This document shows, in pieces, positions 1 through 64,000 of a stretch of 64,000 nucleotides of DNA. The DNA comes from Bacteroidota bacterium. GTDB lineage: Bacteria; Bacteroidota; Ignavibacteria; Palsa-1295. Positions within the stretch are counted from its first letter, which is position 1. Each line of letters begins with the position of its first letter. Location of the stretch: positions 1 through 64,000 of the forward strand of contig JAUZNX010000017.1 in the NCBI GenBank assembly GCA_030706745.1, written 5' to 3'. The notes under the pieces were generated by a model. It saw only the letters and a list, made by a program, of their open reading frames with translations. It did not search any database and had not been told where the DNA came from. The translations under genes and the position numbers were made by a program.

Positions 1-2
1 AC

Positions 3-533
3 GAACCGTTCGTCACAACGCAAGCCGGAAGTGTTGTGCAGCATGTTGCGAGCTTGGGAATTCACATCGCGCCGGTGCCAACGGACTCTGTGCTTGCAAC
101 GCTCCACTTCTCGGCATTCCTTTCGCAGTATCAGCAAACGCAGTTGTCAGTCGATGGCATCACATTCTCAGCCCAACCCGCTCGGCCATCAGATTGTATC
201 GCGCTCGCGCAGATGGATACGAGCGCGTTCACGCTTCGCACGCTTTGCGGCGACGTGACTTTGCTTCGCTCGATGTCAGGCCAGTCGCCTTTCGAAATCG
301 TGAAAGTGGAGCCCAATCCGGCGAGCGATAAGCTGGGAGTCACGATATCCAATCCTGATGCGGAGAGTGTCATGCTGAGCATCTGCGATGCGCTTGGCCG
401 GACCTGGCACAGCGTACTGGTGTCCGGCGCAGGATCCACCCTCGATATCTCTGCGCTGCCGGAGGGGACGTACTTCCTTCGGGCCAGCTCAGGACGCGGC
501 ACTCAGGCGAGGAACTTCGTGGTGCGGCGGTAG
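3..533 (+). CDS. C-terminal part of a T9SS-secreted protein
   Basis: The frame is open to the left edge of the window, so only the last 176 residues are seen. The final ~80 residues form a type A T9SS sorting domain: a VEPNPASDKL motif (the usual YPNP box), a central ICDALGR stretch, then LDISALPEGTYFLRA and a basic end, RNFVVRR. Such domains direct passage across the outer membrane by the Por machinery and are then removed or used for anchoring. The visible part before it shows no recognisable domain, so the cargo function is unknown. The T9SS assignment is firm from the motif pattern. Confidence 0.85.
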   Translation, partial: EPFVTTQAGSVVQHVASLGIHIAPVPTDSVLATLHFSAFLSQYQQTQLSVDGITFSAQPARPSDCIALAQMDTSAFTLRTLCGDVTLLRSMSGQSPFEIVKVEPNPASDKLGVTISNPDAESVMLSICDALGRTWHSVLVSGAGSTLDISALPEGTYFLRASSGRGTQARNFVVRR

Positions 534-567
534 GACCACCTTACGCACGCTTCCTCAAAATGGGGAC

Positions 568-804
568 CTACTGTTCGAACGACAGCGCTTTGATGCGTTG
601 CTTAATATCGAGCAATCGCCAGGCTCGTGTCGTTTCAAAGGTGACATCCGGCTTTTCGCCTTCGATCTGGACGCGAATGCGCACGGTGCCCGGCACGTCG
701 AGGATGCGCTGGACTTCCTCGCCGGCGGCGCCAAATCCATACCTCACCTTCGTCGAGGTGCCGTCCGCGCTTTCGACGTAGATGTTGTACTTCTCCGCTT
801 TCAT
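568..804 (-). CDS. small hypothetical protein
   Basis: This encodes 78 residues beginning MKAEKYNIYVESADGT. It has no signal peptide, no membrane segment and no cysteines. The N-terminal half reads as short beta strands (KYNIYVESADG, VRYGFGAAGEE) and the C-terminus as a charged helix (LLDIKQRIKALSFEQ). No family is recognised. It lies tail-to-tail with the T9SS cargo gene (34-bp gap) and downstream of the helical-repeat gene on the same strand, about 160 bp away. That gap shows no clear promoter. It is probably real because of its good codon pattern and clean start, but no function can be given. Confidence 0.55.
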   Translation of the reverse strand: MKAEKYNIYVESADGTSTKVRYGFGAAGEEVQRILDVPGTVRIRVQIEGEKPDVTFETTRAWRLLDIKQRIKALSFEQ

Positions 805-966
805 GTTCCCGATAATAGGCGTAGAGGTTTAGTGAAGGGGCCGTCGTTAAAGCGGTGAATGGCCATGCGAGGTTCCCCGATCCAAATATCAATTACCAAT
901 GATTAGCTGCTTTTGCTGGATCCAGGATATCGGATTGAGCCGATCAAGATGCGATTTTCGTCGTCC

Positions 967-999
967 TCATCCGTCATTCGTCATTCGTAATTCGTAATT
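967..999. repeat. heptamer tandem repeat, copy 1
   Basis: About 4.7 units of a 7-bp repeat run from 967, with units tcatccg, tcattcg, tcattcg, taattcg and a partial taattg. On the minus strand they encode the last residues (NNYELRMTNDG) and the stop of the helical-repeat gene. Related arrays occur at 14885, 32475, 36003, 54373 and 54447. Confidence 0.8.
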
Positions 1000-2535
1000 G
1001 TTCTCGATGGCCTCGAGTCGTTCGAGGATTCGGTCCCAGAGCCAGGTGAACGGAAGGATTTCGAGCTCCATCTCGGAATCGACAATCTCAAATGTCTCAG
1101 TTTGAAGCTGATGATAGTATCGGGCGGCCTGGCGCCGCGAGCGCTCGAACCCGAACGAGTTCGCTTCCATGATCCGGAGCATCTTCAAAAAGATCGAACT
1201 GGCCTTGGAGGATTTGGCCACAAGGTACCGCGCCCGATAGAGATTCAGCGATTCCATCCGGTCGAAGATGTCCTTGAAGCGCGCTCCCTCGAGCAAATAG
1301 ATGATCTGCAGGATTCGCAGTGCAACGTTCATTCCGACTTTATCGCGGCCCGCCATCGGGACCATTTGCATCAGCGTATCGACTTTGAACCGCATGCGAA
1401 GTTCACGTGCCGCTTCGGGTGTTCCCGTCTTCTCAAACGCATAGTGCAAATAGTACTCGTAAATCCTCCATCGCTCGAGCATCGCCTCCGGGAGGTTCGG
1501 AAAAATCTGGTGCGACGTGACTTCAAGATAAATATCGAGCGCATCCAGGAATCGCAGACGGTTCGTGAGAATCACAAATTGAAGCTCCCGAAGGGTAAAC
1601 CAGGAGATTGTTACCGCATTAAAGAGCGTCAGGCATTCTTCAGCCGCCTTCTCGGCTTCTTCGTATCGCCGAACCCGCAAAAAGCTATCGACCTGCTGGA
1701 GCTTAAACTCGGCCAGACGCGCAGGTTGCGCGAGGTGCGGAATGCTTCTGAGGTACATCAGTGCCCCGTCCATTTCGGCCACACGTTCCATGTGCTTCCC
1801 AGCTGCCCCCAGCGCGTTACCCAGTACGCGATAATAATTAAGTCTGAAGGTGAATGAGCTCTCCCCACGGAGGAGCGACCTCAGGTGCAACGCGTATTCA
1901 AGGAATTGAGGTGCGAATCTTGCCCGCCCCCCTGCATATCGGCCAAGGATGATCTGCTGACGGTCAAAATATTCCCAGGCCACGGCCTCATCGTTTAGAT
2001 TTGCCAAGAACCCTTTGAGAATTTGGTCATAGGACTCGTATTCGGCTAACCTGGCATTAATTCCGGCATTCGTTCTGAGTAGCAATGCCATTTCATATCC
2101 AATATCGGTAATTTCATATTTGGTGGCTTCGTCAAGGTTTCTTTTTGCAAGGCTTACTGCGGCCTTCCTCGCACCAAGTCTTACCAGCGTATGGATCAGA
2201 AAAGCTCGCTTCTTAGCGCTATACTCTGCTTGTGCACTCTCCGAAAATCCGGCCTTGCGAAGGTTAAGGTGAAATAGCGAGTTGAGCAGCCGAATCTTCA
2301 GGCGAGCTTTGAGCGTCGTGTAGCGTGGATCATTAGGCCGAGTTTGATAGAGTGATCCAGCAGCTACGCTATCGTTACCAAAAATGCCTGTACGAATTCC
2401 ATCATAGAGGAGGAATGCCTTGTCATCAGTTCTCCTCCGAAAAGCGCCATCAAGAGTTTCAACGCGCTTCTCGCGGAAGCGGTCCAGGACACGGATGATT
2501 TCAGGAAAATAGCGCACGCTGTACGAACAACGCAA
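967..2535 (-). CDS. helical-repeat (TPR-like) protein of unknown function
   Basis: This is a 522-residue cytoplasmic protein made almost entirely of amphipathic helices spaced like degenerate TPR units, for example around residues 120-150 and 280-310 (RRYEEAEKAAEECLTLFN). It has no signal peptide, membrane helix or catalytic motif. The first codon is TTG; a GTG six codons on (VRYFPEII) is an alternative start. The last residues, NNYELRMTNDG, are encoded by a tandem heptamer repeat, so the ancestral stop probably lay a little earlier and the tail is acquired. It is divergent from a small exported protein at 3017, an arrangement echoed at 32.6-34.7 kb. It may be a scaffold or a regulator without HTH; function unknown. 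Confidence 0.75.
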   Translation of the reverse strand: MRCSYSVRYFPEIIRVLDRFREKRVETLDGAFRRRTDDKAFLLYDGIRTGIFGNDSVAAGSLYQTRPNDPRYTTLKARLKIRLLNSLFHLNLRKAGFSESAQAEYSAKKRAFLIHTLVRLGARKAAVSLAKRNLDEATKYEITDIGYEMALLLRTNAGINARLAEYESYDQILKGFLANLNDEAVAWEYFDRQQIILGRYAGGRARFAPQFLEYALHLRSLLRGESSFTFRLNYYRVLGNALGAAGKHMERVAEMDGALMYLRSIPHLAQPARLAEFKLQQVDSFLRVRRYEEAEKAAEECLTLFNAVTISWFTLRELQFVILTNRLRFLDALDIYLEVTSHQIFPNLPEAMLERWRIYEYYLHYAFEKTGTPEAARELRMRFKVDTLMQMVPMAGRDKVGMNVALRILQIIYLLEGARFKDIFDRMESLNLYRARYLVAKSSKASSIFLKMLRIMEANSFGFERSRRQAARYYHQLQTETFEIVDSEMELEILPFTWLWDRILERLEAIENNYELRMTNDG

Positions 2536-3016
2536 AAAGCAGGTGAACCTTCCCCAAAAGCTTGAACGCGTGGATATTGGGTGCCGAGCGAATCCCTTGA
2601 GCCACCGACATGTGATCGATGATCTACTGCCTCAACTGTGGAAATCTCCGACTATTCCACAGTCTATACCAATTTCTCGGAAGCAAATGTTAATATGCCG
2701 TTCTCAAATGGCAGTAAAACCGGCCCCTTTAGGGGCCGTCTTCAGCGATGTTCGGACAAAGCGACTTTTTTGTCCAAGCCACTTTCTAACGAAATTTGGG
2801 CCGAGGGGCATTATCACCCCGACCCGCATCCCACGAGACGCTTCTGCCATCGCGGGATTGTTGTTTTAGGCCAGTACCCTTTGGCCAACTGCTTGGCTCA
2901 CCGCCCGCAGTATCGGGGCAATCCGCTTCAATATCGAAAGGCTTTGCTTTTCAATTCTATCAGATTTTATCAGTTCTATTCAACCTGCGTTCCAACCAAT
3001 TTTTACCTACGATACG
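2536..3016. other. intergenic region with serial stem-loops
   Basis: This is 481 bp between divergent genes, with no convincing coding sequence. It holds a row of inverted repeats: a perfect 8-bp arm pair cggcccct/aggggccg at 2721-2738, ggacaaa/tttgtcc at 2754-2775, gggg/cccc at 2805-2820, and ggcca/tggcc at 2869-2886. No run of T follows them, so they are not typical terminators. They could form a structured leader of the gene at 3017 or a separate RNA. No known RNA family was recognised. Confidence 0.45.
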
Positions 3017-3388
3017 ATGACACGTTCTACGAAGATCTCCACGCTTGCCGCCGCACTTGTAATCAGCTTCTTTTCGATCTATGCGGTTGTCGTGACGACA
3101 TTTAACACAGGGAACATGACGAGCCAGCCGGTCAATGTGACTCTAAACATGGCGTCAGGCGCTCAATCCTTCGTGAACGTACCGCCCGGACAGAACGTGG
3201 CTACCACCCTAAACGGCGACCAAGTTTCTTCGATGACGATCTATGGCGCCATGGTTCCAGCCGGCGTCAATGCAATTGTGCCAAACCCATCTGGCGGAAC
3301 GGTCACAGTTATGTGGAGCGTCATCAAGAACGCGGATGGATCGACCAGCGTCGTGGGCGGAACAATCGATCCGAACGTGGCAAGCTAA
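3017..3388 (+). CDS. small exported or membrane-anchored protein
   Basis: The product has 123 residues. The N-terminus MTRSTKISTLAAALVISFF is basic then hydrophobic (helix about 8-28), typical of an uncleaved signal anchor or a signal peptide. The rest is a Thr/Val/Asn/Gly-rich beta domain (residues 35-115) without cysteines, catalytic motifs or a T9SS tail, ending VVGGTIDPNVAS. No family is recognised. It stands alone, divergent from the helical-repeat gene, behind a 480-bp region rich in stem-loops, and is followed by a hairpin at 3389. It resembles, in size and composition only, the exported product at 34839. Confidence 0.7.
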   Translation: MTRSTKISTLAAALVISFFSIYAVVVTTFNTGNMTSQPVNVTLNMASGAQSFVNVPPGQNVATTLNGDQVSSMTIYGAMVPAGVNAIVPNPSGGTVTVMWSVIKNADGSTSVVGGTIDPNVAS

Positions 3389-3420
3389 GAATTTATCGAG
3401 CTATTTCGCTCGATAATTCT
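3389..3420 (+). terminator. hairpin after the 3017 gene
   Basis: Arms gaatttatcgagc and gctcgataattc (one bulge) close a short loop directly behind the stop codon. The sequence after it (tgaaaaattg) is A-rich rather than a T run, so this is a weak terminator or an mRNA-end stabilising hairpin. Confidence 0.45.
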
Positions 3421-3492
3421 GAAAAATTGACTGAAATCTTGCGAGGTGGCGCTCGCCCTGCGTGAGATTTGCCTGAAAACTGAGGAAGATTA

Positions 3493-3628
3493 TTGACACA
3501 AAGCCCCACTTTGTGCCACGATGCTGCACATGCCTTGGAAGTAGTAAATTGTTGGCAGGCTGAAACTTAGCCTTGTTAATTAAACTGATAGATTAGCCGT
3601 TCTCAAGGAGAGAACGGCTATTTTTGTT
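3493..3628 (+). ncRNA. candidate small RNA
   Basis: A TTGACA box (3493-3498) lies in a gene-free stretch. About 100 bp on there is a strong intrinsic terminator (3594-3625) that belongs to no upstream coding gene, since the previous gene has its own hairpin 170 bp earlier. Between them are the small hairpin aggct-gaaactt-agcct (about 3558-3574) and an inverted repeat cacaaag/ctttgtg overlapping the promoter. The -10 element is poor. A transcript of roughly 100 nt is therefore plausible but inferred. Alternatively the terminator is an attenuator in a long leader of the gene at 3774. Confidence 0.35.
3594..3625 (+). terminator. intrinsic terminator
   Basis: A perfect 11-bp stem tagccgttctc/gagaacggcta with a 5-nt loop is followed by TTTTT and GTTT. 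It is the strongest terminator in this part of the window and lies between, not behind, recognised coding genes. Confidence 0.8.
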
Positions 3629-3773
3629 TCTCTCTGATGGCTTTAGTTGTGTAGTAAAATATCCAGGGCTGATAGTGTTGTACTGGCTTGTGGAGGATAT
3701 TTTTGCATCCGAAATCAGTGCCGCGCCTCCGGCATCCCGTCGGTAAGGCGCGCTCTGAATAAAAGGATACACG

Positions 3774-4442
3774 ATGGATTTGCTATTCCCGCACCTTGCT
3801 CCGATCTGGCATTCAACGCCGATCGTCGGGACATATGCTGAGCCAAAATTCGAGTTTTCCGGCATCCCGCTCAACTTTTCGCACGCGAAGCACTTTATCG
3901 CGCGCGCGACGGAGCCGGTGCTGGCCGGAGAGATCACTCACACCGGCGAGCCACTCGTGCATATTTTCGATTCGCACGACATGTTTGAGGAGTGGGCGGC
4001 AACAACACGCTTTGCCAAGCATTTCGAGCATATCCAACGAGTGATCGAGCGGGTTCGCTTTCAAGCGCATCTCATGCATAAGACGGTACCCCCTCGCAGG
4101 ACCGGACGCATTCAGGTTGCTTCGAACGTGAGCATGGACTTCGATTGGGTTGCCGGCACGAGCATTCGACCGATCCAAAAGGACTCCAGAGTTCGACTCT
4201 ATTCCGAAGAATCCTTTGCCGGCGAGCAAACCGTCATCGGGTCCTCAGCACTCGAAAATTTGGGAGATGTTGACTTTTTCCGGCGCACGCGCTCAATTTC
4301 ACTACATGGGGTCTGCCTGTTGACAGACGACGTCTACTTCGGCGGCTTTCGATTCTATGTAATCGGCGATCCTTTCGTTTCGATCGCCAATCTTCACCAA
4401 TGGCATTTCGACCGGGCGGCCGCGAGCGCCATTATCGTATAA
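3774..4442 (+). CDS. beta/gamma-crystallin-like domain protein
   Basis: The product has 222 residues without a signal peptide. Residues about 137-222 resemble a pair of Greek-key motifs of the beta/gamma-crystallin fold. The first runs VRLYSEESFAGEQTVI, closing on TRSISL; the second runs CLLTDDVYFGGFRFYV, closing on ASAIIV. Each has the aromatic-x-x-x-x-x-aromatic-G corner. The usual paired acidic residues of the calcium-binding loop are not obvious, so calcium binding is uncertain. Residues 1-135 carry no recognised domain. The ATG follows a purine-rich aaaagga. It is transcribed alone between terminators at 3594 and 4560. The fold assignment is by eye and moderate. Confidence 0.6.
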   Translation: MDLLFPHLAPIWHSTPIVGTYAEPKFEFSGIPLNFSHAKHFIARATEPVLAGEITHTGEPLVHIFDSHDMFEEWAATTRFAKHFEHIQRVIERVRFQAHLMHKTVPPRRTGRIQVASNVSMDFDWVAGTSIRPIQKDSRVRLYSEESFAGEQTVIGSSALENLGDVDFFRRTRSISLHGVCLLTDDVYFGGFRFYVIGDPFVSIANLHQWHFDRAAASAIIV

Positions 4443-4559
4443 AAAAGATGTTTTTGATGCTAATTCCTTATTCGATGAGAATCATTTAAAGTATCAGCAT
4501 CCAACTACCAATACCTCTCTCACCAGCCTACGGACCTTCTACCCGTAACGCTTTCACAG

Positions 4560-4597
4560 AACCCGCGGTAGACATCACCTTCTACCGCGGGTTTTTT
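4560..4597 (+). terminator. intrinsic terminator of the 3774 gene
   Basis: A 12-bp stem acccgcggtaga/tctaccgcgggt with an 8-nt loop is followed by TTTTT. It faces the + strand gene ending at 4442 and may also stop transcripts leaving proS on the other strand. Confidence 0.8.
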
Positions 4598-4619
4598 ATG
4601 TCCTTTCCGTTCTGCCGGA

Positions 4620-6101
4620 TCAATAGGACTTGGACCAGACGACCTCGTGCTTCGCCGCTCCCCCACAGACAACACATCGCTCCGGAGCCTGTTTGCTGCG
4701 AAATTCCTCAACCGGGATGACCCGAATCGTGGCCTTGGTTTCCTCCTTCACCTTCGCTTCGCACTCGGCCGATCCGCACCATCCAGCGTAAATGAATCCG
4801 GCGTCTCGATCAATGAGCTTAGCCATCTCCTCATACGAGCTGACCCCGCGAATGCTGTTTGCTTCGCGGCGTGCCACTGCGTTTTCGAGCAATTGCGATT
4901 GGAGCGAGTTCAGGAGGTGCGGGATGCGAGCGGCTAATTCAGTGCTGCTCACAAACAACTTCTGCTTGCGCCCTGGCTTTGCAGGCTCCTCTTGAGAAAG
5001 CGCAATTCGTGGCACAATTACGACCGTGTTGTTCTGGACGTCCTTGGGCCCGATCTCCATGCGAAGAGGTATCCCCTTCATCTCCCAATCGAAGAACTTC
5101 GCACCGGGACTCATCGAGTCGCGATCGTCGAGCTTTACGCGAATTCCGGCAGCTTTCAACTCGCGGAAGACTTGCTCGGCCGTTTCCATGACTGTAAGCT
5201 TTTCTGCGTCGGTCTTGAAGATCGGGACGATCACCAATTGGATTGGCGCGAGCTTCGGTGGCGTCACAAGACCGTCATCATCCGAATGGGTCATTATGAG
5301 GCCGCCGATCATGCGCGTGGAAACACCCCATGAGGTGTTCCACGCATATTCGAGCGTCCCGGTACGAGACTGAAACTGGAGATCGAATACTTTCGCGAAA
5401 TTCTGCCCGAGATTATGACTCGTGCCATTTTGGAGCGCCTTGTTATCTTGCATCAGGGCCTCCGTAGTATAGGTTCTAAGTGCACCGGCAAATTTTTCGC
5501 TGTCGGTCTTCAACCCGATTAGAACGGGAACGGCGCAATACTCATACATGAATGTCCGGTAAACGCCGAGCATTCGCAATGCTTCCTCCTCCGCTTCCAG
5601 TTCGGTCTCGTGCGCAGTGTGTCCCTCCTGCCAGAGAAATTCCATGGTGCGGAGGAACAGCCTCGTCCGCATCTCCCAGCGGACGACGTTCGCCCACTGG
5701 TTCATCAGAATCGGCAGGTCGCGATAGGACTGCACCCACTTCGCATACATGGAGTAGATAATCGTCTCCGATGTTGGCCGAATAACGAGCGGTTCTTCGA
5801 GGTCCTTGCCGCCACCCTTCGTGACGATTGCCAGTTCGGGCGCAAAACCTTCAACGTGCGCAGCCTCCTTTGTGATAAAGGAGAGCGGGATCAGCAGCGG
5901 GAAATAGGCATTTTGGTGACCGGTGTCCTTGAACATCCGGTCCAGCGCCTGCTGCATCAACTCCCAGATGCCATAGCCGTTCGGACGAATGACCATGCAT
6001 CCCCGCACCGGAGAGTGCTCGGCCAGTTCCGCTCGCGCAACCACTTCATTGTACCATGCACTAAAATCCTCGCTTCTTTTGGGTAACTTGTCTTCGGCCA
6101 T
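4620..6101 (-). CDS. proS: prolyl-tRNA synthetase, archaeal/eukaryal type
   Basis: This 493-residue class II synthetase charges tRNA-Pro with proline in the cytoplasm. It is the short form without the editing insertion of the E. coli enzyme. It shows motif 2 (RWEMRTRLFLRTMEFLWQEG), the RPTSETIIYSMY substrate region near residue 107, the anticodon-binding domain starting about LAPIQLVIVPIF, and a C-terminal zinc-binding domain with paired cysteines (GWCGSAEC and CVVCGG) ending in Tyr. These are hallmarks of the archaeal-type enzyme, usual in Bacteroidota. It stands alone, divergent from the radical SAM gene. Confidence 0.97.
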   Translation of the reverse strand: MAEDKLPKRSEDFSAWYNEVVARAELAEHSPVRGCMVIRPNGYGIWELMQQALDRMFKDTGHQNAYFPLLIPLSFITKEAAHVEGFAPELAIVTKGGGKDLEEPLVIRPTSETIIYSMYAKWVQSYRDLPILMNQWANVVRWEMRTRLFLRTMEFLWQEGHTAHETELEAEEEALRMLGVYRTFMYEYCAVPVLIGLKTDSEKFAGALRTYTTEALMQDNKALQNGTSHNLGQNFAKVFDLQFQSRTGTLEYAWNTSWGVSTRMIGGLIMTHSDDDGLVTPPKLAPIQLVIVPIFKTDAEKLTVMETAEQVFRELKAAGIRVKLDDRDSMSPGAKFFDWEMKGIPLRMEIGPKDVQNNTVVIVPRIALSQEEPAKPGRKQKLFVSSTELAARIPHLLNSLQSQLLENAVARREANSIRGVSSYEEMAKLIDRDAGFIYAGWCGSAECEAKVKEETKATIRVIPVEEFRSKQAPERCVVCGGAAKHEVVWSKSY

Positions 6102-6369
6102 GCTTCGGTGAATTAACTTAGAAGGGTGGTTAATGGAATCTGGCAGAAAAATGTTCGGCGTTCGTCCAAGTATCAGACTCTAAAATACCGGTCGGGCTTG
6201 CGGAAGACAAGATCGCTCACCATTCCGATTAGTTTTGCTCTCTGAACAGGATTGTATTAGACAAGTATTGGTGTTTATGAACTCCTAAGCAGCCACTCGC
6301 TCCGACCTCCCGTCACATCGAGCGGCTTTGAAAGTCAACTCACCTCGATTCATCACCATGGAGGTAGCA

Positions 6370-7665
6370 ATGCCCTCGAATTATTCTCCACTCCCACTCG
6401 AGTCTCCTTTGCTCGCAGTCGAGCCTGAAGTCGATCACCGCAAGCTGTACCGGCTGCCCTGGAATCTCGCCGATAACGCGATTTCGTGGCTCGAACCGAC
6501 CTCGCAGTGTAACTTGGCGTGTGATGGCTGCTATCGTGAGAATGTCACAAAGAGCCACAAGCCCCTCGAACAGGTCCGCGAAGAGATTGACACCTTCTTA
6601 CGTCTTCGTAATTCCGATGGCATCTCGATCGCTGGTGGCGAACCGCTGATGCACCCCGACATCGTCGAGATTGTGCGACACGTCGCAAAGCGTGGCGTCA
6701 AACCCGTCATTAACAGTAATGGTGGACTCCTGACGAAGGATCTGCTTCACGAACTAAAGATGGCCGGGGCCACCGGGTTTACCTTCCACATCGATAGCAA
6801 ACAAGGCCGGCCCGGATGGAAGCATGCAAACGAGCTTCAACTCAACGATCTCCGGATGCACTTTGCCGATATGCTCGCCGATGAAGGTGGACTCTCCTGC
6901 TCCTTCAATGCGACCGTCTACGATGATACGCTGCACTATGCGCCCGAACTTGTCGAGTGGGCTGGAAAGAATATCGATAAAGTGCATGTGATGGTCTTTA
7001 TCCTGTATCGCGCCGCCGCGCCACAGATCCCATTCGATTGGTATGCGGGCGCGAAAAAAGTGGACATGAACGATCTCGTCTACGGCGAGACGCAGGAGCG
7101 CAAAGTCGATCTTCAGGCTACCGATGTTGTCCACGAGATTCGCAGGCGGTTTCCGGAGTTCAATCCCTGTGCGTACCTGAACGGCACCGAAAAACCGGAT
7201 TCATTCAAATGGCTGCTCTCCGGACGGATCGGCACGAAGGAGAAAGTATACGGCTACGTCGGCGCGCGCTTCATGGAGATCAATCAGGCGGGCTACCATT
7301 TCCTGAAGGGCCGGTACCTTGGGTATGCCTCCCCTGGCACGACCAAACTGGGACGCTCGATGATGCTCCTTTCGCCATTCGACAAAGGCGCGCGTAAAGT
7401 TGCCGGCGCGTATGCCAAATCCGCGCTGCACAATCCGGCGCGGCTGTTCAAGGGGATGCACTACCAGTCCATCATGATTATCCAGCCGGTGGACTTCCTC
7501 GAAAACGGTCAGCAGAATATGTGCGATGGCTGTCCGGACATGACTCTGCATAACGGGCAGCTAGTCTGGTCGTGCCGCATGGAAGAGTTGAAGCAGTTTG
7601 GATGCTGGGTCAGGACGGTGCCGAAATCAAATCTCACACAGATTGAAGCACCAAGCGAAAATTAG
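6370..7665 (+). CDS. radical SAM protein
   Basis: The product has 431 residues. Near the N-terminus is CNLACDGC (C47, C51, C54), the CxxxCxxC signature that binds the 4Fe-4S cluster and S-adenosylmethionine, followed by GISIAGGEPLMHP, the GGE box of the SAM site. The C-terminus has further cysteines (MCDGCPDM, SCRMEE, FGCW) that could hold an auxiliary cluster, as in SPASM/twitch-type enzymes. The start is placed at 6370 because a ggaggt site sits 4 nt before this ATG; an in-frame ATG at 6328 lacks one. It is monocistronic with no substrate peptide or pathway gene beside it, so the reaction is unknown. Hopanoid HpnH-like enzymes were considered, but the cysteine context differs. Confidence 0.9.
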   Translation: MPSNYSPLPLESPLLAVEPEVDHRKLYRLPWNLADNAISWLEPTSQCNLACDGCYRENVTKSHKPLEQVREEIDTFLRLRNSDGISIAGGEPLMHPDIVEIVRHVAKRGVKPVINSNGGLLTKDLLHELKMAGATGFTFHIDSKQGRPGWKHANELQLNDLRMHFADMLADEGGLSCSFNATVYDDTLHYAPELVEWAGKNIDKVHVMVFILYRAAAPQIPFDWYAGAKKVDMNDLVYGETQERKVDLQATDVVHEIRRRFPEFNPCAYLNGTEKPDSFKWLLSGRIGTKEKVYGYVGARFMEINQAGYHFLKGRYLGYASPGTTKLGRSMMLLSPFDKGARKVAGAYAKSALHNPARLFKGMHYQSIMIIQPVDFLENGQQNMCDGCPDMTLHNGQLVWSCRMEELKQFGCWVRTVPKSNLTQIEAPSEN

Positions 7666-7817
7666 CGCTCGAATCCCGAAACCTCGACGCAACAAGCGAT
7701 TCCGAATGTTACGATCGCGACAGCGTATCTGAAGCGCGATTTCGCGGCCGTTGTATCGGGAACTACGGGTGTTCCATCGTGTTCCCTTTTCGTCGTATAA
7801 ACTTGTTTTTGCCAAAT

Positions 7818-8270
7818 ATGAAAACCAGATTACTCACACTCTTACTCGTCTCACTATTCACTACATTCGGGACAATTACCGCATCTGCCAGTTATGTCCG
7901 TCTTTGTTATACGAACTCGCATGGAGACCGCGGCTGCTGTTATGCTCGTGGAACTTGCGCCAGCCTCACCCTTCCGAAAGGTTGGGACTGTCTGGATGGA
8001 TCAACCACTCTAAAGGCAACAATTACTCGCACCGCCAACGGCGGCGCAACGCTCACCATCGGCGGAGTCACCTACCGCATTGCGAGCGAAGCGTTCGAAA
8101 GCCGATTAACTGCGCTATGCCGGCAAGCTACGTCCAAAAACGCCAACCCACAACTCGCGAAGCAGATGGACTACCTCTGGAATTCGCCCGGCTCGTGGAA
8201 GGTCTCCGAACAACAACTCAAGGAATACGCCAAGGACTTCAATACGACCATATCAGCTGGCTCCAAATAG
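7818..8270 (+). CDS. secreted cysteine-containing protein
   Basis: The product has 150 residues. The ATG at 7818 gives a classical signal peptide (MKTRLLTLLLVSLFTTFG, cleavage likely after SAS-A). The mature part begins with a cysteine-rich segment (LCYTNSHGDRGCCYARGTC, then WDCLDG), followed by a beta segment TLTIGGVTYRI and a helical tail. Five cysteines within 30 residues suggest disulphides in the periplasm or outside. No family is recognised and there is no T9SS tail. It ends 9 bp from the convergent cyclase-family gene. Confidence 0.75.
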   Translation: MKTRLLTLLLVSLFTTFGTITASASYVRLCYTNSHGDRGCCYARGTCASLTLPKGWDCLDGSTTLKATITRTANGGATLTIGGVTYRIASEAFESRLTALCRQATSKNANPQLAKQMDYLWNSPGSWKVSEQQLKEYAKDFNTTISAGSK

Positions 8271-8279
8271 TCGGGAGCC

Positions 8280-8951
8280 TTAGGCTTTAATCTGCGCAAT
8301 GGCCCGCACTGGAAACGTACCGAACTCCTTAACCTTCACTGGCACCGCGCAGAATGCGAACCCGGAGTCGGGCAGTAGTTCGAGCGAACCCATGTGCTCG
8401 ACGATCGGAACTTCCGCGCCGAGCAGGATCGTATGTGCCGGTCGAGTGAGATCGGCTGTGTCGTCGATATTATAAGAGTCTATCCCCACGATCACAGCGC
8501 CTTCATCCGCGAGTCGCTGCGCGGCGTCCTTTGTAAGAAACGGATGGCCTTCAAAATACTGATCGGTCCGCCAGTGCTGCGACCATCCGGTGTGGATGAG
8601 TACCGCCTTCCCTTTTACTTCCAGCCTCTTCAGATCGGCTGCGGAGATTGCGCGGCGACCGAGGTGCTCGCAACGCACAACGATGGCCGGAACACCAGCC
8701 AGTGAGATCAGCGGCAACTCCGATAGGTCCTTGCCATTGGCAAACCGATGAAAAGGGCTGTCGATGTATGTGCCTGTGTTCGCGACCATCTCGATCTTCC
8801 CGATATTGAACTCGGTCCCATCCGCATAAACGGATCGCGAGGCTTCCCGGCTCAAGAAATCGCAAATGATCGGAGCTGGCAGACCCTTATAGGTGATCAT
8901 GCCGGCTTCGACGGTGTGACTCAGGTCGATCAATTGTAGCTCGTTACTCAT
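8280..8951 (-). CDS. cyclase-family (kynurenine formamidase-like) protein
   Basis: The product has 223 residues and matches the bacterial cyclase/KynB fold in length and order: LIDLSHTVEAGM at the start, a central VANTGTYIDSPFHRF, VLIHTGW, and GVIVGIDS-like and PAHTILLG segments. In metal-dependent family members the central motif is HxGTHxDxPxH. Here the first His is Asn and the second is Tyr, while Asp and the last His remain. This NTGTY variant, also found in relatives known to me, makes the usual zinc-dependent amide hydrolysis uncertain. It is separated by only 13 bp from the downstream end of the ferritin/VIT1 gene on the same strand, so they may be co-transcribed. Confidence 0.85.
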   Translation of the reverse strand: MSNELQLIDLSHTVEAGMITYKGLPAPIICDFLSREASRSVYADGTEFNIGKIEMVANTGTYIDSPFHRFANGKDLSELPLISLAGVPAIVVRCEHLGRRAISAADLKRLEVKGKAVLIHTGWSQHWRTDQYFEGHPFLTKDAAQRLADEGAVIVGIDSYNIDDTADLTRPAHTILLGAEVPIVEHMGSLELLPDSGFAFCAVPVKVKEFGTFPVRAIAQIKA

Positions 8952-8964
8952 TCCGGCTCAGCAA

Positions 8965-10155
8965 CTAATTGAGACTGATTTCGAAAAGCCTGCCGATTCC
9001 ATACGTCACCACGGCGACGATCACGCCCACGACTGCCATCTCTAGTCCCGACTTCCACCACGAGCGCACCGTGATGATGCTCTTCGCTGCACCGACGGCA
9101 AAATGAGCCACGAGCGAAAGCGCGAAGCTGGCCGCAACGGCCGTCATGCCGTTAAAGAAGAAGAATGGAATGAGCGGGATGAATGCGCCGATGAGTGTCG
9201 AGAATCCGCCGCTCGCGAGCGATCGAAATGGAGTTGGAAAGGACATCTCGGAAAGTCCGAGTTCTTCCGCGCCCATGACTTTCAGAAATTCCTCGGGCTG
9301 CTGCGAGAGTTTATCGGCCAGATCATTCGCTTCTTCCTCACTGAAGCCCCGGAGCTGATACATGAGAGAGAGTTCTTCCTTCTCTTCCTCGGGATTCTCC
9401 TCCATTTCCTGCCGCTCGCGGTGCATCTCGCCTTCATAGACTTCGCGCTCGGATTTTGCTGCGAGATATGCGCTCGACCCCATCGAGACTGAACTTGCGA
9501 TCATGCCGGCAAAGCCGGAGAGCAGGACGAAATGTGTCGAGGCACCCCCGGCCACGTCGGTCGCGCCTGCCACTCCGCTCACGATCCCAAAGACTGCGCC
9601 AAGTCCATCGTTCGCGCCGTAGATCGCATCGGCCACCCAGCTACCCGACTTGACGTGCCACCGCTCGCGGCGCATAAGGCCTTCCAACTTCGACCGAGTC
9701 TCCCCTTGTGGATGGTGTGTATCACCTATCGTAGCCGATGGACCATACATGGAGCGGAGCACCTTCGAATGGACCTCTTCTTCTTTTTTGACCTCTTCGA
9801 TTTCTCGAATGAGATCGGTATCGGTGACACCGGCGATCATGCGGCTATAGGCTCGCTCGGCTGCAACTTCATCGGCTTCCATGCGGCGTAGCACCGTATC
9901 CGTGTCGAGGGATCGGACCATCATCCGCTTGTAGCGCATCGAGATTTTCGAAGGCTCATCGGCCTTCTCGCCCATCTCTTCCAGGCGCTTCTTCCACCGG
10001 GCCGCGTGCTTCTCTTCCTGATCGACTAATTTGTAGAGCACCGTCTTGCGGACCTCATCGCGCTCGCGCTCGGCCAGCGCGCGATATTGCTCCGCCGCCT
10101 CACGCTCGGCGCGGTAATTCTCTCGAAGGACTTTGATCGTATGGGCTTTGCTCAT
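8965..10155 (-). CDS. ferritin-like / VIT1-family metal transporter (MbfA-like)
   Basis: The 396-residue protein has two parts. Residues 1-150 form a four-helix ferritin-like (erythrin-vacuolar) domain with metal-binding E..ExxH patterns (EQEE region E47-x-x-H50; E93..E100; EEEVH near 125-129). Residues 170-396 form a VIT1/CCC1 domain with membrane helices around 195-235 (GLGAVFGIVSG, MIASSVSMGSSAYLAAKSE) and near the C-terminus, and an acidic cytosolic loop between. This architecture is that of MbfA, an inner-membrane iron (or manganese) exporter in which the ferritin domain captures the cation. It is the first gene of a possible two-gene unit with the cyclase-family gene. Confidence 0.92.
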   Translation of the reverse strand: MSKAHTIKVLRENYRAEREAAEQYRALAERERDEVRKTVLYKLVDQEEKHAARWKKRLEEMGEKADEPSKISMRYKRMMVRSLDTDTVLRRMEADEVAAERAYSRMIAGVTDTDLIREIEEVKKEEEVHSKVLRSMYGPSATIGDTHHPQGETRSKLEGLMRRERWHVKSGSWVADAIYGANDGLGAVFGIVSGVAGATDVAGGASTHFVLLSGFAGMIASSVSMGSSAYLAAKSEREVYEGEMHRERQEMEENPEEEKEELSLMYQLRGFSEEEANDLADKLSQQPEEFLKVMGAEELGLSEMSFPTPFRSLASGGFSTLIGAFIPLIPFFFFNGMTAVAASFALSLVAHFAVGAAKSIITVRSWWKSGLEMAVVGVIVAVVTYGIGRLFEISLN

Positions 10156-10253
10156 CAGGCTTCCCGGAACGATTTTTTAACCGAAAAGGCTCTCAGCGCT
10201 AGTTCCGTATCGATGGTCTTTCAACTCTTTTGCCCTTCGATTCATCGCGAAGC

Positions 10254-11234
10254 ATGACGATTACCAAGTTCGCTCGCCCGCAACCGCAGCAAGTCATGAT
10301 CGGAATGGTCTACCTGCTATTAGCATGGACATTCGCGAATATCTATGACTACGTTCTGCCCCACAACCTCGATGTGACCGTCGAGCAACTTACGACATTC
10401 ACTGCCCGGCGCCCGATGCAGCTCCGTGTGCTTATGCCTGCGATTATCCATGTTGTCTCCGTAGCAACTTCGCTCAGGATCGATACGGTCAACAAGCTGA
10501 CGACTATCGTCGAACTCTGGGCTATTCTTCTGCTATTCGGGCGGTTCCTTAGTTTTTTTGTTTCGCAATCGCGCGCTTGGATTGCGGCGCCGCTGATTCT
10601 CGTTCCACTCTTCTGGAATTACTGCCTGCTGTGCTACATGCATTTTTCATCGGACCTGGCTGGCATCGCGCTCTTTCTCGCGCTGCTTATTCTCCGGCAC
10701 GAACGCAAGTGGGTCGCGTGGTATGTTCTATTCGCCATGGCGTGTTTCAACCGCGAGACGATCTTGTTTGCACTGCCATGTCTGATGGCATTATGGTGGC
10801 GTGAACGATCGCTTCGCTCGTGGCTCACGCTCGCCATTGCGAGCGCCACGATCTGGATCGCGGTCCGCGTGTTCTTGAATTATCTCTTCCGAGATTCGCC
10901 GGGTGGTCCGTTTGAAAATCATCTCGCATTCAATCTCGGCAGCCTTGAGCACGCCTGGACGAGCAATCAAGGAGTCGTTCGCTATTTTATCTTTCTGTTT
11001 GGCGGGATGCACATTGTTTCCTTCGCACTGTGGAAGTGGACACCACGCGCGCTACGCTCCCTGCTTTTAGTGAGCCTCCTGTTCTGGGCCGTGATGCTTC
11101 CCGTTGGCATTCTGCTCGAGAGCCGAATCTTCGGCGAGCTGATCCCGATTTACTGCGCGAGCACGATTGTGGCGATGAGCGTCCTGTTCCGGACTGACGT
11201 TGCAATGTCACCGGAACCGCTTATCTCAGGATGA
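10254..11234 (+). CDS. multi-pass membrane protein
   Basis: The product has about 326 residues with at least eight hydrophobic helices, such as MVYLLLAWTFANIYDY, LWAILLLFGRFLSFF, APLILVPLFWNY and LLLVSLLFWAVML. Polar loops carry CFNRETILFALP and an early aspartate/arginine pair. The pattern recalls GT-C-type or EpsG-like envelope glycan enzymes, but no diagnostic motif is present. ATG 10254 is preferred over the in-frame TTG at 10230. Its last 14 bp overlap the end of the convergent GH20-like gene. Confidence 0.75.
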   Translation: MTITKFARPQPQQVMIGMVYLLLAWTFANIYDYVLPHNLDVTVEQLTTFTARRPMQLRVLMPAIIHVVSVATSLRIDTVNKLTTIVELWAILLLFGRFLSFFVSQSRAWIAAPLILVPLFWNYCLLCYMHFSSDLAGIALFLALLILRHERKWVAWYVLFAMACFNRETILFALPCLMALWWRERSLRSWLTLAIASATIWIAVRVFLNYLFRDSPGGPFENHLAFNLGSLEHAWTSNQGVVRYFIFLFGGMHIVSFALWKWTPRALRSLLLVSLLFWAVMLPVGILLESRIFGELIPIYCASTIVAMSVLFRTDVAMSPEPLISG

Positions 11235-13953
11235 CGAACGGCTTGGTGATCGTTTCAGCGCCAGTCTTGAGGATAAGATTGTACGCGCCAGCGGGCAAGG
11301 AGTGCGTGTCTATTGAGATTTGTCCCTCTTCTCTTATGTAAGGACTTGCAGCAACCGCACCGACCGAGTTAAGAATCTGAATTGAAGCAATCTGCGGAAT
11401 GCCATTTGGTATCGTGACCACGATTCGATCGTTCGTCGGATTTGGGTAGATGCTGATAGCATCCTGCAGGGCTGGAGCCTGGACTCCATCGCTCGCAATA
11501 TGGATAATCAAATATCGCGGGGTGGTGCGAGTGATTCCGTTCTTATCAGTCGCTCGAATCTCGTAGGTGACGTCCGTACCCGGATCGCCCTGCGTAAGGT
11601 TTGTGCAGCGGTAATAATGACCGGTGTCCGGGACCATCTTAATACTCATTACCTGATCTTTACCGTTTGCTTTGTCGTATTGTATGTAGGTGACCTTAGT
11701 AATCGTATCGGTCGGATCGTATGGATCGGCAAACACATTCGCGTTCACCGGCACATACTCGCCATCCGTGATCTTTGCGCCCAATGCGAGAGGCGTATGC
11801 ACAATCATCGGCCCCGCGCTCCAGGCATAATCTGCAAAGGGCGTTAGGAAGGAGTAATCCGCAGCCCAGGTCGTGTACATCATACCGCGCATGTTTGGGA
11901 TCGTGTCCATCGCCAAACGCCAGGCGCGCATGTTGTTCGTGTTCTGCACGTCGTAGTATGGACTTGTGATCTGCGAGAAGCCGTGTTTGGCGAAGAAATC
12001 GAGACTTTGCGACATATAGCCGCCATTCCAATTGACGATCGTGATGTTCTTCGGAATCTTGTCCCAATCACCCGATAGATCGCCGTTGACCAGATAATAG
12101 TTGTTGCGAGCGTTATGCAGCGAGTCGAACATATCGCTCCAGTCGAATATGTCCGCGGCGGGATGCACGTGCGTTACGATCGAGTCACACTTTGTCGCAT
12201 TATCGGCAAGCAGTTGCGCCGGCGTGAGCTGACGCCGGTTGCACGCGGAATCCCAGTTCATTTGCCGGATCTCATCGTGGCTGATGAAGTAGCGATTCGG
12301 TCGATGCAGAAGAGAATCGACACGATAAATCTGATCGTGCATGATCGAGTAGAGCGTATCTTCGGAGACGCAGACCATTGTCGATCCGTCGCCGGTGACA
12401 TCATTGAGAACCGGATTTGCACGGATGAAGCTCACACTCACAGAATCGCCATTATGAATCCTGCTGCCTGGTGGGATATGCAGCGTTGGTGGTGTGTGCC
12501 ACGAATACGAGCCATTGGACTGCTCCATGATCGAGTCGATAATAGGAGCATAGTCGGTGCCTTCCGCGTACTTTCCCGCTGGACCGGTTACCACGGGCAG
12601 TTCGTCCGCGCGATGGAGAAGATTCGTCATGCCGGCCTCTTCGATCTGGTAATCATCCATCCAAATCGTACCGGCGGAACCACTCCAGACCCCACAATAT
12701 ACATACAGCGAGTCGTAATCGAGCGTATTGAAGATCACGTTCGCCTGCTGCCAGTCGCTTGTCGAAGGAATGCCGAACTGTGTGAAGGTCAGCGTGCGGG
12801 ATGAGCCGCCATGAAAGCCGATGGCGAGCAAATTGAATTCGCCGCGGAAGTTCTGTGTCTTCACCCAAGCCGACATGTGATAACCATGGTGCGGCGAACA
12901 GGTCAGTAGTTTGATGAAGCGTCCGTTTGGTGCGTTGTTCCCGAAATTCTCCACGCGGGCGCTAAAGCGGCCGTTGTGAACGACACTGTTATCGACATGA
13001 ACGGTCGTATCGACCCATCCCCACCCCGGAAATGTGTTGCCCGTTGCATTCTCGAAATTACCATTCGGCAGCGCGACCCGTGGATCGCCAACGAGCTGCC
13101 CGGTGTCGCCTTTGATCACATATCGACAAGTCGTCGGAAATCCCTCGGCCATATCGGGATCGTGCAGCAATTCCGCTTGTGACCATCCGATCGTGCAGAC
13201 GCCCGGAATCACCTCGATATTGTTTTGCTCGGCATGGACGCGCATCGAATCCACATGACCATAATAATAGCTGTCGAGCCGATCCAATATGCTGTACTTG
13301 AAATCATTCTGTTGCAGCCCATTCAGCTTATGCGCCGCCATCGAGTCCTCGATCGTTTCGAGTGCACTCACCTGTGCGGGCACCATGAGATTGTGCGCCG
13401 AGAAGACCCAGCGGATTGGGTAGTCGGGATAATCGAAAATGAAAAGAGATGGAATGGTATCGTGAGCGAGACGAAACAGTTGTATTGCAGTAGCGACTGA
13501 ATAAAATGTACCATCCGAATCTTGGCCGCAAAGCTGAAGCTTAGATTCAGAAGAGGCCAACTCATAACTTTGACCGCCGTAGACAACAATGAGTCCGTGT
13601 CCGCTTTCAGCCCAGACACTGTCCCGCAACGATGGAAGATCACGATACTCACCGATCAGGATTGCTTTTGGTGAATTGACATGAAGATAGGACGAGTACA
13701 GGAGCGTGGATAGCGTATCTCCAAACTGCTCCCGAAGAGTGCGCTGTAGGAATTGCACGGCTTTCAGGGTTCCGCTTGTAGCAGAGTCACTCATTACAAT
13801 CACAGTCGAGCGATCGAGAACAAAAGGATGTCCGCTCGACTTGAAGAAAGAGACCTGCGGACGCGGATGCAGATCCGTGAGCAAGTTCAAGGACTGCGCC
13901 CGGAGCGCGGTGCTTGCGAGGAGGAGCGTGACTATGAACAGATATCGCTTCAT
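11221..13953 (-). CDS. GH20-like glycosidase, T9SS cargo
   Basis: The product has 910 residues. A signal peptide is given by MKRYLFIVTLLLAST..LRAQ, which sets the start at 13953. Residues about 20-190 look like the N-terminal domain of hexosaminidases (GLIVVYGGQSYELASSE, ending in DYPDYPIRWVF). A TIM-barrel-like catalytic region follows, with YFISHDEIRQM as candidate acid/base. It appears interrupted at about residues 320-460 by a carbohydrate-binding-module-like beta domain (NGNFENATGN, GWGWVDTTVHVDNSVVHNG). After the barrel comes a beta sandwich and then a T9SS type A tail (ISIYPNPTNDRIVV, IDTHSLPAGAYNLILK). It is inferred to act at or beyond the cell surface on amino-sugar glycans. Substrate and activity are not shown by sequence alone. 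Confidence 0.85.
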   Translation of the reverse strand: MKRYLFIVTLLLASTALRAQSLNLLTDLHPRPQVSFFKSSGHPFVLDRSTVIVMSDSATSGTLKAVQFLQRTLREQFGDTLSTLLYSSYLHVNSPKAILIGEYRDLPSLRDSVWAESGHGLIVVYGGQSYELASSESKLQLCGQDSDGTFYSVATAIQLFRLAHDTIPSLFIFDYPDYPIRWVFSAHNLMVPAQVSALETIEDSMAAHKLNGLQQNDFKYSILDRLDSYYYGHVDSMRVHAEQNNIEVIPGVCTIGWSQAELLHDPDMAEGFPTTCRYVIKGDTGQLVGDPRVALPNGNFENATGNTFPGWGWVDTTVHVDNSVVHNGRFSARVENFGNNAPNGRFIKLLTCSPHHGYHMSAWVKTQNFRGEFNLLAIGFHGGSSRTLTFTQFGIPSTSDWQQANVIFNTLDYDSLYVYCGVWSGSAGTIWMDDYQIEEAGMTNLLHRADELPVVTGPAGKYAEGTDYAPIIDSIMEQSNGSYSWHTPPTLHIPPGSRIHNGDSVSVSFIRANPVLNDVTGDGSTMVCVSEDTLYSIMHDQIYRVDSLLHRPNRYFISHDEIRQMNWDSACNRRQLTPAQLLADNATKCDSIVTHVHPAADIFDWSDMFDSLHNARNNYYLVNGDLSGDWDKIPKNITIVNWNGGYMSQSLDFFAKHGFSQITSPYYDVQNTNNMRAWRLAMDTIPNMRGMMYTTWAADYSFLTPFADYAWSAGPMIVHTPLALGAKITDGEYVPVNANVFADPYDPTDTITKVTYIQYDKANGKDQVMSIKMVPDTGHYYRCTNLTQGDPGTDVTYEIRATDKNGITRTTPRYLIIHIASDGVQAPALQDAISIYPNPTNDRIVVTIPNGIPQIASIQILNSVGAVAASPYIREEGQISIDTHSLPAGAYNLILKTGAETITKPFVILR

Positions 13954-14083
13954 GTTGCCGTTTGGATAGGACGCGCTGGACGGACTGACAAAAATACGCC
14001 GAAATCGGCAGGAGTCCTCAATAGTTGGCGAATTGACAGCCAAACCGCTGTGACTCTTCCTTGCCCGAGGTGTTAACACACCA

Positions 14084-14857
14084 ATGGCCATTGGATCACT
14101 CACTTTATCAAGGAGTGGCGGTAAATCTGCACGATCGCTTCACGTGAGCGAGCGGGTTGCCGCGAACGGGACTCTATATCCTGAAGAATCCGGTGGCAAT
14201 GTTGCAGGAACGACCGTGCCTCAGGATGATCTGCCTCTGGAGGCTGCGGTGCATGGACCGATCAATATTGTGCGGCCTCCAAAAGAGACCCCGGATCACG
14301 AGCTACTTCAGCGATTTTCGCAGGGTAACGAAGAAGCTTACGTCGAACTCTATCTCCGCCGCCAGGCCGAAGTCTATACCTTTTGTCTTCGGCTGGCGGG
14401 CGGCGACCGGGATCTTGCCAGCGATCTTTTTCAGGAGACCTTCATCAAGGTCTTTCGCAAGGCACATACATTCCGAGAAGGGACGAACGTGCTCGGATGG
14501 CTTTATACCATCGTTCGGACAACATATCTGAACCACAAGCGCAAACGCGCGCTCGTCGGAATTGATGATTCCCACGAAGAGCTGCAGTCGACCGACCGCT
14601 CGATGCATCCGGAATATCGCGAAGAGCAAGCAACGCTGAAAGAGCGCGTCGAGCGAGCGATATCGAACCTGCCGGTAGAAATTCGAGATCCGTTTATCCT
14701 GCGCGAATTCGATGGCTTTTCGTATCAAGAGATTTCCGAGCAATTACACTTGACGCTTGGCGGCGTCCGACAGCGTATCTATCGGGCAAAGCTCGCGATG
14801 CGTGAAGAACTTTGGGACTTAGTACACGATGATGGAGAAATTATGAATGAAGAGTGA
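14084..14857 (+). CDS. ECF-type sigma-70 family RNA polymerase sigma factor
   Basis: The product has 257 residues. After an ~65-residue low-complexity N-terminal extension comes region 2 (LLQRFSQGNEEAYVELY, DLASDLFQETFIKVFRK, FREGTNVLGWLYTIVR) and, after a linker, region 4 (LPVEIRDPFILREFDGFSY, EISEQLHLTLGGVRQRIYRAK), the helix-turn-helix that reads the -35 box. This is the layout of an ECF sigma factor. The gene is followed after 71 bp (containing heptamer repeats) by the membrane anti-sigma-like/barrel protein, its likely partner. The N-terminal extension is longer than in typical ECF proteins; internal in-frame starts exist but none is clearly better. Confidence 0.93.
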   Translation: MAIGSLTLSRSGGKSARSLHVSERVAANGTLYPEESGGNVAGTTVPQDDLPLEAAVHGPINIVRPPKETPDHELLQRFSQGNEEAYVELYLRRQAEVYTFCLRLAGGDRDLASDLFQETFIKVFRKAHTFREGTNVLGWLYTIVRTTYLNHKRKRALVGIDDSHEELQSTDRSMHPEYREEQATLKERVERAISNLPVEIRDPFILREFDGFSYQEISEQLHLTLGGVRQRIYRAKLAMREELWDLVHDDGEIMNEE

Positions 14858-14884
14858 CGAAAGATGAAGGTTGGCCGTAGTGCG

Positions 14885-14919
14885 ATTATTCATCATTCAA
14901 CATTCCACATTCATCATTC
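14885..14919. repeat. heptamer tandem repeat, copy 2
   Basis: Five 7-bp units, attattc, atcattc, aacattc, cacattc and atcattc, lie between the sigma factor and the anti-sigma-like gene. They share the CATTC core with the copy at 967. Confidence 0.75.
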
Positions 14920-14928
14920 GATAAGAAG

Positions 14929-16416
14929 ATGGCACAGATCGAAGAACAAATATTAGCCTACCTCGATGGCTCGCTCGACCCCTCCGAGCGAGAGGAGGTA
15001 CTGCGAGCGATTACGGATTCCCCCGAAGGCCGGCGCGCGCTTGATGCGCACGTCCGCATGGGCGATCTGCTCACTCATGCGGCGAAGCCGGTTTCGGCTC
15101 CGCTTGAAACGCAGCGTGCGCTGGCCTCCAAGTTGCCGTTGCTGAGTGTGATGCTCCCCTATCTCGCCGCGCCGGTCCAGGATCGCCGCGTTGCGACTTC
15201 ATGGTTTGGTGCTCGTTCAACTCAACTCGCCATTGCGGCTGCAGTTCTTGGCATCGTCGGCGCCGGAGTCTGGTTCGCTTTGAATAATTCGCATCCATCC
15301 AGTTCACTTCAGCGATCTGATAACCTAATTCAAAGTTCTCATTCCACTTCAAATTCTTCCGCGCCGTACGTCGATCAACTCGCAAGTAACGGATCACGCG
15401 AGGGTGAAGCGCATGAGGGTGCGGCCACAACGCATGGAAGTACTGCTCCATCAGCCGCATTACATGCGAGCTCTAATCGGTCTGCGCGCCATCTTGCGAA
15501 GATCGCGTCCACCACGCCTGATGGGACCACACGGCTTCGGGCTGGTGCGACAGAACTTCCGGCTGGCTCCGCGCATCTTCCGGCCGTCGCAATACGAGTA
15601 CCGGCTGGCAATGGGTCGGATGCCGTGACTCCTTCGACGCCAGTGGGGTCCTCGGCGCAAAATGCTCAATCTTCTGATGCAATTCCGCCAATAGCGCTTG
15701 CCTCAGCAGAACCAAGACTGCCACCAACTGACAGGCAATCTCACAACAGCAACCTTCCCCACTTCATGCTTGAGCGCGGAGCAAGCAGCTATGTTCCGTT
15801 GCGAATGTTTATCAACGCCAACCAACATAATACTTGGCTGCCAGATGCTCCGCTAACGAAACGCACGATGGATTCCCAAATGGGGGTGACCTCGGGTTCT
15901 GAGATGTCCAGCGGATTCGAGGGCGGACTGGAATATGAGATCAGTCCTTGGCTCTCCGCCGGTGCGCGCGTGGGATACTCTCGCTTCTATCAGATCCAAA
16001 CCTATTCTTACTATGCGCTATCACCATACTCTGAAGATTTGGTCCAGCGCTATAGCGATGCTTACGTTGGTTCGGTGAACGCGTATTGGGCTGGCGTTGC
16101 CATGCGCTATGAGTTCAATCCACAAGACCGCCTTCGCTTCGGCGCTTCGGGTGTCCTGGGCCTTGCATTTATTCCCGGTAGCCTATCGGGACTTGGCATG
16201 TTCGAGTTTTCGGGCAATTACTCGTTGTTCAATTTCCTCGCGCTCGAAGCGGCCGTTTCCGTTGATGCGTCGCAGGTGAGTCCAAAACAATCTGCTACGA
16301 CCGGCGTCGCCTCAAATGCTTCCGGCCCGCTCGGCGTCGTAACTGTTGGCCCAAATCGTGACAAGCTGACATCGTTTGGTGTCGGAGCGCGCTTCGGACT
16401 CGCATTTCATCCATAA
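14929..16416 (+). CDS. anti-sigma-like membrane protein with outer-membrane barrel-like C-terminus
   Basis: The product has 495 residues. Residues 1-60 resemble the cytoplasmic helical region of anti-sigma factors (EEQILAYLDGSLDPSEREEV), but without the zinc ligands. One membrane helix is at about 99-117 (QLAIAAAVLGIVGAGVWFA). A Ser/Ala/Thr-rich unstructured linker of ~165 residues follows. Residues ~285-495 show alternating hydrophobic/aromatic strands (EGGLEYEISPWLSAGARVGY, WAGVAMRYEF, SFGVGARFGLAFHP) as in small outer-membrane beta barrels. It lies directly behind the sigma gene and 8 bp before a lipoprotein gene. The inference is that the N-terminus sequesters the sigma factor and the barrel senses the outer membrane. 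Both ends in one chain are unusual. Confidence 0.8.
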   Translation: MAQIEEQILAYLDGSLDPSEREEVLRAITDSPEGRRALDAHVRMGDLLTHAAKPVSAPLETQRALASKLPLLSVMLPYLAAPVQDRRVATSWFGARSTQLAIAAAVLGIVGAGVWFALNNSHPSSSLQRSDNLIQSSHSTSNSSAPYVDQLASNGSREGEAHEGAATTHGSTAPSAALHASSNRSARHLAKIASTTPDGTTRLRAGATELPAGSAHLPAVAIRVPAGNGSDAVTPSTPVGSSAQNAQSSDAIPPIALASAEPRLPPTDRQSHNSNLPHFMLERGASSYVPLRMFINANQHNTWLPDAPLTKRTMDSQMGVTSGSEMSSGFEGGLEYEISPWLSAGARVGYSRFYQIQTYSYYALSPYSEDLVQRYSDAYVGSVNAYWAGVAMRYEFNPQDRLRFGASGVLGLAFIPGSLSGLGMFEFSGNYSLFNFLALEAAVSVDASQVSPKQSATTGVASNASGPLGVVTVGPNRDKLTSFGVGARFGLAFHP

Positions 16417-16424
16417 GATCAAGT

Positions 16425-17972
16425 ATGAGACGATCCTACTCTTTCTGGACATTCGCACTGTTGTCGCTCGCCGTCGTCGCGTGCCGACAGCAGGTGGAGC
16501 CGATCCAGGAACCTGAAATCAGCGACCTTCCGGCCTACTTCTGGAGTGGGACGCCATCGAGCATGCGCTTCAGTTCTGGCAACGGTTCGTATGATGTGGT
16601 GAATTTCGTTTCCTTGTCGGCAGGTCTTGTCTTGCAAGAGAATAATACTATTAGCATCACGTTTCATGTGACGCCCGACAGCATAACGGCGACGGGCTTC
16701 CGTCGCGGCTCGCTGCTCGATCTGGATGGAGATTCCTTCTTCGGTGCTCAAGATTCTGAGATTGTGGTCCAACCGAAAATTACTGCGGCGATCGATCTCG
16801 ATACCGTTCAATATGCCGCAACGGATAATGGTATCTATCGCTTCAATGGACACACTTGGACATTGGATGATCCGAACCTCGTCTCCGTTAACTGCTTCGC
16901 TTTCGATGCGCCCACAGGACACTTGTTCGCAGCAACTCCAACGGGCGATATTCTATGGCGGGCCACCGGTGGACCGGGATCCTGGCAACATCTGGCCTCC
17001 CGCATTCCGGTATCGGGGCCAATCCATGCCCTGCTTTTTTATGGTGGATCACTCTTCGCAGCCCCAGAGAACTCTGTCGGCGTATATATTCTAAAAGGAC
17101 TTTACGGTCCATGGACGCAGGCACCATCCGTTCACGATCAGATCACCGCCCTGTGTGCTTCGTCTGATAAACAGATTGTGCTCGCGGGAAGTGTCGGCGG
17201 CAGTATTTGGGCTCTCACGCCTGCCGGCGGTAGCCCGGGTGCCGCTGTTACTTTGCCCGCATCGGGAAAAATTTATTCCATCGCGCAGTACAATTCCGGG
17301 CTTGTTGCTGGCACTGCCAATGGTGTTTATATGTCTTCCGCATTAACGGCAACATGGACCCACGTTGCACCATACGGTTTGCCGAGCCCTGTCACAGCCG
17401 TAGTTACTAAGCATACTTATTCAGAACCGGATACACTCTGTATGCTGGCAGGCGGAGACTATTATTGGATGGACACTTCTGGTACCAAGTTCGGAAAAGT
17501 CCACGTACCGGCCGCGCCATCTCAGTTTGTTGTCAATGGAGGAGTTGCTGTTATCACAGACTTTACAATTTTCGGCAGTTCGTCTGCAAACGGTAACTGG
17601 ACCCCACTTCTGCCGCCGCTCCCGACTGTATACTCCAACATTGAGGGACCACTCGTTCTGCTGCGCCAGGACCGAACAATCCCAAATGCCTCCTGGCACG
17701 CGGGCACCCTCGTGGATCCGGCTCACAACTGGCATTCGTATCCCATCACTGGCCGCGTGGTCGAGCAACTCGATACCCTTCAAATCACGAATGGCGCGGT
17801 CACAAAGTCCTATCCTTCCGTACTCGTCGTCCGATATGCGCGCGAGTTGCAGGATGGCAGCGCGCAATCTGACACGATTCCATACTGGATCGTCTATTAT
17901 CACAAAGGGCTTGGTCCGATCATGTTCGATAAAGAAGAAGGCGGAACACTGACTCGCCGGCAAATACAATAA
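16425..17972 (+). CDS. lipoprotein, probable beta-propeller
   Basis: The product has 515 residues. The N-terminus MRRSYSFWTFALLSLAVVAC is a lipoprotein signal peptide with lipobox VVAC. The body has repeated WHxL/WTxD-type strands typical of propellers, at intervals of about 40-50 residues (GIYRFNGHTWTLDD, GDILWRATGGPGSWQHL, VYILKGLYGPWTQAP, GVYMSSALTATWTHV). A C-terminal beta region follows (about 400-515). It is likely anchored to a membrane facing the periplasm or outer surface. It starts 8 bp after the anti-sigma/barrel gene and so is probably in the same operon. It may be a partner in signal sensing or simply a co-regulated envelope protein. Confidence 0.8.
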   Translation: MRRSYSFWTFALLSLAVVACRQQVEPIQEPEISDLPAYFWSGTPSSMRFSSGNGSYDVVNFVSLSAGLVLQENNTISITFHVTPDSITATGFRRGSLLDLDGDSFFGAQDSEIVVQPKITAAIDLDTVQYAATDNGIYRFNGHTWTLDDPNLVSVNCFAFDAPTGHLFAATPTGDILWRATGGPGSWQHLASRIPVSGPIHALLFYGGSLFAAPENSVGVYILKGLYGPWTQAPSVHDQITALCASSDKQIVLAGSVGGSIWALTPAGGSPGAAVTLPASGKIYSIAQYNSGLVAGTANGVYMSSALTATWTHVAPYGLPSPVTAVVTKHTYSEPDTLCMLAGGDYYWMDTSGTKFGKVHVPAAPSQFVVNGGVAVITDFTIFGSSSANGNWTPLLPPLPTVYSNIEGPLVLLRQDRTIPNASWHAGTLVDPAHNWHSYPITGRVVEQLDTLQITNGAVTKSYPSVLVVRYARELQDGSAQSDTIPYWIVYYHKGLGPIMFDKEEGGTLTRRQIQ

Positions 17973-18014
17973 CCCTGAGGGAACCGCCCACGCGCGCGCC
18001 CGCTTTTCAGGCGC

Positions 18015-18602
18015 ATGCATCAAGAAATAGAAATTACTCCTTCGGTCGAGACCGGAAAGCTCTACGCGTTCGATGGCCGAATCCCAAAGGTCCATGAGAG
18101 CGTGTTCCTTGCCGCCGGCGCGCGCATCATTGGCGGCGTTGAGTTAGAAGAAAATGTCAGTGTCTGGTTCAACTCGGTCATTCGCGGCGATATCGAGCGC
18201 GTGCATATTGGCCGCAACTCCAATGTGCAGGATAACGTGACGATCCACGTCACGCATTATACAAATCCTGTTTGGGTCGGCGAGAATGTCACCATCGGGC
18301 ACGGCGCGGTTTTGCACGGCTGTACAGTCAAAGATGGCGCACTGATCGGCATGAATGCTGTTGTGTTGGATCGGGTCGTGATTGGTGAGGGCTCGCTCGT
18401 CGCGGCAGGATCGGTCGTGCTTGGCGGGACAATCGTCCCTCCCGGAATGCTCGTGGCCGGAGTCCCGGCACGTATTCTGAGACCGCTCAGTGACGAAGAG
18501 AAGCAGATGCCCGCGACTGGTTTCTCCAATTACCTTCTATATGTGAAGCATTATCGCGAAGAGCTACCTCCAGTAGATTGGGATACTGGAGCGTTTGCCT
18601 GA
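18015..18602 (+). CDS. gamma-carbonic-anhydrase family protein
   Basis: The product has 195 residues and is a left-handed beta-helix of hexapeptide repeats (VFLAAGARIIGGVELEENVS, VHIGRNSNVQDNV, VWVGENVTIGHGAVLHG). Residues placed as the metal ligands are the His of TIHVTH and two His of GHGAVLHGC; the Arg/Asp pair in SVIRGD fits the conserved substrate-side residues. The C-terminus is helical. Family members are trimers that hydrate CO2 or act as acyltransferase-like or assembly proteins; which applies cannot be told. It starts 42 bp after the lipoprotein gene on the same strand. Confidence 0.92.
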   Translation: MHQEIEITPSVETGKLYAFDGRIPKVHESVFLAAGARIIGGVELEENVSVWFNSVIRGDIERVHIGRNSNVQDNVTIHVTHYTNPVWVGENVTIGHGAVLHGCTVKDGALIGMNAVVLDRVVIGEGSLVAAGSVVLGGTIVPPGMLVAGVPARILRPLSDEEKQMPATGFSNYLLYVKHYREELPPVDWDTGAFA

Positions 18603-18705
18603 GGCATATGGATGAGTAAGAAGTAACGGGTCGCAATACCGGATTCGGAAACATTCGGCGCGGTTATTGGTCAGAGATAATATGATGACACCATTATCTT
18701 CAACC

Positions 18706-19254
18706 ATGAAAAAATATTTGGCTTTTCCGTTCCTCTCCCTATTATTTGGATTGACGCTCCTGATTGGCCACGTCAATTCGGCTCAGGCGCAGATTCCTGG
18801 GGCAATTCTCAGTGCCGGAGCGCTCGGCGGCGTGCAGAGTTCGAGTGTTGCAGGAATTAGCGGCGGTACTTATGGCGCGCTACGGGGATCGTTTTCGAAT
18901 TTCTTTGCCGAAGCGCGGATTGCTTCCTGGGGCGACAATACCAGTTATATCCACGAGACAGGGTTTCTCGGCGGTACCGACATGTCGATCTGGCACATCA
19001 TGGTTTCTGGCGCTGTCGGGCTCGGCTCGTCGACCTATCAACCAGGCCCGCTGAGCGGGCAGCCGATCCCCTCGGTAAACTACACGAGCTTTCTCTATGA
19101 GGCGCAGGCCATTTATCAGTTCGACATCATAAAGGGAATGGTAACGGCAGGCGCAGGCGTGAACTACATCGGCGAGTCGAATATTGGCTCGGCTTCAGGA
19201 ATCCCTGCCATCAACGGCTGGGGGCCGGTCGCAATGGTCAGTATTGGCCTGTAA
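18706..19254 (+). CDS. exported outer-membrane-type protein
   Basis: The product has 182 residues. ATG 18706 gives a clear signal peptide (MKKYLAFPFLSLLFGLTLL, cleavage near AQA-Q). The mature part alternates small hydrophobic and aromatic residues (YGALRGSFSNFFAEARIASW, FLYEAQAIYQFDIIKGMVTA, AGVNYIGESN) as in small beta barrels. It has no T9SS tail and no recognised family. An upstream in-frame ATG at 18682 is possible but would put extra residues before the signal. It ends with a terminator shared with the convergent bacilliredoxin gene. Confidence 0.75.
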   Translation: MKKYLAFPFLSLLFGLTLLIGHVNSAQAQIPGAILSAGALGGVQSSSVAGISGGTYGALRGSFSNFFAEARIASWGDNTSYIHETGFLGGTDMSIWHIMVSGAVGLGSSTYQPGPLSGQPIPSVNYTSFLYEAQAIYQFDIIKGMVTAGAGVNYIGESNIGSASGIPAINGWGPVAMVSIGL

Positions 19255-19266
19255 TCTTATAAAAGG

Positions 19267-19291
19267 AAAAGGCGCGGAATCCGCGCCTTTT
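19267..19291. terminator. bidirectional intrinsic terminator
   Basis: The stem aaaaggcgcg/cgcgcctttt has a 5-nt loop and sits between two convergent genes. A run of T follows on each strand, so it can serve both. Confidence 0.8.
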
Positions 19292-19317
19292 CTCAAGCTA
19301 ATCGTTTGGCAGCAACC

Positions 19318-19746
19318 TTATGCGGGCTGCTTTACGCCACAATGTTCATCGAATGCCTTCGTCAGCATTCCGGCAATTTCGGCGGGACCATGTCCCTCGA
19401 TCTGCCAGCGCTCGAGCATCCACACGAGTTCACCATCACGTAGAAGACCGAATGACGGGGAGCTGGGAGCAATACCGGTAAAATACCCGCGAGCACGCGC
19501 AACCGCTTCAACATCATTCCCGGCAAATGCTGTAATCATACGGTCGGGCTTCGTCGTGTGCTGGGTGGCAAACGCGAGCGCCGGACGGGCACTACCGGCT
19601 GCGCAACCACAGACCGAGTTGATGAAGACCAGCGTGGTCCCCTCTTGCTTGACAAAATTATCAATTTCCTCGGCGGTGCGAGCTTCCTTCACGCCAAAAC
19701 GTGTCACTTCCTCTCGCATCGGTTGCACTAAAATCGGATCGTACAT
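19318..19746 (-). CDS. BrxA/BrxB family bacilliredoxin-like protein
   Basis: The product has 142 residues from ATG 19746 (MYDPILVQPMREEV), which matches the family start and length; the frame extends 22 codons upstream but without support. The active site is the CGC motif in INSVCGCAAGSARP. Family proteins are thioredoxin-fold enzymes that remove bacillithiol (or act as general thiol redox proteins) in the cytoplasm; whether this organism makes bacillithiol is not shown here. Further conserved features are the DRMITAFAGNDVEA stretch and the SSPSFGLLRDGELVWMLER near the C-terminus. Confidence 0.93.
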   Translation of the reverse strand: MYDPILVQPMREEVTRFGVKEARTAEEIDNFVKQEGTTLVFINSVCGCAAGSARPALAFATQHTTKPDRMITAFAGNDVEAVARARGYFTGIAPSSPSFGLLRDGELVWMLERWQIEGHGPAEIAGMLTKAFDEHCGVKQPA

Positions 19747-19844
19747 TATCTTTCCTACAGTTCTAATTCTTAATACCTGGCGAACTACCTGCTCTTCCGA
19801 GCGTGCATGCAAAACACTCAGATAGGCGGCATTTGTTGCACCAA

Positions 19845-21422
19845 TCAGTCTTTGCGCCGGTAGATGATAAAGTTGTCACGGACCGTGTCGGCTGCCGCAT
19901 ACTCGGTCTTCAGAACCCATGCGAGCGAACGGAATATCGTGTCGGATTCCAGCAAGGACACACTCGTCTCCGGCCGTCCGCGAAACATAAGCGTATCATA
20001 CCGTTCGACAATAACAAGCCGCGGCTTGGTGCCAGCGATCGTGTCTCCAATCGCCGCGAGATCGCCAGAAGGAATCACACCACTCGTAAAGAGAAGCGCA
20101 TAGACGAATCGCGTTGCCGGCTCTCGCCCTGAGCGCCAGTAGGCCCCTGGCTCCTCACCGAAGATAAAGACGCGGTCGGTTGCCGCCGTGTGCGACTGAA
20201 TATATGCTGAGAGTGCCTCTGTGCCTGGTGGATAATACAGACTGTGCGGCTGGCCGAGCGATGCGAGATAACGGTCACGATCGCGCAACGCGACCGTGGA
20301 CTCTCGTGTGTGGCTTGCCGCTCTTCGGATACTCGGGGAAACAGCAAAAGCAACCGCACATAGCAGCGCGGTAACCACATGGGTTCTTATCCCATTAGTC
20401 CAATGCGTCTTATAGGTCCCATACGCGAGCGCTAGCCCGATACTTGCAACCAGCCCTGGAAGGACAATCACATACTGGTATCCCCACCCCTTGTTCTGCA
20501 ACGCGACTGCGAGTAGACCAGCAAGCAGAAACATCACCGGCAATCGGACCGAACGAAAGAACGACCAGTCCTTGCGAACAGCGGCCAACACAGATGCGGC
20601 CAAAGCAAGGAGAAGCCAGACGTTGGCATAGATCCATATGGTCCGAATCAAATCCATCGGCCGAAATTGCGAGACCTCTTGCGAATGATGCTGAAAGACG
20701 TTGAACGTAATACTCAAATATTCGGCAAGACTTCCCTGCCACGCGAGCAGACCAAATTGGAGTATGCACCACAGTATGAAACCGGCCGCAATGAGCAACA
20801 GCGGTCGCACTGCCCGTCCCTTATGTAGGAGCACAATCTCGATAGCAATCGACACAAGAAAGAGAGTATTCGTCGTCTTGTAAAACGCTGCGTTGCCAAT
20901 TGCCACGCCACCAAGGAGGAGCAACAGTGTGCGATTCTGGAATGCAAGCACCGCTCCTGCAATGATGAAGAAGAGCGAGTACGATTCCGTCTGTGCGGTA
21001 TCAGAGAGTCCGAGCGAGAGCAGCGTCAGGGCCAGCAGGACAGTCGCAATGGGCGCCGCCCATGAACACAACCGATCGGGCATGACGCTCGCCTGCCGAT
21101 CGACGCCCACAAATAGCGCCGAGCATGCCAGAAGTGTGAAGAGGTAATCCGAGAGCCGGACTGCAAACTCGTGCTGACCAAAGATCCACTCGAAGAGCGC
21201 GTACGTGTAGAAGATATTGGGTGGCTTCACGTCCCAGGCATCGACGTAAAGAGTCTTGCCACGCAAGAGCAACGAGGCGATCTCGGCGAAGATATTCTGG
21301 TCCAGCCCGAGCGTCCAGAAGAGCGATGGCAGATAAATAATGGCGCAGATCGAGAGCGTGACCCCAAAGCGCTGACCGGATGGCCGCGCCACGGTCCCGG
21401 GCGAGGATGAATTATGCTTCAA
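19845..21422 (-). CDS. GT39-like membrane glycosyltransferase
   Basis: The product has 525 residues with about ten to twelve membrane helices. The first periplasmic loop carries LDQNIFAEIASLLLRG and YVDAWDVKPPNIFYTYALF, the acidic D..E motif and K-P-P segment typical of ArnT/PMT-type (GT-C) transferases that use polyprenyl-phosphate sugars. A soluble C-terminal domain follows (about 370-525). It acts in the inner membrane, probably adding sugars to envelope glycolipid, protein or polysaccharide. It is divergent from rsgA, with the two predicted starts overlapping by 9 bp, so one of the two starts is probably further in. Confidence 0.85.
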   Translation of the reverse strand: MKHNSSSPGTVARPSGQRFGVTLSICAIIYLPSLFWTLGLDQNIFAEIASLLLRGKTLYVDAWDVKPPNIFYTYALFEWIFGQHEFAVRLSDYLFTLLACSALFVGVDRQASVMPDRLCSWAAPIATVLLALTLLSLGLSDTAQTESYSLFFIIAGAVLAFQNRTLLLLLGGVAIGNAAFYKTTNTLFLVSIAIEIVLLHKGRAVRPLLLIAAGFILWCILQFGLLAWQGSLAEYLSITFNVFQHHSQEVSQFRPMDLIRTIWIYANVWLLLALAASVLAAVRKDWSFFRSVRLPVMFLLAGLLAVALQNKGWGYQYVIVLPGLVASIGLALAYGTYKTHWTNGIRTHVVTALLCAVAFAVSPSIRRAASHTRESTVALRDRDRYLASLGQPHSLYYPPGTEALSAYIQSHTAATDRVFIFGEEPGAYWRSGREPATRFVYALLFTSGVIPSGDLAAIGDTIAGTKPRLVIVERYDTLMFRGRPETSVSLLESDTIFRSLAWVLKTEYAAADTVRDNFIIYRRKD

Positions 21423-22619
21423 TGCTGTTCGGCTGAGCGCGATGCTGAAACGCGGAGCGCTAAGATAACACCAATTTTGCCGCCACGATCAAATATCTCC
21501 TCTCCCGACCTTCCGAAGCCTGACGCTTCGGAGGACGAGGACGATCAATCGCTGCCAGCAAGCGAGCAGATTCGTCGCGCCCACGAAGACCGGTTGCGTT
21601 CGCGGAGAAAGCACGTTCGGCGGCGGGAGCGTCAGCAAAAACCACTCGCTGCCCCGGCCGAGAATGTAGCTCTCATCGCCGCCAAAATCATCGGCACCGA
21701 AGGCCCCAATTTCCTGGCTCGAACGGCAACTGGCGAGGAAATGCCGGCCAAGAGTTATAAGGGTACTCACACGGCGAACGCGGGTGCAACGCTCGTCGCC
21801 GTCGGCGATGACGTTCGGCTTGCGGTGCAGGAAGATGGAACGGCGACCATCGACGAGGTTCTCCTCCGCCGGACGAAGCTCTCACGGGCTGCGGCCGGAC
21901 AGCGAGTGGCCTTCGAACAGGTCGTCGTGTCGAATGTCGATCTGCTCGTGATCGTCGCAAGCGCCACGCAACCACCATTGCGTGCAGGGATCATCGATCG
22001 CTATATCGTCGCGGGTCTCGATGGTGGTCTTGGAATTGCCATTGCGATCAACAAGCACGATCTGGCCACCGAGACGCAGCGTGAGGAAGCTCTCTATTTT
22101 CGGGATGTTTATCAGGAGATCGGTTACCCGGTCGCCATCGTGTCTGCCGCGACGCAGGCGGGACTTCCCGAATTGCGCGCCATCATTGAGGGAAAGACCA
22201 GTGTTTTCGCGGGCCACTCCGGCGTTGGCAAAAGCTCGCTGCTGAATGCGATCGTCGGTCATGAGATCGGGCGCACGGGCGTTCTTTCCAGAAAATATCG
22301 GCGTGGAGCACACACGACAAGCAGCGCCCGGCTTATCACCATCGAAGGGATGCCCGGAACCTATATTGTGGACACACCTGGCGTCCGGGAATTCGCAAAT
22401 CACGAACTCGATCCGGGTAATTTGAAGTTTGCATTTGCGGAATTTCTGAGACATCAGACCGAGTGCGCTATCACGAACTGTTCGCATATCCACGAGCCAG
22501 GTTGCGCCGTGCGGGAGGCAGTCGAGAACGACAAGATTGCCGTCGAACGATATTCGAGTTACGAAAAATTGTTTGAAGAAGCAAAGAAACAAGAATACAA
22601 ACGCATAACCAAAGCATGA
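21414..22619 (+). CDS. rsgA: ribosome small-subunit-dependent GTPase A
   Basis: RsgA is a circularly permuted GTPase that matures the 30S subunit. The motif order is G4 (NKHD, ~residue 219), then G1 ([10 protein letters not shown], ~271), then G3 (DTPGVREF, ~322), followed by the C-terminal zinc knuckle ([14 protein letters not shown]). An OB domain precedes it (residues ~85-160). The first ~80 residues are a highly charged Arg/Glu/Asp extension ([14 protein letters not shown]) not present in the standard ~300-residue protein. Part of it may be untranslated if a later TTG/GTG start is used, as the ATG at 21414 overlaps the divergent gene. The last 4 bp overlap the FKBP gene (ATGA). Confidence 0.95.
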
Positions 22620-23170
22620 AGACCACCATAATCGCTGCATTCACAATTCTCGCACTGACGGCATGCCATGCCAAAGACGAGTCAAGCTCAACATCAGATA
22701 CAACTATGTCAACTCAATCAACCACATCCCAGCCACAAGTGACCGAGGCCCCGGCCCCGCCAGCAGAGCCTTCGATGACCGCCACGCCGGAAAACGCCGC
22801 TCCAGAGAAGCATGGCGACACGGTCGTCTCGAAGACTGGTCTCAAATACATTGATCTCAAAGTCGGCAAGGGCGCAATGCCGGTCAAAGGACAAACAATC
22901 ACCGTGAATTATACCGGCAAACTCGTCGATGGAAAGACATTCGACTCTAATGTCGATCCGGCGTTTCATCACACGGAGCCATTCAGCACCGCGATTGGTG
23001 TCGGACAAGTGATTCCGGGTTGGGATGAGGGCATGGTCTCGATGAAGGTCGGTGGCAAGCGCCGTCTTATCATTCCGCCGCAGCTCGGCTATGGTGCACG
23101 TGGTGCGGGCGCCGCGATCCCGCCAAATGCGACGCTGATCTTCGATGTCGAACTTCTCGGCGTCAAGTAA
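22616..23170 (+). CDS. FKBP-type peptidyl-prolyl isomerase, lipoprotein
   Basis: The product has 184 residues. [17 protein letters not shown] is a lipoprotein signal with lipobox LTAC. A Ser/Thr/Pro-rich linker (20-65) leads to a complete FKBP domain (about 72-184): [79 protein letters not shown]. It isomerises proline bonds in envelope proteins and is probably membrane-tethered in the periplasm. It is coupled to rsgA by an ATGA overlap. Confidence 0.95.
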
Positions 23171-23290
23171 GCTCTTTGCTTCGAGCAATCCTCACGGATC
23201 CGAGCAATCATTTCTTCTGCGGCGCGGTTCTTTTTACCGCGCCGCAGCTTCTTCTACTCGAGCCGCACCCACACTATCTAAGGTAATCGC

Positions 23291-23515
23291 GTGAACTGTT
23301 CCGAAATTCAGGACTTGGCCGCGGCACTCGTCGATCACGAGCGACTGACGCCACGAGAATTAGATGAGGTCGAGTTGCACCTCAAGACTTGCCCGACTTG
23401 CCAGTTCGAGTACGAGATGGACCTCATGACATCGCACATCGTGCATGCGCGTATCCCGCTCGTCGATACGCCAGAAGCTTCTTATCAGTCGATCGTCGCG
23501 GCGACACGTTCCTAA
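23291..23515 (+). CDS. zinc-finger (zf-HC2) anti-sigma-like small protein
   Basis: The product has 74 residues starting with GTG. It shows the HC2 pattern HLKTCPTC (H30, C34, C37) with an earlier C3 (MNCSEIQ), the zinc-binding set of anti-sigma factor N-termini. There is no membrane helix, so it is a soluble stand-alone module. It overlaps the next gene by one base (TAATG), so translation is coupled. No sigma factor gene is adjacent; the nearest is at 14084. It may be a free anti-sigma domain or a zinc-responsive regulator. Confidence 0.8.
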   Translation: MNCSEIQDLAAALVDHERLTPRELDEVELHLKTCPTCQFEYEMDLMTSHIVHARIPLVDTPEASYQSIVAATRS

Positions 23516-24132
23516 TGCGTCTACATGCAAAATGCGCGAGCGCAGGGCTTGCCTTGCTCGCTGCTGTGTCGTTCGCCGCATGCTCCGGAAGCAATACCAT
23601 GAAGACGCTCTTTGTGCCTCCGGTAGTTGCCGTTGATTCGAATGTCCCTAAATACCTGCACAATGTCTCGCAGATCAAGTTTTGGGACCGCATGAGTCCC
23701 GCTAATCGAGCCACGAGTTTTGCATGGTGGGACTCCACTGGGCAGGTTCACGAAATGAACGAGTACTATAATAAAGTCGTAGTACTTGCGTTCTTCGGAA
23801 CATGGTCTTCCACATCGATGGCGCAGTTGGCATCGATCGATACCATGCTTGCAGCGCATGATACAAACGTGCTGCTCATCGGAGTCTCTATGCGTGAGCG
23901 AGTCCTGGACGGCAAAGCCGTCATTCTGATCGATTCGTTTGCCCGCGCGCGCGGGATTCCCTATCAAATCTTGATCGGGAGTCGGGATTTTGCTTTTACC
24001 TATGGTGGCGTCGATGCCGTGCCGACCACGTTTATCATTAGCCGCAAACGAAAGATTGCTGCCACGCTGGAAGGATATACACCAGCCGCAATTCTGCGCA
24101 GAGAAATCACCAATGCGGAAGAAATGCCATGA
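23515..24132 (+). CDS. redoxin-like lipoprotein lacking active-site cysteines
   Basis: The product has 205 residues. ATG 23515, coupled to the preceding stop, gives a lipoprotein signal (MRLHAKCASAGLALLAAVSF, lipobox FAAC). The mature part has a thioredoxin-like fold: KVVVLAFFGTWSSTSMAQL at the usual FWATWCPPC position, a central ARGIPYQILIGSR, and GVDAVPTTFIISRKRKI with the cis-Pro region (VPTTF). Both redox cysteines are replaced (WSSTS for WCxxC). It cannot act as a standard disulphide reductase. It may bind a ligand or a partner protein, possibly the adjacent zf-HC2 protein. The fold call is good; the function is open. Confidence 0.8.
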   Translation: MRLHAKCASAGLALLAAVSFAACSGSNTMKTLFVPPVVAVDSNVPKYLHNVSQIKFWDRMSPANRATSFAWWDSTGQVHEMNEYYNKVVVLAFFGTWSSTSMAQLASIDTMLAAHDTNVLLIGVSMRERVLDGKAVILIDSFARARGIPYQILIGSRDFAFTYGGVDAVPTTFIISRKRKIAATLEGYTPAAILRREITNAEEMP

Positions 24133-24188
24133 GAATGCGCTCACGGAACCTTGAACAGAGAAGGCCAGTTAGGGGCGCACAACAAGAT

Positions 24189-24260
<72 letters not shown>

Positions 24261-24267
24261 CAAGAAA

Positions 24268-24293
24268 AGCCTGGCATTTGTCAGGCTTTTTTC
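24268..24293 (+). terminator. intrinsic terminator of tRNA-fMet
   Basis: The stem agcctggca/tgtcaggct (one G-T pair) has a very short loop and is followed by TTTTT. It lies 8 bp after the tRNA and just before the end of the convergent porQ gene. Confidence 0.85.
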
Positions 24294-24298
24294 TTTAA

Positions 24299-25351
24299 TC
24301 AGAAGGCCGTCCGCAGTCCAAACCGCAAGAATGGTCCGAAGTCTGGTCCATTGTCGTTCAGCCCGAAGTCGATGTCATACTTTTTGAGGTGAAAGCCCAA
24401 CCCGGTCGAGAAGCCCGCCAGGCCCGTACCAGCCGGAACGGCGAGTTGATGACGGACTTCGTTCTCATATCCAAATCGCAAGCGCACGACCTTGCCGAGA
24501 ATGAATTCGCCACCGACCGAGAAGTCATTGAGGGCATAAAGAAGATTGCGACCCTCGCGATCGCGAGTCAGATTGTGGAAATTGAGATGAACTGTCAGCG
24601 GCAGCCGCTCGAGACGCTTCGAGACACCGAACTGCACGTTCGTCCCCACTGGCTCCTGGACGCCGGCGTAAGTCGAAACCTCCGTTCCAATATTCAAAAC
24701 TGAAAATCCAAAGGTCATCTGTTGCTTAACCCACTCATAGTAAAGCCCAAGATCAGCAGCCAGCCACGAGGCGCTATAGTTTTGGATCGAGGAGCCAGAG
24801 ACGAGACTCGAACTGACAAACTTCAACCCCGCGCCATAATGCAGCCCATTCGAACCGGTACTGGAATATGCGAGCAGTAATGCGACATCGCCCGTGCTGA
24901 ATGTGCCAATCGTCTGTCCGGTGTTGGTGGCTTCAGTCGAGGTGCCACCCGAAAAATACTGCACTCCGGCAGCGAACGTACCCGAGAAGAGCATCCCCTC
25001 TGGCACCGGATGATCGTAGACGAGCGCCCCCTCGTTAATATCCAGAATGTAATGCGAATAACTCAGCGAGAACTCATTGAGCTGAGTCGAGTCCTTAATC
25101 GTTAGACTTGAAAGCGCAGCGGGATTGCTGAAGATCGTATTCGGATCGTCCTTCATAGCAACGAAGGAATTCCCCATCGCCGCGGCGCGCGGACTCAGAG
25201 GCTTATTTAACAGATCCGAAAGCCGTGTACGGCCGGAGAGATCGACCTCCTGAGCCCGGATGGTAGTTCCGAAGACGAGGAGCACGAGTAGGATAGGCGT
25301 AATTCGTCGCATGAGGAGGATAGTACAGCCTTTTGATGAGTGAAGTTTCAC
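24299..25351 (-). CDS. porQ: T9SS-associated PorQ-like outer-membrane protein
   Basis: The product has 350 residues (337 if the ATG at 25312 is used, giving MRRITPILLVLLVFGTTI..AQ). The signature of the PorV/PorQ family is present: LSPRAAAMGNSFVAMKDDP, IFSNPAAL, LSYSHYILDINEGAL, GVQYFSGGTSTEA and FSTGDVALLLAYS, followed by an FadL-like barrel. PorQ belongs to the T9SS attachment machinery at the outer membrane, which fits the many T9SS cargo genes in this window. The GTG at 25351 overlaps the stop of the preceding membrane-protein gene (GTGA), suggesting coupling. Confidence 0.88.
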   Translation of the reverse strand: MKLHSSKGCTILLMRRITPILLVLLVFGTTIRAQEVDLSGRTRLSDLLNKPLSPRAAAMGNSFVAMKDDPNTIFSNPAALSSLTIKDSTQLNEFSLSYSHYILDINEGALVYDHPVPEGMLFSGTFAAGVQYFSGGTSTEATNTGQTIGTFSTGDVALLLAYSSTGSNGLHYGAGLKFVSSSLVSGSSIQNYSASWLAADLGLYYEWVKQQMTFGFSVLNIGTEVSTYAGVQEPVGTNVQFGVSKRLERLPLTVHLNFHNLTRDREGRNLLYALNDFSVGGEFILGKVVRLRFGYENEVRHQLAVPAGTGLAGFSTGLGFHLKKYDIDFGLNDNGPDFGPFLRFGLRTAF

Positions 25352-26892
25352 GGAGTCAAGGGCAATAATAATGGCCCTGAAATAGATTTACGGCGATAGA
25401 GCACTAATGGAGTGGACGTATCCTGAGTCTCCATCACAAAATCATCGAGTAAGTGCCTGTCGATGAGATTGACATAGCCGCCAAAATCCCCCCGGAAGTC
25501 CAGAAGATACGAAACTGAATCGCGATTCAAATATCCACGGAGATCATTATGCTTGATCGACTCCACCGCTTCTGAGCTGACCACGCCGTCGAGATCGACG
25601 ATGCTTCCCGGACGGCTCGCAAAATACGAGTAGTAGCCGGAATTAAATGCAGCAACTTTGGTGGTCCTCGTCAACTGCTCGATGATCGGCACTCCTTCAT
25701 AGACAGTGACCAACTGAGAAGTCATTCGCTGACCTACCGGAATGATAAGCACTTGCACAATGAGAATTGCTGATGCGAAGATCCAGCGGCCACTTGCGCG
25801 CGCTTCGGTCTTTCCGGCATTCTCGCCGATGCTAAGACCAAAGGCAATGATCCAAAGCGGAATCAGCTCCATTATGTACCACTCGCGAATGAAACCGCGA
25901 AAAATACTATGAACGGCAAGGAGGAGCAACCCGCCGAGGACAAGAAGATACACAGCCTTCTCCCCTTCTCGCATGATCTTGCGTCGAGAAATTATCGCAT
26001 AAGTCAATGTCACAACCGGCAGCCCCAACCCCGCAAACCAAAATGGCTTCATCATGTTGCGAGCTGACTCCAGCAGCAGATGCCAGTATTTCAGCAATCC
26101 GGTGCCATAGAGTACGTCATACTTCCGCATGGCAAAGATCGGCACCGCCTGCGCGCTCGATTGAAGTGGCGTGCCGAAGTGAAGCACATTCCAAATCAAC
26201 CACGGCGCGACAACGAGAACACCAATAATCGCCGCTAAGCCTCTGCCGCCCCACTCCCCGCCAATCGGCCGGATCCGTATGATCCTGTAAAGCGCCAGCG
26301 GTAATACCACCAAAAACATATCTGTCCGTGCAAGGAGAAGCAAGCCAGTGACAAGACCTAGAAAGGCCCACGACCGCATATTCTGACCGAGCCGAAGGTA
26401 TGTCCGAAGCCAAAGGACGATCATGAGCGCAGCAAGCGTCGTTTCGAGTCCATTGACAGAACGCGAAATGATGACGATGCTCGCGGCATACAAAACGGCG
26501 GCGATGGCGGCCGCACTCTTCCGATTGGACTCCTTTGCATCCGGCAACAGATCATAAACTGTGTCGCCAATAAGCCATACGATGCCGGCATCCACAATAC
26601 ATTGCAGCAAGAGTATGGCATAGATCGCGCCCCACTTACTGAGTGTGAGTGTAAAGATCGGGGTGATGAGAAGCAGCCACAGGGGATGCATCCCATTGGT
26701 TGGATGCACGGCATCGAAAGAAATCCCATAGCCGTGAGCAAGATTTCGGGCGATCGTGAAGTAATAGAGCGCATCATCCGGCAGGCCGGCCGTGACAAGC
26801 GTCATCGGATTGCTGCGATAGACGAACCACATCCCGAGACGCAAGGCAAGGCCTCCCAAGGTGATCCGAACGAGCCAGCGTTTTTCTTTCAT
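25348..26892 (-). CDS. GT-C-type membrane protein
   Basis: The product has 514 residues with about ten membrane helices. The first loop carries AGLPDDALYYFTIARNLAHG followed by HPTNGMHPLWLLL, the acidic DD and the H/P-rich segment seen in GT39/GT83-like polyprenyl-phosphate-dependent transferases. A soluble C-terminal part (~390-514) follows. Upstream it abuts xerD (its ATG shares one base with the xerD stop), and downstream it overlaps porQ by 4 bp, so the three are likely one transcript. It acts in the inner membrane; acceptor unknown. Confidence 0.8.
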   Translation of the reverse strand: MKEKRWLVRITLGGLALRLGMWFVYRSNPMTLVTAGLPDDALYYFTIARNLAHGYGISFDAVHPTNGMHPLWLLLITPIFTLTLSKWGAIYAILLLQCIVDAGIVWLIGDTVYDLLPDAKESNRKSAAAIAAVLYAASIVIISRSVNGLETTLAALMIVLWLRTYLRLGQNMRSWAFLGLVTGLLLLARTDMFLVVLPLALYRIIRIRPIGGEWGGRGLAAIIGVLVVAPWLIWNVLHFGTPLQSSAQAVPIFAMRKYDVLYGTGLLKYWHLLLESARNMMKPFWFAGLGLPVVTLTYAIISRRKIMREGEKAVYLLVLGGLLLLAVHSIFRGFIREWYIMELIPLWIIAFGLSIGENAGKTEARASGRWIFASAILIVQVLIIPVGQRMTSQLVTVYEGVPIIEQLTRTTKVAAFNSGYYSYFASRPGSIVDLDGVVSSEAVESIKHNDLRGYLNRDSVSYLLDFRGDFGGYVNLIDRHLLDDFVMETQDTSTPLVLYRRKSISGPLLLPLTP

Positions 26893-27812
26893 CAGCCGCG
26901 TGGATGGAATGTTCGATGGACTTCCTGCAAATACGATCGGTCGACATGCGTGTAAATCTCGGTCGTCGAGATATCGGCGTGCCCAAGCATCTCCTGCACG
27001 ACGCGAAGATCGGCGCCGCCTTCGAGCAAATGTGTCGCAAAGCTATGGCGAAACGTGTGTGGCGAGATTCGCTTATCGATCCCGGCCTGCAAGGCATACT
27101 CCTGAATCATGTTCCAGACCGACATCCGTGATAGCGCCGTGCCGCGCTCTTGATTGAGAAAGATCGCATCTGTCTTCTTCCCTTTTCGCGTAAATAACGG
27201 CCTCGTCTTGGTTAGATATACGTCGAGCGCTTTGCACGCCTCCCGTCCAACCGGCACGACACGCTCCTTCGAGCCTTTACCAAACAGCTTTACGAGTCCA
27301 TCCTTGAGAGAGAGTTGTGTTAATCGCAATTGCGTCGCTTCCGAGACACGCGCACCGGCGGCGTATAAAAATTCAAGTAGCGCTTTATCGCGAACGCCCT
27401 TCGGTGTTGTCAGGTCAGGTTGATCCAACAAGGATTCCATCTCCGGTATGGTCAGGACTTCGGGAAGCTTCCGCCGAACAGATTTCACATCCAGGTTCTC
27501 AGTCGGATCGACCAGCAACAGTTTCTCAGTCAGCAAATAGCGGTAGAAGCCGCGTAAGCTACTCATGATGCGGACGATGCTGGTCCGTTCGAGACCGGCC
27601 TCGCCCAAGTCGCGCAAGAATCTCTGGACATCCGTTTGAGTTGCGCGAGCCAGTAACGTTTGCTTCGGAAGAAGATAGGCTTCGAATTTCAACAAGTCGC
27701 GGCCGTACGCATCGAGTGAATTTCGTGCAAGTCCACGCTCGAGCTTGAGATAACTCAGATATTGTTCAATTGGCTTCTTCGATCCAGCGACTCGCACCTC
27801 CTGCGATTCCAT
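26892..27812 (-). CDS. xerD: site-specific tyrosine recombinase
   Basis: The product has 306 residues from ATG 27812 (MESQEVRV), the usual XerC/D length; the frame continues upstream into the next gene but without support. The N-terminal SAM-like DNA-binding domain starts at IEQYLSYLKLERGLARNS. The catalytic residues are present: Arg in AGARVSEATQL, Lys in GKGSKERVVP, HTFRH, LGHADISTTEIYTHV with His and nucleophile Tyr. The LRVVQEMLGHADISTT form favours XerD over XerC. It resolves chromosome dimers at dif with a partner recombinase. It has no adjacent att-like or integron features, so it is a housekeeping copy. Confidence 0.93.
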   Translation of the reverse strand: MESQEVRVAGSKKPIEQYLSYLKLERGLARNSLDAYGRDLLKFEAYLLPKQTLLARATQTDVQRFLRDLGEAGLERTSIVRIMSSLRGFYRYLLTEKLLLVDPTENLDVKSVRRKLPEVLTIPEMESLLDQPDLTTPKGVRDKALLEFLYAAGARVSEATQLRLTQLSLKDGLVKLFGKGSKERVVPVGREACKALDVYLTKTRPLFTRKGKKTDAIFLNQERGTALSRMSVWNMIQEYALQAGIDKRISPHTFRHSFATHLLEGGADLRVVQEMLGHADISTTEIYTHVDRSYLQEVHRTFHPRG

Positions 27813-27870
27813 CGCATGGAGATTCGCGAGAGTTCGGGTACTTCGTGGCCGAACGGTCTTCGGTCGAGCT

Positions 27871-30198
27871 TTAACTGGCGACAAGGGACGCTGTGGGTTC
27901 GTGGGCAGATTCTCCGGGAGAGGGCGTCGCGCCAGGCGTGACGAGAGAAGGATACTGAACCCGCGCATGGTGCAAACCAGCGAGCAACCGGGCGAATACA
28001 CCGCGAATGATTGTCAAATCGTGCGCAGTGATGTCGCAGCGGTCAAGCTGCCCTTGATCGAAGCGCGTACGAACGAGCTGCGTGACGGCGGCTTCGATCG
28101 CCTCGGGAGTGGTCTCTTCTCCGCTGGCTGCAAGCGTTCGGGCGATGGCTTCCGATGCATCCGCGAGCATCAGGATCGCCGTCTCTTTGGAATTCGGAAT
28201 CGGACCCCCATAGCGGAAATCATCCTCGTTGACCTCGCCACCGCCGGTCGCCTCGTTAAGCGCGCGCTGATAGAAGAACGAGATCGGCAACGTTCCGTGG
28301 TGCATCGGAATGAAATCGATGATGCGTTGGGGTAAGCGATGCGCGCGAGCTAGCTCAATTCCCTGAGCCACATGATTCCGAACTCGGTCGGCACTCTCGC
28401 GTGGGCTGATCGATTCGTGAATATTGCCATTCTCGCCGGATTGATTTTCGACAAAACTCACTGGGTCGGTCAGCTTGCCAACATCATGGAAGAGCGCCCC
28501 AACGCGGGCCAGCAGCGGATTCGAGCCAATCGCCAGCGCGGCGTTCTCCGCTAATTGGGCGACTTGCATCGTGTGCTGATAGGTCCCGGGCGCTCGGAGT
28601 GCCAACTCGCGAAGCAGCGGATGATTGATATTATCGAACTCCGAAAGCCGCAAATCGCTGACGGTATCGAAGACACTTTCGATTGCGAATAGCACGACGA
28701 GCGTAATGACCGGCGAGATCAGCGAGTTGCCGAGCGCCGCGATCAATTCATAACCGAATAACCCGAACGATGTTGCCTGCTCGAGTGAGAGCGCGGTGAT
28801 CGCAATGAGATAGCCTATAAAGATGTACGCAATGCTGGTAAACAATTGTGCGCGGTTGCGAAGATCACGGACTGTATACGCCGCAAACGCACCGGCACAA
28901 AGTCCCGCAAGAGCGATCTCATAATCATTGCCGCGGATACCAGCGACTAACAAGGCGGCTATGACTGTCCCATAAAAACCGGTCCGGCTATCGAAGAGCA
29001 CGGTCAGCAACATCGAGGCGACAGGGATCAGAATAAAATACTGGAGCGGGAAATCGACCTGCACACGCACGCTGAGATATGCGAGGATAGCCGGGAAAAG
29101 CAGGACCAGGGCCATCAGCAACAGTTGGCCGTTATCCTTATAGATTCGTCTGCGAATGAACTTGAGATAAAGCACCAGAAGAAGCACGATGAGGCCCACG
29201 TGCCCAATCGTACCGGCGATGCGACCGATCGCGGACATCGTGCCGCCACGATCGATCTGGGCCTGCGCGAGACTTTCGAGCGCCGATTTTGCCGGTGGAG
29301 AAATAATCTCCCCTTTCGAGATAATCCGCTGGCCCTCGACAACAATCCCATCGGTGCGCGGAACGCGATCGATAATCGCAGAACGGCTCTCGTCCGTCAG
29401 CGTCGCATCGAACGTCACATTCGGACGTAACGCCGTTGCAGCGATGCGAGAGAGCGGAGCAACGAGCTGATTATTGCGCTTCAGGAGAATCTCCAATTTG
29501 CTGAAGACTCGGTTCGTCGCGGCTTCCACGGTGAGCAACGAGTCACGCGGAAGCACCGTCTCCGCGTTCGGGTGTGTACGCGGAGCATATCGGAGCGAGA
29601 TGAGATGCGATGTACTTGCGCTAGCCTCTTCGCGAGTACCCTGTGTGATCAAAGAGGATAATTCCAGATCGGCCACAACACTCGCGAATGGCGCCTCAAA
29701 GTCTTCGAGCTTATGCGCGATACGGCCATCCTTCTGCACCGCCGCCACAAGTCCGGAGCAATCATCCGATGTCAGTCCAAGGGGTTTCGCCGAATCTGCG
29801 AACGAAGAGGCATCGAGTGAATCCTTGCGGACGAGTGCGACAAGCGCGATCAACTTCGAGTAGGATGCATGGAGTTGGCTGAGCGTTTCTTCCCGCGCCA
29901 ATGTATCCGGGACATAGACCGGGTACAACTCGTCGAGCGCTTTCCGGACATCCTGCCGGTAGCGGACAACATCTTTGTAAACCGGGAATGAGAACGGCGC
30001 GTGCTCATCCTCCCCCATCCATGGCGATCCGACCGAGTACCCGGTGAGCGCCATCTGTTGGGCGCTCGGAAATAACGCGGCGATAATCAGCGTGAGAACC
30101 ACGCCGATGGTCCAGCGCACCACTTTGGACCGCCGCCAGCCAGGCCGCGCGGCGGCTTCTCGTAAATTCAGGATGATCTGTTTCGCCCAATCGCGCAT
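27871..30198 (-). CDS. pgpH: 7TM-HD phosphohydrolase (PgpH family c-di-AMP phosphodiesterase)
   Basis: The product has 775 residues: an N-terminal helix (28-45), a large extracytoplasmic 7TMR-HD-associated domain (46-330), a seven-helix membrane region (about 332-510), then a cytoplasmic HD domain. HD-domain ligands are H542 (TYQHTMQV), H571-D572 (FHDVGKL) and the MHHG at about 631. The family hydrolyses the second messenger c-di-AMP to pApA; the extracellular part may sense ligands. The C-terminus has a Pro/Ser tail. It ends 58 bp before xerD in the same direction. The start is the ATG at 30198. Confidence 0.95.
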   Translation of the reverse strand: MRDWAKQIILNLREAAARPGWRRSKVVRWTIGVVLTLIIAALFPSAQQMALTGYSVGSPWMGEDEHAPFSFPVYKDVVRYRQDVRKALDELYPVYVPDTLAREETLSQLHASYSKLIALVALVRKDSLDASSFADSAKPLGLTSDDCSGLVAAVQKDGRIAHKLEDFEAPFASVVADLELSSLITQGTREEASASTSHLISLRYAPRTHPNAETVLPRDSLLTVEAATNRVFSKLEILLKRNNQLVAPLSRIAATALRPNVTFDATLTDESRSAIIDRVPRTDGIVVEGQRIISKGEIISPPAKSALESLAQAQIDRGGTMSAIGRIAGTIGHVGLIVLLLVLYLKFIRRRIYKDNGQLLLMALVLLFPAILAYLSVRVQVDFPLQYFILIPVASMLLTVLFDSRTGFYGTVIAALLVAGIRGNDYEIALAGLCAGAFAAYTVRDLRNRAQLFTSIAYIFIGYLIAITALSLEQATSFGLFGYELIAALGNSLISPVITLVVLFAIESVFDTVSDLRLSEFDNINHPLLRELALRAPGTYQHTMQVAQLAENAALAIGSNPLLARVGALFHDVGKLTDPVSFVENQSGENGNIHESISPRESADRVRNHVAQGIELARAHRLPQRIIDFIPMHHGTLPISFFYQRALNEATGGGEVNEDDFRYGGPIPNSKETAILMLADASEAIARTLAASGEETTPEAIEAAVTQLVRTRFDQGQLDRCDITAHDLTIIRGVFARLLAGLHHARVQYPSLVTPGATPSPGESAHEPTASLVAS

Positions 30199-30251
30199 TG
30201 TATTTTATGCAACTCCTGGAGAGCGGCGAAGGTGTCCAAACAAAGTATTTC

Positions 30252-30280
30252 TTGACTTTGCCTCGAAATTGTTGTATTTT
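30252..30280 (+). promoter_or_regulatory. sigma-70-like promoter of the T9SS cargo gene
   Basis: TTGACT (30252-30257), a 17-bp spacer and TATTTT (30275-30280) lie 24 bp before the ATG at 30305. This is the best-formed promoter seen in the window. Position and spacing are read from sequence; use is inferred. Confidence 0.6.
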
Positions 30281-30304
30281 GTGACAACTAATTCTTTAGG
30301 TCCA

Positions 30305-32320
30305 ATGAGTAAGCTCTATATTCTGTTAGCTGCGGTATTAGTTATCACGTCTCAAACATCTCGATCCGTTGCTCAGATGGTCGACCGATGGGACTTGTGC
30401 GAAGACACAACCACCATGCAGTTCGAGACCTTCGGACCGATCTTCTCAGCGGCTTCCCCATCTGATATTGCACAGATCGGACTTCCAATTTGGCGCGCGA
30501 GTTCTGGTCGCGTTCTCCGCCATTCATCCGATAGCGGGCGCACCTGGCAAGAGATCTTTACCAAGCAAGAGGGGTGGGACCGATGGATTTCCGTGGTGCA
30601 CCCGAGCGCTTCCAACTACATTATCTATGGCGATACGGAGGATTACTACGGCCAAGACCGCAACGGCAACTATTTGAATCGGTATCGAGCGTATTTCTTG
30701 CTTTCCTCGGACGTGGGGGCAACCTGGACGCAGATGTATTTGGATACAAACACCATCTTGCGGTCTGTTACGATGCTTACACCAACCTATGGTGCGGCTA
30801 TTGTGATTCACGTGAGTAATGTGCATGATTCGCTTCCGGGGTTGCTCGCCGATGATATGATTGTTACGACCGACGGCTGGAAGTCATGGACCACGCACCC
30901 GTTTCCGAGCGGTGTCCGAGGAAGCCAACAACTATTCTGTTTCCGGCCGGGCGTGTTCGGGGTATCGACTTGGCTCAATAGCAACGGGGACTCGATGCGG
31001 TACCTGAAGACGCTTGATGGCGGCCTCACCTGGCAAACACATGGCTCGATGCCGGTCGTGGCGGATATCTACTTCCTCAATGAAAATCTCGCATGGGGCG
31101 CTGGGACTGACTGGCACGTCAAACCCCAAAATCCCCTACTCATCCAGACAACGGATGGAGGCGCCACATGGATTACGAGATTGGATCGAGACGTCTCAGT
31201 CCTGCATTGGGGCGAAGGGCTCAACCAAGTGGCATTCGGCGATAGTTTGCATGGGATTGCATGCGGTTCCAGGATTCTCGAAACAACGGATGGAGGTGTT
31301 ACATGGAGTTCTAATCAACCACCATTCGATGCATTCTCTCGACAGAATGGCGGCATGAACATTCAGGGGCTCATTATGCCTGCTGCCAATTTTGCCTTGG
31401 CAGTGTCAGGCTCGCCGGGGATTCGCTTCATTGGTCAGCAGCGACTTGCGTTGCCAAATCTTCACGAGCATGATCCGGGGCCAATGGCGATCGCGCCGAC
31501 TACTGTGGCATGGGTACCTGTGACCGGCGCAGTCCGCTACGAACTACAACTCGCGATCAATCCGCCGTGGGCCGGATCGGCGCAGAAAGTGTTTGACTAT
31601 GTTTCGCTTGACACTGTCATTGCAGATACACTATGTTCATTCACGCCGATTCCCGCTGAGACGTATTATGCTCGCGTCCGAGCGATCGGACAACAGAGCT
31701 TGGATACCAGCGATTGGCGATGGAGTGGCGAGTGGTATCAACTACTCTCGATGTTCAACACTGTCTCGAAGGCAGGGATGCAACTGCCACCCAGAGTTCT
31801 CGAACCAGCGCTTGGGGCAACTGTCGACGGACATGTCCATTTGGTCTGGTCCTCGGTACCAAACGCAGTTTCGTATGCCGTCCGGCTGGCGAAGGCGGAT
31901 TTCACCCCACCGCGTTATAGTACGGTCATGGATACGACATTGGATGTCTCGGATCTGACCCCCAATTCTACCTATTACATTCAGGTGGAAGCGAACATGG
32001 CAAACGATGCAACTGACTGGTCGTATAACGGCTATTATTTCCTGACCGAACCTTCGGCGAATGTTCCATTTGTCTCAACTCGCGATCAGTTGTTTGTTTA
32101 TCCAAATCCAGCTAGCGATGAGGTCCATATCTCGCTCGGTGAGGATCCTGCTGCTCTCCGAGTCCGGATCATCGATTTGCTCGGACATGTTCTCCACGCG
32201 CCAATCACAGCGGAAACGGGCGGCTTCGCGATCGACGTGCACGCACTTCCATTCGGTGTATATGAGGTCGTTGTTTCCGGCAAAGACACTCGGACCTTCC
32301 GCTTTGTGGTGGAGCACTAA
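30305..32320 (+). CDS. T9SS cargo: BNR/YCF48-like propeller with fibronectin-like domain
   Basis: The product has 671 residues. MSKLYILLAAVLVITSQTSR..AQ is a signal peptide. Residues ~40-380 carry Asp-box propeller blades (SSDVGATWTQMYL, KTLDGGLTWQTH, QTTDGGATWITR, ETTDGGVTWSSN). Residues ~385-590 hold two fibronectin-III-like units (AVRYELQLAINP, YYARVRAIG; SYAVRLAKADFT, YYIQVEANM). The C-terminus is a T9SS sorting domain (FVYPNPASDEVHISL, AIDVHALPFGVYEVVVSG). It is exported through the Por system; the ligand is unknown. It is alone in its transcription unit, divergent from pgpH. Confidence 0.92.
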   Translation: MSKLYILLAAVLVITSQTSRSVAQMVDRWDLCEDTTTMQFETFGPIFSAASPSDIAQIGLPIWRASSGRVLRHSSDSGRTWQEIFTKQEGWDRWISVVHPSASNYIIYGDTEDYYGQDRNGNYLNRYRAYFLLSSDVGATWTQMYLDTNTILRSVTMLTPTYGAAIVIHVSNVHDSLPGLLADDMIVTTDGWKSWTTHPFPSGVRGSQQLFCFRPGVFGVSTWLNSNGDSMRYLKTLDGGLTWQTHGSMPVVADIYFLNENLAWGAGTDWHVKPQNPLLIQTTDGGATWITRLDRDVSVLHWGEGLNQVAFGDSLHGIACGSRILETTDGGVTWSSNQPPFDAFSRQNGGMNIQGLIMPAANFALAVSGSPGIRFIGQQRLALPNLHEHDPGPMAIAPTTVAWVPVTGAVRYELQLAINPPWAGSAQKVFDYVSLDTVIADTLCSFTPIPAETYYARVRAIGQQSLDTSDWRWSGEWYQLLSMFNTVSKAGMQLPPRVLEPALGATVDGHVHLVWSSVPNAVSYAVRLAKADFTPPRYSTVMDTTLDVSDLTPNSTYYIQVEANMANDATDWSYNGYYFLTEPSANVPFVSTRDQLFVYPNPASDEVHISLGEDPAALRVRIIDLLGHVLHAPITAETGGFAIDVHALPFGVYEVVVSGKDTRTFRFVVEH

Positions 32321-32332
32321 ATTTTGACGGGT

Positions 32333-32392
32333 CGGCGAGTACAACTCGCCGGTACACAAAACGTAGGGACGTGCCGCGCGCCCGTCCCTACG
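32333..32392. repeat. paired REP-like palindromes
   Basis: Two strong inverted repeats follow one another behind the T9SS cargo gene: cggcgag/ctcgccg with a 5-nt loop (32333-32351) and cgtagggacg/cgtccctacg with an 11-nt GC-rich loop (32362-32392). There is no T run. They may end or protect the upstream mRNA, or be a REP/interspersed element. They lie within a 335-bp gap (32321-32655) that otherwise holds only the heptamer array at 32475. Confidence 0.6.
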
Positions 32393-32474
32393 ATTATTTG
32401 CAGAATTCATCGAAAATATGCGATGCCGGAGGTATCGAACAACGTTATATTAGGTGGAAGGGGTTCTCTTCGTC

Positions 32475-32502
32475 AATTACGAATGACGAATTACGAATGA
32501 CG
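32475..32502. repeat. heptamer tandem repeat, copy 3
   Basis: Four units, aattacg, aatgacg, aattacg and aatgacg, are arranged as two alternating forms. In the + strand reading they are the reverse complement orientation of the copy at 967. Confidence 0.8.
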
Positions 32503-32655
32503 AAATTGGGCTCAATTTCGACTTATTTGCAATGGGAAAACAGATGCCTATCCAAGAGACACTGCAGCCGGTTAATGAATAACATCCCAAAACACAATAT
32601 AAAATTATATAGCGTGTCTGATGGAATAGCGAATCAGAATCGCGAGAAAGACTGC

Positions 32656-34248
32656 TCAGTACTTTTCCAGGAATTGGGTGAGGCTATCCGTCTTGCTGAG
32701 TCCGAATTTCTTGCGGATGCGATAGCGATGATTCTCGATATTGCGGATCGAGAGCGAAAGCAGCTTCGCAATGTCTTCGGAGCCCAGGTCCAATCGGATA
32801 AACGGGCAGATCTTTCGCTCCATCGGCGTAAGGTCCGGGTGAGCTCTCGCGAGGTTCAGACCAAAATCCGGATGCACAGACTTGAACTCGGCATTGAACG
32901 CTTCCCAATCCGCTTGCAACTCGGGCATGGCTTTGAGCCGTTCGCGGACCTGCATCACCAGGGGATCGCTGGCCGATGATCGGCGCATCATGGCGCGCAA
33001 ATCGTCCTGAAACTGGGCAAGTGCCTCACGCTGCTTGATGAGATGCCGCGTCTTCTCCATGAGTTCGCGCTCCTTGCGCTCGAGCTCGATCCGTAGCAAC
33101 TCAGCTTGCCTCGCCCCCTGCTCGGCCTTGACTTGCTCCGCTTCGTAATCGTGACGCAGCTCGTGGAATTCCAAACGGCTCTTGAGCAACTCCTTATCGC
33201 TTTCGGAAACAAGCGCGTTGTATTGCTCGAGATACTCGTATGCTTTCTTGTATTGATTCAGCTCCTTATGAACTTCGTGCAGCGTGTGGAGGGCTATCTT
33301 TTGAACGTGGACATATTCCGACTTCCGCGCCTCTTCCATTCCGAGACGCGCATGTTTTAGTGCAAGTTGATTCTGGTGAGTCTTGAGATAAAGCTCAGCG
33401 AGTATCAAGAGGGTATTAGCCCTTACATTGCCTCCTCTCGGGTAGGTTGCAAGCGAGAGTGCTTTCTTGTATTGCTGTTCAGCCTCTTTCCATCGCTCAT
33501 TCCCTGCCTCGACCTTTCCTAATAATGTATGGACAGCACACCACATTGGGAGGTTTTCTGGCGGCAATGACTGCATGACATCGGATAGGAGCTCGATGAC
33601 CCGATCATACTCCTGTAGTTCGATAGCAACTGTTGAAAGATGAACTTTAGCCCGATTGATCTCGGCTTCGCTATTCAGCGTGAGCGCCGCCTGAAGGCAA
33701 CTGTCGGCATAATTCTTTGCTTTCGAAAGGTTGCCCGCAGTAAGAAACAATTCACGGAGTTTTGCAAGAACATTTACTTGAAGACGCAGATACCCTCCCT
33801 GAAGCGCGAGCTGCAGCGATCTTCCGAAATAATCCGCCGTTTCTTCGTAGACCCCATAGACGGATGAGACAATCCCGAGCGTATAATAGCTTACTGCAAT
33901 CCGATTCCTGTGGTCCGTCTCAAGGGCAAGCTTTAGTGCGTTTTCTTCAATGGCAGCGGCGATCCTGTGTTTGCCCTGTCGAAGGAGACCAAGGGCTTCC
34001 CCGTGCAGAGCATCCGCTAGTAAACGCTTATCCCCGGTTGTGATGGCAATTTGTTTCGCCTCCTCAAAGTATGTTGCTGATTCTTTATTGAGATCAAACA
34101 GCGCCGCACCGAGAAGGAAAGCTGACCGCGCTCGGTCAGTCGACCCAGGGAGAGATACTTCATAAAGTCGTTCGATATCGGCCTTCAACTGGCCAACCGC
34201 AACAGACGTATAGTACATCTGTTCAACTTCATTGAGAGAATGCGCCAT
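32656..34248 (-). CDS. TPR protein with C-terminal LuxR-type HTH
   Basis: The product has 530 residues with no signal peptide. Residues ~20-330 are TPR helices (ADALHGEALGLLRQGKHRIA, NRIAVSYYTLGIVSSVYGVY, NERWKEAEQQYKKALSLA). A coiled coil follows (about 335-410, rich in E/K/R: ELLRIELERKERELMEKT). The last ~65 residues are a LuxR HTH (LTPMERKICPFIRLDL, EDIAKLLSLSIRNIENHRYR). There is no receiver domain. Such TPR-LuxR proteins are transcription regulators common in Bacteroidota. It is divergent from two small genes and shares its HTH style with the regulator at 35283. Confidence 0.88.
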   Translation of the reverse strand: MAHSLNEVEQMYYTSVAVGQLKADIERLYEVSLPGSTDRARSAFLLGAALFDLNKESATYFEEAKQIAITTGDKRLLADALHGEALGLLRQGKHRIAAAIEENALKLALETDHRNRIAVSYYTLGIVSSVYGVYEETADYFGRSLQLALQGGYLRLQVNVLAKLRELFLTAGNLSKAKNYADSCLQAALTLNSEAEINRAKVHLSTVAIELQEYDRVIELLSDVMQSLPPENLPMWCAVHTLLGKVEAGNERWKEAEQQYKKALSLATYPRGGNVRANTLLILAELYLKTHQNQLALKHARLGMEEARKSEYVHVQKIALHTLHEVHKELNQYKKAYEYLEQYNALVSESDKELLKSRLEFHELRHDYEAEQVKAEQGARQAELLRIELERKERELMEKTRHLIKQREALAQFQDDLRAMMRRSSASDPLVMQVRERLKAMPELQADWEAFNAEFKSVHPDFGLNLARAHPDLTPMERKICPFIRLDLGSEDIAKLLSLSIRNIENHRYRIRKKFGLSKTDSLTQFLEKY

Positions 34249-34385
34249 ACGGGGGTTTTGGGAGTGGTGAGTACCTGATTTAGCAGAAGCGAGATGTTTC
34301 TTTCTTATCTTTGTAGGTATTCTCGCTGCCGTTAATCACCTGATGAACGGCAATTTGTTCCACACTTTTTATCAGCTTACAATTC

Positions 34386-34751
34386 ATGAGTCAAGGAAGA
34401 ATTGTTTATTTAGGTTATCTCAGTTCTTACGTGAATCCGTATCGGATCGAAGTGGATTACGTTGATGGAGCTGGAACTCCGAACAGCTATTCAAGCTCCG
34501 CCTTCTCGCAAGCACCAGGAGTAATCTTTGCAATAGATGGGCTTTCGACCATAACAGCCGTTCGCGTGTTCGACGCTGTCACTAACATCGTTCAAGGTCA
34601 GTGCAATTCTTTCAGTGCTACGTGTGGTAGCTGCTGGCCTAATGCACCGATGGTTGGCGCAGGCACACTTAAGATCGTCTGGGATCCCTCTGTGAACATT
34701 GTTGTAATCACTGATGAAGCTTTTCTTGTACCACCGCCTGAAGCTCGCTGA
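34386..34751 (+). CDS. small orphan protein
   Basis: The product has 121 residues beginning MSQGRIVYLGYLSSYV. It has no signal peptide. Strand-rich sequence (YRIEVDYVDGAG, VIFAIDGLSTITAVRVFD) leads to a short Cys cluster (QCNSFSATCGSCWP) and ends with a Pro-rich tail VPPPEAR. No family is recognised. It is divergent from the TPR-LuxR gene (137-bp gap containing a TATCTTTG box at 34306-34313, which fits the Bacteroidota -7 consensus TAnnTTTG). It lies 87 bp before the G-tract gene and probably shares its transcript. Confidence 0.6.
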   Translation: MSQGRIVYLGYLSSYVNPYRIEVDYVDGAGTPNSYSSSAFSQAPGVIFAIDGLSTITAVRVFDAVTNIVQGQCNSFSATCGSCWPNAPMVGAGTLKIVWDPSVNIVVITDEAFLVPPPEAR

Positions 34752-34838
34752 TCCGGAAGCAGAATGTGAGAACAGGTTTTTCAAATTTCTTGTCAACGTC
34801 CAGGTCGTCTGGACTTCACTAACTCAAAATAAGCTAAC

Positions 34839-35224
34839 ATGAAGAATCTACGTCGCTTTAAGCTAAGCTGGGGGGGGTAATTCTCGCCCTCGGTTGCATC
34901 TTGTTCTTTTCCACCACTAATCGCGCGAGACCGCTCGATGATAATGAGGTGGATATTAATAACTTCAGTTCGCACAACATCGACAATACGATTGTGCTCG
35001 GCGGTGGTGACTCGACAACCGTTACAGCTACAAACACTAGCGCCACAACGGTTGACATCGGAACATCTTCCTTTTCAGGTCTATTAGTACTGGGCAGCTA
35101 TGTGCTCGCCGGCCAAACCGATACACTTGTTCCGCCGTGGGGTGGTCATCTTATTGTCACTGTAAAATCACATTGCTCCGGGCAGGCTACTGTCGTTGTC
35201 ATGGGCGACGATGCATTACTCTAA
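34839..35224 (+). CDS. small exported protein with a frame-breaking G8 tract
   Basis: ATG 34839 opens MKNLRRFKLSWGG and then meets TAA at 34878 because of a run of eight G (34870-34877). With nine (or six) G the frame joins the long downstream frame and yields a proper signal/anchor segment VILALGCILFFSTTN followed by ~95 residues of Thr/Val/Asp-rich mature protein ending VVVMGDDALL. As sequenced, only the downstream frame (from an ATG at 34901) is open. The basic start plus hydrophobic core across the junction makes a coincidence unlikely. It may be phase-variable, a pseudogene or a sequencing error. It is flanked by two related HTH regulators. Confidence 0.6.
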
Positions 35225-35282
35225 GCTCTGAGCGTATTTATCGATCGTCGGCCATCCCCAAAGAGATGGCCGACGATTACTT

Positions 35283-35735
35283 CTACACCCATGGCTCGTT
35301 AGCCAGGTCGATCGTTTGGAACAGGACGCCAGGGAGGAGCCACCGGCCGGATGAGCGTCCATCCTGGGCGCTGGACCGGTGGCTCGCCGGGATCATCCGT
35401 TGACCTTGGATGCCCGATGTGTGTCCTGGCTTGGGCGATAGAGCATGAGCCGATCGCGGTTGAGGTGAGATTACGCGCTCGCTTCCGGGACCCCTACCAT
35501 TGGTCCCCGGTTGGGACGATGTATTCGGGCTGAGTTTCTTCCCAATCCTATAGCGACTATTCTCAATCGTCCTGAGGGAACAGCCACAGAGCTCCGCAAT
35601 TTCGCGGTCGCCAAGACCGCAGGCGACAAAAGTCATGATTCGCAACTCCACTTCGCTGAGCATAGGATACTCGCCCCGGAGTTCATTCAGACATTGGGTT
35701 TGCATAGGCGTCAGGTTCAGTTTTAGAATTTTCAT
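35283..35735 (-). CDS. short LuxR-type HTH protein
   Basis: From ATG 35735 (MKILKLNLTPMQTQC) the product is 150 residues. Residues ~25-70 are a LuxR HTH (LSEVELRIMTFVACGLGDRE, IAELCGCSLRTIENSRYRIG), close in form to the HTH of the TPR-LuxR protein at 32656 (both have RxIENxRYRIxKK). There is no receiver or sensor domain. The C-terminal ~75 residues are a Pro/Gly/Ser/Arg-rich low-complexity tail ending NEPWV, which may be a frameshift product or a real tail. An upstream in-frame start would add 21 residues. It is convergent with the G-tract gene. Confidence 0.7.
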   Translation of the reverse strand: MKILKLNLTPMQTQCLNELRGEYPMLSEVELRIMTFVACGLGDREIAELCGCSLRTIENSRYRIGKKLSPNTSSQPGTNGRGPGSERVISPQPRSAHALSPKPGHTSGIQGQRMIPASHRSSAQDGRSSGRWLLPGVLFQTIDLANEPWV

Positions 35736-36002
35736 GTAAGCATCGGGTCGCGCGGACAATCCATCACCGTGATTGATTGTCCACTGAGAACGATACAAAA
35801 ATGCATGGTTTGCCAGCTCATCCGTTACTCTATCACTACTCTATTTTTGTGTCCATGCGAAAGCCTCCTTCGTTTTCTACGGCGCATATAAATAGGCTTG
35901 GAAGGACTCAAAATCCACAAAAAAGCGTTGAAGCGCCGACCCCGTTTTAGATACCCGTATCAAGTACCGAGTCAAGAGCAACGAATAGATTCTCGCTGCT
36001 TT

Positions 36003-36030
36003 CCACTCGTTACTCATTACTCGTTACTGG
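36003..36030. repeat. heptamer tandem repeat, copy 4
   Basis: Units ccactcg, ttactca, ttactcg and ttactgg end 8 bp before the gyrA ATG, inside the region where a ribosome-binding site is expected. The same 7-bp period and T/C/A/G bias as the other copies is seen, with a shifted consensus. Confidence 0.65.
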
Positions 36031-36038
36031 CTTAGAGC

Positions 36039-38561
36039 ATGGCAACTATTACCGAAAAGATACTTCCGAGGCAGCTTGAGGATGAGATGCGAGACTCGTA
36101 CATCGATTATTCGATGTCGGTCATCGTCTCGCGCGCACTACCAGACGTGCGCGATGGACTCAAGCCGGTACATCGGCGGGTACTCTATGGCATGAACGAA
36201 CTGGGCCTGGCTCCGAACCGGCCCTATAAGAAAAGTGCGCGCGTCGTTGGTGAGGTGCTTGGTAAGTACCACCCGCACGGTGATACTGCGGTCTATGATA
36301 CGATCGTCCGCATGGCGCAGGATTTTTCAATGCGCTACCCGCTCGTGCAGGGGCAAGGTAATTTCGGCTCCGTCGATGGCGATTCGCCTGCCGCCATGCG
36401 TTATACCGAAGCGCGCATGACACCTCTGGCGATCGAAATGCTGCGCGATCTCGAAAAAGAGACGGTGGATTTCGGTCCGAACTTCGACGAGACGCTGCAG
36501 CAGCCTCTCGTCATGCCGGCCGGCATTCCGAATTTGCTCGTCAATGGCTCGACCGGCATTGCGGTCGGCATGGCGACGAACATTCCGCCTCACAATCTGA
36601 CAGAAGTCATCAACGCTTGCCTGGCCTACATCAAGAACCACGCGATCACCAGTGTGGAGCTGATGAAGATCATCTCTGCGCCTGACTTCCCCACCGGCGG
36701 AATTATCTATGGCTACGATGGCGTCCGCGATGCGTACACGACGGGTCGTGGCCGTGTCATCGTGCGCGCCCGCGCCACGATTGAAACGCAAAAGAACGAC
36801 CGCGAGCACATCGTCGTGACCGAGCTTCCCTATCAGGTCAACAAAGCAAACCTGATTGAGAAGATGGCCGAATTCGTGCGCGATAAGAAGCTTGAAGGTA
36901 TCTCCGACATTCGTGATGAGTCCGACAAAGATGGACTGCGGGTGGTGATCGAACTCAAGCGGGATGCCGTCGCCAAAGTTGTGCTAAATAATCTCTACAA
37001 GCACACGCAGATGCAGACGACGTTCGGCGTCATCATGCTCTCGCTGGTCAAGGGCGTGCCGCGCGTGCTGGAATTGCGTTCGATGATCAAGTATTACATC
37101 GAGCATCGCAACGATGTAGTTCTGCGGCGCACGAAATATGACCTGAGCGAAGCCGAGAAACGCGCGCATATCCTTGAAGGCTATATTATCGCGCTTGACA
37201 ATATCGACGCGGTAATCCAAACGATTAAGAAATCGAAGGATGTCGATACCGCGCAAAAGCGGCTCATGGCACAGTTCAAATTATCCGAGATCCAATCCAA
37301 GGCGATCCTCGAAATGCGCTTGCAGCGTCTGACGGGACTCGAGCGAGATAAGATTCAAGCCGAGTACCGCGACTTGATCCAGCTCATCGAGAAGCTCAAG
37401 GCGATCATTGCATCACCGGAGTTACAGATGAAGATCATTGGCGATGAACTCGCCGAGATCAAGAAGAAATACGGCGACGAACGTCGCACCGAGATCGTCT
37501 ACGATACCAAAGACTTCACGATCGAGGACATGATCGCGGAGGAAGATGTGGTCGTCACAATCTCCCATCAGGGCTTTATCAAGCGATTCCCGGTCTCCGG
37601 TTACCGGCGCCAGGGACGCGGTGGAAAGGGCATCACCGGAGCCGCCACGCGCGAGGACGACTTCCTCGAGCACATGTTTATCGCCTCGACACATCACTAT
37701 ATCATGTTCTTCACGGACCGCGGCCGGTGCTATTGGCTAAAGGTCCACGAAGTGCCGGAGGCTGGCCGTACATCGAAGGGCCGCTCGATCGCGAACCTGC
37801 TCGAGAAGCCACCGGAGGAGCGCATTACAGCCTTCATCAATGTCAAACAGTTCGATGAAGCGCACTTTGTCACGATGGTGACCGAGCATGGCACGATTAA
37901 GAAGACGGTGCTCTCGGCGTTTGGCAATATCCGACGCGCGGGTGTCCAAGCGATTACATTGGACACGAAGGACTCACTCAAGGATGTGCGTCTGACGAAC
38001 GGCCAGCAGGAAATCATCATCGGCACGCACGAAGGTATGGCTTGCCGCTTCAACGAAAAAGATGTCCGCGACATGGGCCGCACCGCCGCAGGTGTGCGTG
38101 GCGTCCGGCTCGACGAAGGCGATCATGTCATCGGAATGATCTCGCCAAGCCGCTCGGGAACGACCGTACTCGTGGTGAGTGAAGAAGGTTACGGCAAGCG
38201 GAGCGAAGTCAGTGACTATCGTCTCACACGCCGCGGCGGCAAGGGCGTCATCACGATGAAGGCGACGGAGAAGACCGGCAAACTCGTGGCCATCAAGGAA
38301 GTCGTGGACAACGACGACCTGATTTGCGTCACGAAGGACGGCCTTGTCATCCGACAGCATGTTGCCGAGATTCGCGTTATGGGTCGCAACACGCAGGGTG
38401 TGCGCGTCGTCCGCCTCAATGAAGGCGATCGTCTCGCGGCCGTAGCGAATGTCCCGGCGGATGAGGATAAGGAAATCGACGAAGCGCTGCCCGAAATCAC
38501 CAAAGGCAAGACGCCTCCCCTACCACCAGAGCCAGAGCAAGGGAGCATCTTCGAAGGATAA
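36039..38561 (+). CDS. gyrA: DNA gyrase subunit A
   Basis: The product has 840 residues: the breakage-reunion domain with catalytic Tyr122 ([11 protein letters not shown]), and a C-terminal beta-pinwheel with the GyrA box region ([10 protein letters not shown]) that wraps DNA, making it gyrase rather than topoisomerase IV. With GyrB it introduces negative supercoils. Numbering matches E. coli in the quinolone-resistance region ([17 protein letters not shown]): position 83 is Thr and 87 is Asp. The tail is acidic/Pro-rich ([13 protein letters not shown]). It is transcribed alone; a heptamer array lies immediately before its start and a terminator behind it. Confidence 0.97.
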
Positions 38562-38586
38562 CATCCTGATTTATCGAAGCAAGAAT

Positions 38587-38610
38587 ATCCCCTTCATCGA
38601 AAGGGATTTT
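38587..38610 (+). terminator. probable terminator of gyrA
   Basis: The stem atccc/gggat continues with an internal mismatch and tt/aa, and is followed by TTTT. A second small hairpin (catccc/gggatg) follows at about 38617. It is moderate in strength and correctly placed 26 bp after the gyrA stop. Confidence 0.6.
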
Positions 38611-38638
38611 CTATTTCATCCCAACGGGATGACAAAAG

Positions 38639-39031
38639 CTATTCGGTAAGATTCCCAGCCGCCGCCCTGTGACCATGCACTACGATCGTCTGCAATCGCT
38701 GTTTGTCGCCGGTCTTGACTATCACTTCGTAGGTGCCAGCAGGCAAATCATTGGTATCCAGCGACGCTCGTCCTCCGACAAGGTCACAACGCGCATCGAC
38801 TCTCCTGCCAGCCTCATCGAAGATTGAGACACAAGTGTGCTTAGAAGAATCCGATGCATCAAGCAACGACTGCCGTGCCCTTGCCGCGGAATCAAGCCGA
38901 AAGCGATGATGTCGTGGTTTTGCGGTCTGGGAGCGTGAAGCATGCGGTCCCAATGCGCACAATGCAAGAATTGCTACAAGCAGAAATGATCGGACACGCA
39001 AAGCCCGATGTGACGAATGAGTTGTTGACAT
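38639..39031 (-). CDS. small exported protein ending in a T9SS-like domain
   Basis: The product has 130 residues from ATG 39031. The signal peptide is SFLLVAILALCALGPHA with cleavage near SRSQ. The mature part is short and basic (KPRHHRFRLDSAARARQ), then CVSIFDEAGRRVDARCDLVG and LDTNDLPAGTYEVIVKTGDK, which is the second half of a T9SS type A sorting domain. The usual YPNP box is missing. It is almost only a sorting-type module, so it may be an isolated CTD remnant or a small secreted peptide. The predicted frame extends upstream but the signal peptide fixes the start. Confidence 0.65.
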   Translation of the reverse strand: MSTTHSSHRALRVRSFLLVAILALCALGPHASRSQTAKPRHHRFRLDSAARARQSLLDASDSSKHTCVSIFDEAGRRVDARCDLVGGRASLDTNDLPAGTYEVIVKTGDKQRLQTIVVHGHRAAAGNLTE

Positions 39032-39190
39032 AGTGTTTCCGGTGACTGACGACCTGCAAACATACTCAAAACTTCTGGCCATTCCAAATATATTCTTAGC
39101 GCGTCCGAGCGCTTTCGCAGGGGATCCAAGAGGCACCATACGTTCGCCGGTGTATGTTTTAGGAGTGTATCTCACCTACAACTAACGGGA

Positions 39191-40012
39191 ATGACGGGTA
39201 CAGCAAGGTTCTCCACCCGGAACACACGCTCAAAGCTTGAGCGCGACGAAGCGCGTGTTTCCATCATACGTTCAAGCTGCGAAGCACTGATCTTTCTTTT
39301 TGCCTTCTCTTCGCTTGCGTTTGGGCAAGACGCGACTGAGATCGTTCGTCGAGCGGACCTTCGGATGCGAGGAGCATCCTCGGAAGCGACGATGACAATC
39401 CAGATCGTCCGTCCTGCATACAGCCGCGAAATGTCAATGAGGACCTGGTCGAAAGGCAATGATTTCGCGCTGATCCTCATCACAGCCCCCGCGAAAGAGA
39501 AAGGAACGGTATTCCTCAAGCGCAAGAAAGAAGTCTGGAATTGGCTGCCGAGCATCGAGCGGACAATCAAGCTTCCACCTTCAATGATGAGCCAATCCTG
39601 GATGGGGACTGACTTCACGAACGACGACCTTGTGCGCGAAGCGAGCATCGTGGAAGACTACGACCAACGACTGCTTGGAGAAGAATCCATCGGGTCCGAG
39701 GCATGCTACAAGATCGAACTCTTGCCAAAAAAATAAGCGGCGGTTGTGTGGGGCAAAGTATTTCTTTGGGTCGAGAAGACGAACGACTTAATGCTACGCG
39801 CAGAATATTATGATGAAGATGGCACACTCATCAATACGATGATCGGGTCGGACATAAAGATGCTCGGCGGCAGGCTCATCCCTGCCCGCATGGAGATGAT
39901 CCCGGCCGATAAGAAGGGGAATAAGACGGTGCTGATATACAGTAGTCTCGTTTTCGATCGGCCCATTGACGATTCATTTTTTGGAACGCAGAATATGCAG
40001 AGGGTCCGATGA
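39191..40012 (+). pseudogene. outer-membrane lipoprotein-sorting protein, interrupted by TAA
   Basis: The two halves (39191-39736 and 39737-40012) are in the same frame, separated only by TAA at 39734-39736. Joined, they give ~272 residues of a LolA-like lipoprotein-sorting protein: signal segment ALIFLFAFSSLAFGQ, MTIQIVRPAYSREMSM, GTVFLKRKKEVWNWLPSIER, then PKK-stop-AAVVWGKVFLWVEKT, DIKMLGGRLIPARMEMIPAD and DDSFFGTQNMQRVR. In the family this junction usually holds an acidic or Pro residue, so a single GAA-to-TAA change explains it. It could be a true nonsense mutation, a sequencing error or readthrough. It overlaps the permease gene by 4 bp. Confidence 0.7.
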
Positions 40013-41226
40013 TCGCCCGTTTGATCTGGCGGAACATTTGGCGGAATAAGCGCCGATCCCTCATTACGATGGCCTCGGTTCTCTTCGCTGTCGTGCTGGC
40101 CGTTACGATGAAGTCCTTGCAGGCGGGAGTATTCGGCCACTTGGTAAAGAATGTTGTCAGTTTTCACTCCGGATACCTCCAGGTACACAAGCGAGGCTAT
40201 TGGGATGAACAAACGCTTGACAACGGCCTTTCGATGGACTCGCTCATTGCACAAAAGATCATCGCGCAGCCCGGCGTTTCGAGTGCACTGCCTCGTATCG
40301 AGAGTTTTGTTCTCGCTTCGAGTGGCACTATCACGCAGGGTGCACTCTGCGTAGGCACGGAAGCCGCTGGCGAGGACAAACTCACCCGTCTTCGAAGTAA
40401 TGTCACAAGCGGGGTCTATCTCAGCGACTCGAGTCATTCCGCTCTCCTCTCCGAGGGTCTCGCACGGACACTCCAGCTAAAAGTCGGTGATACGCTCGTC
40501 CTGTTGGGACAGGGCTATCAAGGCGTGCAGGCTGCCGGGAAATTTCCCGTAGGCGGCATCGCCAAATTCGGCTCACCCGCTCTGAATGAATCGCTCGTCT
40601 TCCTGCCATTACGCCAGGCGCAAGAGTTCTTGACTGCCGAAGGAATCATTACTACGTTCGCGCTTGCCATCAACGAAACAAGGACTCCCGAGCAGATCCA
40701 ATCCTCACTTCAGAATTCCCTCGGGCAGACATTCGAGGTCATGACCTGGAAGGAGATGATGCCCGATATTGCCACGCACATCAAAGCGGACGGGACATTC
40801 TACAATATCATGATCGGAATCCTGTATTTCGTCATCTCTTTTGGCATCTTCGGGACTGTGCTCATGATGATAAACGAGCGCACCTACGAACTCGGAATGC
40901 TGCTTGCCATTGGCATGAAGCGCCGTCTGATTGCACTGATGCTGCTGGGAGAGACAGTCTGCACGTCGATCCTGGGTGCAATCGCCGGAGTCCTCGTCAG
41001 TTTTCCGGTGGTCCTCTATCTTCAGATTCATCCGATCCGGTTCACGGGTGAGACTGCGCGGGCGTATTCCGAATTTGGATTCGAGCCCGTGATCCCTGCC
41101 CTCCTCGAGGTCAATATCTTTATTACGCAGGCACTCATTGTTCTCAGCCTTTCGCTCGTACTTGGAGTCTATCCTGTTCTGTGCGCACATCGGCTGAATG
41201 TCACAACTTCTCTTCGGCGCGGATGA
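40009..41226 (+). CDS. ABC transporter permease (FtsX/LolC-E type), first
   Basis: The product has 405 residues. The architecture is of MacB/LolC/E permeases: one N-terminal helix (SLITMASVLFAVVLAVTMKS), a large periplasmic domain (~50-270) and three C-terminal helices (YFVISFGIFGTVLMMI; LGAIAGVLVSFPVVLYL; ALIVLSLSLVLGVYPVL) with the loop EIGMLLAIG-like RTYELGMLLAIGMKRR. It forms the inner-membrane part of a lipoprotein-release or efflux ABC system with the second permease and the ATPase. It is coupled by 4-bp overlaps to both neighbours. Confidence 0.92.
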   Translation: MIARLIWRNIWRNKRRSLITMASVLFAVVLAVTMKSLQAGVFGHLVKNVVSFHSGYLQVHKRGYWDEQTLDNGLSMDSLIAQKIIAQPGVSSALPRIESFVLASSGTITQGALCVGTEAAGEDKLTRLRSNVTSGVYLSDSSHSALLSEGLARTLQLKVGDTLVLLGQGYQGVQAAGKFPVGGIAKFGSPALNESLVFLPLRQAQEFLTAEGIITTFALAINETRTPEQIQSSLQNSLGQTFEVMTWKEMMPDIATHIKADGTFYNIMIGILYFVISFGIFGTVLMMINERTYELGMLLAIGMKRRLIALMLLGETVCTSILGAIAGVLVSFPVVLYLQIHPIRFTGETARAYSEFGFEPVIPALLEVNIFITQALIVLSLSLVLGVYPVLCAHRLNVTTSLRRG

Positions 41227-42437
41227 TGACGCTTACTATCGCATGGAGAAACGTGTGGCGCCGCAAAGGGCGCAGCATCGTGATCATCTGCTCTGTGATT
41301 GTCGGTCTCTGGGCCGGTCTGGCGGTGATGAGCTTCTATTTCGGCTTCGCCGAAGAGCGAGTCCGGAGCGCGATCGAGCTTGAAGTCTCCCACCTTCAAA
41401 TCCATCACCCGGAGTTCAAGCGGGACCGTGACGTACGATACACAATTCCGGCAGGCGACTCCATCGTGGCCGTATTGCGGGTGAATACCCAGGTTCAACA
41501 TGCCGCGGGCCGCCTCATCGCACGCGGCATGATTGCATCAGCTACCGGCAATTCTGGCGTCCAGATCAACGGTATTGCCGCCCTAGATGAAGATTCTCTT
41601 ACGCAGCTCCGTTCGAAAGTTATTGTCGGAAGTTACTTTCCGGGCACAAAAGGAAATGAGATGCTGATCGGTAAGAAGCTCTCGCAAAAGCTGAAGGTCC
41701 GGCTCGGTTCAAAACTCGTAATCACAACACAGGACAAAGACCGGAATATCGCCTCAAGTGCGTTTCGTGTCGCGGGCATTTTCCAAACTAAGAATACTCC
41801 CTTTGATGAGACGAACGTGTTCGCGCGGCGCGCGGACGTTGCCGCCATGCTCGGCGATAGCCTTGCTGTCACTGAGATCGCGGTACTCCTGCATTCACAA
41901 GATTCGGTCGAATCGTTTGTCCGCACGTTGAAATCACAATATCCAACTCTGCTCGTCGAAAGCTGGCGTACCGTTGCGCCTGAAATGGGCTTGATTATCT
42001 CGGTCATCGACCAAATGATGTATATCATCATGGCTGTCGTTCTGCTTGCGCTCGCATTTGGGATTGTCAATACAATGCTCATGGCCGTGCTCGAACGCAC
42101 GCGCGAAATCGGAATGCTGATCGCGCTCGGAATGAAGCGCAGGCAAGTATTTGCCATGATCGTCTGCGAGACATTCTTTCTGGTCCTGATCGGGACTCCA
42201 TTCGGGATGCTGATAGCCTGGGCCAGCATCTCGTATTTCGGCTCGCATGGCATTGATATCAGCGCCTTTCAGGAGACTCTCAAGAGTTTTGGATACAGCG
42301 AGATCGTCTACACAAAGCTCGCTTTTCGGCACTATTGGCAAGTGCTCATTCTGGTTATACTCACTGCCCTGCTATCGGCACTGCTTCCGGCACGACGCGC
42401 GCTCCGGCTTCAGCCGGCCGAAGCGATTAGAAGATAA
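41223..42437 (+). CDS. ABC transporter permease (FtsX/LolC-E type), second
   Basis: The product has 404 residues from the first of two adjacent ATGs (41223, overlapping the previous stop). It has one N-terminal helix (SIVIICSVIVGLWAGLAVMS), a periplasmic domain and C-terminal helices (YIIMAVVLLALAFGIVNTML; LVLIGTPFGMLIAWA; LILVILTALLSALLPA) with RTREIGMLIALGMKRRQV, the coupling loop to the ATPase. The end PARRALRLQPAEAIRR is typical of LolE/FtsX permeases. It pairs with the upstream permease as a heterodimer. Confidence 0.93.
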   Translation: MMTLTIAWRNVWRRKGRSIVIICSVIVGLWAGLAVMSFYFGFAEERVRSAIELEVSHLQIHHPEFKRDRDVRYTIPAGDSIVAVLRVNTQVQHAAGRLIARGMIASATGNSGVQINGIAALDEDSLTQLRSKVIVGSYFPGTKGNEMLIGKKLSQKLKVRLGSKLVITTQDKDRNIASSAFRVAGIFQTKNTPFDETNVFARRADVAAMLGDSLAVTEIAVLLHSQDSVESFVRTLKSQYPTLLVESWRTVAPEMGLIISVIDQMMYIIMAVVLLALAFGIVNTMLMAVLERTREIGMLIALGMKRRQVFAMIVCETFFLVLIGTPFGMLIAWASISYFGSHGIDISAFQETLKSFGYSEIVYTKLAFRHYWQVLILVILTALLSALLPARRALRLQPAEAIRR

Positions 42438-42441
42438 GAGC

Positions 42442-43128
42442 ATGGAAACCGTCATTGATTCTCACAACATCACCAAAATATACGAAGACACCGCCGTGCC
42501 GGTGCATGCGGTAACGGACGTGCATCTGCATCTCGAACTCGGAGAGTTCACGGCCTTGGTCGGCCCATCCGGATCCGGCAAATCCACTCTGCTGAATCTT
42601 ATCGGCGGTCTCGATCGCCCGACATCCGGATATGTCGAGATTGGCGGCGTGAATATCACGAAGCTCAAGGACAATGAACTCATCGCCTTCCGTCTTCACA
42701 ATATCGGCTTTGTGTTCCAGGCGTACAACCTCATCCCGGTACTGACGGCGAGTGAGAATATCGAGTTTATCATGCTGCTGCAAGGCCGGCCAAAAGAAGA
42801 GCGCGAACACCGTGTCCACGAACTGCTTCGGCAGGTTGGCATCGAAGAGAAGCACGATATGCGACCGTCGGATCTCTCCGGTGGACAACAGCAACGCGTT
42901 GCAGTCGCACGCGCCCTCGCCTCCAAGCCACGGTTTGTGCTTGCGGACGAACCAACGGCCAACCTTGACTCCGTCGCTGCGACAAACTTGCTCGACATCA
43001 TGGCAAAGCTCAATCGCGATGAGAACATGACGTTCATATTCTCCACGCATGATGCCCGCGTCATCGAGCGAGCGCGCCGAGTCATTACGCTTCAGGATGG
43101 ACGGGTGGTTTCGGATGAACAACGATAA
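42442..43128 (+). CDS. ABC transporter ATPase (LolD/MacB type)
   Basis: The product has 228 residues from ATG 42442. Walker A is GPSGSGKSTL, the Q-loop is in GFVFQAYNLIPVLTA, the signature is LSGGQQQRVAVARAL, Walker B is FVLADEPTANLD, and the switch His is in FSTHD. Size and motifs fit the LolD/MacB/FtsE class that powers lipoprotein release or export through FtsX-type permeases. It lies in the operon 4 bp after the second permease and overlaps the next gene by 14 bp. Confidence 0.95.
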   Translation: METVIDSHNITKIYEDTAVPVHAVTDVHLHLELGEFTALVGPSGSGKSTLLNLIGGLDRPTSGYVEIGGVNITKLKDNELIAFRLHNIGFVFQAYNLIPVLTASENIEFIMLLQGRPKEEREHRVHELLRQVGIEEKHDMRPSDLSGGQQQRVAVARALASKPRFVLADEPTANLDSVAATNLLDIMAKLNRDENMTFIFSTHDARVIERARRVITLQDGRVVSDEQR

Positions 43129-44311
43129 TGCCGTGCGACGGATCCTTGTCTTCTTGCTAACATGCTTTCTGCTTCCCAGTTGTATCTGGAAGACGGCAAG
43201 CGCGCAGGAGAATGCCACGACTCGGCAACCGACGATCGAGTTGCATGGCTATGTCAAATCCCTGAGCGCAATACAATTCCAGAGCACTCTGGACTCCGCC
43301 ATATCGAGTGCAATCATTCACAACCGCTTGACTTGCTCGCTGAATATCTCGAATGCACTTACTGGGCATCTCGAGGTTCGAAATAGAATATTCTATGGCG
43401 AGGATGTCAAACTAATGCCTGGATTCGGCAACGCGATTGCGGATGATCCTGGATATCTCAACCTATCTGTTTTATGGGTCGATGCGCGGGCAGTCGTAGT
43501 TAACTCTATTGCTGACCGAGCCTATGTCAAGTATGATGACGGCTCCTGGGACTTTCGACTTGGCCGGCAGCGGATCAACTGGGGAATCAACACGATATGG
43601 AATCCGAACGATCTCTTTAACGCCTATAACTTCCTCGATTTCGACTATGAGGAACGACCGGGTACTGATGCCATTCGGGCGCAATACTCGCTCGGCACGA
43701 ACGCAAGTGCGGAAGCGGATTTCGCGCCGTCACGAATTGCCAACAATGCCGTGGCCGCGGCCTTGATTCGCTGGAATGTCTCCGGCTATGATCTACAAGT
43801 CCTTGCGGGAATGTACCGGACCGACTTCGTTGCAGGCTTCGGATGGGCTGGTAGTATTGCAGAAGCGGGCTTCAAGGGCGAACTGAGTTACTTTCATCCA
43901 AGAAGCCAGTCACTTGACAGCACGGACGCCTTTGAAGCTTCGCTAACACTCGATCACACGCTTGGGCAATACTATCTGGTACTCTCTGGCCTCTATAATA
44001 GTCTGGCTTCAAATGCGCCTGAGGATTTCTCACTCTTATCATCGAGAGCACTATCGCCGAAGAACCTCATGCCTTTTCGATATACAGTGTATGCGAGCGG
44101 TTTGCATAGCTTTTCTCCGCTCGTCTCCGCGAGTGTTGCCCTCATCTATTCTCCGAGGTTCAATAGTACAATCTTCTTCCCGATGCTTACCTATTCTCTG
44201 GCACAGGATGTTGACGCCGATCTGGTTGCCGAATCGTATTTCAACGATGCCTCGGGAGCATTCCGTACAAGTGGAAATGCGTTGTTTCTTCGTATCCGAC
44301 TGAGTTTCTGA
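43115..44311 (+). CDS. outer-membrane porin-like protein of the ABC operon
   Basis: The product has 398 residues. The signal peptide is VFLLTCFLLPS..SAQ (start ATG 43115, overlapping the ATPase gene). The mature part is rich in aromatic-ended strands (YVKYDDGSWDFRLGRQRINWG, YDLQVLAGMYRTDFVAGFGW, YTVYASGLHSFSPL, ALFLRIRLSF), like the DUF1302-type barrels that accompany lipoprotein-sorting/FtsX operons. It ends in Phe, as expected for barrel insertion by Bam. It may be the outer-membrane acceptor or exit for the transported molecule. Confidence 0.85.
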   Translation: MNNDNAVRRILVFLLTCFLLPSCIWKTASAQENATTRQPTIELHGYVKSLSAIQFQSTLDSAISSAIIHNRLTCSLNISNALTGHLEVRNRIFYGEDVKLMPGFGNAIADDPGYLNLSVLWVDARAVVVNSIADRAYVKYDDGSWDFRLGRQRINWGINTIWNPNDLFNAYNFLDFDYEERPGTDAIRAQYSLGTNASAEADFAPSRIANNAVAAALIRWNVSGYDLQVLAGMYRTDFVAGFGWAGSIAEAGFKGELSYFHPRSQSLDSTDAFEASLTLDHTLGQYYLVLSGLYNSLASNAPEDFSLLSSRALSPKNLMPFRYTVYASGLHSFSPLVSASVALIYSPRFNSTIFFPMLTYSLAQDVDADLVAESYFNDASGAFRTSGNALFLRIRLSF

Positions 44312-44402
44312 GAACGTCCGAAGTGGCGAAGCCATACACTCTGACCGCCAAAGACTCACTCCCTTCGCTTAAGACAAATCCGGGTCGTATTTTTGTAGAG
44401 CA

Positions 44403-44711
44403 ATGACAGGGCATGAGCTACACTATATTACCGAGGCCATAGTAATCGGCGAGCACACTCTGCAGGTCGTATTTGAAGATGGCTTCTCACGGGAAATCAA
44501 TCTCAGCCCGGTACTTGCCGGCAGGCTCCTTGGCCCATTAAACGACCCGGCGTTTTTCAAACGCGTAAGGCTCAACACGAAATATGGCAGCCTGGAGTGG
44601 CCGAATGGCGCGGACTTCGATCCCGAACTATTGTATCATTGGGATCGCTACTTCCCCGCGCTGAAAGAAGCCGCCGATCAATGGAACCATCGCGAACGAA
44701 ATGGAGGATAG
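44403..44711 (+). CDS. DUF2442 domain protein
   Basis: The product has 102 residues with the DUF2442 pattern: LQVVFEDGFSREINLSPVL, a PLNDPAFFKRVRLNTKYGSL stretch, then EWPNGADFDPELLY. The function of the family is unknown; members are often next to toxin-antitoxin DUF4160 genes, but none is here. It is monocistronic. A box TATTTTTG (44388-44395) fits the Bacteroidota -7 consensus only 7 bp before the ATG, which would make a leaderless transcript if used. It is convergent with the HMA-domain gene. Confidence 0.85.
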   Translation: MTGHELHYITEAIVIGEHTLQVVFEDGFSREINLSPVLAGRLLGPLNDPAFFKRVRLNTKYGSLEWPNGADFDPELLYHWDRYFPALKEAADQWNHRERNGG

Positions 44712-44724
44712 CTCTGCCGCTGGT

Positions 44725-44940
44725 TCACGCCGCAACTGGCTGAATTTCAAATCCAGCTTCTGTCACCGCTTTCACAATCTCCGCGGCAGAAAGCTGTTCT
44801 CCGGTGACGGTCAGCAATCTCGCTGGCGTCGAAGTATCGACCTTCCACTCCTTGACACTTGGTACTGAGTTAAGGTGCGGCGTCACACTGGCAATGCATC
44901 CAGCACAATTGATTGATGTCTTGAATTGAAGTGTTTCCAT
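44725..44940 (-). CDS. heavy-metal-associated (CopZ-like) domain protein
   Basis: The product has 71 residues and is one HMA domain with the metal-binding motif INCAGC (positions 10-15). It probably binds Cu(I) and passes it to the P-type ATPase encoded 17 bp upstream on the same strand. Length and motif fit small copper chaperones; the second residue set (LTVTGEQLSAAEIVKAVTEA) completes the fold. It is translated after copA in a likely two-gene operon. Confidence 0.92.
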   Translation of the reverse strand: METLQFKTSINCAGCIASVTPHLNSVPSVKEWKVDTSTPARLLTVTGEQLSAAEIVKAVTEAGFEIQPVAA

Positions 44941-44956
44941 ATTTTCTTGTTCGGAA

Positions 44957-47251
44957 TTAGAGTGATAAACGTTTCAAACGCAAGCTGTTGCTGACCACCG
45001 AAACAGAACTGAGCGCCATTGCGGCCCCGGCGATCATCGGGCTCAGAATGTATCCTGTAAAGGGATACAGAACTCCCGCCGCGATTGGAATGCCAATCAC
45101 ATTATAAATGAAGGCCCAGAAAAGATTTTGTTTGACGGTGCGCACCGTTGCACGTGAAAGCTTCATTGCCTTTGGTACTTGTCGCAGATCGGACGAGATG
45201 ATCGTCATGTGGGCAACTTCCATCGCGATGTCTGTACCTGCGCCCATGGCAATCCCGACATCCGCTTGCGCTAGCGCTTCGGAATCGTTGATCCCATCAC
45301 CGATCACAGCCACGATGTGGCCTTTCTTCTGAAGCGTCCGAACATAATCTCCTTTTTCGTTGGGCAGGAGTTCTGCTTCGAACTGGTCCACACCAGTCGT
45401 CTTGGCAACAATCTTCCCGCTTCGTTTGGAGTCTCCGGTCAACATAACGGTCACAATACCGAGGTCGCGCAGACTCTGAATCGCCTCCCGCGAGCCGACC
45501 TTAATCGGATCTCCAATGCTGATTGTCGCGAGCACCTGATGCTTTGTGAAGAAGTAGATGATAGTGTCTCCAGCCTCTTCTTCGGCACGCATTCTTGACT
45601 GCATCGCCATCGGGATGTGCATTCCGAGCGATTCCAGCAGACGAGCGCTTCCAACGTAAAACAACTCATTATCCATTCGTCCCTGCACTCCTCTGCCCGC
45701 CAGCGCTTCGAACTCGGTCAGAACGAGTGGCGCTGATTGGCCTTCCTTAGTAAAGTGCCGGGCGACCGCTTCTGCCAATGGATGTTCCGAGGCGCGTTCG
45801 AGTGCATAAAGGATCGCCGCATATTTTTCAATCTCTGTGATCTCTTCGGCCCAAATTAAGCTCGTAACGGTAGGCTTTCCTTCGGTGATTGTTCCGGTCT
45901 TATCCAGCACGACCGTATCAATCTTGTGGGTGATTTCCAAGCTCTGCGCATCGCGTATCAGAATCCCATTGTCAGCCGCCTTACCCATGCTGACAATCAA
46001 CGCAGTCGGAGTCGCAAGTCCGAGCGCACAAGGACAGGCGATAATTAAGACCGTTACGGATGCCAGCAGCGCCTGTGGTATAAATGAAGTCCCGCTCAAT
46101 AGCATCCATGCAGCGAAAGTCACAAATGAAATCCCAATGACGACGGGGACGAAAATGCCCGCAATCGTATCGACGAGTTTTTCGACGGGCGCTTTACTGC
46201 CTTGCGCTTGCTCAACTCGTCGGATGATCTGAGCGAGCATCGTTGTACTACCGACGGCCTGGGCATCGAGCGTGAGACTCCCCCGCTGATTCAGTGTGCC
46301 AGCGAATACTTTGCTTCCAGGCTGCTTCGCAACGGCAACGGGCTCTCCGGTAAGCATCGATTCGTCAACATAAGACGAGCCGCTGGTGACGATACCATCA
46401 ACGGGTACCCTCTCCCCAGGCCTGATCACCACGGTGTCGTGCATCTGCACTGCTGCGACATGCACGTCCGTCTCTATCCCATTTCGTATGATGCGTACGG
46501 TGGCGGGCTGAAGTCCGATCAACTTTTTTAATGCATCGGAGGTCCGATCCTTCGCTCGGTGCTCCAGCAATGAGCCGAGTGAAATGAACGCAATAACCAC
46601 AGCGGCAGACTCGAAGTAAATCGGCGGCCCCATCGACGACATGCCGTCAGAGAATAGCGTCGGCACGATGGTATTGACCATACTAAATGTAAACGCGATC
46701 CCCGTACTCAGCGCGACGAGCGTATCCATATTAGCATGGAAATGCCGAGCTTGGTTTATTGCGTTGACAAAGTACCGCCGACCAAACCAGAATACGACCG
46801 GAGCGGCAAGAGCAAGTTCAATCCATTTCGCAAGCCACCAACCCGGCGCGAACATCGCCAGGAAGACAACCGGTATTGAGAACAGAAAGGCAAAAATGGT
46901 ATTGGTCTTGAGCTTCCGATAGGACGCTTCCTGCAACTCAGCGAGACTCGTATTATCGGGCTCGGCCTCGAGCAATAAATCATAGCCGGCGTTCCTGACA
47001 CTGCGTTGCACTTCAACCAGACTCAACAAACGCGGTTGATACCGGATCAGGGCCGATTGATTCGCGAAATTTACATTGGCATCCTCCACTCCGGGCAGGG
47101 CATGTAGTGTCTTCTCGACACTGATGGCACACGATGCACAGGACATTCCAGTTACGGGGACTGTGATGGTAAGCGGAGAACTCGTACCCGCTCGACGCGA
47201 CAGATTCTCAGCCACGGGAGTCCCTACCTGCTCTGGAGTCACTCTATTCAT
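44957..47251 (-). CDS. copA: copper-translocating P1B-type ATPase
   Basis: The product has 764 residues. One N-terminal HMA domain has GMSCASC (C38, C41). Eight-helix membrane region with CPCALGLATP; actuator TGEP (DESMLTGEPVAV); phosphorylation DKTGTITEGKP; nucleotide-binding SEHPLAEA; hinge GDGINDSEALAQADV. These place it in the Cu+ exporting group. Only one HMA domain is present, where many have two, and the small HMA protein downstream may replace the other. It moves Cu(I) out of the cytoplasm at the inner membrane. A TATAAT box lies before the start. Confidence 0.96.
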   Translation of the reverse strand: MNRVTPEQVGTPVAENLSRRAGTSSPLTITVPVTGMSCASCAISVEKTLHALPGVEDANVNFANQSALIRYQPRLLSLVEVQRSVRNAGYDLLLEAEPDNTSLAELQEASYRKLKTNTIFAFLFSIPVVFLAMFAPGWWLAKWIELALAAPVVFWFGRRYFVNAINQARHFHANMDTLVALSTGIAFTFSMVNTIVPTLFSDGMSSMGPPIYFESAAVVIAFISLGSLLEHRAKDRTSDALKKLIGLQPATVRIIRNGIETDVHVAAVQMHDTVVIRPGERVPVDGIVTSGSSYVDESMLTGEPVAVAKQPGSKVFAGTLNQRGSLTLDAQAVGSTTMLAQIIRRVEQAQGSKAPVEKLVDTIAGIFVPVVIGISFVTFAAWMLLSGTSFIPQALLASVTVLIIACPCALGLATPTALIVSMGKAADNGILIRDAQSLEITHKIDTVVLDKTGTITEGKPTVTSLIWAEEITEIEKYAAILYALERASEHPLAEAVARHFTKEGQSAPLVLTEFEALAGRGVQGRMDNELFYVGSARLLESLGMHIPMAMQSRMRAEEEAGDTIIYFFTKHQVLATISIGDPIKVGSREAIQSLRDLGIVTVMLTGDSKRSGKIVAKTTGVDQFEAELLPNEKGDYVRTLQKKGHIVAVIGDGINDSEALAQADVGIAMGAGTDIAMEVAHMTIISSDLRQVPKAMKLSRATVRTVKQNLFWAFIYNVIGIPIAAGVLYPFTGYILSPMIAGAAMALSSVSVVSNSLRLKRLSL

Positions 47252-47272
47252 AACGGTGGTAGACCAACCACC

Positions 47273-47325
47273 ATTATAACGAAAAACTTGGCCAAAGGAT
47301 ACGCCAGGCCATTATTAGTTAATAA
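47273..47325 (-). promoter_or_regulatory. candidate copA promoter and operator
   Basis: On the minus strand a perfect TATAAT (47278-47273) lies 22 bp before the copA start. Its -35 region is poor (TATCCT at 17-bp spacing), as in activator-dependent promoters. Upstream lies a perfect palindrome (ttatta, two bases, taataa) at 47312-47325. No copper regulator gene is adjacent. Confidence 0.35.
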
Positions 47326-47340
47326 CGACCCAGTAAATGC

Positions 47341-48063
47341 TCAATAACCCGGAAACTCCTCGAAGCGAACATTGTCCTCGTCGGCACCAGCTTCGGCCAG
47401 CATCTTGCGCATCGCCGAAACGAATCCCGGAGGGCCAGCAAGATAAAATATCGGTGTCGCAAGATCAATCACATGCCGCTCGATCATGTCTTTGGTTATG
47501 AAACCATGATCTCCATGCCACTTCTGCTCCGATTTCTCCATCGCTGTCATCGTTGGAACGTAGTGGAAATTCGGATCGGAATGATCGAGCGCCATCAGCG
47601 TGTCAAGAAAGGGAGCATCTTCTGGAGTATTATTGGAGTGAAATAGAAAGAGCTGGTGCTGCAACCGCTTGTGCAAGGCATCCTTGACAATACTCATAAA
47701 TGGAGTAATACCAATGCCTCCGGCCAAGAATACCGCCGGCTTAGAAGCGTTCTTATGCAGAGTAAATGACCCATATGGTCCGTCCCACGATAGTTCTGTG
47801 CCTGCAGGTGCGCTTCCAATGGTCCGCTTGAAAGCAGTATCACGCATCCGCGTGGCGAATTCGAGCTCCGGCTCGTGCGGAGCGCTGACGAGGGAAAAGG
47901 TCCGAACCGGCCCTTCTGCATCCATGTCTTTTGGCTCGATCAAGGTGAGATCGATCGTCTGACCAGCTTCATATTCAAATCCATTGGGCCGATCGAGATG
48001 AAACGCCCGTGTGCCATTCGCTATTAGGTCGCTGCCTAGAATCTTTAGTCGTTTGTCTGCCAT
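47341..48063 (-). CDS. FAD-dependent ferredoxin-NADP reductase-like protein
   Basis: The product has 240 residues from ATG 48063 (MADKRLKILGSDL), the normal family start. The FAD domain has RTFSLVSAP (RxxS) and a GQTIDLTLIEP strand; the NAD(P) domain has AVFLAGGIGITPFMSI and FYLAGPPGFVSAMRKML. There is no 2Fe-2S or haem domain. It is a cytoplasmic one-chain reductase of the FNR superfamily; the partner is unknown. It lies upstream of copA on the same strand, but an 89-bp gap with a promoter-like box suggests separate transcription. The frame extends 16 codons upstream without support. Confidence 0.9.
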   Translation of the reverse strand: MADKRLKILGSDLIANGTRAFHLDRPNGFEYEAGQTIDLTLIEPKDMDAEGPVRTFSLVSAPHEPELEFATRMRDTAFKRTIGSAPAGTELSWDGPYGSFTLHKNASKPAVFLAGGIGITPFMSIVKDALHKRLQHQLFLFHSNNTPEDAPFLDTLMALDHSDPNFHYVPTMTAMEKSEQKWHGDHGFITKDMIERHVIDLATPIFYLAGPPGFVSAMRKMLAEAGADEDNVRFEEFPGY

Positions 48064-48207
48064 ATGTATTCCTCGTACAAAAATAGCTGATTCTGGAGTG
48101 ATGATTTCCAAAATGCCCTTGCCTTCCTGAGTGTTCTACCCACATGAGACACATTCCTGGACCAACCGCATTCGATAAAGTCAATCAAATTAGATAACTC
48201 ATAGACC

Positions 48208-49608
48208 ATGCGCCTCTATTTCATTGGAATCTGTGGTACGGCGATGGGCAATGGCGCGCTGCTATTACGCGCTCTTGGCCACGAAGTCAGCGGCTCGGAT
48301 GATAGCATCTATCCTCCCATGTCCTTGTTGCTCGCCGAGCAGGGGATAACGATGCTTCCTGGTTATCGAACTGAGAACCTCAATCCCGCGCCGGATCTGG
48401 TTATAATCGGCAACGCGATGTCGCGCGGGAATATCGAAGTCGAGACGGTGCTTGACCGGCGGTTGCCGTTCACGTCCCTGCCGGAATTGCTCAAGCGAGA
48501 GGTTATCCAGGGAAAAACCTCTGTTGTTGTGACCGGGACACACGGCAAATCGACGACATCTTCGCTCATGGCATGGACCCTCGAATCTGCCGGGCGCCGG
48601 CCAACTTTCCTGATTGGCGGGATTCCTGAAAATTTCGGACAGGGCTATCAAGCTCAACCTGACAGCGAGTTCGTCGTGCTCGAAGGCGACGAATACGACA
48701 CGGCATTTTTCGATAAACGCTCGAAATTTATACACTACCTGCCGTCGACGCTGATTATCAACAATATTGAATTCGATCACGCCGATATCTTCGCATCGAT
48801 CGATGAGATTAAGCTCACCTTCCGGCGGGCCGTGAATCTCGTGCCACGGAATGGTGTCGTTATTGCCAACGCTGACGATGACAATGTGAACGAAGTTATA
48901 CTGGGCTCTCAGGCACCCGTCGTAACTTTCGGAATCAGTAGAAACGCCAACTTTCGCGCGCTCGATATTCAGTACACAGACCACTCGTCCCGGTTCCGCG
49001 TTCAAGCCGTTGGGCATCCAGAGGCGACATTAGAGATTCCGATGCTGGGCGAGTTCAATGTCCGGAATGCCCTCGCCGTCACTGCAGCCGCGCGGCATCA
49101 TGGACTCTCCTTCGATGAAATTCAGACCGCATTCACGCAATTCAAGAGCATCAAGCGCCGCTTGGAAAAGAAGGGCGAGTTTGGTGGCGTCACGGTTTAT
49201 GATGATTTCGCGCACCATCCGACGGCCATCCGTGCAACGCTGCAAGCGCTCCGCCAACGTCATCCAAAGGAACGACTGATTGCTATCTTTGAACCTCGCT
49301 CGAACACGACTCGCCGCAACATATTCCAGAAAGAGCTTGCCGAGTGTTTCGATGACGCCAACATCGTCTTTATGTCACAGATTGCCCGTCTGCACCTTCT
49401 GAAGGAAGAAGAGCGCTTGAATCCCGAAACCGTAATGGACGACCTGCGCCATCGCGGGAAGGATGCGTATTACTTGCCGGATGCCCCTGCCATCGCCGAG
49501 AAAGTCGGCGAAGTATCGAAATCCGGAGATGTCGTGATCGTGATGAGCAATGGGAGTTTCGGCGGCCTTCATGACCTGCTGAGGCAAATTTTGAGCAACG
49601 CGGAATAG
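48208..49608 (+). CDS. mpl: UDP-MurNAc:L-Ala-gamma-D-Glu-meso-DAP ligase
   Basis: The product has 466 residues and is a Mur-ligase: Rossmann start MRLYFIGICGTAMGNGALLL, ATP loop VTGTHGKSTTSSL, the family signature IINNIEFDHADIF that distinguishes Mpl from MurC, and the C-terminal domain with YDDFAHHPTAI and FEPRSNTTRRN. It attaches the recycled tripeptide to UDP-MurNAc, so the organism recycles a meso-DAP peptidoglycan. It is the first of a + strand run of envelope and translation genes. Confidence 0.95.
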   Translation: MRLYFIGICGTAMGNGALLLRALGHEVSGSDDSIYPPMSLLLAEQGITMLPGYRTENLNPAPDLVIIGNAMSRGNIEVETVLDRRLPFTSLPELLKREVIQGKTSVVVTGTHGKSTTSSLMAWTLESAGRRPTFLIGGIPENFGQGYQAQPDSEFVVLEGDEYDTAFFDKRSKFIHYLPSTLIINNIEFDHADIFASIDEIKLTFRRAVNLVPRNGVVIANADDDNVNEVILGSQAPVVTFGISRNANFRALDIQYTDHSSRFRVQAVGHPEATLEIPMLGEFNVRNALAVTAAARHHGLSFDEIQTAFTQFKSIKRRLEKKGEFGGVTVYDDFAHHPTAIRATLQALRQRHPKERLIAIFEPRSNTTRRNIFQKELAECFDDANIVFMSQIARLHLLKEEERLNPETVMDDLRHRGKDAYYLPDAPAIAEKVGEVSKSGDVVIVMSNGSFGGLHDLLRQILSNAE

Positions 49609-49683
49609 GCAACGGGTTCGGAATTGAAACTTCTTCCACGGCGCGGGGTTTAAACGATACGTGCATTTAGGCCTCTAAGAACC

Positions 49684-50205
49684 ATGAGAATTTTCATCGC
49701 AGCTTTCCTCCTTTGTACATCCCTCACCATTACCGCTGAGGCACAGTTTCGCTCGGACATTCAGAAGCAGGACCCGCCGTTGAACACTGCCGACGCAATG
49801 AAGGGAGGCGACTTCTTTTCCACGCTGCTCGATCCCGCGCGCTTCTCGATGCATCAGACATATTCTATGTCAGTCATGTCCTCCGGCATGGGTAATTATG
49901 GCTTGAGCATGTTCACAAACACCTTCAGCTATAAGGCGTCTGACGATCTCTTTATCTCTGCCGATGTCTCGGCCGTTTATTCGCCGTTTAGCTCGTTTGG
50001 AAGCGCATTTCAGAATCAAATGAATGGCATCTACCTGACCAATGCCCGGCTCGACTGGAAGCTTGGAGAGAATACATTCATGCGCGTTGAATACGTCGGT
50101 GGGCCACCCAGTTATGGCTACAATCCATTCGGCTACGATTCGTATAATCCATTCTCGAATGGATTAACTAGCACCCCGCCCCCTGCCAAACTGCCCGGAC
50201 ATTAA
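49684..50205 (+). CDS. exported protein of unknown function
   Basis: The product has 173 residues. The signal peptide is MRIFIAAFLLCTSLTITAEA followed by Q. The mature protein is rich in Ser/Met/Phe/Tyr strands (HQTYSMSVMSSGMGNYGLSM, FISADVSAVYSPFSSFG, NARLDWKLGENTFMRVEYVG) with a low-complexity end (PSYGYNPFGYDSYNPFSNG). It is probably a small outer-membrane or periplasmic protein. It ends 9 bp before the LytR_C gene and is likely co-transcribed. No family is recognised. Confidence 0.75.
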   Translation: MRIFIAAFLLCTSLTITAEAQFRSDIQKQDPPLNTADAMKGGDFFSTLLDPARFSMHQTYSMSVMSSGMGNYGLSMFTNTFSYKASDDLFISADVSAVYSPFSSFGSAFQNQMNGIYLTNARLDWKLGENTFMRVEYVGGPPSYGYNPFGYDSYNPFSNGLTSTPPPAKLPGH

Positions 50206-50214
50206 GACCATCAT

Positions 50215-50727
50215 TTGGCCAGACGGCGGCTTATCGATCGAATCATTGGCGGTAGCGAGCGAGAGCGCGAACGACGCCGACGCCTTGCTGCCCAATTCGC
50301 ATCCTGGATCTTTGTCGGAATTGTCGTATTACTCGTGGGCTTGCTTGGGGCACAGTTCTTTACCAGAACGGTTCTCACTCACCCGGTAAGTGGTGAACTT
50401 GATCGGCCCGATATGCTCGTCCGGAAAGGCGAGCGGATTCAGGTCAATGTGCTTAATGGTTCGAACCGCTCGCGGGTCGCGCTTCGGTTTACCGATTATC
50501 TGCGTGCCCGAAAGTTCGATGTCGTCCATATTGACAACTACAAGGATACCGGTGTCGCACGATCGTTTCTCGTCGATCGCGTCGGCGATAGCATCTCCGC
50601 TAAGAAGCTCGCGTATGCTCTCGGAATCGAAGACTCGCTCATTCGGCGTGATATTGACACCGAAGAATATGTTAAGGCCGATGTCATAATCGGTAAGGAT
50701 TTTCCGCAACTCAAACCAATGAAGTAG
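50215..50727 (+). CDS. LytR_C domain membrane protein
   Basis: The product has 170 residues starting with TTG. Basic N-terminus (GSERERERRRRLAAQF), one membrane helix (about 29-48, WIFVGIVVLLVGLLGAQFF), then a LytR C-terminal-type domain (IQVNVLNGSNRSRVALRFTD, VVHIDNYKDTG, ADVIIGKDFPQL). It lacks the catalytic LCP domain. It probably binds cell-wall components in the periplasm. It is followed by rsfS after 14 bp, a common neighbourhood for this protein. Confidence 0.85.
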   Translation: MARRRLIDRIIGGSERERERRRRLAAQFASWIFVGIVVLLVGLLGAQFFTRTVLTHPVSGELDRPDMLVRKGERIQVNVLNGSNRSRVALRFTDYLRARKFDVVHIDNYKDTGVARSFLVDRVGDSISAKKLAYALGIEDSLIRRDIDTEEYVKADVIIGKDFPQLKPMK

Positions 50728-50741
50728 CCAGCACACCCAGA

Positions 50742-51383
50742 ATGGGAAAAACGCTCAAAAAGAAGACAACTCCAAAATCGAAATCGGCCATTGATAAGAA
50801 GCCTGCTCTCGGATCGAAGCCGGCCAAGAAAAGTCCCACAGCGAAGAGGCCCGCAGCCAAGCGGCCTGCAGCGAAGACGCTGGCACGAACACCCCGGCCA
50901 ACGCCGCAAGCCGAAGATCCAATTCGCGTGGCCGCCCTCAAGGCTGCTCAGTATGCCATCGAAAAGAAGGCGGAGGCCGTCCGTCTGCTCGATTTGCGGA
51001 AGGTCACCACGATGACGGACTTTTTCGTCATTGCCACTGGCACCAGTGACCGCCAAGTCAAAGCTATCGCCGAAAACGTAATCGCCGAAATGCGGGACAC
51101 CGAGGGAATCCCGGCATGGCGAAGTGAAGGTTGGGAGCGCCTGGACTGGGTCCTCATTGATTTTGTCGATTTTGTGGTTCATGTATTCCAGGAAGAAGCC
51201 CGGAAATATTACAATTTGGAGCGGCTCTGGGGAGATGCCCTGACAATTGATGTCGAGGACACCTCACGGCCGAAGCGCAGAAAAGCTTCGAAGGCTCCAT
51301 CTGCGGAGGGCGCCCGGGCCACACCACGACGAAAGTCGGCAGTCCGGGTCATCAGCGAGTTCAAGCACGTAGGGACGAAATAG
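50742..51383 (+). CDS. rsfS: ribosome silencing factor with basic tails
   Basis: The product has 213 residues. The RsfS core (about 58-165: VAALKAAQYAIEKKAEAVRLL, MTDFFVIATGTSDRQVKAIA, DWVLIDFVDFVVHVFQEEAR, YYNLERLWGD) matches the ~110-residue family, which binds uL14 on the 50S subunit and blocks subunit joining. It is preceded by a ~57-residue Lys/Ala/Pro-rich tail (KRPAAKRPAAK) and followed by a ~48-residue basic tail (KRRKASKA, PRRKSAV), resembling histone-H1-like extensions. These may bind rRNA. The start ATG 50742 is clear. Confidence 0.93.
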   Translation: MGKTLKKKTTPKSKSAIDKKPALGSKPAKKSPTAKRPAAKRPAAKTLARTPRPTPQAEDPIRVAALKAAQYAIEKKAEAVRLLDLRKVTTMTDFFVIATGTSDRQVKAIAENVIAEMRDTEGIPAWRSEGWERLDWVLIDFVDFVVHVFQEEARKYYNLERLWGDALTIDVEDTSRPKRRKASKAPSAEGARATPRRKSAVRVISEFKHVGTK

Positions 51384-51403
51384 TTAGGAAGTCGGAGATA
51401 CAA

Positions 51404-53038
51404 ATGGAGGTTTATTTGGGGCGGCATTTCCGCTCTGCGCTCGATCGCTTGGGCGCGCCGAACGATACCCGTGTGGAATTCGAAATTCCGCAGAATGCGT
51501 CGCATGGCGATCTTTCTACGAATGTCGCAATGACACTCGCCAAGCCGCTCAAAAAGTCGCCTCGCCAGATCGCACAGGAAATCATTGGGCACCTCGATCT
51601 CGATAGTGGTTACGTGCGCTCGATCGATATCGCCGGTCCGGGCTTCATCAACGTGACATTCAGTAAGACCTATCTCATCGATCAGTTGCGCGCGCTGCTC
51701 GATGAAGGCGCGAGATTTGGACGCACGCGGACAAACGAGGGCAAGGCCATCAATCTCGAGTGGGTCAGCGCCAACCCGACCGGAAGGCTCCATGCTGGCC
51801 ATGGCAGACAAGTTTGCCTGGGTCAGGCGATCGCGAATCTCCTCGAATGGACGGGCGGAAATCTTACGCGCGAGTATTATTTCAACAATGCCGGCAACCA
51901 AATGGCGAATCTCGCCAAGTCGGTGCGCGTCCGATATTTGCAGCAGTTGGGCGAGCAAATCGAACTGAATGATGACGGCTACCGCGGCGAAGAGATCGTC
52001 GACATCGCCAAGCAAATGGTCGCTGAGTTCGGCGAATCGAAACGAGGCGCTCCCCTTTCGGTCTTCCAGTCCTACGGTGAACAAGCTAACTTTGGCAGCA
52101 TCCGGTCGACCCTCGATCGACTGGGCGTCCACCATGACGTCTTCTTCAATGAGAATTCGCTGTACGACTCGGGCGCGGTTGAATCGACGATCCGCGAGTT
52201 CAAAGAGCACAACTTGGCCTATGAAAAGGATGGCGCCTTGTGGCTCAAGCTCTCCGAAATGGGAGAGAAAGAAGACCGGGTGATTGTGAAATCCTCAGGC
52301 GAACCAACGTACCGCCTGCCAGATATCTGCTATCATCGCAACAAACTGGGCCGGGGCTACGACCAGATCATTGACATCTTTGGCGCCGATCATATCGCCA
52401 CGATTGCCGATGTCCTTGCGGCTCTCCGTGCATTAGGATACGACACCGCGCGAATCAAGGTCATCATTCATCAGATGGTCTCGTTCGTTTCGGGTGGCGA
52501 ATTGATCATGTTCTCGAAGCGGAGCGGTGGTGCATATACGCTCGACGAATTGATCGAGGATGTCGGAGCCGATGCTGCCAAGTTCTTCTTCAACATGCGC
52601 TCGGCCGGTTCACATTTGGAGTTCGATGTGGAACTTGCCAAAGAGCAATCCGAAAAGAACCCTGTCTATTACGTGCAGTATGCGCATGCTCGCATTGCGA
52701 GCATTCTTCGATTTGCAGAACAGCAAGGTCTTGATATCAGCCAGGTCGAGCGGGCCGATCTGACCATACTCGATCATGTCGAAGAGCACGCACTCATTAA
52801 AGTCTTGCTCCGCTTTCCAACGGTCCTGGACCGATCCGCCGTTTCGCTTGCCCCGCATCATGTCTGCGAGTATCTTCGCGAGGTCGCGCAACAGTTCCAT
52901 AAGTTCTATCACGACTGCCGCATTGTCGGAAGTGCGCCGGAGCTACAATCTGCGCGGCTTGCGCTCACACTCGCTGCCAAGCGCGTTTTGGCCGGCGGCT
53001 GTGCCGTGCTCGACGTGACTGCGCCGGAAAGCATGTAA
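51404..53038 (+). CDS. argS: arginyl-tRNA synthetase
   Basis: The product has 544 residues and is a class I synthetase charging tRNA-Arg. The N-terminal Add1 domain begins LGRHFRSALDRLG; the HIGH-type motif is SANPTGRLHAGHGRQ; the KMSKS-type site is IMFSKRSGG; the C-terminal DALR anticodon-binding domain follows (from YVQYAHARIASILRF). Length is normal. It lies 20 bp after rsfS and 4 bp before the CorC gene, so is co-transcribed with both. Confidence 0.97.
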   Translation: MEVYLGRHFRSALDRLGAPNDTRVEFEIPQNASHGDLSTNVAMTLAKPLKKSPRQIAQEIIGHLDLDSGYVRSIDIAGPGFINVTFSKTYLIDQLRALLDEGARFGRTRTNEGKAINLEWVSANPTGRLHAGHGRQVCLGQAIANLLEWTGGNLTREYYFNNAGNQMANLAKSVRVRYLQQLGEQIELNDDGYRGEEIVDIAKQMVAEFGESKRGAPLSVFQSYGEQANFGSIRSTLDRLGVHHDVFFNENSLYDSGAVESTIREFKEHNLAYEKDGALWLKLSEMGEKEDRVIVKSSGEPTYRLPDICYHRNKLGRGYDQIIDIFGADHIATIADVLAALRALGYDTARIKVIIHQMVSFVSGGELIMFSKRSGGAYTLDELIEDVGADAAKFFFNMRSAGSHLEFDVELAKEQSEKNPVYYVQYAHARIASILRFAEQQGLDISQVERADLTILDHVEEHALIKVLLRFPTVLDRSAVSLAPHHVCEYLREVAQQFHKFYHDCRIVGSAPELQSARLALTLAAKRVLAGGCAVLDVTAPESM

Positions 53039-53042
53039 CCCG

Positions 53043-54401
53043 ATGATCCCCATGGGCGGCGAGATTCTGCTCGTCATTTTTTTTCTCATCCTGCATGCAT
53101 TCTTCTCGCTGGCTGAGACGAGTGTGCTCAGTGTTCGGCGAAGCCGATTGCATGAGATGCTGGAGGATGAGAAGACTCCGGAGTGGAAGATTCGCCGGGC
53201 ACGCAAAATCCTCGCGTTCAAATCAAATCCGGAAAGTTTTATCGCGACGGTCCAGTCCGGCTCGGTCTTCTTCAGTTTTTTGGCGGCCACGTACACCGCG
53301 TTCATTGCGTATGAGCATATCTGGCCAGTCGTTCAGCGAATCTTCGGCTTCTCTGCCGATTTCAGTCTTGCCATTGCCTTCATTGTGATGATCATAGGTG
53401 TAACAGTACTCGATCTCACGTTCGGTGCGCTCATACCGAAATCTATTGCGCTTCATCAATCGGAGCCGATCGCATTGGCCATTGCGCCGACGCTCGGTCT
53501 GATCCTCCGGACGCTGAAGCCCATCGTACACCTTCCGGTTGTAATCTCGAATTTGGTGCTCCGACCACTCAAGGACCGGACAAGCTTCACAGAGAGTCTG
53601 ATTTCCGAGGAAGAATTTCGCGTCATGCTCGAAGAAGGCACACGAAGTGGCACCATTGACAAGACCGAGAACGAACTGATCGAGAATATCTTCGATTTCC
53701 GCGACCGGACCGCACGCGAAATTATGGTCCCGCGTATCAAGATGAGTGCGATCAACCTTGACTTACCGCGTGAGGAGGTGATAGATCGGATTATCCAGGA
53801 GGGATACACGCGGCTACCTGTCTATCGGGATACGCTCGATAATGTTCTTGGGGTCATTTACTCCAAGGATGTCGTCGCGCTCATCGAGCATCCGGAGCTG
53901 ATTATCCTTTTTGACATTATACGACCGGTGCCATTCGTCCCTGAAACCAAGAATATTGCCGATCTTTTGGGGGAATTACAGCGAGAGAAACACCATCTGG
54001 CCATTGTCGTAGATGAATTTGGTGGTACCGCCGGTCTGATCACGCTCGAAGATATTATCGAAGAAATTGTCGGCGAAATTCAGGACGAGTACGACGAGGA
54101 GCAGCGCACACTTCAGGTCGCCGAGGACCGCTTGTCGGCAGCGCTTTCCGCCAATTACTCTATCGCCGATGCGAATCGTGAACTGGAAAAGATCTTTCCT
54201 GACTTTCACATTCCCGACGATGAGGAGTACGAATCGGTCAGCGGCTATGTCAATAAGCTCTTTGGACACATTCCGGATTTGGGCGAGACGATCGAAACAC
54301 AGGGGGTCAAGATCGTTGTTGCAGCCAAAGGTCCGATGAATGTTTCAAAGGTCCGATTCGAGGCGATGCCCGATTACAATTTACGAATTACGAATGGTTA
54401 A
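53043..54401 (+). CDS. CNNM/CorC-HlyC family membrane transporter-like protein
   Basis: The product has 452 residues. An N-terminal DUF21 (CNNM) membrane domain has helices 8-24 (ILLVIFFLILHAFFSLA), about 75-95 and 100-125. A CBS pair follows (REIMVPRIKMSAINLDLPR, EGYTRLPVYRDTLDNVLGV; and EKHHLAIVVDEFGGTAGLIT) and a CorC_HlyC domain (YSIADANRELEKIF to the end). Such proteins are implicated in Mg2+/Co2+ efflux. The last residues YNLRITNG come from a heptamer repeat beside the gene. It is downstream of argS with a 4-bp gap. Confidence 0.93.
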   Translation: MIPMGGEILLVIFFLILHAFFSLAETSVLSVRRSRLHEMLEDEKTPEWKIRRARKILAFKSNPESFIATVQSGSVFFSFLAATYTAFIAYEHIWPVVQRIFGFSADFSLAIAFIVMIIGVTVLDLTFGALIPKSIALHQSEPIALAIAPTLGLILRTLKPIVHLPVVISNLVLRPLKDRTSFTESLISEEEFRVMLEEGTRSGTIDKTENELIENIFDFRDRTAREIMVPRIKMSAINLDLPREEVIDRIIQEGYTRLPVYRDTLDNVLGVIYSKDVVALIEHPELIILFDIIRPVPFVPETKNIADLLGELQREKHHLAIVVDEFGGTAGLITLEDIIEEIVGEIQDEYDEEQRTLQVAEDRLSAALSANYSIADANRELEKIFPDFHIPDDEEYESVSGYVNKLFGHIPDLGETIETQGVKIVVAAKGPMNVSKVRFEAMPDYNLRITNG

Positions 54402-54404
54402 TGG
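54373..54404. repeat. heptamer tandem repeat, copy 5
   Basis: Units attacaa, tttacga, attacga and atggtta run across the stop codon of the CorC gene and encode its last eight residues. They are in opposite orientation to the copy 42 bp further on, so the two arrays form an imperfect inverted repeat. Confidence 0.8.
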
Positions 54405-54446
54405 ATACTGTTGGAAGCTGAAACACTTGGTTATGCTCGTGAGAGT

Positions 54447-54474
54447 TCATTCGTCATCCGTTATTCGTAATTGA
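54447..54474. repeat. heptamer tandem repeat, copy 6
   Basis: Units tcattcg, tcatccg, ttattcg and taattga end just before the start of the OmpA-family gene and share the consensus of the copy at 967. They lie inverted to the array at 54373. Confidence 0.8.
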
Positions 54475-54476
54475 AC

Positions 54477-56672
54477 ATGCGCGTATCGCTTGCGGCGCTT
54501 GCTGCTATTTTTTCTCTGCTTGCCTCCGGACTCCTGCTCGCCCAGCAGCCTTCGAGTGATGTGCTGAAACTCGCACGCGCGGGGTTCGACTATGAGCAGC
54601 AAGGCGAATACCGGCTGGCAATCTTCGAGTATGACACCGCGATCAAACTCGACCCGAAATATCCCTATCCGTATGAGCGAATCGGGGCAATTTACCAGCG
54701 GGTCAAAAACTATCCGCTGGCGATCAGCTACTACTCGCGCGCCATTCAGCTTGACAGCAGCTTCGATGTCTATAACTACTTTAATCTCGGTCCCTGCTAT
54801 CGCATTCTTGAGAAGCACGATAGTGCTATTATTGCGCTGAAGGAGTTTTTGCACCGCATCCAGCCTGTCAATCATTATGACACCGTCAGCATGAAGGATG
54901 CCGATTGGTGGATCAAGTTTAACCTTGGCTGCATCATAGAAAAAGCGAAGCCCAAGAATACCGGAGAGCCGGTGAAGCTCAGCGAAATCAGTAGTAGCTT
55001 TGATGATTTCGCACCGAGCGTCACAGCGGATGGGCAGGTGCTCTTTTTCACGTCGCGCCGTGCCGGTACGAACGCAAAGCAAGAGATCGAAACTGGCGAT
55101 TTCGGCGAGGACCTCTTTGTCAGTCACAAAGATACAAGCGGTCGCTGGGGACCTGCGGCTCCGCTACCTCCCCCGTTGAACTCGATCGACGACGAAGGCG
55201 CAGCTACCATCAGTGCGGACGGACAAACGATGTACATCAGTCTCTGTCGCCGACCAGACGGAGCAGGAGACTGCGATATTTATAAGTCCGATCTCGTCGG
55301 CTCGGAATGGACCAAGCCAATAAATATGGGCCGTTCCATCAACTCGCCGCTCTGGGACGCACAGCCCTCGGTGACGGCCGATGGACAGACCATGTACTTC
55401 TCGAGTCGCCGGATGGGTTCGATGGACAGCTCTGAAGATATCTATGTCACCTATCGCAATACGGACGGCTCCTGGATCCCACCGAAGAACCTCGGCGAAC
55501 CGGTGAACACCCGCTTCAACGAATGCTCGCCGTTCATCTCCGCCGATGGTCGGACGCTTTACTTTTCCTCGAACGGACATCCTGGATTCGGCAATATGGA
55601 TCTCTTCATGTCGCGTCGCCTCGACGATGGTACCTGGAGCGTGCCGGTCAACCTAGGAGAGCCGATCAACTCCTATGGCGACGATGAATTCCTAACAATC
55701 CCCGCCAGTGGCGATAAGATCATATATTCCTCGCAGCGCAAGAATGCGCGCGGCCCACTGAATTTATTCCAGGCAGTGCTTCCGCCACAGTTCCGTCCGG
55801 GGCCAGTCACACTCGTCGCTGGGACGGTCTATGACCGTGTGACAGACCATCCGGTCGGTGCCCGGGTCGAAGTCAACGATCTGAAGACCGATCAACTCGT
55901 TGCTGTTTATCGAGCAAACAGAGTGACCGGCAAATTCTACATTGCCCTTGGGACGGGGAAGCTCTATGGGATCACGGCCCTCGCGGATGGCTATGTCCAT
56001 TTCTCCGATAGCGTGCAGGTGCCGGACACGATTTCATACCGCGAGGTCACACACGACCTGCCTCTAACGCCGCTGCCTGAAACCATCGCCGCCAACCAAG
56101 GCAAAGGACAAGAAAATGCGAATGAGCCCGGCGCACAAAACGGCAAGTTGCAGCCAGGAAACGAACAGCCAGGTAAGATAGAAACTGGAAAGCAGCCGGG
56201 CAAGACTCTCCCTGGGAAGCAATTGCCTGGAAAGCAAAAACCTGGTAAGGCACAGCCTGGCAAGGAGCAGCCCGGAAAACAACAACCTGGTAAGGTTGCT
56301 GTACCGGGCGCGATTGATACGGGTAGCGGAATTGCAATTCAACTCAATAATATCTTCTTCGATTTCAACAAGTCGGACTTACGGCCAGAGTCACACACCG
56401 AGCTACGCTATTTGATCGAGATGCTAAAGCAGCAGCCGAAATACCGTATCGAGATCGATGGGCACACGGATAGTGTGGGTACCGTCGCTTATAATAAAAA
56501 ACTCTCGGAGGCTCGCGCACAGTCAGTACGCACCTATCTTGTTTCGCAAGGAATTGCCGCGAATCGACTTGTCGCCCGTGGCTTCGGGGCGACCCGCCCG
56601 ATCGCTTCGAACGCGACGGAAGAAGGCCGCAGTAAGAATCGGCGGACGGAATTCCGGTTCATCAAATCTTAA
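54477..56672 (+). CDS. OmpA-family protein with TPR and WD40-like domains
   Basis: The product has 731 residues. Signal peptide MRVSLAALAAIFSLLASGLL. TPR units (~25-150: GFDYEQQGEYRLAIFEYDTA, NYPLAISYYSRAIQLD), then PD40/WD40-like blades (about 175-430: VTADGQVLFFTSRR, ISADGQTMYISLCRR, VTADGQTMYFSSRR, ISADGRTLYFSSNGHPGFGN), a carboxypeptidase-regulatory-like beta domain (~440-525), a tandem PGK linker (~559-606) and an OmpA domain (IFFDFNKSDLRPESHTEL; DGHTDSVGTVAYNKKLSEAR) that binds peptidoglycan. It resembles the PorE/PorW-like and gliding-associated OmpA proteins. ATG 54477 is favoured over TTG 54471. Confidence 0.92.
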   Translation: MRVSLAALAAIFSLLASGLLLAQQPSSDVLKLARAGFDYEQQGEYRLAIFEYDTAIKLDPKYPYPYERIGAIYQRVKNYPLAISYYSRAIQLDSSFDVYNYFNLGPCYRILEKHDSAIIALKEFLHRIQPVNHYDTVSMKDADWWIKFNLGCIIEKAKPKNTGEPVKLSEISSSFDDFAPSVTADGQVLFFTSRRAGTNAKQEIETGDFGEDLFVSHKDTSGRWGPAAPLPPPLNSIDDEGAATISADGQTMYISLCRRPDGAGDCDIYKSDLVGSEWTKPINMGRSINSPLWDAQPSVTADGQTMYFSSRRMGSMDSSEDIYVTYRNTDGSWIPPKNLGEPVNTRFNECSPFISADGRTLYFSSNGHPGFGNMDLFMSRRLDDGTWSVPVNLGEPINSYGDDEFLTIPASGDKIIYSSQRKNARGPLNLFQAVLPPQFRPGPVTLVAGTVYDRVTDHPVGARVEVNDLKTDQLVAVYRANRVTGKFYIALGTGKLYGITALADGYVHFSDSVQVPDTISYREVTHDLPLTPLPETIAANQGKGQENANEPGAQNGKLQPGNEQPGKIETGKQPGKTLPGKQLPGKQKPGKAQPGKEQPGKQQPGKVAVPGAIDTGSGIAIQLNNIFFDFNKSDLRPESHTELRYLIEMLKQQPKYRIEIDGHTDSVGTVAYNKKLSEARAQSVRTYLVSQGIAANRLVARGFGATRPIASNATEEGRSKNRRTEFRFIKS
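56151..56294 (+). repeat. in-frame tandem repeat encoding QPGK units
   Basis: About ten 15-bp units encode five-residue blocks (EQPGK, TLPGK, QLPGK, QKPGK, AQPGK and so on) as a flexible Gly/Pro/Lys linker before the OmpA domain. Repeat numbers like this can vary between strains by slippage. Confidence 0.85.
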
Positions 56673-56845
56673 GATCGATGGCATCTGCCTCGGCGGATGC
56701 CTCTTTCATTGGAGTCCCATTGATTGAACTGGGACCTTCACGCACATAGGTCATAAATATCTGACCTGTTCTCCCCTGTTACCTTTCGAAGGTTCGCGAG
56801 TCTTCTATGTATGCAATCGAGGGTTCACTATAAACTTCGCGACTG

Positions 56846-58189
56846 ATGCCAGGCGCAGGACCACGGCCTGTGATCCTTGGCGCTGGCCTTGCTGGCCTTA
56901 GCGCTGCTTATCACATGTGCGAGCCATATGACATCTTCGAGGCCAATGCTTCGGCCGGAGGGGTTGCACGATCGTTGACTTGTGCTGGCTTCACGTTCGA
57001 CCATGCGATCCATGTACTCTTTTCTAGCGATCCATATGCATCGCGACTGATCCGGGCGTTGCTCGGTGATGATTTTGCCGAGCATGAGCGTAGTGCATGG
57101 ATTTACTCCAATGACGTCTATACGCGCTATCCGTATCAGGCGAATCTCCATGGTCTTCCTTCCGCTATTATTCGCGAGAATCTGCTCGGGCTTATCATGG
57201 CACGATTTGGACCGAAAACCGGACCAATTCGAAATTTCGAGGACTGGACTCGCACCATGTTCGGCGATGGCATCGCGAAGAACTTCATGCTTCCGTTTAA
57301 TCGCAAAGTCTGGGCGACGGAGCCGCGGGAAATGGGATTCGATTGGATCGACGGCCGCGTGATGCTGCCCGATATTGACCAGATCTTTGTGGGAGCATTC
57401 CGCACCTCTAATTTCAAACATGGACCGAACGCAGTCTTTTGGTATCCACGGCGCGGTGGAACTGCGGCACTGTATCGTGCTTTCCAAGCGAGGATTAATC
57501 ACGTCTCACTACTCATGCGTTGCGTTGCTATTGACCCAAACACCCGAACCGTCTGGTTCGAGAACGGAAAAACATGCAAGTACAGCTCGCTGATCAGTAC
57601 TATGCCCCTCCCCACACTTATTAGCAGAATGGACCACGTTCCTGCAAGAATCCATTTACTCGCTTCGCAGCTCCGTGCCAATCGCGTTATTACGGTTAAT
57701 CTCGGAATCGATCGTGAGAATATCAGTGACAAGCACTGGGTGTATTTTCCAGAGGCAGAATTTGAATTTCATCGGATCAGTTTTCCAGCCTCGTTTGCGA
57801 AATCGCTCGTGCCGAATGGCACAAGTTCGATCATGATCGAATTTTCGGAATCGGACACGCGACCAATTGAACGCAAGCGGCTCATCGAGCGGACCATTCG
57901 ACAACTCCGCCGCATTCGTGTCATCGATAAGCACGATACCATCCTGCACCGCTCCATCACGGAAATCGATCCGGCATATATTATTCAGGGCATCGACCAC
58001 GGTTCCATCGTCGGAGAGATTCAGGAATATCTTCGGAGCCTCGGGATCATATCTTGTGGTCGCTTTGGTGAATGGGCATATCTCAACATGGACCAAGCCA
58101 TACTCAGCGGTAAACACGCGGCAGAAGATGCAATGGGCGGCTGCGTGACCAAGCCAACATTCAATATTCCCGAAATAGCACGTGCCTGA
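56846..58189 (+). CDS. FAD-dependent oxidoreductase (amine oxidase / UDP-galactopyranose mutase-like)
   Basis: The product has 447 residues. The N-terminal dinucleotide fold has PVILGAGLAGLSAAYHMCE with E near DIFEANASAGG, then FDHAIHVLFSSDP. The middle has KNFMLPFNRKVWATEPREMG, common to protoporphyrinogen-oxidase-like flavoproteins used in polysaccharide gene clusters. The C-terminus carries the second FAD motif (GIISCGRFGEWAYLNMDQAI). It overlaps the sugar transferase gene by 8 bp, suggesting a role in surface glycan synthesis. The substrate is not determined. Confidence 0.88.
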   Translation: MPGAGPRPVILGAGLAGLSAAYHMCEPYDIFEANASAGGVARSLTCAGFTFDHAIHVLFSSDPYASRLIRALLGDDFAEHERSAWIYSNDVYTRYPYQANLHGLPSAIIRENLLGLIMARFGPKTGPIRNFEDWTRTMFGDGIAKNFMLPFNRKVWATEPREMGFDWIDGRVMLPDIDQIFVGAFRTSNFKHGPNAVFWYPRRGGTAALYRAFQARINHVSLLMRCVAIDPNTRTVWFENGKTCKYSSLISTMPLPTLISRMDHVPARIHLLASQLRANRVITVNLGIDRENISDKHWVYFPEAEFEFHRISFPASFAKSLVPNGTSSIMIEFSESDTRPIERKRLIERTIRQLRRIRVIDKHDTILHRSITEIDPAYIIQGIDHGSIVGEIQEYLRSLGIISCGRFGEWAYLNMDQAILSGKHAAEDAMGGCVTKPTFNIPEIARA

Positions 58190-58865
58190 AGAACAGTCCT
58201 CAGAAGATCCCCTTGCGCCCATTCGCCTTGTGCGGACCGACCGCATGAGTGATTCGATCTACATTCGCGCCGGTAAACGATCATTCGATCTTTTGCTCTC
58301 TATCCTCCTCGTACTCCTTCTCTTGCCGTTTCTTCTACTATTCACCTTTGCGATCGCTATTACAAGTCGCGGACCGGTCATTCTTTGCCAGCAACGGATC
58401 GGATTGTGCGGCAAGCCGTTTGGATTTCTGAAGTTCAGATCAATGCGGCTCACGATGAAGATGATGGATATCGATCAACATGCCGCTGGACTTGCACGCC
58501 ATGGGATGCTACTCAAACCGGATAACGATCCACGAGTCACCCGCGTCGGGCGATTTCTTCGCAAGCATTCGTTGGACGAGTTGCCTCAACTCATAAATAT
58601 CATCAAAGGCGAAATGAGCTTCGTGGGGCCTCGTCCACTCCTGCCGTTCATGGTCGAGCCATATCCCGAAGAGAATCGTGCGAGATCTACCGTACTACCG
58701 GGACTCACTGGCTTCTGGCAGATTTATGCTCGTAGCGAAAGTAATTCGCTTCTACAAATGATCGACTACGATCGACAATATATCGAAAGCATATCACTCC
58801 GGACTGACCTGCGAGTGCTAATGGCCACGCTGCCAAACATCCTGTCTGGCAAGGGTGCAAAATAA
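58182..58865 (+). CDS. undecaprenyl-phosphate sugar phosphotransferase-like protein
   Basis: The product has 227 residues starting GTG at 58182 (overlapping the FAD gene); the ATG at 58245 is an alternative that starts just before the membrane helix. Domain of the bacterial sugar transferase family: AGKRSFDLLLSILLVLLLLP, CQQRIGLCGKPFGFLKFRSM, the acidic DNDPRVTRVGRFLRKHSLDE, then LPQLINIIKGEMSFVGPRPL and VLPGLTGFWQIYARS. It probably moves a sugar-phosphate onto undecaprenyl phosphate to begin polysaccharide assembly in the inner membrane. It has only the catalytic half, with no long N-terminal membrane domain. Confidence 0.93.
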   Translation: MPEEQSSEDPLAPIRLVRTDRMSDSIYIRAGKRSFDLLLSILLVLLLLPFLLLFTFAIAITSRGPVILCQQRIGLCGKPFGFLKFRSMRLTMKMMDIDQHAAGLARHGMLLKPDNDPRVTRVGRFLRKHSLDELPQLINIIKGEMSFVGPRPLLPFMVEPYPEENRARSTVLPGLTGFWQIYARSESNSLLQMIDYDRQYIESISLRTDLRVLMATLPNILSGKGAK

Positions 58866-58897
58866 CTACTGCGCTTCGTGGATAACGACATATGTCA

Positions 58898-60118
58898 TCA
58901 GCGAGCGAGCATTAGCGGAAGTTTCTCGATGCGGCCATTCGTGCGGATAAGACACTCGTACATCCCATCGGGCAAGCCTACGGGATTCCATATGAATGTA
59001 TGCTCTCCAGCCGTTAGCTCACCCGAGAATATCTTCGTGACTTCAACGCCGAGCAAGTTCACGACCGTGAGATCCGCATAACCACTTTTTTCAAGCGTAA
59101 CGGATATATTTGTGGATAGCGAAAAAGGGTTTGGGTAAGTGCGAAGCTCGTGCTTCGCTGTCGACGGTTGCGACACTGCCGCTGGGCCGATCATTTCGGA
59201 GAGCGGGCGACGCCAAATGCCTTGCTCGGCACCGTAATACGTGCCAGCAAAGAGATTGGTGTTATCGGTCATCAGACGACAGATGCTCGTAGAATCGGAC
59301 ATCTCTTCATTCTTCGCATTCCAGGTCTCACCATCGTCACTGGTCACAAAGATCCCGTAGAACGATCCAACGATCAGATCGCCGCCAATAGGAAGCAGCG
59401 TGTTCGCCGAAACCTGATATGGCGGCAGCAGGCTTGTTGCCCGGTGCCAGGAAGCACCGCCCTTTGACACGAAAATTCCCGTTTGGGTGGCCACAAACAG
59501 GTTGGATCCGACTGTGGCGAGTGAGAAGGCTCCGGAATCGGTGAGACCTGCGTCAAACGGTTGCCACGTATTCCCGCCGTTGGTCGAACGATAAATCCCA
59601 TCGCCGGCAGCATACAACACCGTCCCAAGCATGCAGAAGTCATTGACATATTCCGACGTGATTCCCGTCGAAGCACGCGTCCACGTATCACCCCCATTGG
59701 TCGAGCGTAGCACGCCACTCAGACCAGTCGCTGCGAAAATTGTATCTCCGACCGCGGCGAAGGCACGGACTTCATCATACGCGCCTGTATTCAATAAGGC
59801 CCACGTCGTGCCGCTATCGGTCGAACGGTAAATTTGGGCGTAGAATGTTCCCGCGTATAAGTCCACCCCGCAGGTTGCTAGCGCCGTGATGTGTGTTTGG
59901 GACAGGAGAGCGCTCGCCGAGACCCAGTTTAGACCTCGGTCAGTCGAGACGAGTACGCCGATCTCCTGCGTGCCTGCAAACAACTTATCTCCGAGAATAG
60001 CGAATGAGTTAACCGAGCCACCCGAAGGAGACGTTGTCGATATCCATTGGCCCCACGCCGGTGCCGCGAACAGGACATAGCAAAGTATGGCAGGATAAGC
60101 AGATCTCTTCCAACGCAT
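58898..60118 (-). CDS. T9SS cargo: Asp-box propeller protein, array copy 1
   Basis: The product has 406 residues. Signal peptide AILCYVLFAAPAWGQ. Repeated Asp-box blades (VSTDRGLNWVSA, RSTDSGTTWALL, RSTNGGDTWTRA, RSTNGGNTWQPF, VTSDDGETWNAK) at ~45-residue spacing form a beta-propeller. The T9SS type A tail is TYPNPFSLSTNISVTL with GLPDGMYECLIRTNGR. It is the most downstream of three tandem paralogues in the same direction, separated by 57 bp. The tail is closely similar to those of its neighbours. Confidence 0.92.
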   Translation of the reverse strand: MRWKRSAYPAILCYVLFAAPAWGQWISTTSPSGGSVNSFAILGDKLFAGTQEIGVLVSTDRGLNWVSASALLSQTHITALATCGVDLYAGTFYAQIYRSTDSGTTWALLNTGAYDEVRAFAAVGDTIFAATGLSGVLRSTNGGDTWTRASTGITSEYVNDFCMLGTVLYAAGDGIYRSTNGGNTWQPFDAGLTDSGAFSLATVGSNLFVATQTGIFVSKGGASWHRATSLLPPYQVSANTLLPIGGDLIVGSFYGIFVTSDDGETWNAKNEEMSDSTSICRLMTDNTNLFAGTYYGAEQGIWRRPLSEMIGPAAVSQPSTAKHELRTYPNPFSLSTNISVTLEKSGYADLTVVNLLGVEVTKIFSGELTAGEHTFIWNPVGLPDGMYECLIRTNGRIEKLPLMLAR

Positions 60119-60175
60119 AAGAACCTGTCCTTAGCAAAGGCGGGAACAGTGTTGAAAGTGCCCGTTTGGGACCTT

Positions 60176-62344
60176 CTACCGCTCCAACATCACCCGCAGC
60201 TTCTCGACTCGCCCATTCATGCGGATTAGGCACTCATACATTCCATTGGGCATGGCTGCGGGATTCCACCTAAATGTGTGCTCCGATGCATCCAACACGC
60301 CCGAAAAGATGCGCGCGACTTCCCCGCCGAGGAGATTCACGATGGAGACGTCTGCATAGCCGCCCCCTTCCGGCGTGAAGGAGATTGCTGTGGATTGGGA
60401 GACGGGATTCGGGTAACATTGAACCCGGACCGAGGTTGTTGGAAGTGATGCAACAGCACTCTCAATGCCAAAATCTGACAGAGGGCGGTACCAGACACCC
60501 CAGCTATCCGTGCCGGCGAAGAGATTTTTCCCAAGCACCGCGAGGGACGTCACGGTGGTGTGCGGAAGGCTATAATCCGGAAGGCCACTCGCTGTCACCC
60601 AGGTTTCGCCGTCATCCGAAGAGTACAAGAGTCCTAGATTGCTATTCAAGAATATGCGACCGTTGCCGATGGTGAATATTCCTGTCCCGAAATCCGTAAA
60701 ACCTGGTAAGTTCACGTTGATGTGAGACCATGTGTGACCATCATCTCTTGATATATAGTCAGCGTTGACATACTCGCCATCCGAATAGCCTGTCGAGGCA
60801 AAGAGATTGTGTTCGCCTGCGACAATAAAGTAGAAGAAATCATCTTTGTCTGTATCGATTCCGGCATTCGAAGGCTGCCACGAATCCCCCCCGTTCGACG
60901 ACCGATAGATCCCGGAGTATCCAACTCCAAGGAGGAGATCGGAGCCACGACGAAGAAGTGGCCCCATACCATGGACCCCAAGCCCATTGTTGACTCCTAC
61001 CCAGGTTACGCCTGAATCAACGCTGCGATAGACGCCGTATGCCACGGCGGCCAAAATTGTATCGCCAAAGGTCACAATCCCAGCGACATCGCCGCTGCCA
61101 TACGTCGGCCGCTCGACTGTTCCGGGCATCGTCGTATCGATCACCGCTAATGACCGGCCCGGAATCGGAGACCTCACGATTTCACCATCGGAGATAAGCG
61201 CGCGTCCCCCATTCGTGAAGATGACTCCTACTCGACCACTCGTGATGTCGGAGTCGTCGAGCACCCAGTTCGATCCGTTGTCGGTTGTGCGATAGAAGCC
61301 TGCCGTAAAGAGCGCCGAATCTACGACAGTCATTCCGCCGACGCCTCCGTTTGGCAAGCCAGTGACCGACATCGACCAACTCGCGCCACGATCGTGTGAA
61401 AGGAAGATTCCCAGGCTACATCCCGCGATGAACTCGGAGTCGGTGGCGGAGAAACTGAGGACGTTCTCCGTAAAATTGCTATCGACGTTGGTCCATGTCG
61501 CACCGCTATCCTGAGATCGAAAGAGTCCGCTACCCAGGAAATAAACGCTCTCACCAAGATTTGCGAATCCATTGCTAACATATCTATTGGCGGTGTCTGA
61601 TTTCAAACCAGTATTCGACGGCTGCCATGTGGCGCCGCCATCCAGCGAGCGATACACTCCGTTCTCATATGTCGCCGCCAACAGGGTCGGACCGATCGAC
61701 CAAAAACTTTGAACGGGCGGAAGGCCCGCGCCGACGCGCACCCAATTCGCACCGCCATCGGTGGATCGGAACACTCCACTATCATTGGAAGCCTGCGCGA
61801 GCACTATATGGGGCGCAGAATAAATCACGTAGAACGGGACATTTGGCAAACCGCGATTTACCGTCGCCCAGGTTTGCCCGTAGTCCGTTGAACGATAGAC
61901 TGATCCGGTTGCGGGTAAGACATACGAATTGTCCAAGCATGAACCTGCATACAGCGTGTCCGCATCGGATGTGATGCAGGTGATTGTGCCGACGACGCCG
62001 GCACCCACGACAGTCCATGTCGCACCATTATCGCTGGAGCGCACGAGACCACCACACGGCACTGCGAACAGATAGGGCTTCAGAGAGATCAAAGTGGTGA
62101 CCGCATAGCCCGAGACGGTCGTAACCGGAGCCCACGTTCGTCCACCATTTTCGGAAACGAACACGTCTTTACCCACACTCGAGCCAACGCCCGCAAACAC
62201 TTTCCCATTGTGAATGGCAAGCGATGTTACGCTGGGGCCGCCACCCGGCCCATTGGTCGGTATCCACTGTGCACGTGAGGAATTGCTGAAGACGAGAGCA
62301 AGCGCCGTGACTGTGGCGCACGTGATGAGTTGCTTTCTGGACAT
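60176..62344 (-). CDS. T9SS cargo: Asp-box propeller protein, array copy 2
   Basis: The product has 722 residues, nearly double the length of copy 1, with about twelve Asp-box blades (VSENGGRTWAPV, RSTDYGQTWATV, RSTDGGANWVRV, RSLDGGATWQPS, RSVDSGVTWVGV, YSSDDGETWVTA), enough for two propellers. The start is MSRKQLITCATVTALALVF with SSRAQW, a signal end shared with copy 3 (SSRAQWVQMNGP). The tail has YPNPVSQSTAISFTP and MPNGMYECLIRMNGR. It probably arose by internal duplication or fusion of the array unit. Confidence 0.92.
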   Translation of the reverse strand: MSRKQLITCATVTALALVFSNSSRAQWIPTNGPGGGPSVTSLAIHNGKVFAGVGSSVGKDVFVSENGGRTWAPVTTVSGYAVTTLISLKPYLFAVPCGGLVRSSDNGATWTVVGAGVVGTITCITSDADTLYAGSCLDNSYVLPATGSVYRSTDYGQTWATVNRGLPNVPFYVIYSAPHIVLAQASNDSGVFRSTDGGANWVRVGAGLPPVQSFWSIGPTLLAATYENGVYRSLDGGATWQPSNTGLKSDTANRYVSNGFANLGESVYFLGSGLFRSQDSGATWTNVDSNFTENVLSFSATDSEFIAGCSLGIFLSHDRGASWSMSVTGLPNGGVGGMTVVDSALFTAGFYRTTDNGSNWVLDDSDITSGRVGVIFTNGGRALISDGEIVRSPIPGRSLAVIDTTMPGTVERPTYGSGDVAGIVTFGDTILAAVAYGVYRSVDSGVTWVGVNNGLGVHGMGPLLRRGSDLLLGVGYSGIYRSSNGGDSWQPSNAGIDTDKDDFFYFIVAGEHNLFASTGYSDGEYVNADYISRDDGHTWSHINVNLPGFTDFGTGIFTIGNGRIFLNSNLGLLYSSDDGETWVTASGLPDYSLPHTTVTSLAVLGKNLFAGTDSWGVWYRPLSDFGIESAVASLPTTSVRVQCYPNPVSQSTAISFTPEGGGYADVSIVNLLGGEVARIFSGVLDASEHTFRWNPAAMPNGMYECLIRMNGRVEKLRVMLER

Positions 62345-62419
62345 GACGACTCCTTAAGTGAGACGGAGAAGCGACTCTCCGACAGACAAAGAACACATGC
62401 CGCCAGCAATCGTCACACC

Positions 62420-63684
62420 CTAACGCAGCAACATCACCGGCAGCTTTTCGACTTGCCCGTTCATGCGGATGAGACACTCGTACATCCAATCGGACAAGCC
62501 GGCGGGATTCCACATGAAGGTATGCTCCGCTGCTGTTAACTCGCCCGATAATATCCGCGCGACCTCCACGCCGAGCAGATTCACGATCGAGATATCCGCA
62601 TAGCCGCTCGCCACTGGCGTGAAGGAGATGGTTGTGGATGTGGTGAAGGGATTGGGGAAGGCGTGAAAGGCGAACTTAGTAACCGATGACTGCGGCACAG
62701 CGCTTTGGGGGATTACTTGCGAAAGGGGCCGAGTCCACAGCAGGCGACCGGTCGAAACAACAAAGTCATTTCCGACCAGCGCAAGGGCAATGATCGAAGT
62801 GTCCGGTAAGCCAATGCCGATATCTTCCCAACTTGCACCACTGTCAGAAGACATAAAAACACCGCCGCCGCTATCTGAACAGGCGATGATTCTGCTGCCT
62901 ATCACGCTCAGAATCGTTACGTCAGAATACCTCAAGCCGCTATCGACTGCAGACCAGCTCGCTCCACTATCAAGCGATCGGAGTACTCCTGCACCATAAC
63001 TTCCGGCGAATAACGTGGTTCCCATCGTGGCAAGAGCCTGGACGTACTCGGAACTAAGACCTGCATCAGCCGCAATCCAATTCGCGCCACTATCAGCTGA
63101 ACGAAACACCCCGTGCCCATCCCTCGAACTGGCAAATAAGAGGCTCCCCATAGTAGCAAGGGAGCTGATCCAGGGATAGAAACGCAACGTATCATAGCGA
63201 ACAAAATATGGTAGCCATTATTCAACTCTGTCCAACTCACGCCATGGTCCCTTGATCCTACAATACCCAAGGTGCCGCAGCTACCCGCATAGAGATTAGT
63301 ACCATCCTCAAGAAATGCATCAACACACCCATTCCGCGATTCAATCACTGACCAAGTTGCCCCGCTGTCGGTTGAGGAAAAGACGCCATCCTCTGTTCCG
63401 GCGTACAGAACAGCACCGTTAACCACAAGCGTCAAAATAATACTGCTCCGATGACCCCACCTAAGCGCAAGCGGAAACCAAGTGTTGCCTCGGTCTGAGG
63501 AAACGTAGAGGCCGTCGTCAGTCCCCGCAAGGACGTTCAATCCACTAGATGCAAGACTCGAAATATAAAGAACCTCCGGTCCATTCATCTGCACCCACTG
63601 CGCGCGAGAGGAATTAGCGTATCCAAACATCACCGCAAGAAGTGCAGAGTAGATGACGAACATTTTGACCCTGAAAGCAGTCAT
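62420..63684 (-). pseudogene. T9SS cargo: Asp-box propeller protein, array copy 3 (frameshifted)
   Basis: The signal and first blades run from ATG 63684 (MFVIYSALLAVMFGYANSS, VSSDRGNTWFPL, SSTDSGATWSVI, GSRDHGVSWTELNNGYH) in one frame. The rest (YDTLRFYPWISSLATMG, RSADSGANWIAA, MSSDSGASWEDI, T9SS tail FPNPFTTSTTISFTP) is in the frame one base back. The switch lies near 63205-63220, where a run of four T (minus strand) would restore the frame if it were five. Without the shift this is a normal ~421-residue paralogue. It could be a sequencing error, a recent mutation or slippage. Confidence 0.75.
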
Positions 63685-64000
63685 GAGATGAATCCTACAA
63701 TCCTTTCTATTAGGAAGACCAACGAAACAGCAAAAGGTTACACGGATGGGCAAAAGTAATTCGATTAGGAAACGACGGCGATCCTCAGTGCTCTTTTCGT
63801 CGTATATTGATTCCATGATGATGGGCACCAGGCTGGGGGAAAAAGATGAAGGCTGAGATGAAGGATGAAGGCGGAGAGAGCGTTCATTAAATGACAATTC
63901 AAAAGAGAGAAACGACGAATTCCAACAATCGTTGAAATTGGCGCGGAATCGCCACCGTTCATGAAGCACAAACGTTCGCGCACCATGTTGCACTTCCAGA
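63685..64000. other. upstream region of the T9SS array
   Basis: This is 316 bp of gene-free sequence before copy 3. The only visible order is a purine-rich stretch with repeated atgaagg units (about 63845-63876). No coding region or clear promoter could be supported. The next gene, if any, lies beyond the right edge. Confidence 0.4.

Follow-up and report, generated by a model that had tools for sequence, protein, structure and literature searches.

A run of eight G at positions 34870–34877 of the window, the 64-kb stretch of DNA that was analysed, separates the start of a small gene from the hydrophobic core of its putative signal peptide. The locus is rather likely to be a translational phase-variation (contingency) gene for a predicted exported protein, assembled in the OFF state. 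Random switching between on and off is the probable role of the run, because in sister species similar G-runs split or join signal peptides that belong to unrelated secreted proteins. The original prediction had been of a phase-variable surface protein; a phase-variable exported protein was retained as the best reading, with support from the genus, whereas the word "surface" was unproven, the signal peptide itself being a prediction.

The ATG at 34839 opens MKNLRRFKLSWGG, and the TAA at 34878–34880 ends frame 1 right after the G8, which covers codons 11–13 and on the two sides of which the reading frames differ. The other frame (codon register 34880) starts two codons 5' of the tract, reads through ILALGCILFFSTTNRARPLDD and is stop-free up to 35222–35224. 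Inspection of the positions bore out the earlier statements that the tract puts a TAA directly after MKNLRRFKLSWGG and that one added G restores a continuous 128-residue protein, since a net +1 shift gave a 128-residue product. The parts of the locus are as follows.

34386–34751, + strand: 121-residue open reading frame immediately upstream, without family match and with a weak codon score, which may be a separate small gene

34796–34812, + strand: inverted repeat GTCCAG-GTCGT-CTGGAC with perfect 6-bp arms in the leader, shortly 5' of the ATG; a possible 5' UTR hairpin

34839–34880, + strand: 5' part, currently read from the sequence as MKNLRRFKLSWGG followed by the stop TAA; the basic n-region of the putative signal peptide

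34870–34877, + strand: G8 tract where the n-region meets the h-region; slippage is proposed to occur here

34877–35224, + strand: continuation in the +1 frame, with the core (V)ILALGCILFFS and then about 103 residues rich in T, S, N, V and G; no family match

The joined frames read MKNLRRFKLSWGG-VILALGCILFFS, giving a basic n-region and an uninterrupted hydrophobic core (12-residue hydropathy of 2.42) with a putative cleavage site. An internal start in the downstream frame was considered and rejected, as just two codons of that frame lie 5' of the tract, and the earliest start listed in it, TTG at 34901, would lose most of the core. The downstream frame was shown to be without a usable alternative start.

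The downstream open frame has about 114–115 codons, and the chance of such a stop-free length was calculated by composition to be ∼0.008. Its codon score was 0.049 per codon, within the 5th–95th percentile range of the window genes (0.012–0.251), and was higher than that of 93% of shadow-frame segments and of 11% of gene segments. Decayed codons downstream of the tract had been named beforehand as the mark of a plain pseudogene; no decay was visible in those of the window gene, although no relative was found to carry the gene. Homologs of the mature protein were absent from 60 related genomes, the genome collection, plasmids, viral contigs, Pfam and NCBIfam, and nothing credible was obtained among PDB sequences. 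The structure model of the mature protein, a single-sequence prediction, had a pLDDT of 36 and was unusable. A search of Rfam gave no match.

The genome from which the window comes (G000) is a Candidatus Kapaibacterium-type metagenome-assembled genome of 3.81 Mb in 30 contigs. The relatives recovered by a gyrA search were metagenome-assembled genomes as well, labelled Candidatus Kapaibacterium, Ignavibacteriae or Bacteroidetes. The neighbours of the locus are listed below.

30245–32317, upstream: T9SS-sorted protein, matching TIGR04183 above the cut-off

32656–34248, upstream: TPR-LuxR-type regulator

35283–35798, downstream, opposite strand: small LuxR-type protein

36039, downstream: gyrA

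The DNA between the TPR regulator and gyrA was not conserved within the genus, and neither of the two small open reading frames there was matched by the sequence 5' of gyrA in the relatives. Because this neighbourhood is unconserved, there was no orthologous site for the window tract, and no ortholog of the window gene was found in the related genomes searched.

The flanks of tracts of at least G8 were compared in seven genomes of the genus. A G11 at G000:C4:177026–177036 (L043, L085, L165) lies in the signal peptide (...NLRFVAVFAFLLAAML, then GGG..AILKAQ) of an exported protein of >1000 residues, and is OFF with 1092 open codons downstream; the design is that of the window gene, the protein is another one. 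Homologs of this protein carried tracts at the same place in different states, G8 OFF in G002:C3 and G7 ON in G006:C112, and another in G005:C45 had a normal signal peptide without a tract. In G006:C183, a G10 in the ON state was found in a signal peptide similar to that of the C4-type protein, followed by a different mature part. Four Cys-rich exported proteins of ∼200 residues in G002 had G8 or G9 in their signal peptides, two being ON and two OFF. Further tracts within signal peptides were a G8 in G001:C175 (ON), a G10 in G002:C56 (OFF) and a G12 in G002:C52 (ON, short), and a G9 in G006:C218 was located just past a lipoprotein signal (OFF). In G012:C36, which belongs to another genus of the same family, a G10 lies out of frame between a basic start and the signal-peptide core. 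The OFF alleles elsewhere in the genus kept 190–1092 open codons downstream, and such long open frames argue against old pseudogenes.

Two other kinds of tract were observed in this comparison. The G7 of L223 (G000:C15:15260) and the G9 of L112 (G001:C135:9611), apparent homologs from sister species, separate an upstream ATG from the signal-peptide core (MIIALALVAAC and MIVALALVAAC, respectively), and an internal ATG could start either gene whatever the tract length. In the relatives G002 and G006 (L152, L160, L161, L164 and similar), G-runs of 16–37 were seen at or near contig ends, which are probably assembly artefacts or tracts that break assemblies.

The start of the window gene was also found to resemble those of tract-bearing genes in G002. 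Among 32,020 distinct ATGs in the DNA that was retrieved, the closest to the opening 21 bases of the window gene was that at G002:C6:46079, whose gene runs straight into a G9 tract; it matched at 17/21 positions, and the next best match was 15/21. A degenerate start pattern, MK(N/D)LRxF, which leaves out the tract but was derived from these same genes, occurred three times in the seven genomes, namely in the window gene and in two genes of G002, and all three had G8 or G9 directly after it. The signal peptides compared were 37–38% identical, and the mature parts look unrelated. This suggests a common 5' cassette, with convergence on a short basic start as the alternative. We put forward only tentatively the wider proposal that the genus keeps a phase-variable secretome, in which a reusable 5' cassette (a basic MK(N/D)LR-type n-region plus poly-G) would be placed on unrelated mature proteins.

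The tract at 34870–34877 is the sole G8 in the window. The original observation that no other G8 lies nearby thus held for all 64 kb, the next longest G/C run being a C7 at 60886 (+ strand). Shuffling the window by dinucleotides yielded about 1.1 G8 per 64 kb, so the presence of the tract alone proves nothing, and calling it a "classical hallmark" of phase variation was overstated for one tract of such length, given this chance frequency. In the whole genome, six tracts of at least G8 were counted in 3.81 Mb (two G8 and one each of G9, G10, G11 and G14), far below the shuffle prediction. Poly-G/C runs were generally under-represented in a survey of 99 prokaryotic genomes (PMC2831843). Tracts of exactly G7 numbered 26; counts drop from 26 to two between G7 and G8 and then level off, a pattern suggestive of maintenance of the longest tracts. 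A visible gene break was found at 0/26 of the G7 runs, and general homopolymer error was therefore not evident. Loss of mismatch repair as the cause of the long tracts was unsupported: a MutS_I match was present in 7/7 genomes of the genus, so that a repair-deficient hypermutable background was not indicated.

Three of the long tracts in this genome lie in other settings. The G14 at G000:C1:23284–23297 (L041) is at the 3' end of a gene for a sigma-70 region-4 protein, and one of the frames past it reads DRIKVFDPGEHRITFDRGTLPSGMYCYRLETG, by eye similar to a T9SS-type C-terminal tail, without significant Pfam match; C-terminal switching is possible there. The G8 at G000:C4:211812–211819 (L044) is in frame in a gene whose product, ∼1500 residues of N-T-F-x-G head-like repeats, is probably located at the cell surface. 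The G10 at G000:C2:218849–218858 (L042) lies ∼190 bases 5' of the gene for a cytochrome-c-like exported protein, possibly in its promoter or leader.

The frequency of predicted signal peptides at long tracts was compared with that at 6814 G3–G7 runs from the same loci. The lenient rule required a start within 35 codons, a basic residue, a 12-residue hydrophobic core near the tract and at least 60 open codons downstream, in any frame. It was passed by 18/97 tracts of at least G8 versus 361/6814 of the shorter runs (5.3%; Fisher p ∼4e-6), and a strict rule by 13/97 versus 187/6814 (p ∼4e-6). When the window tract was left out, the p values were 1.4e-5 (lenient) and 1.7e-5 (strict); when, in addition, two homologous families were collapsed, they became 0.003 and 0.013, respectively. 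The control pass rate of ∼5% means that some of the passes are chance. One of them, a C9 at G000:C9:64823, is probably a false positive, as the C strand appears to be coding. The enrichment of long G-tracts at signal peptides is statistically supported, and moderate after these corrections.

Several other explanations of the locus were weighed. A one-time indel at the G-run could have produced a young pseudogene under no selection to switch, and the chance frequency of G8 for this composition, the species-specific nature of the gene, which has no conserved ortholog, and its present OFF state all fit such an event; but the downstream frame is undecayed, OFF alleles in the genus retain 190–1092 open codons, and tracts in signal peptides recur in unrelated proteins in mixed states, so that we regard this account as unlikely. 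An assembly or sequencing error, by which the true tract would have another length and the gene would be intact, appears less probable still. Homopolymers are typical sites of error, the relatives from the gyrA search are metagenome-assembled, and some of their runs of 15–37 G, at contig ends or beside N, look like artefacts. Nevertheless, none of the 26 G7 runs in the genome breaks a gene, long genes of the window such as gyrA are intact, and OFF tracts in signal peptides were found in several independent assemblies.

That the locus is not a gene, and that a chance open frame lies beside a chance G-run, might be suspected from the lack of homologs in everything searched and from a coding score between weak and moderate, which exceeds that of just 93% of shadow frames. 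The hydrophobic layout of a signal peptide, the 114-codon open frame (p ∼0.008) and the resemblance of the start to the tract-bearing G002 genes make this very unlikely. The two frames could also be joined during translation or transcription, by a ribosomal frameshift or by slippage of the polymerase, so that a fixed fraction of full-length protein would always be made. The run could be slippery, and a leader hairpin is present, though 5' of the start; however, Rfam gave no match, and the variation of tract lengths and frames among paralogs and homologs fits slippage of DNA, leaving this explanation with hardly any probability.

The reading of the locus as a phase-variation gene would work as follows. 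The poly-G lies between the positively charged n-region and the hydrophobic core of a putative N-terminal signal peptide, and slipped-strand mispairing would alter its length, linking the start codon to the frame that encodes the core or severing it. The ON frame would tolerate glycine codons between the n- and h-regions and would yield a small exported protein with ∼100 residues in its mature form; at other lengths translation would halt before the core, and the length in the current assembly would be OFF. Bet-hedging against phage, predators or changing substrate is a possible benefit. The slippage rate, reversibility, export, surface location and any benefit are what we infer. Comparison across the genus takes phase variation at this locus beyond a plausible guess and makes it probable, short of proof for the window gene.

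The best-documented cases of repeat-driven phase variation come from host-adapted pathogens. In the opa genes of Neisseria, CTCTT pentamers lie in the signal-peptide codons and many paralogs switch independently. The window gene likewise has its repeat in the leader-peptide codons, and independent switching of this kind also appears to occur among the four Cys-rich proteins of G002; the opa repeat, however, is a pentamer and not a homopolymer, and it belongs to unrelated proteins of a host-associated pathogen. In Helicobacter pylori, oipA and similar outer-membrane protein genes are switched by a CT-dinucleotide repeat in the signal-peptide codons (PMC10564699). There, as proposed here, a hypermutable repeat in the region coding for the signal peptide shifts the frame when its length changes, so that an exported protein is switched ON or OFF, but the oipA repeat is a dinucleotide and is experimentally and epidemiologically established, whereas here a mononucleotide G-run was found in one genome of an uncultured environmental relative within the Bacteroidota. 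For Campylobacter, G ≥ 7 was used as the cut-off for candidate phase-variable tracts (PMC6321876). Both cases have poly-G of at least seven in coding sequence, a length modulo 3 that sets ON or OFF, and several loci per genome. The Campylobacter tracts vary demonstrably between isolates, whereas one genome per species was available here; unlike Campylobacter, the present genomes had a MutS_I match and few tracts (six per genome), several of them specifically in signal peptides.

No report joining Kapabacteria and phase variation was found in the literature, the coverage of which was incomplete; the kind of mechanism is already known, and its instance in this lineage is apparently unreported. 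If the reading is true, repeat-driven phase variation would extend to an uncultured soil and permafrost lineage, and free-living bacteria would show random variation of their surface or secretome. If the tentative proposal of a secretome cassette is also true, each cell would randomise which exported proteins it shows.
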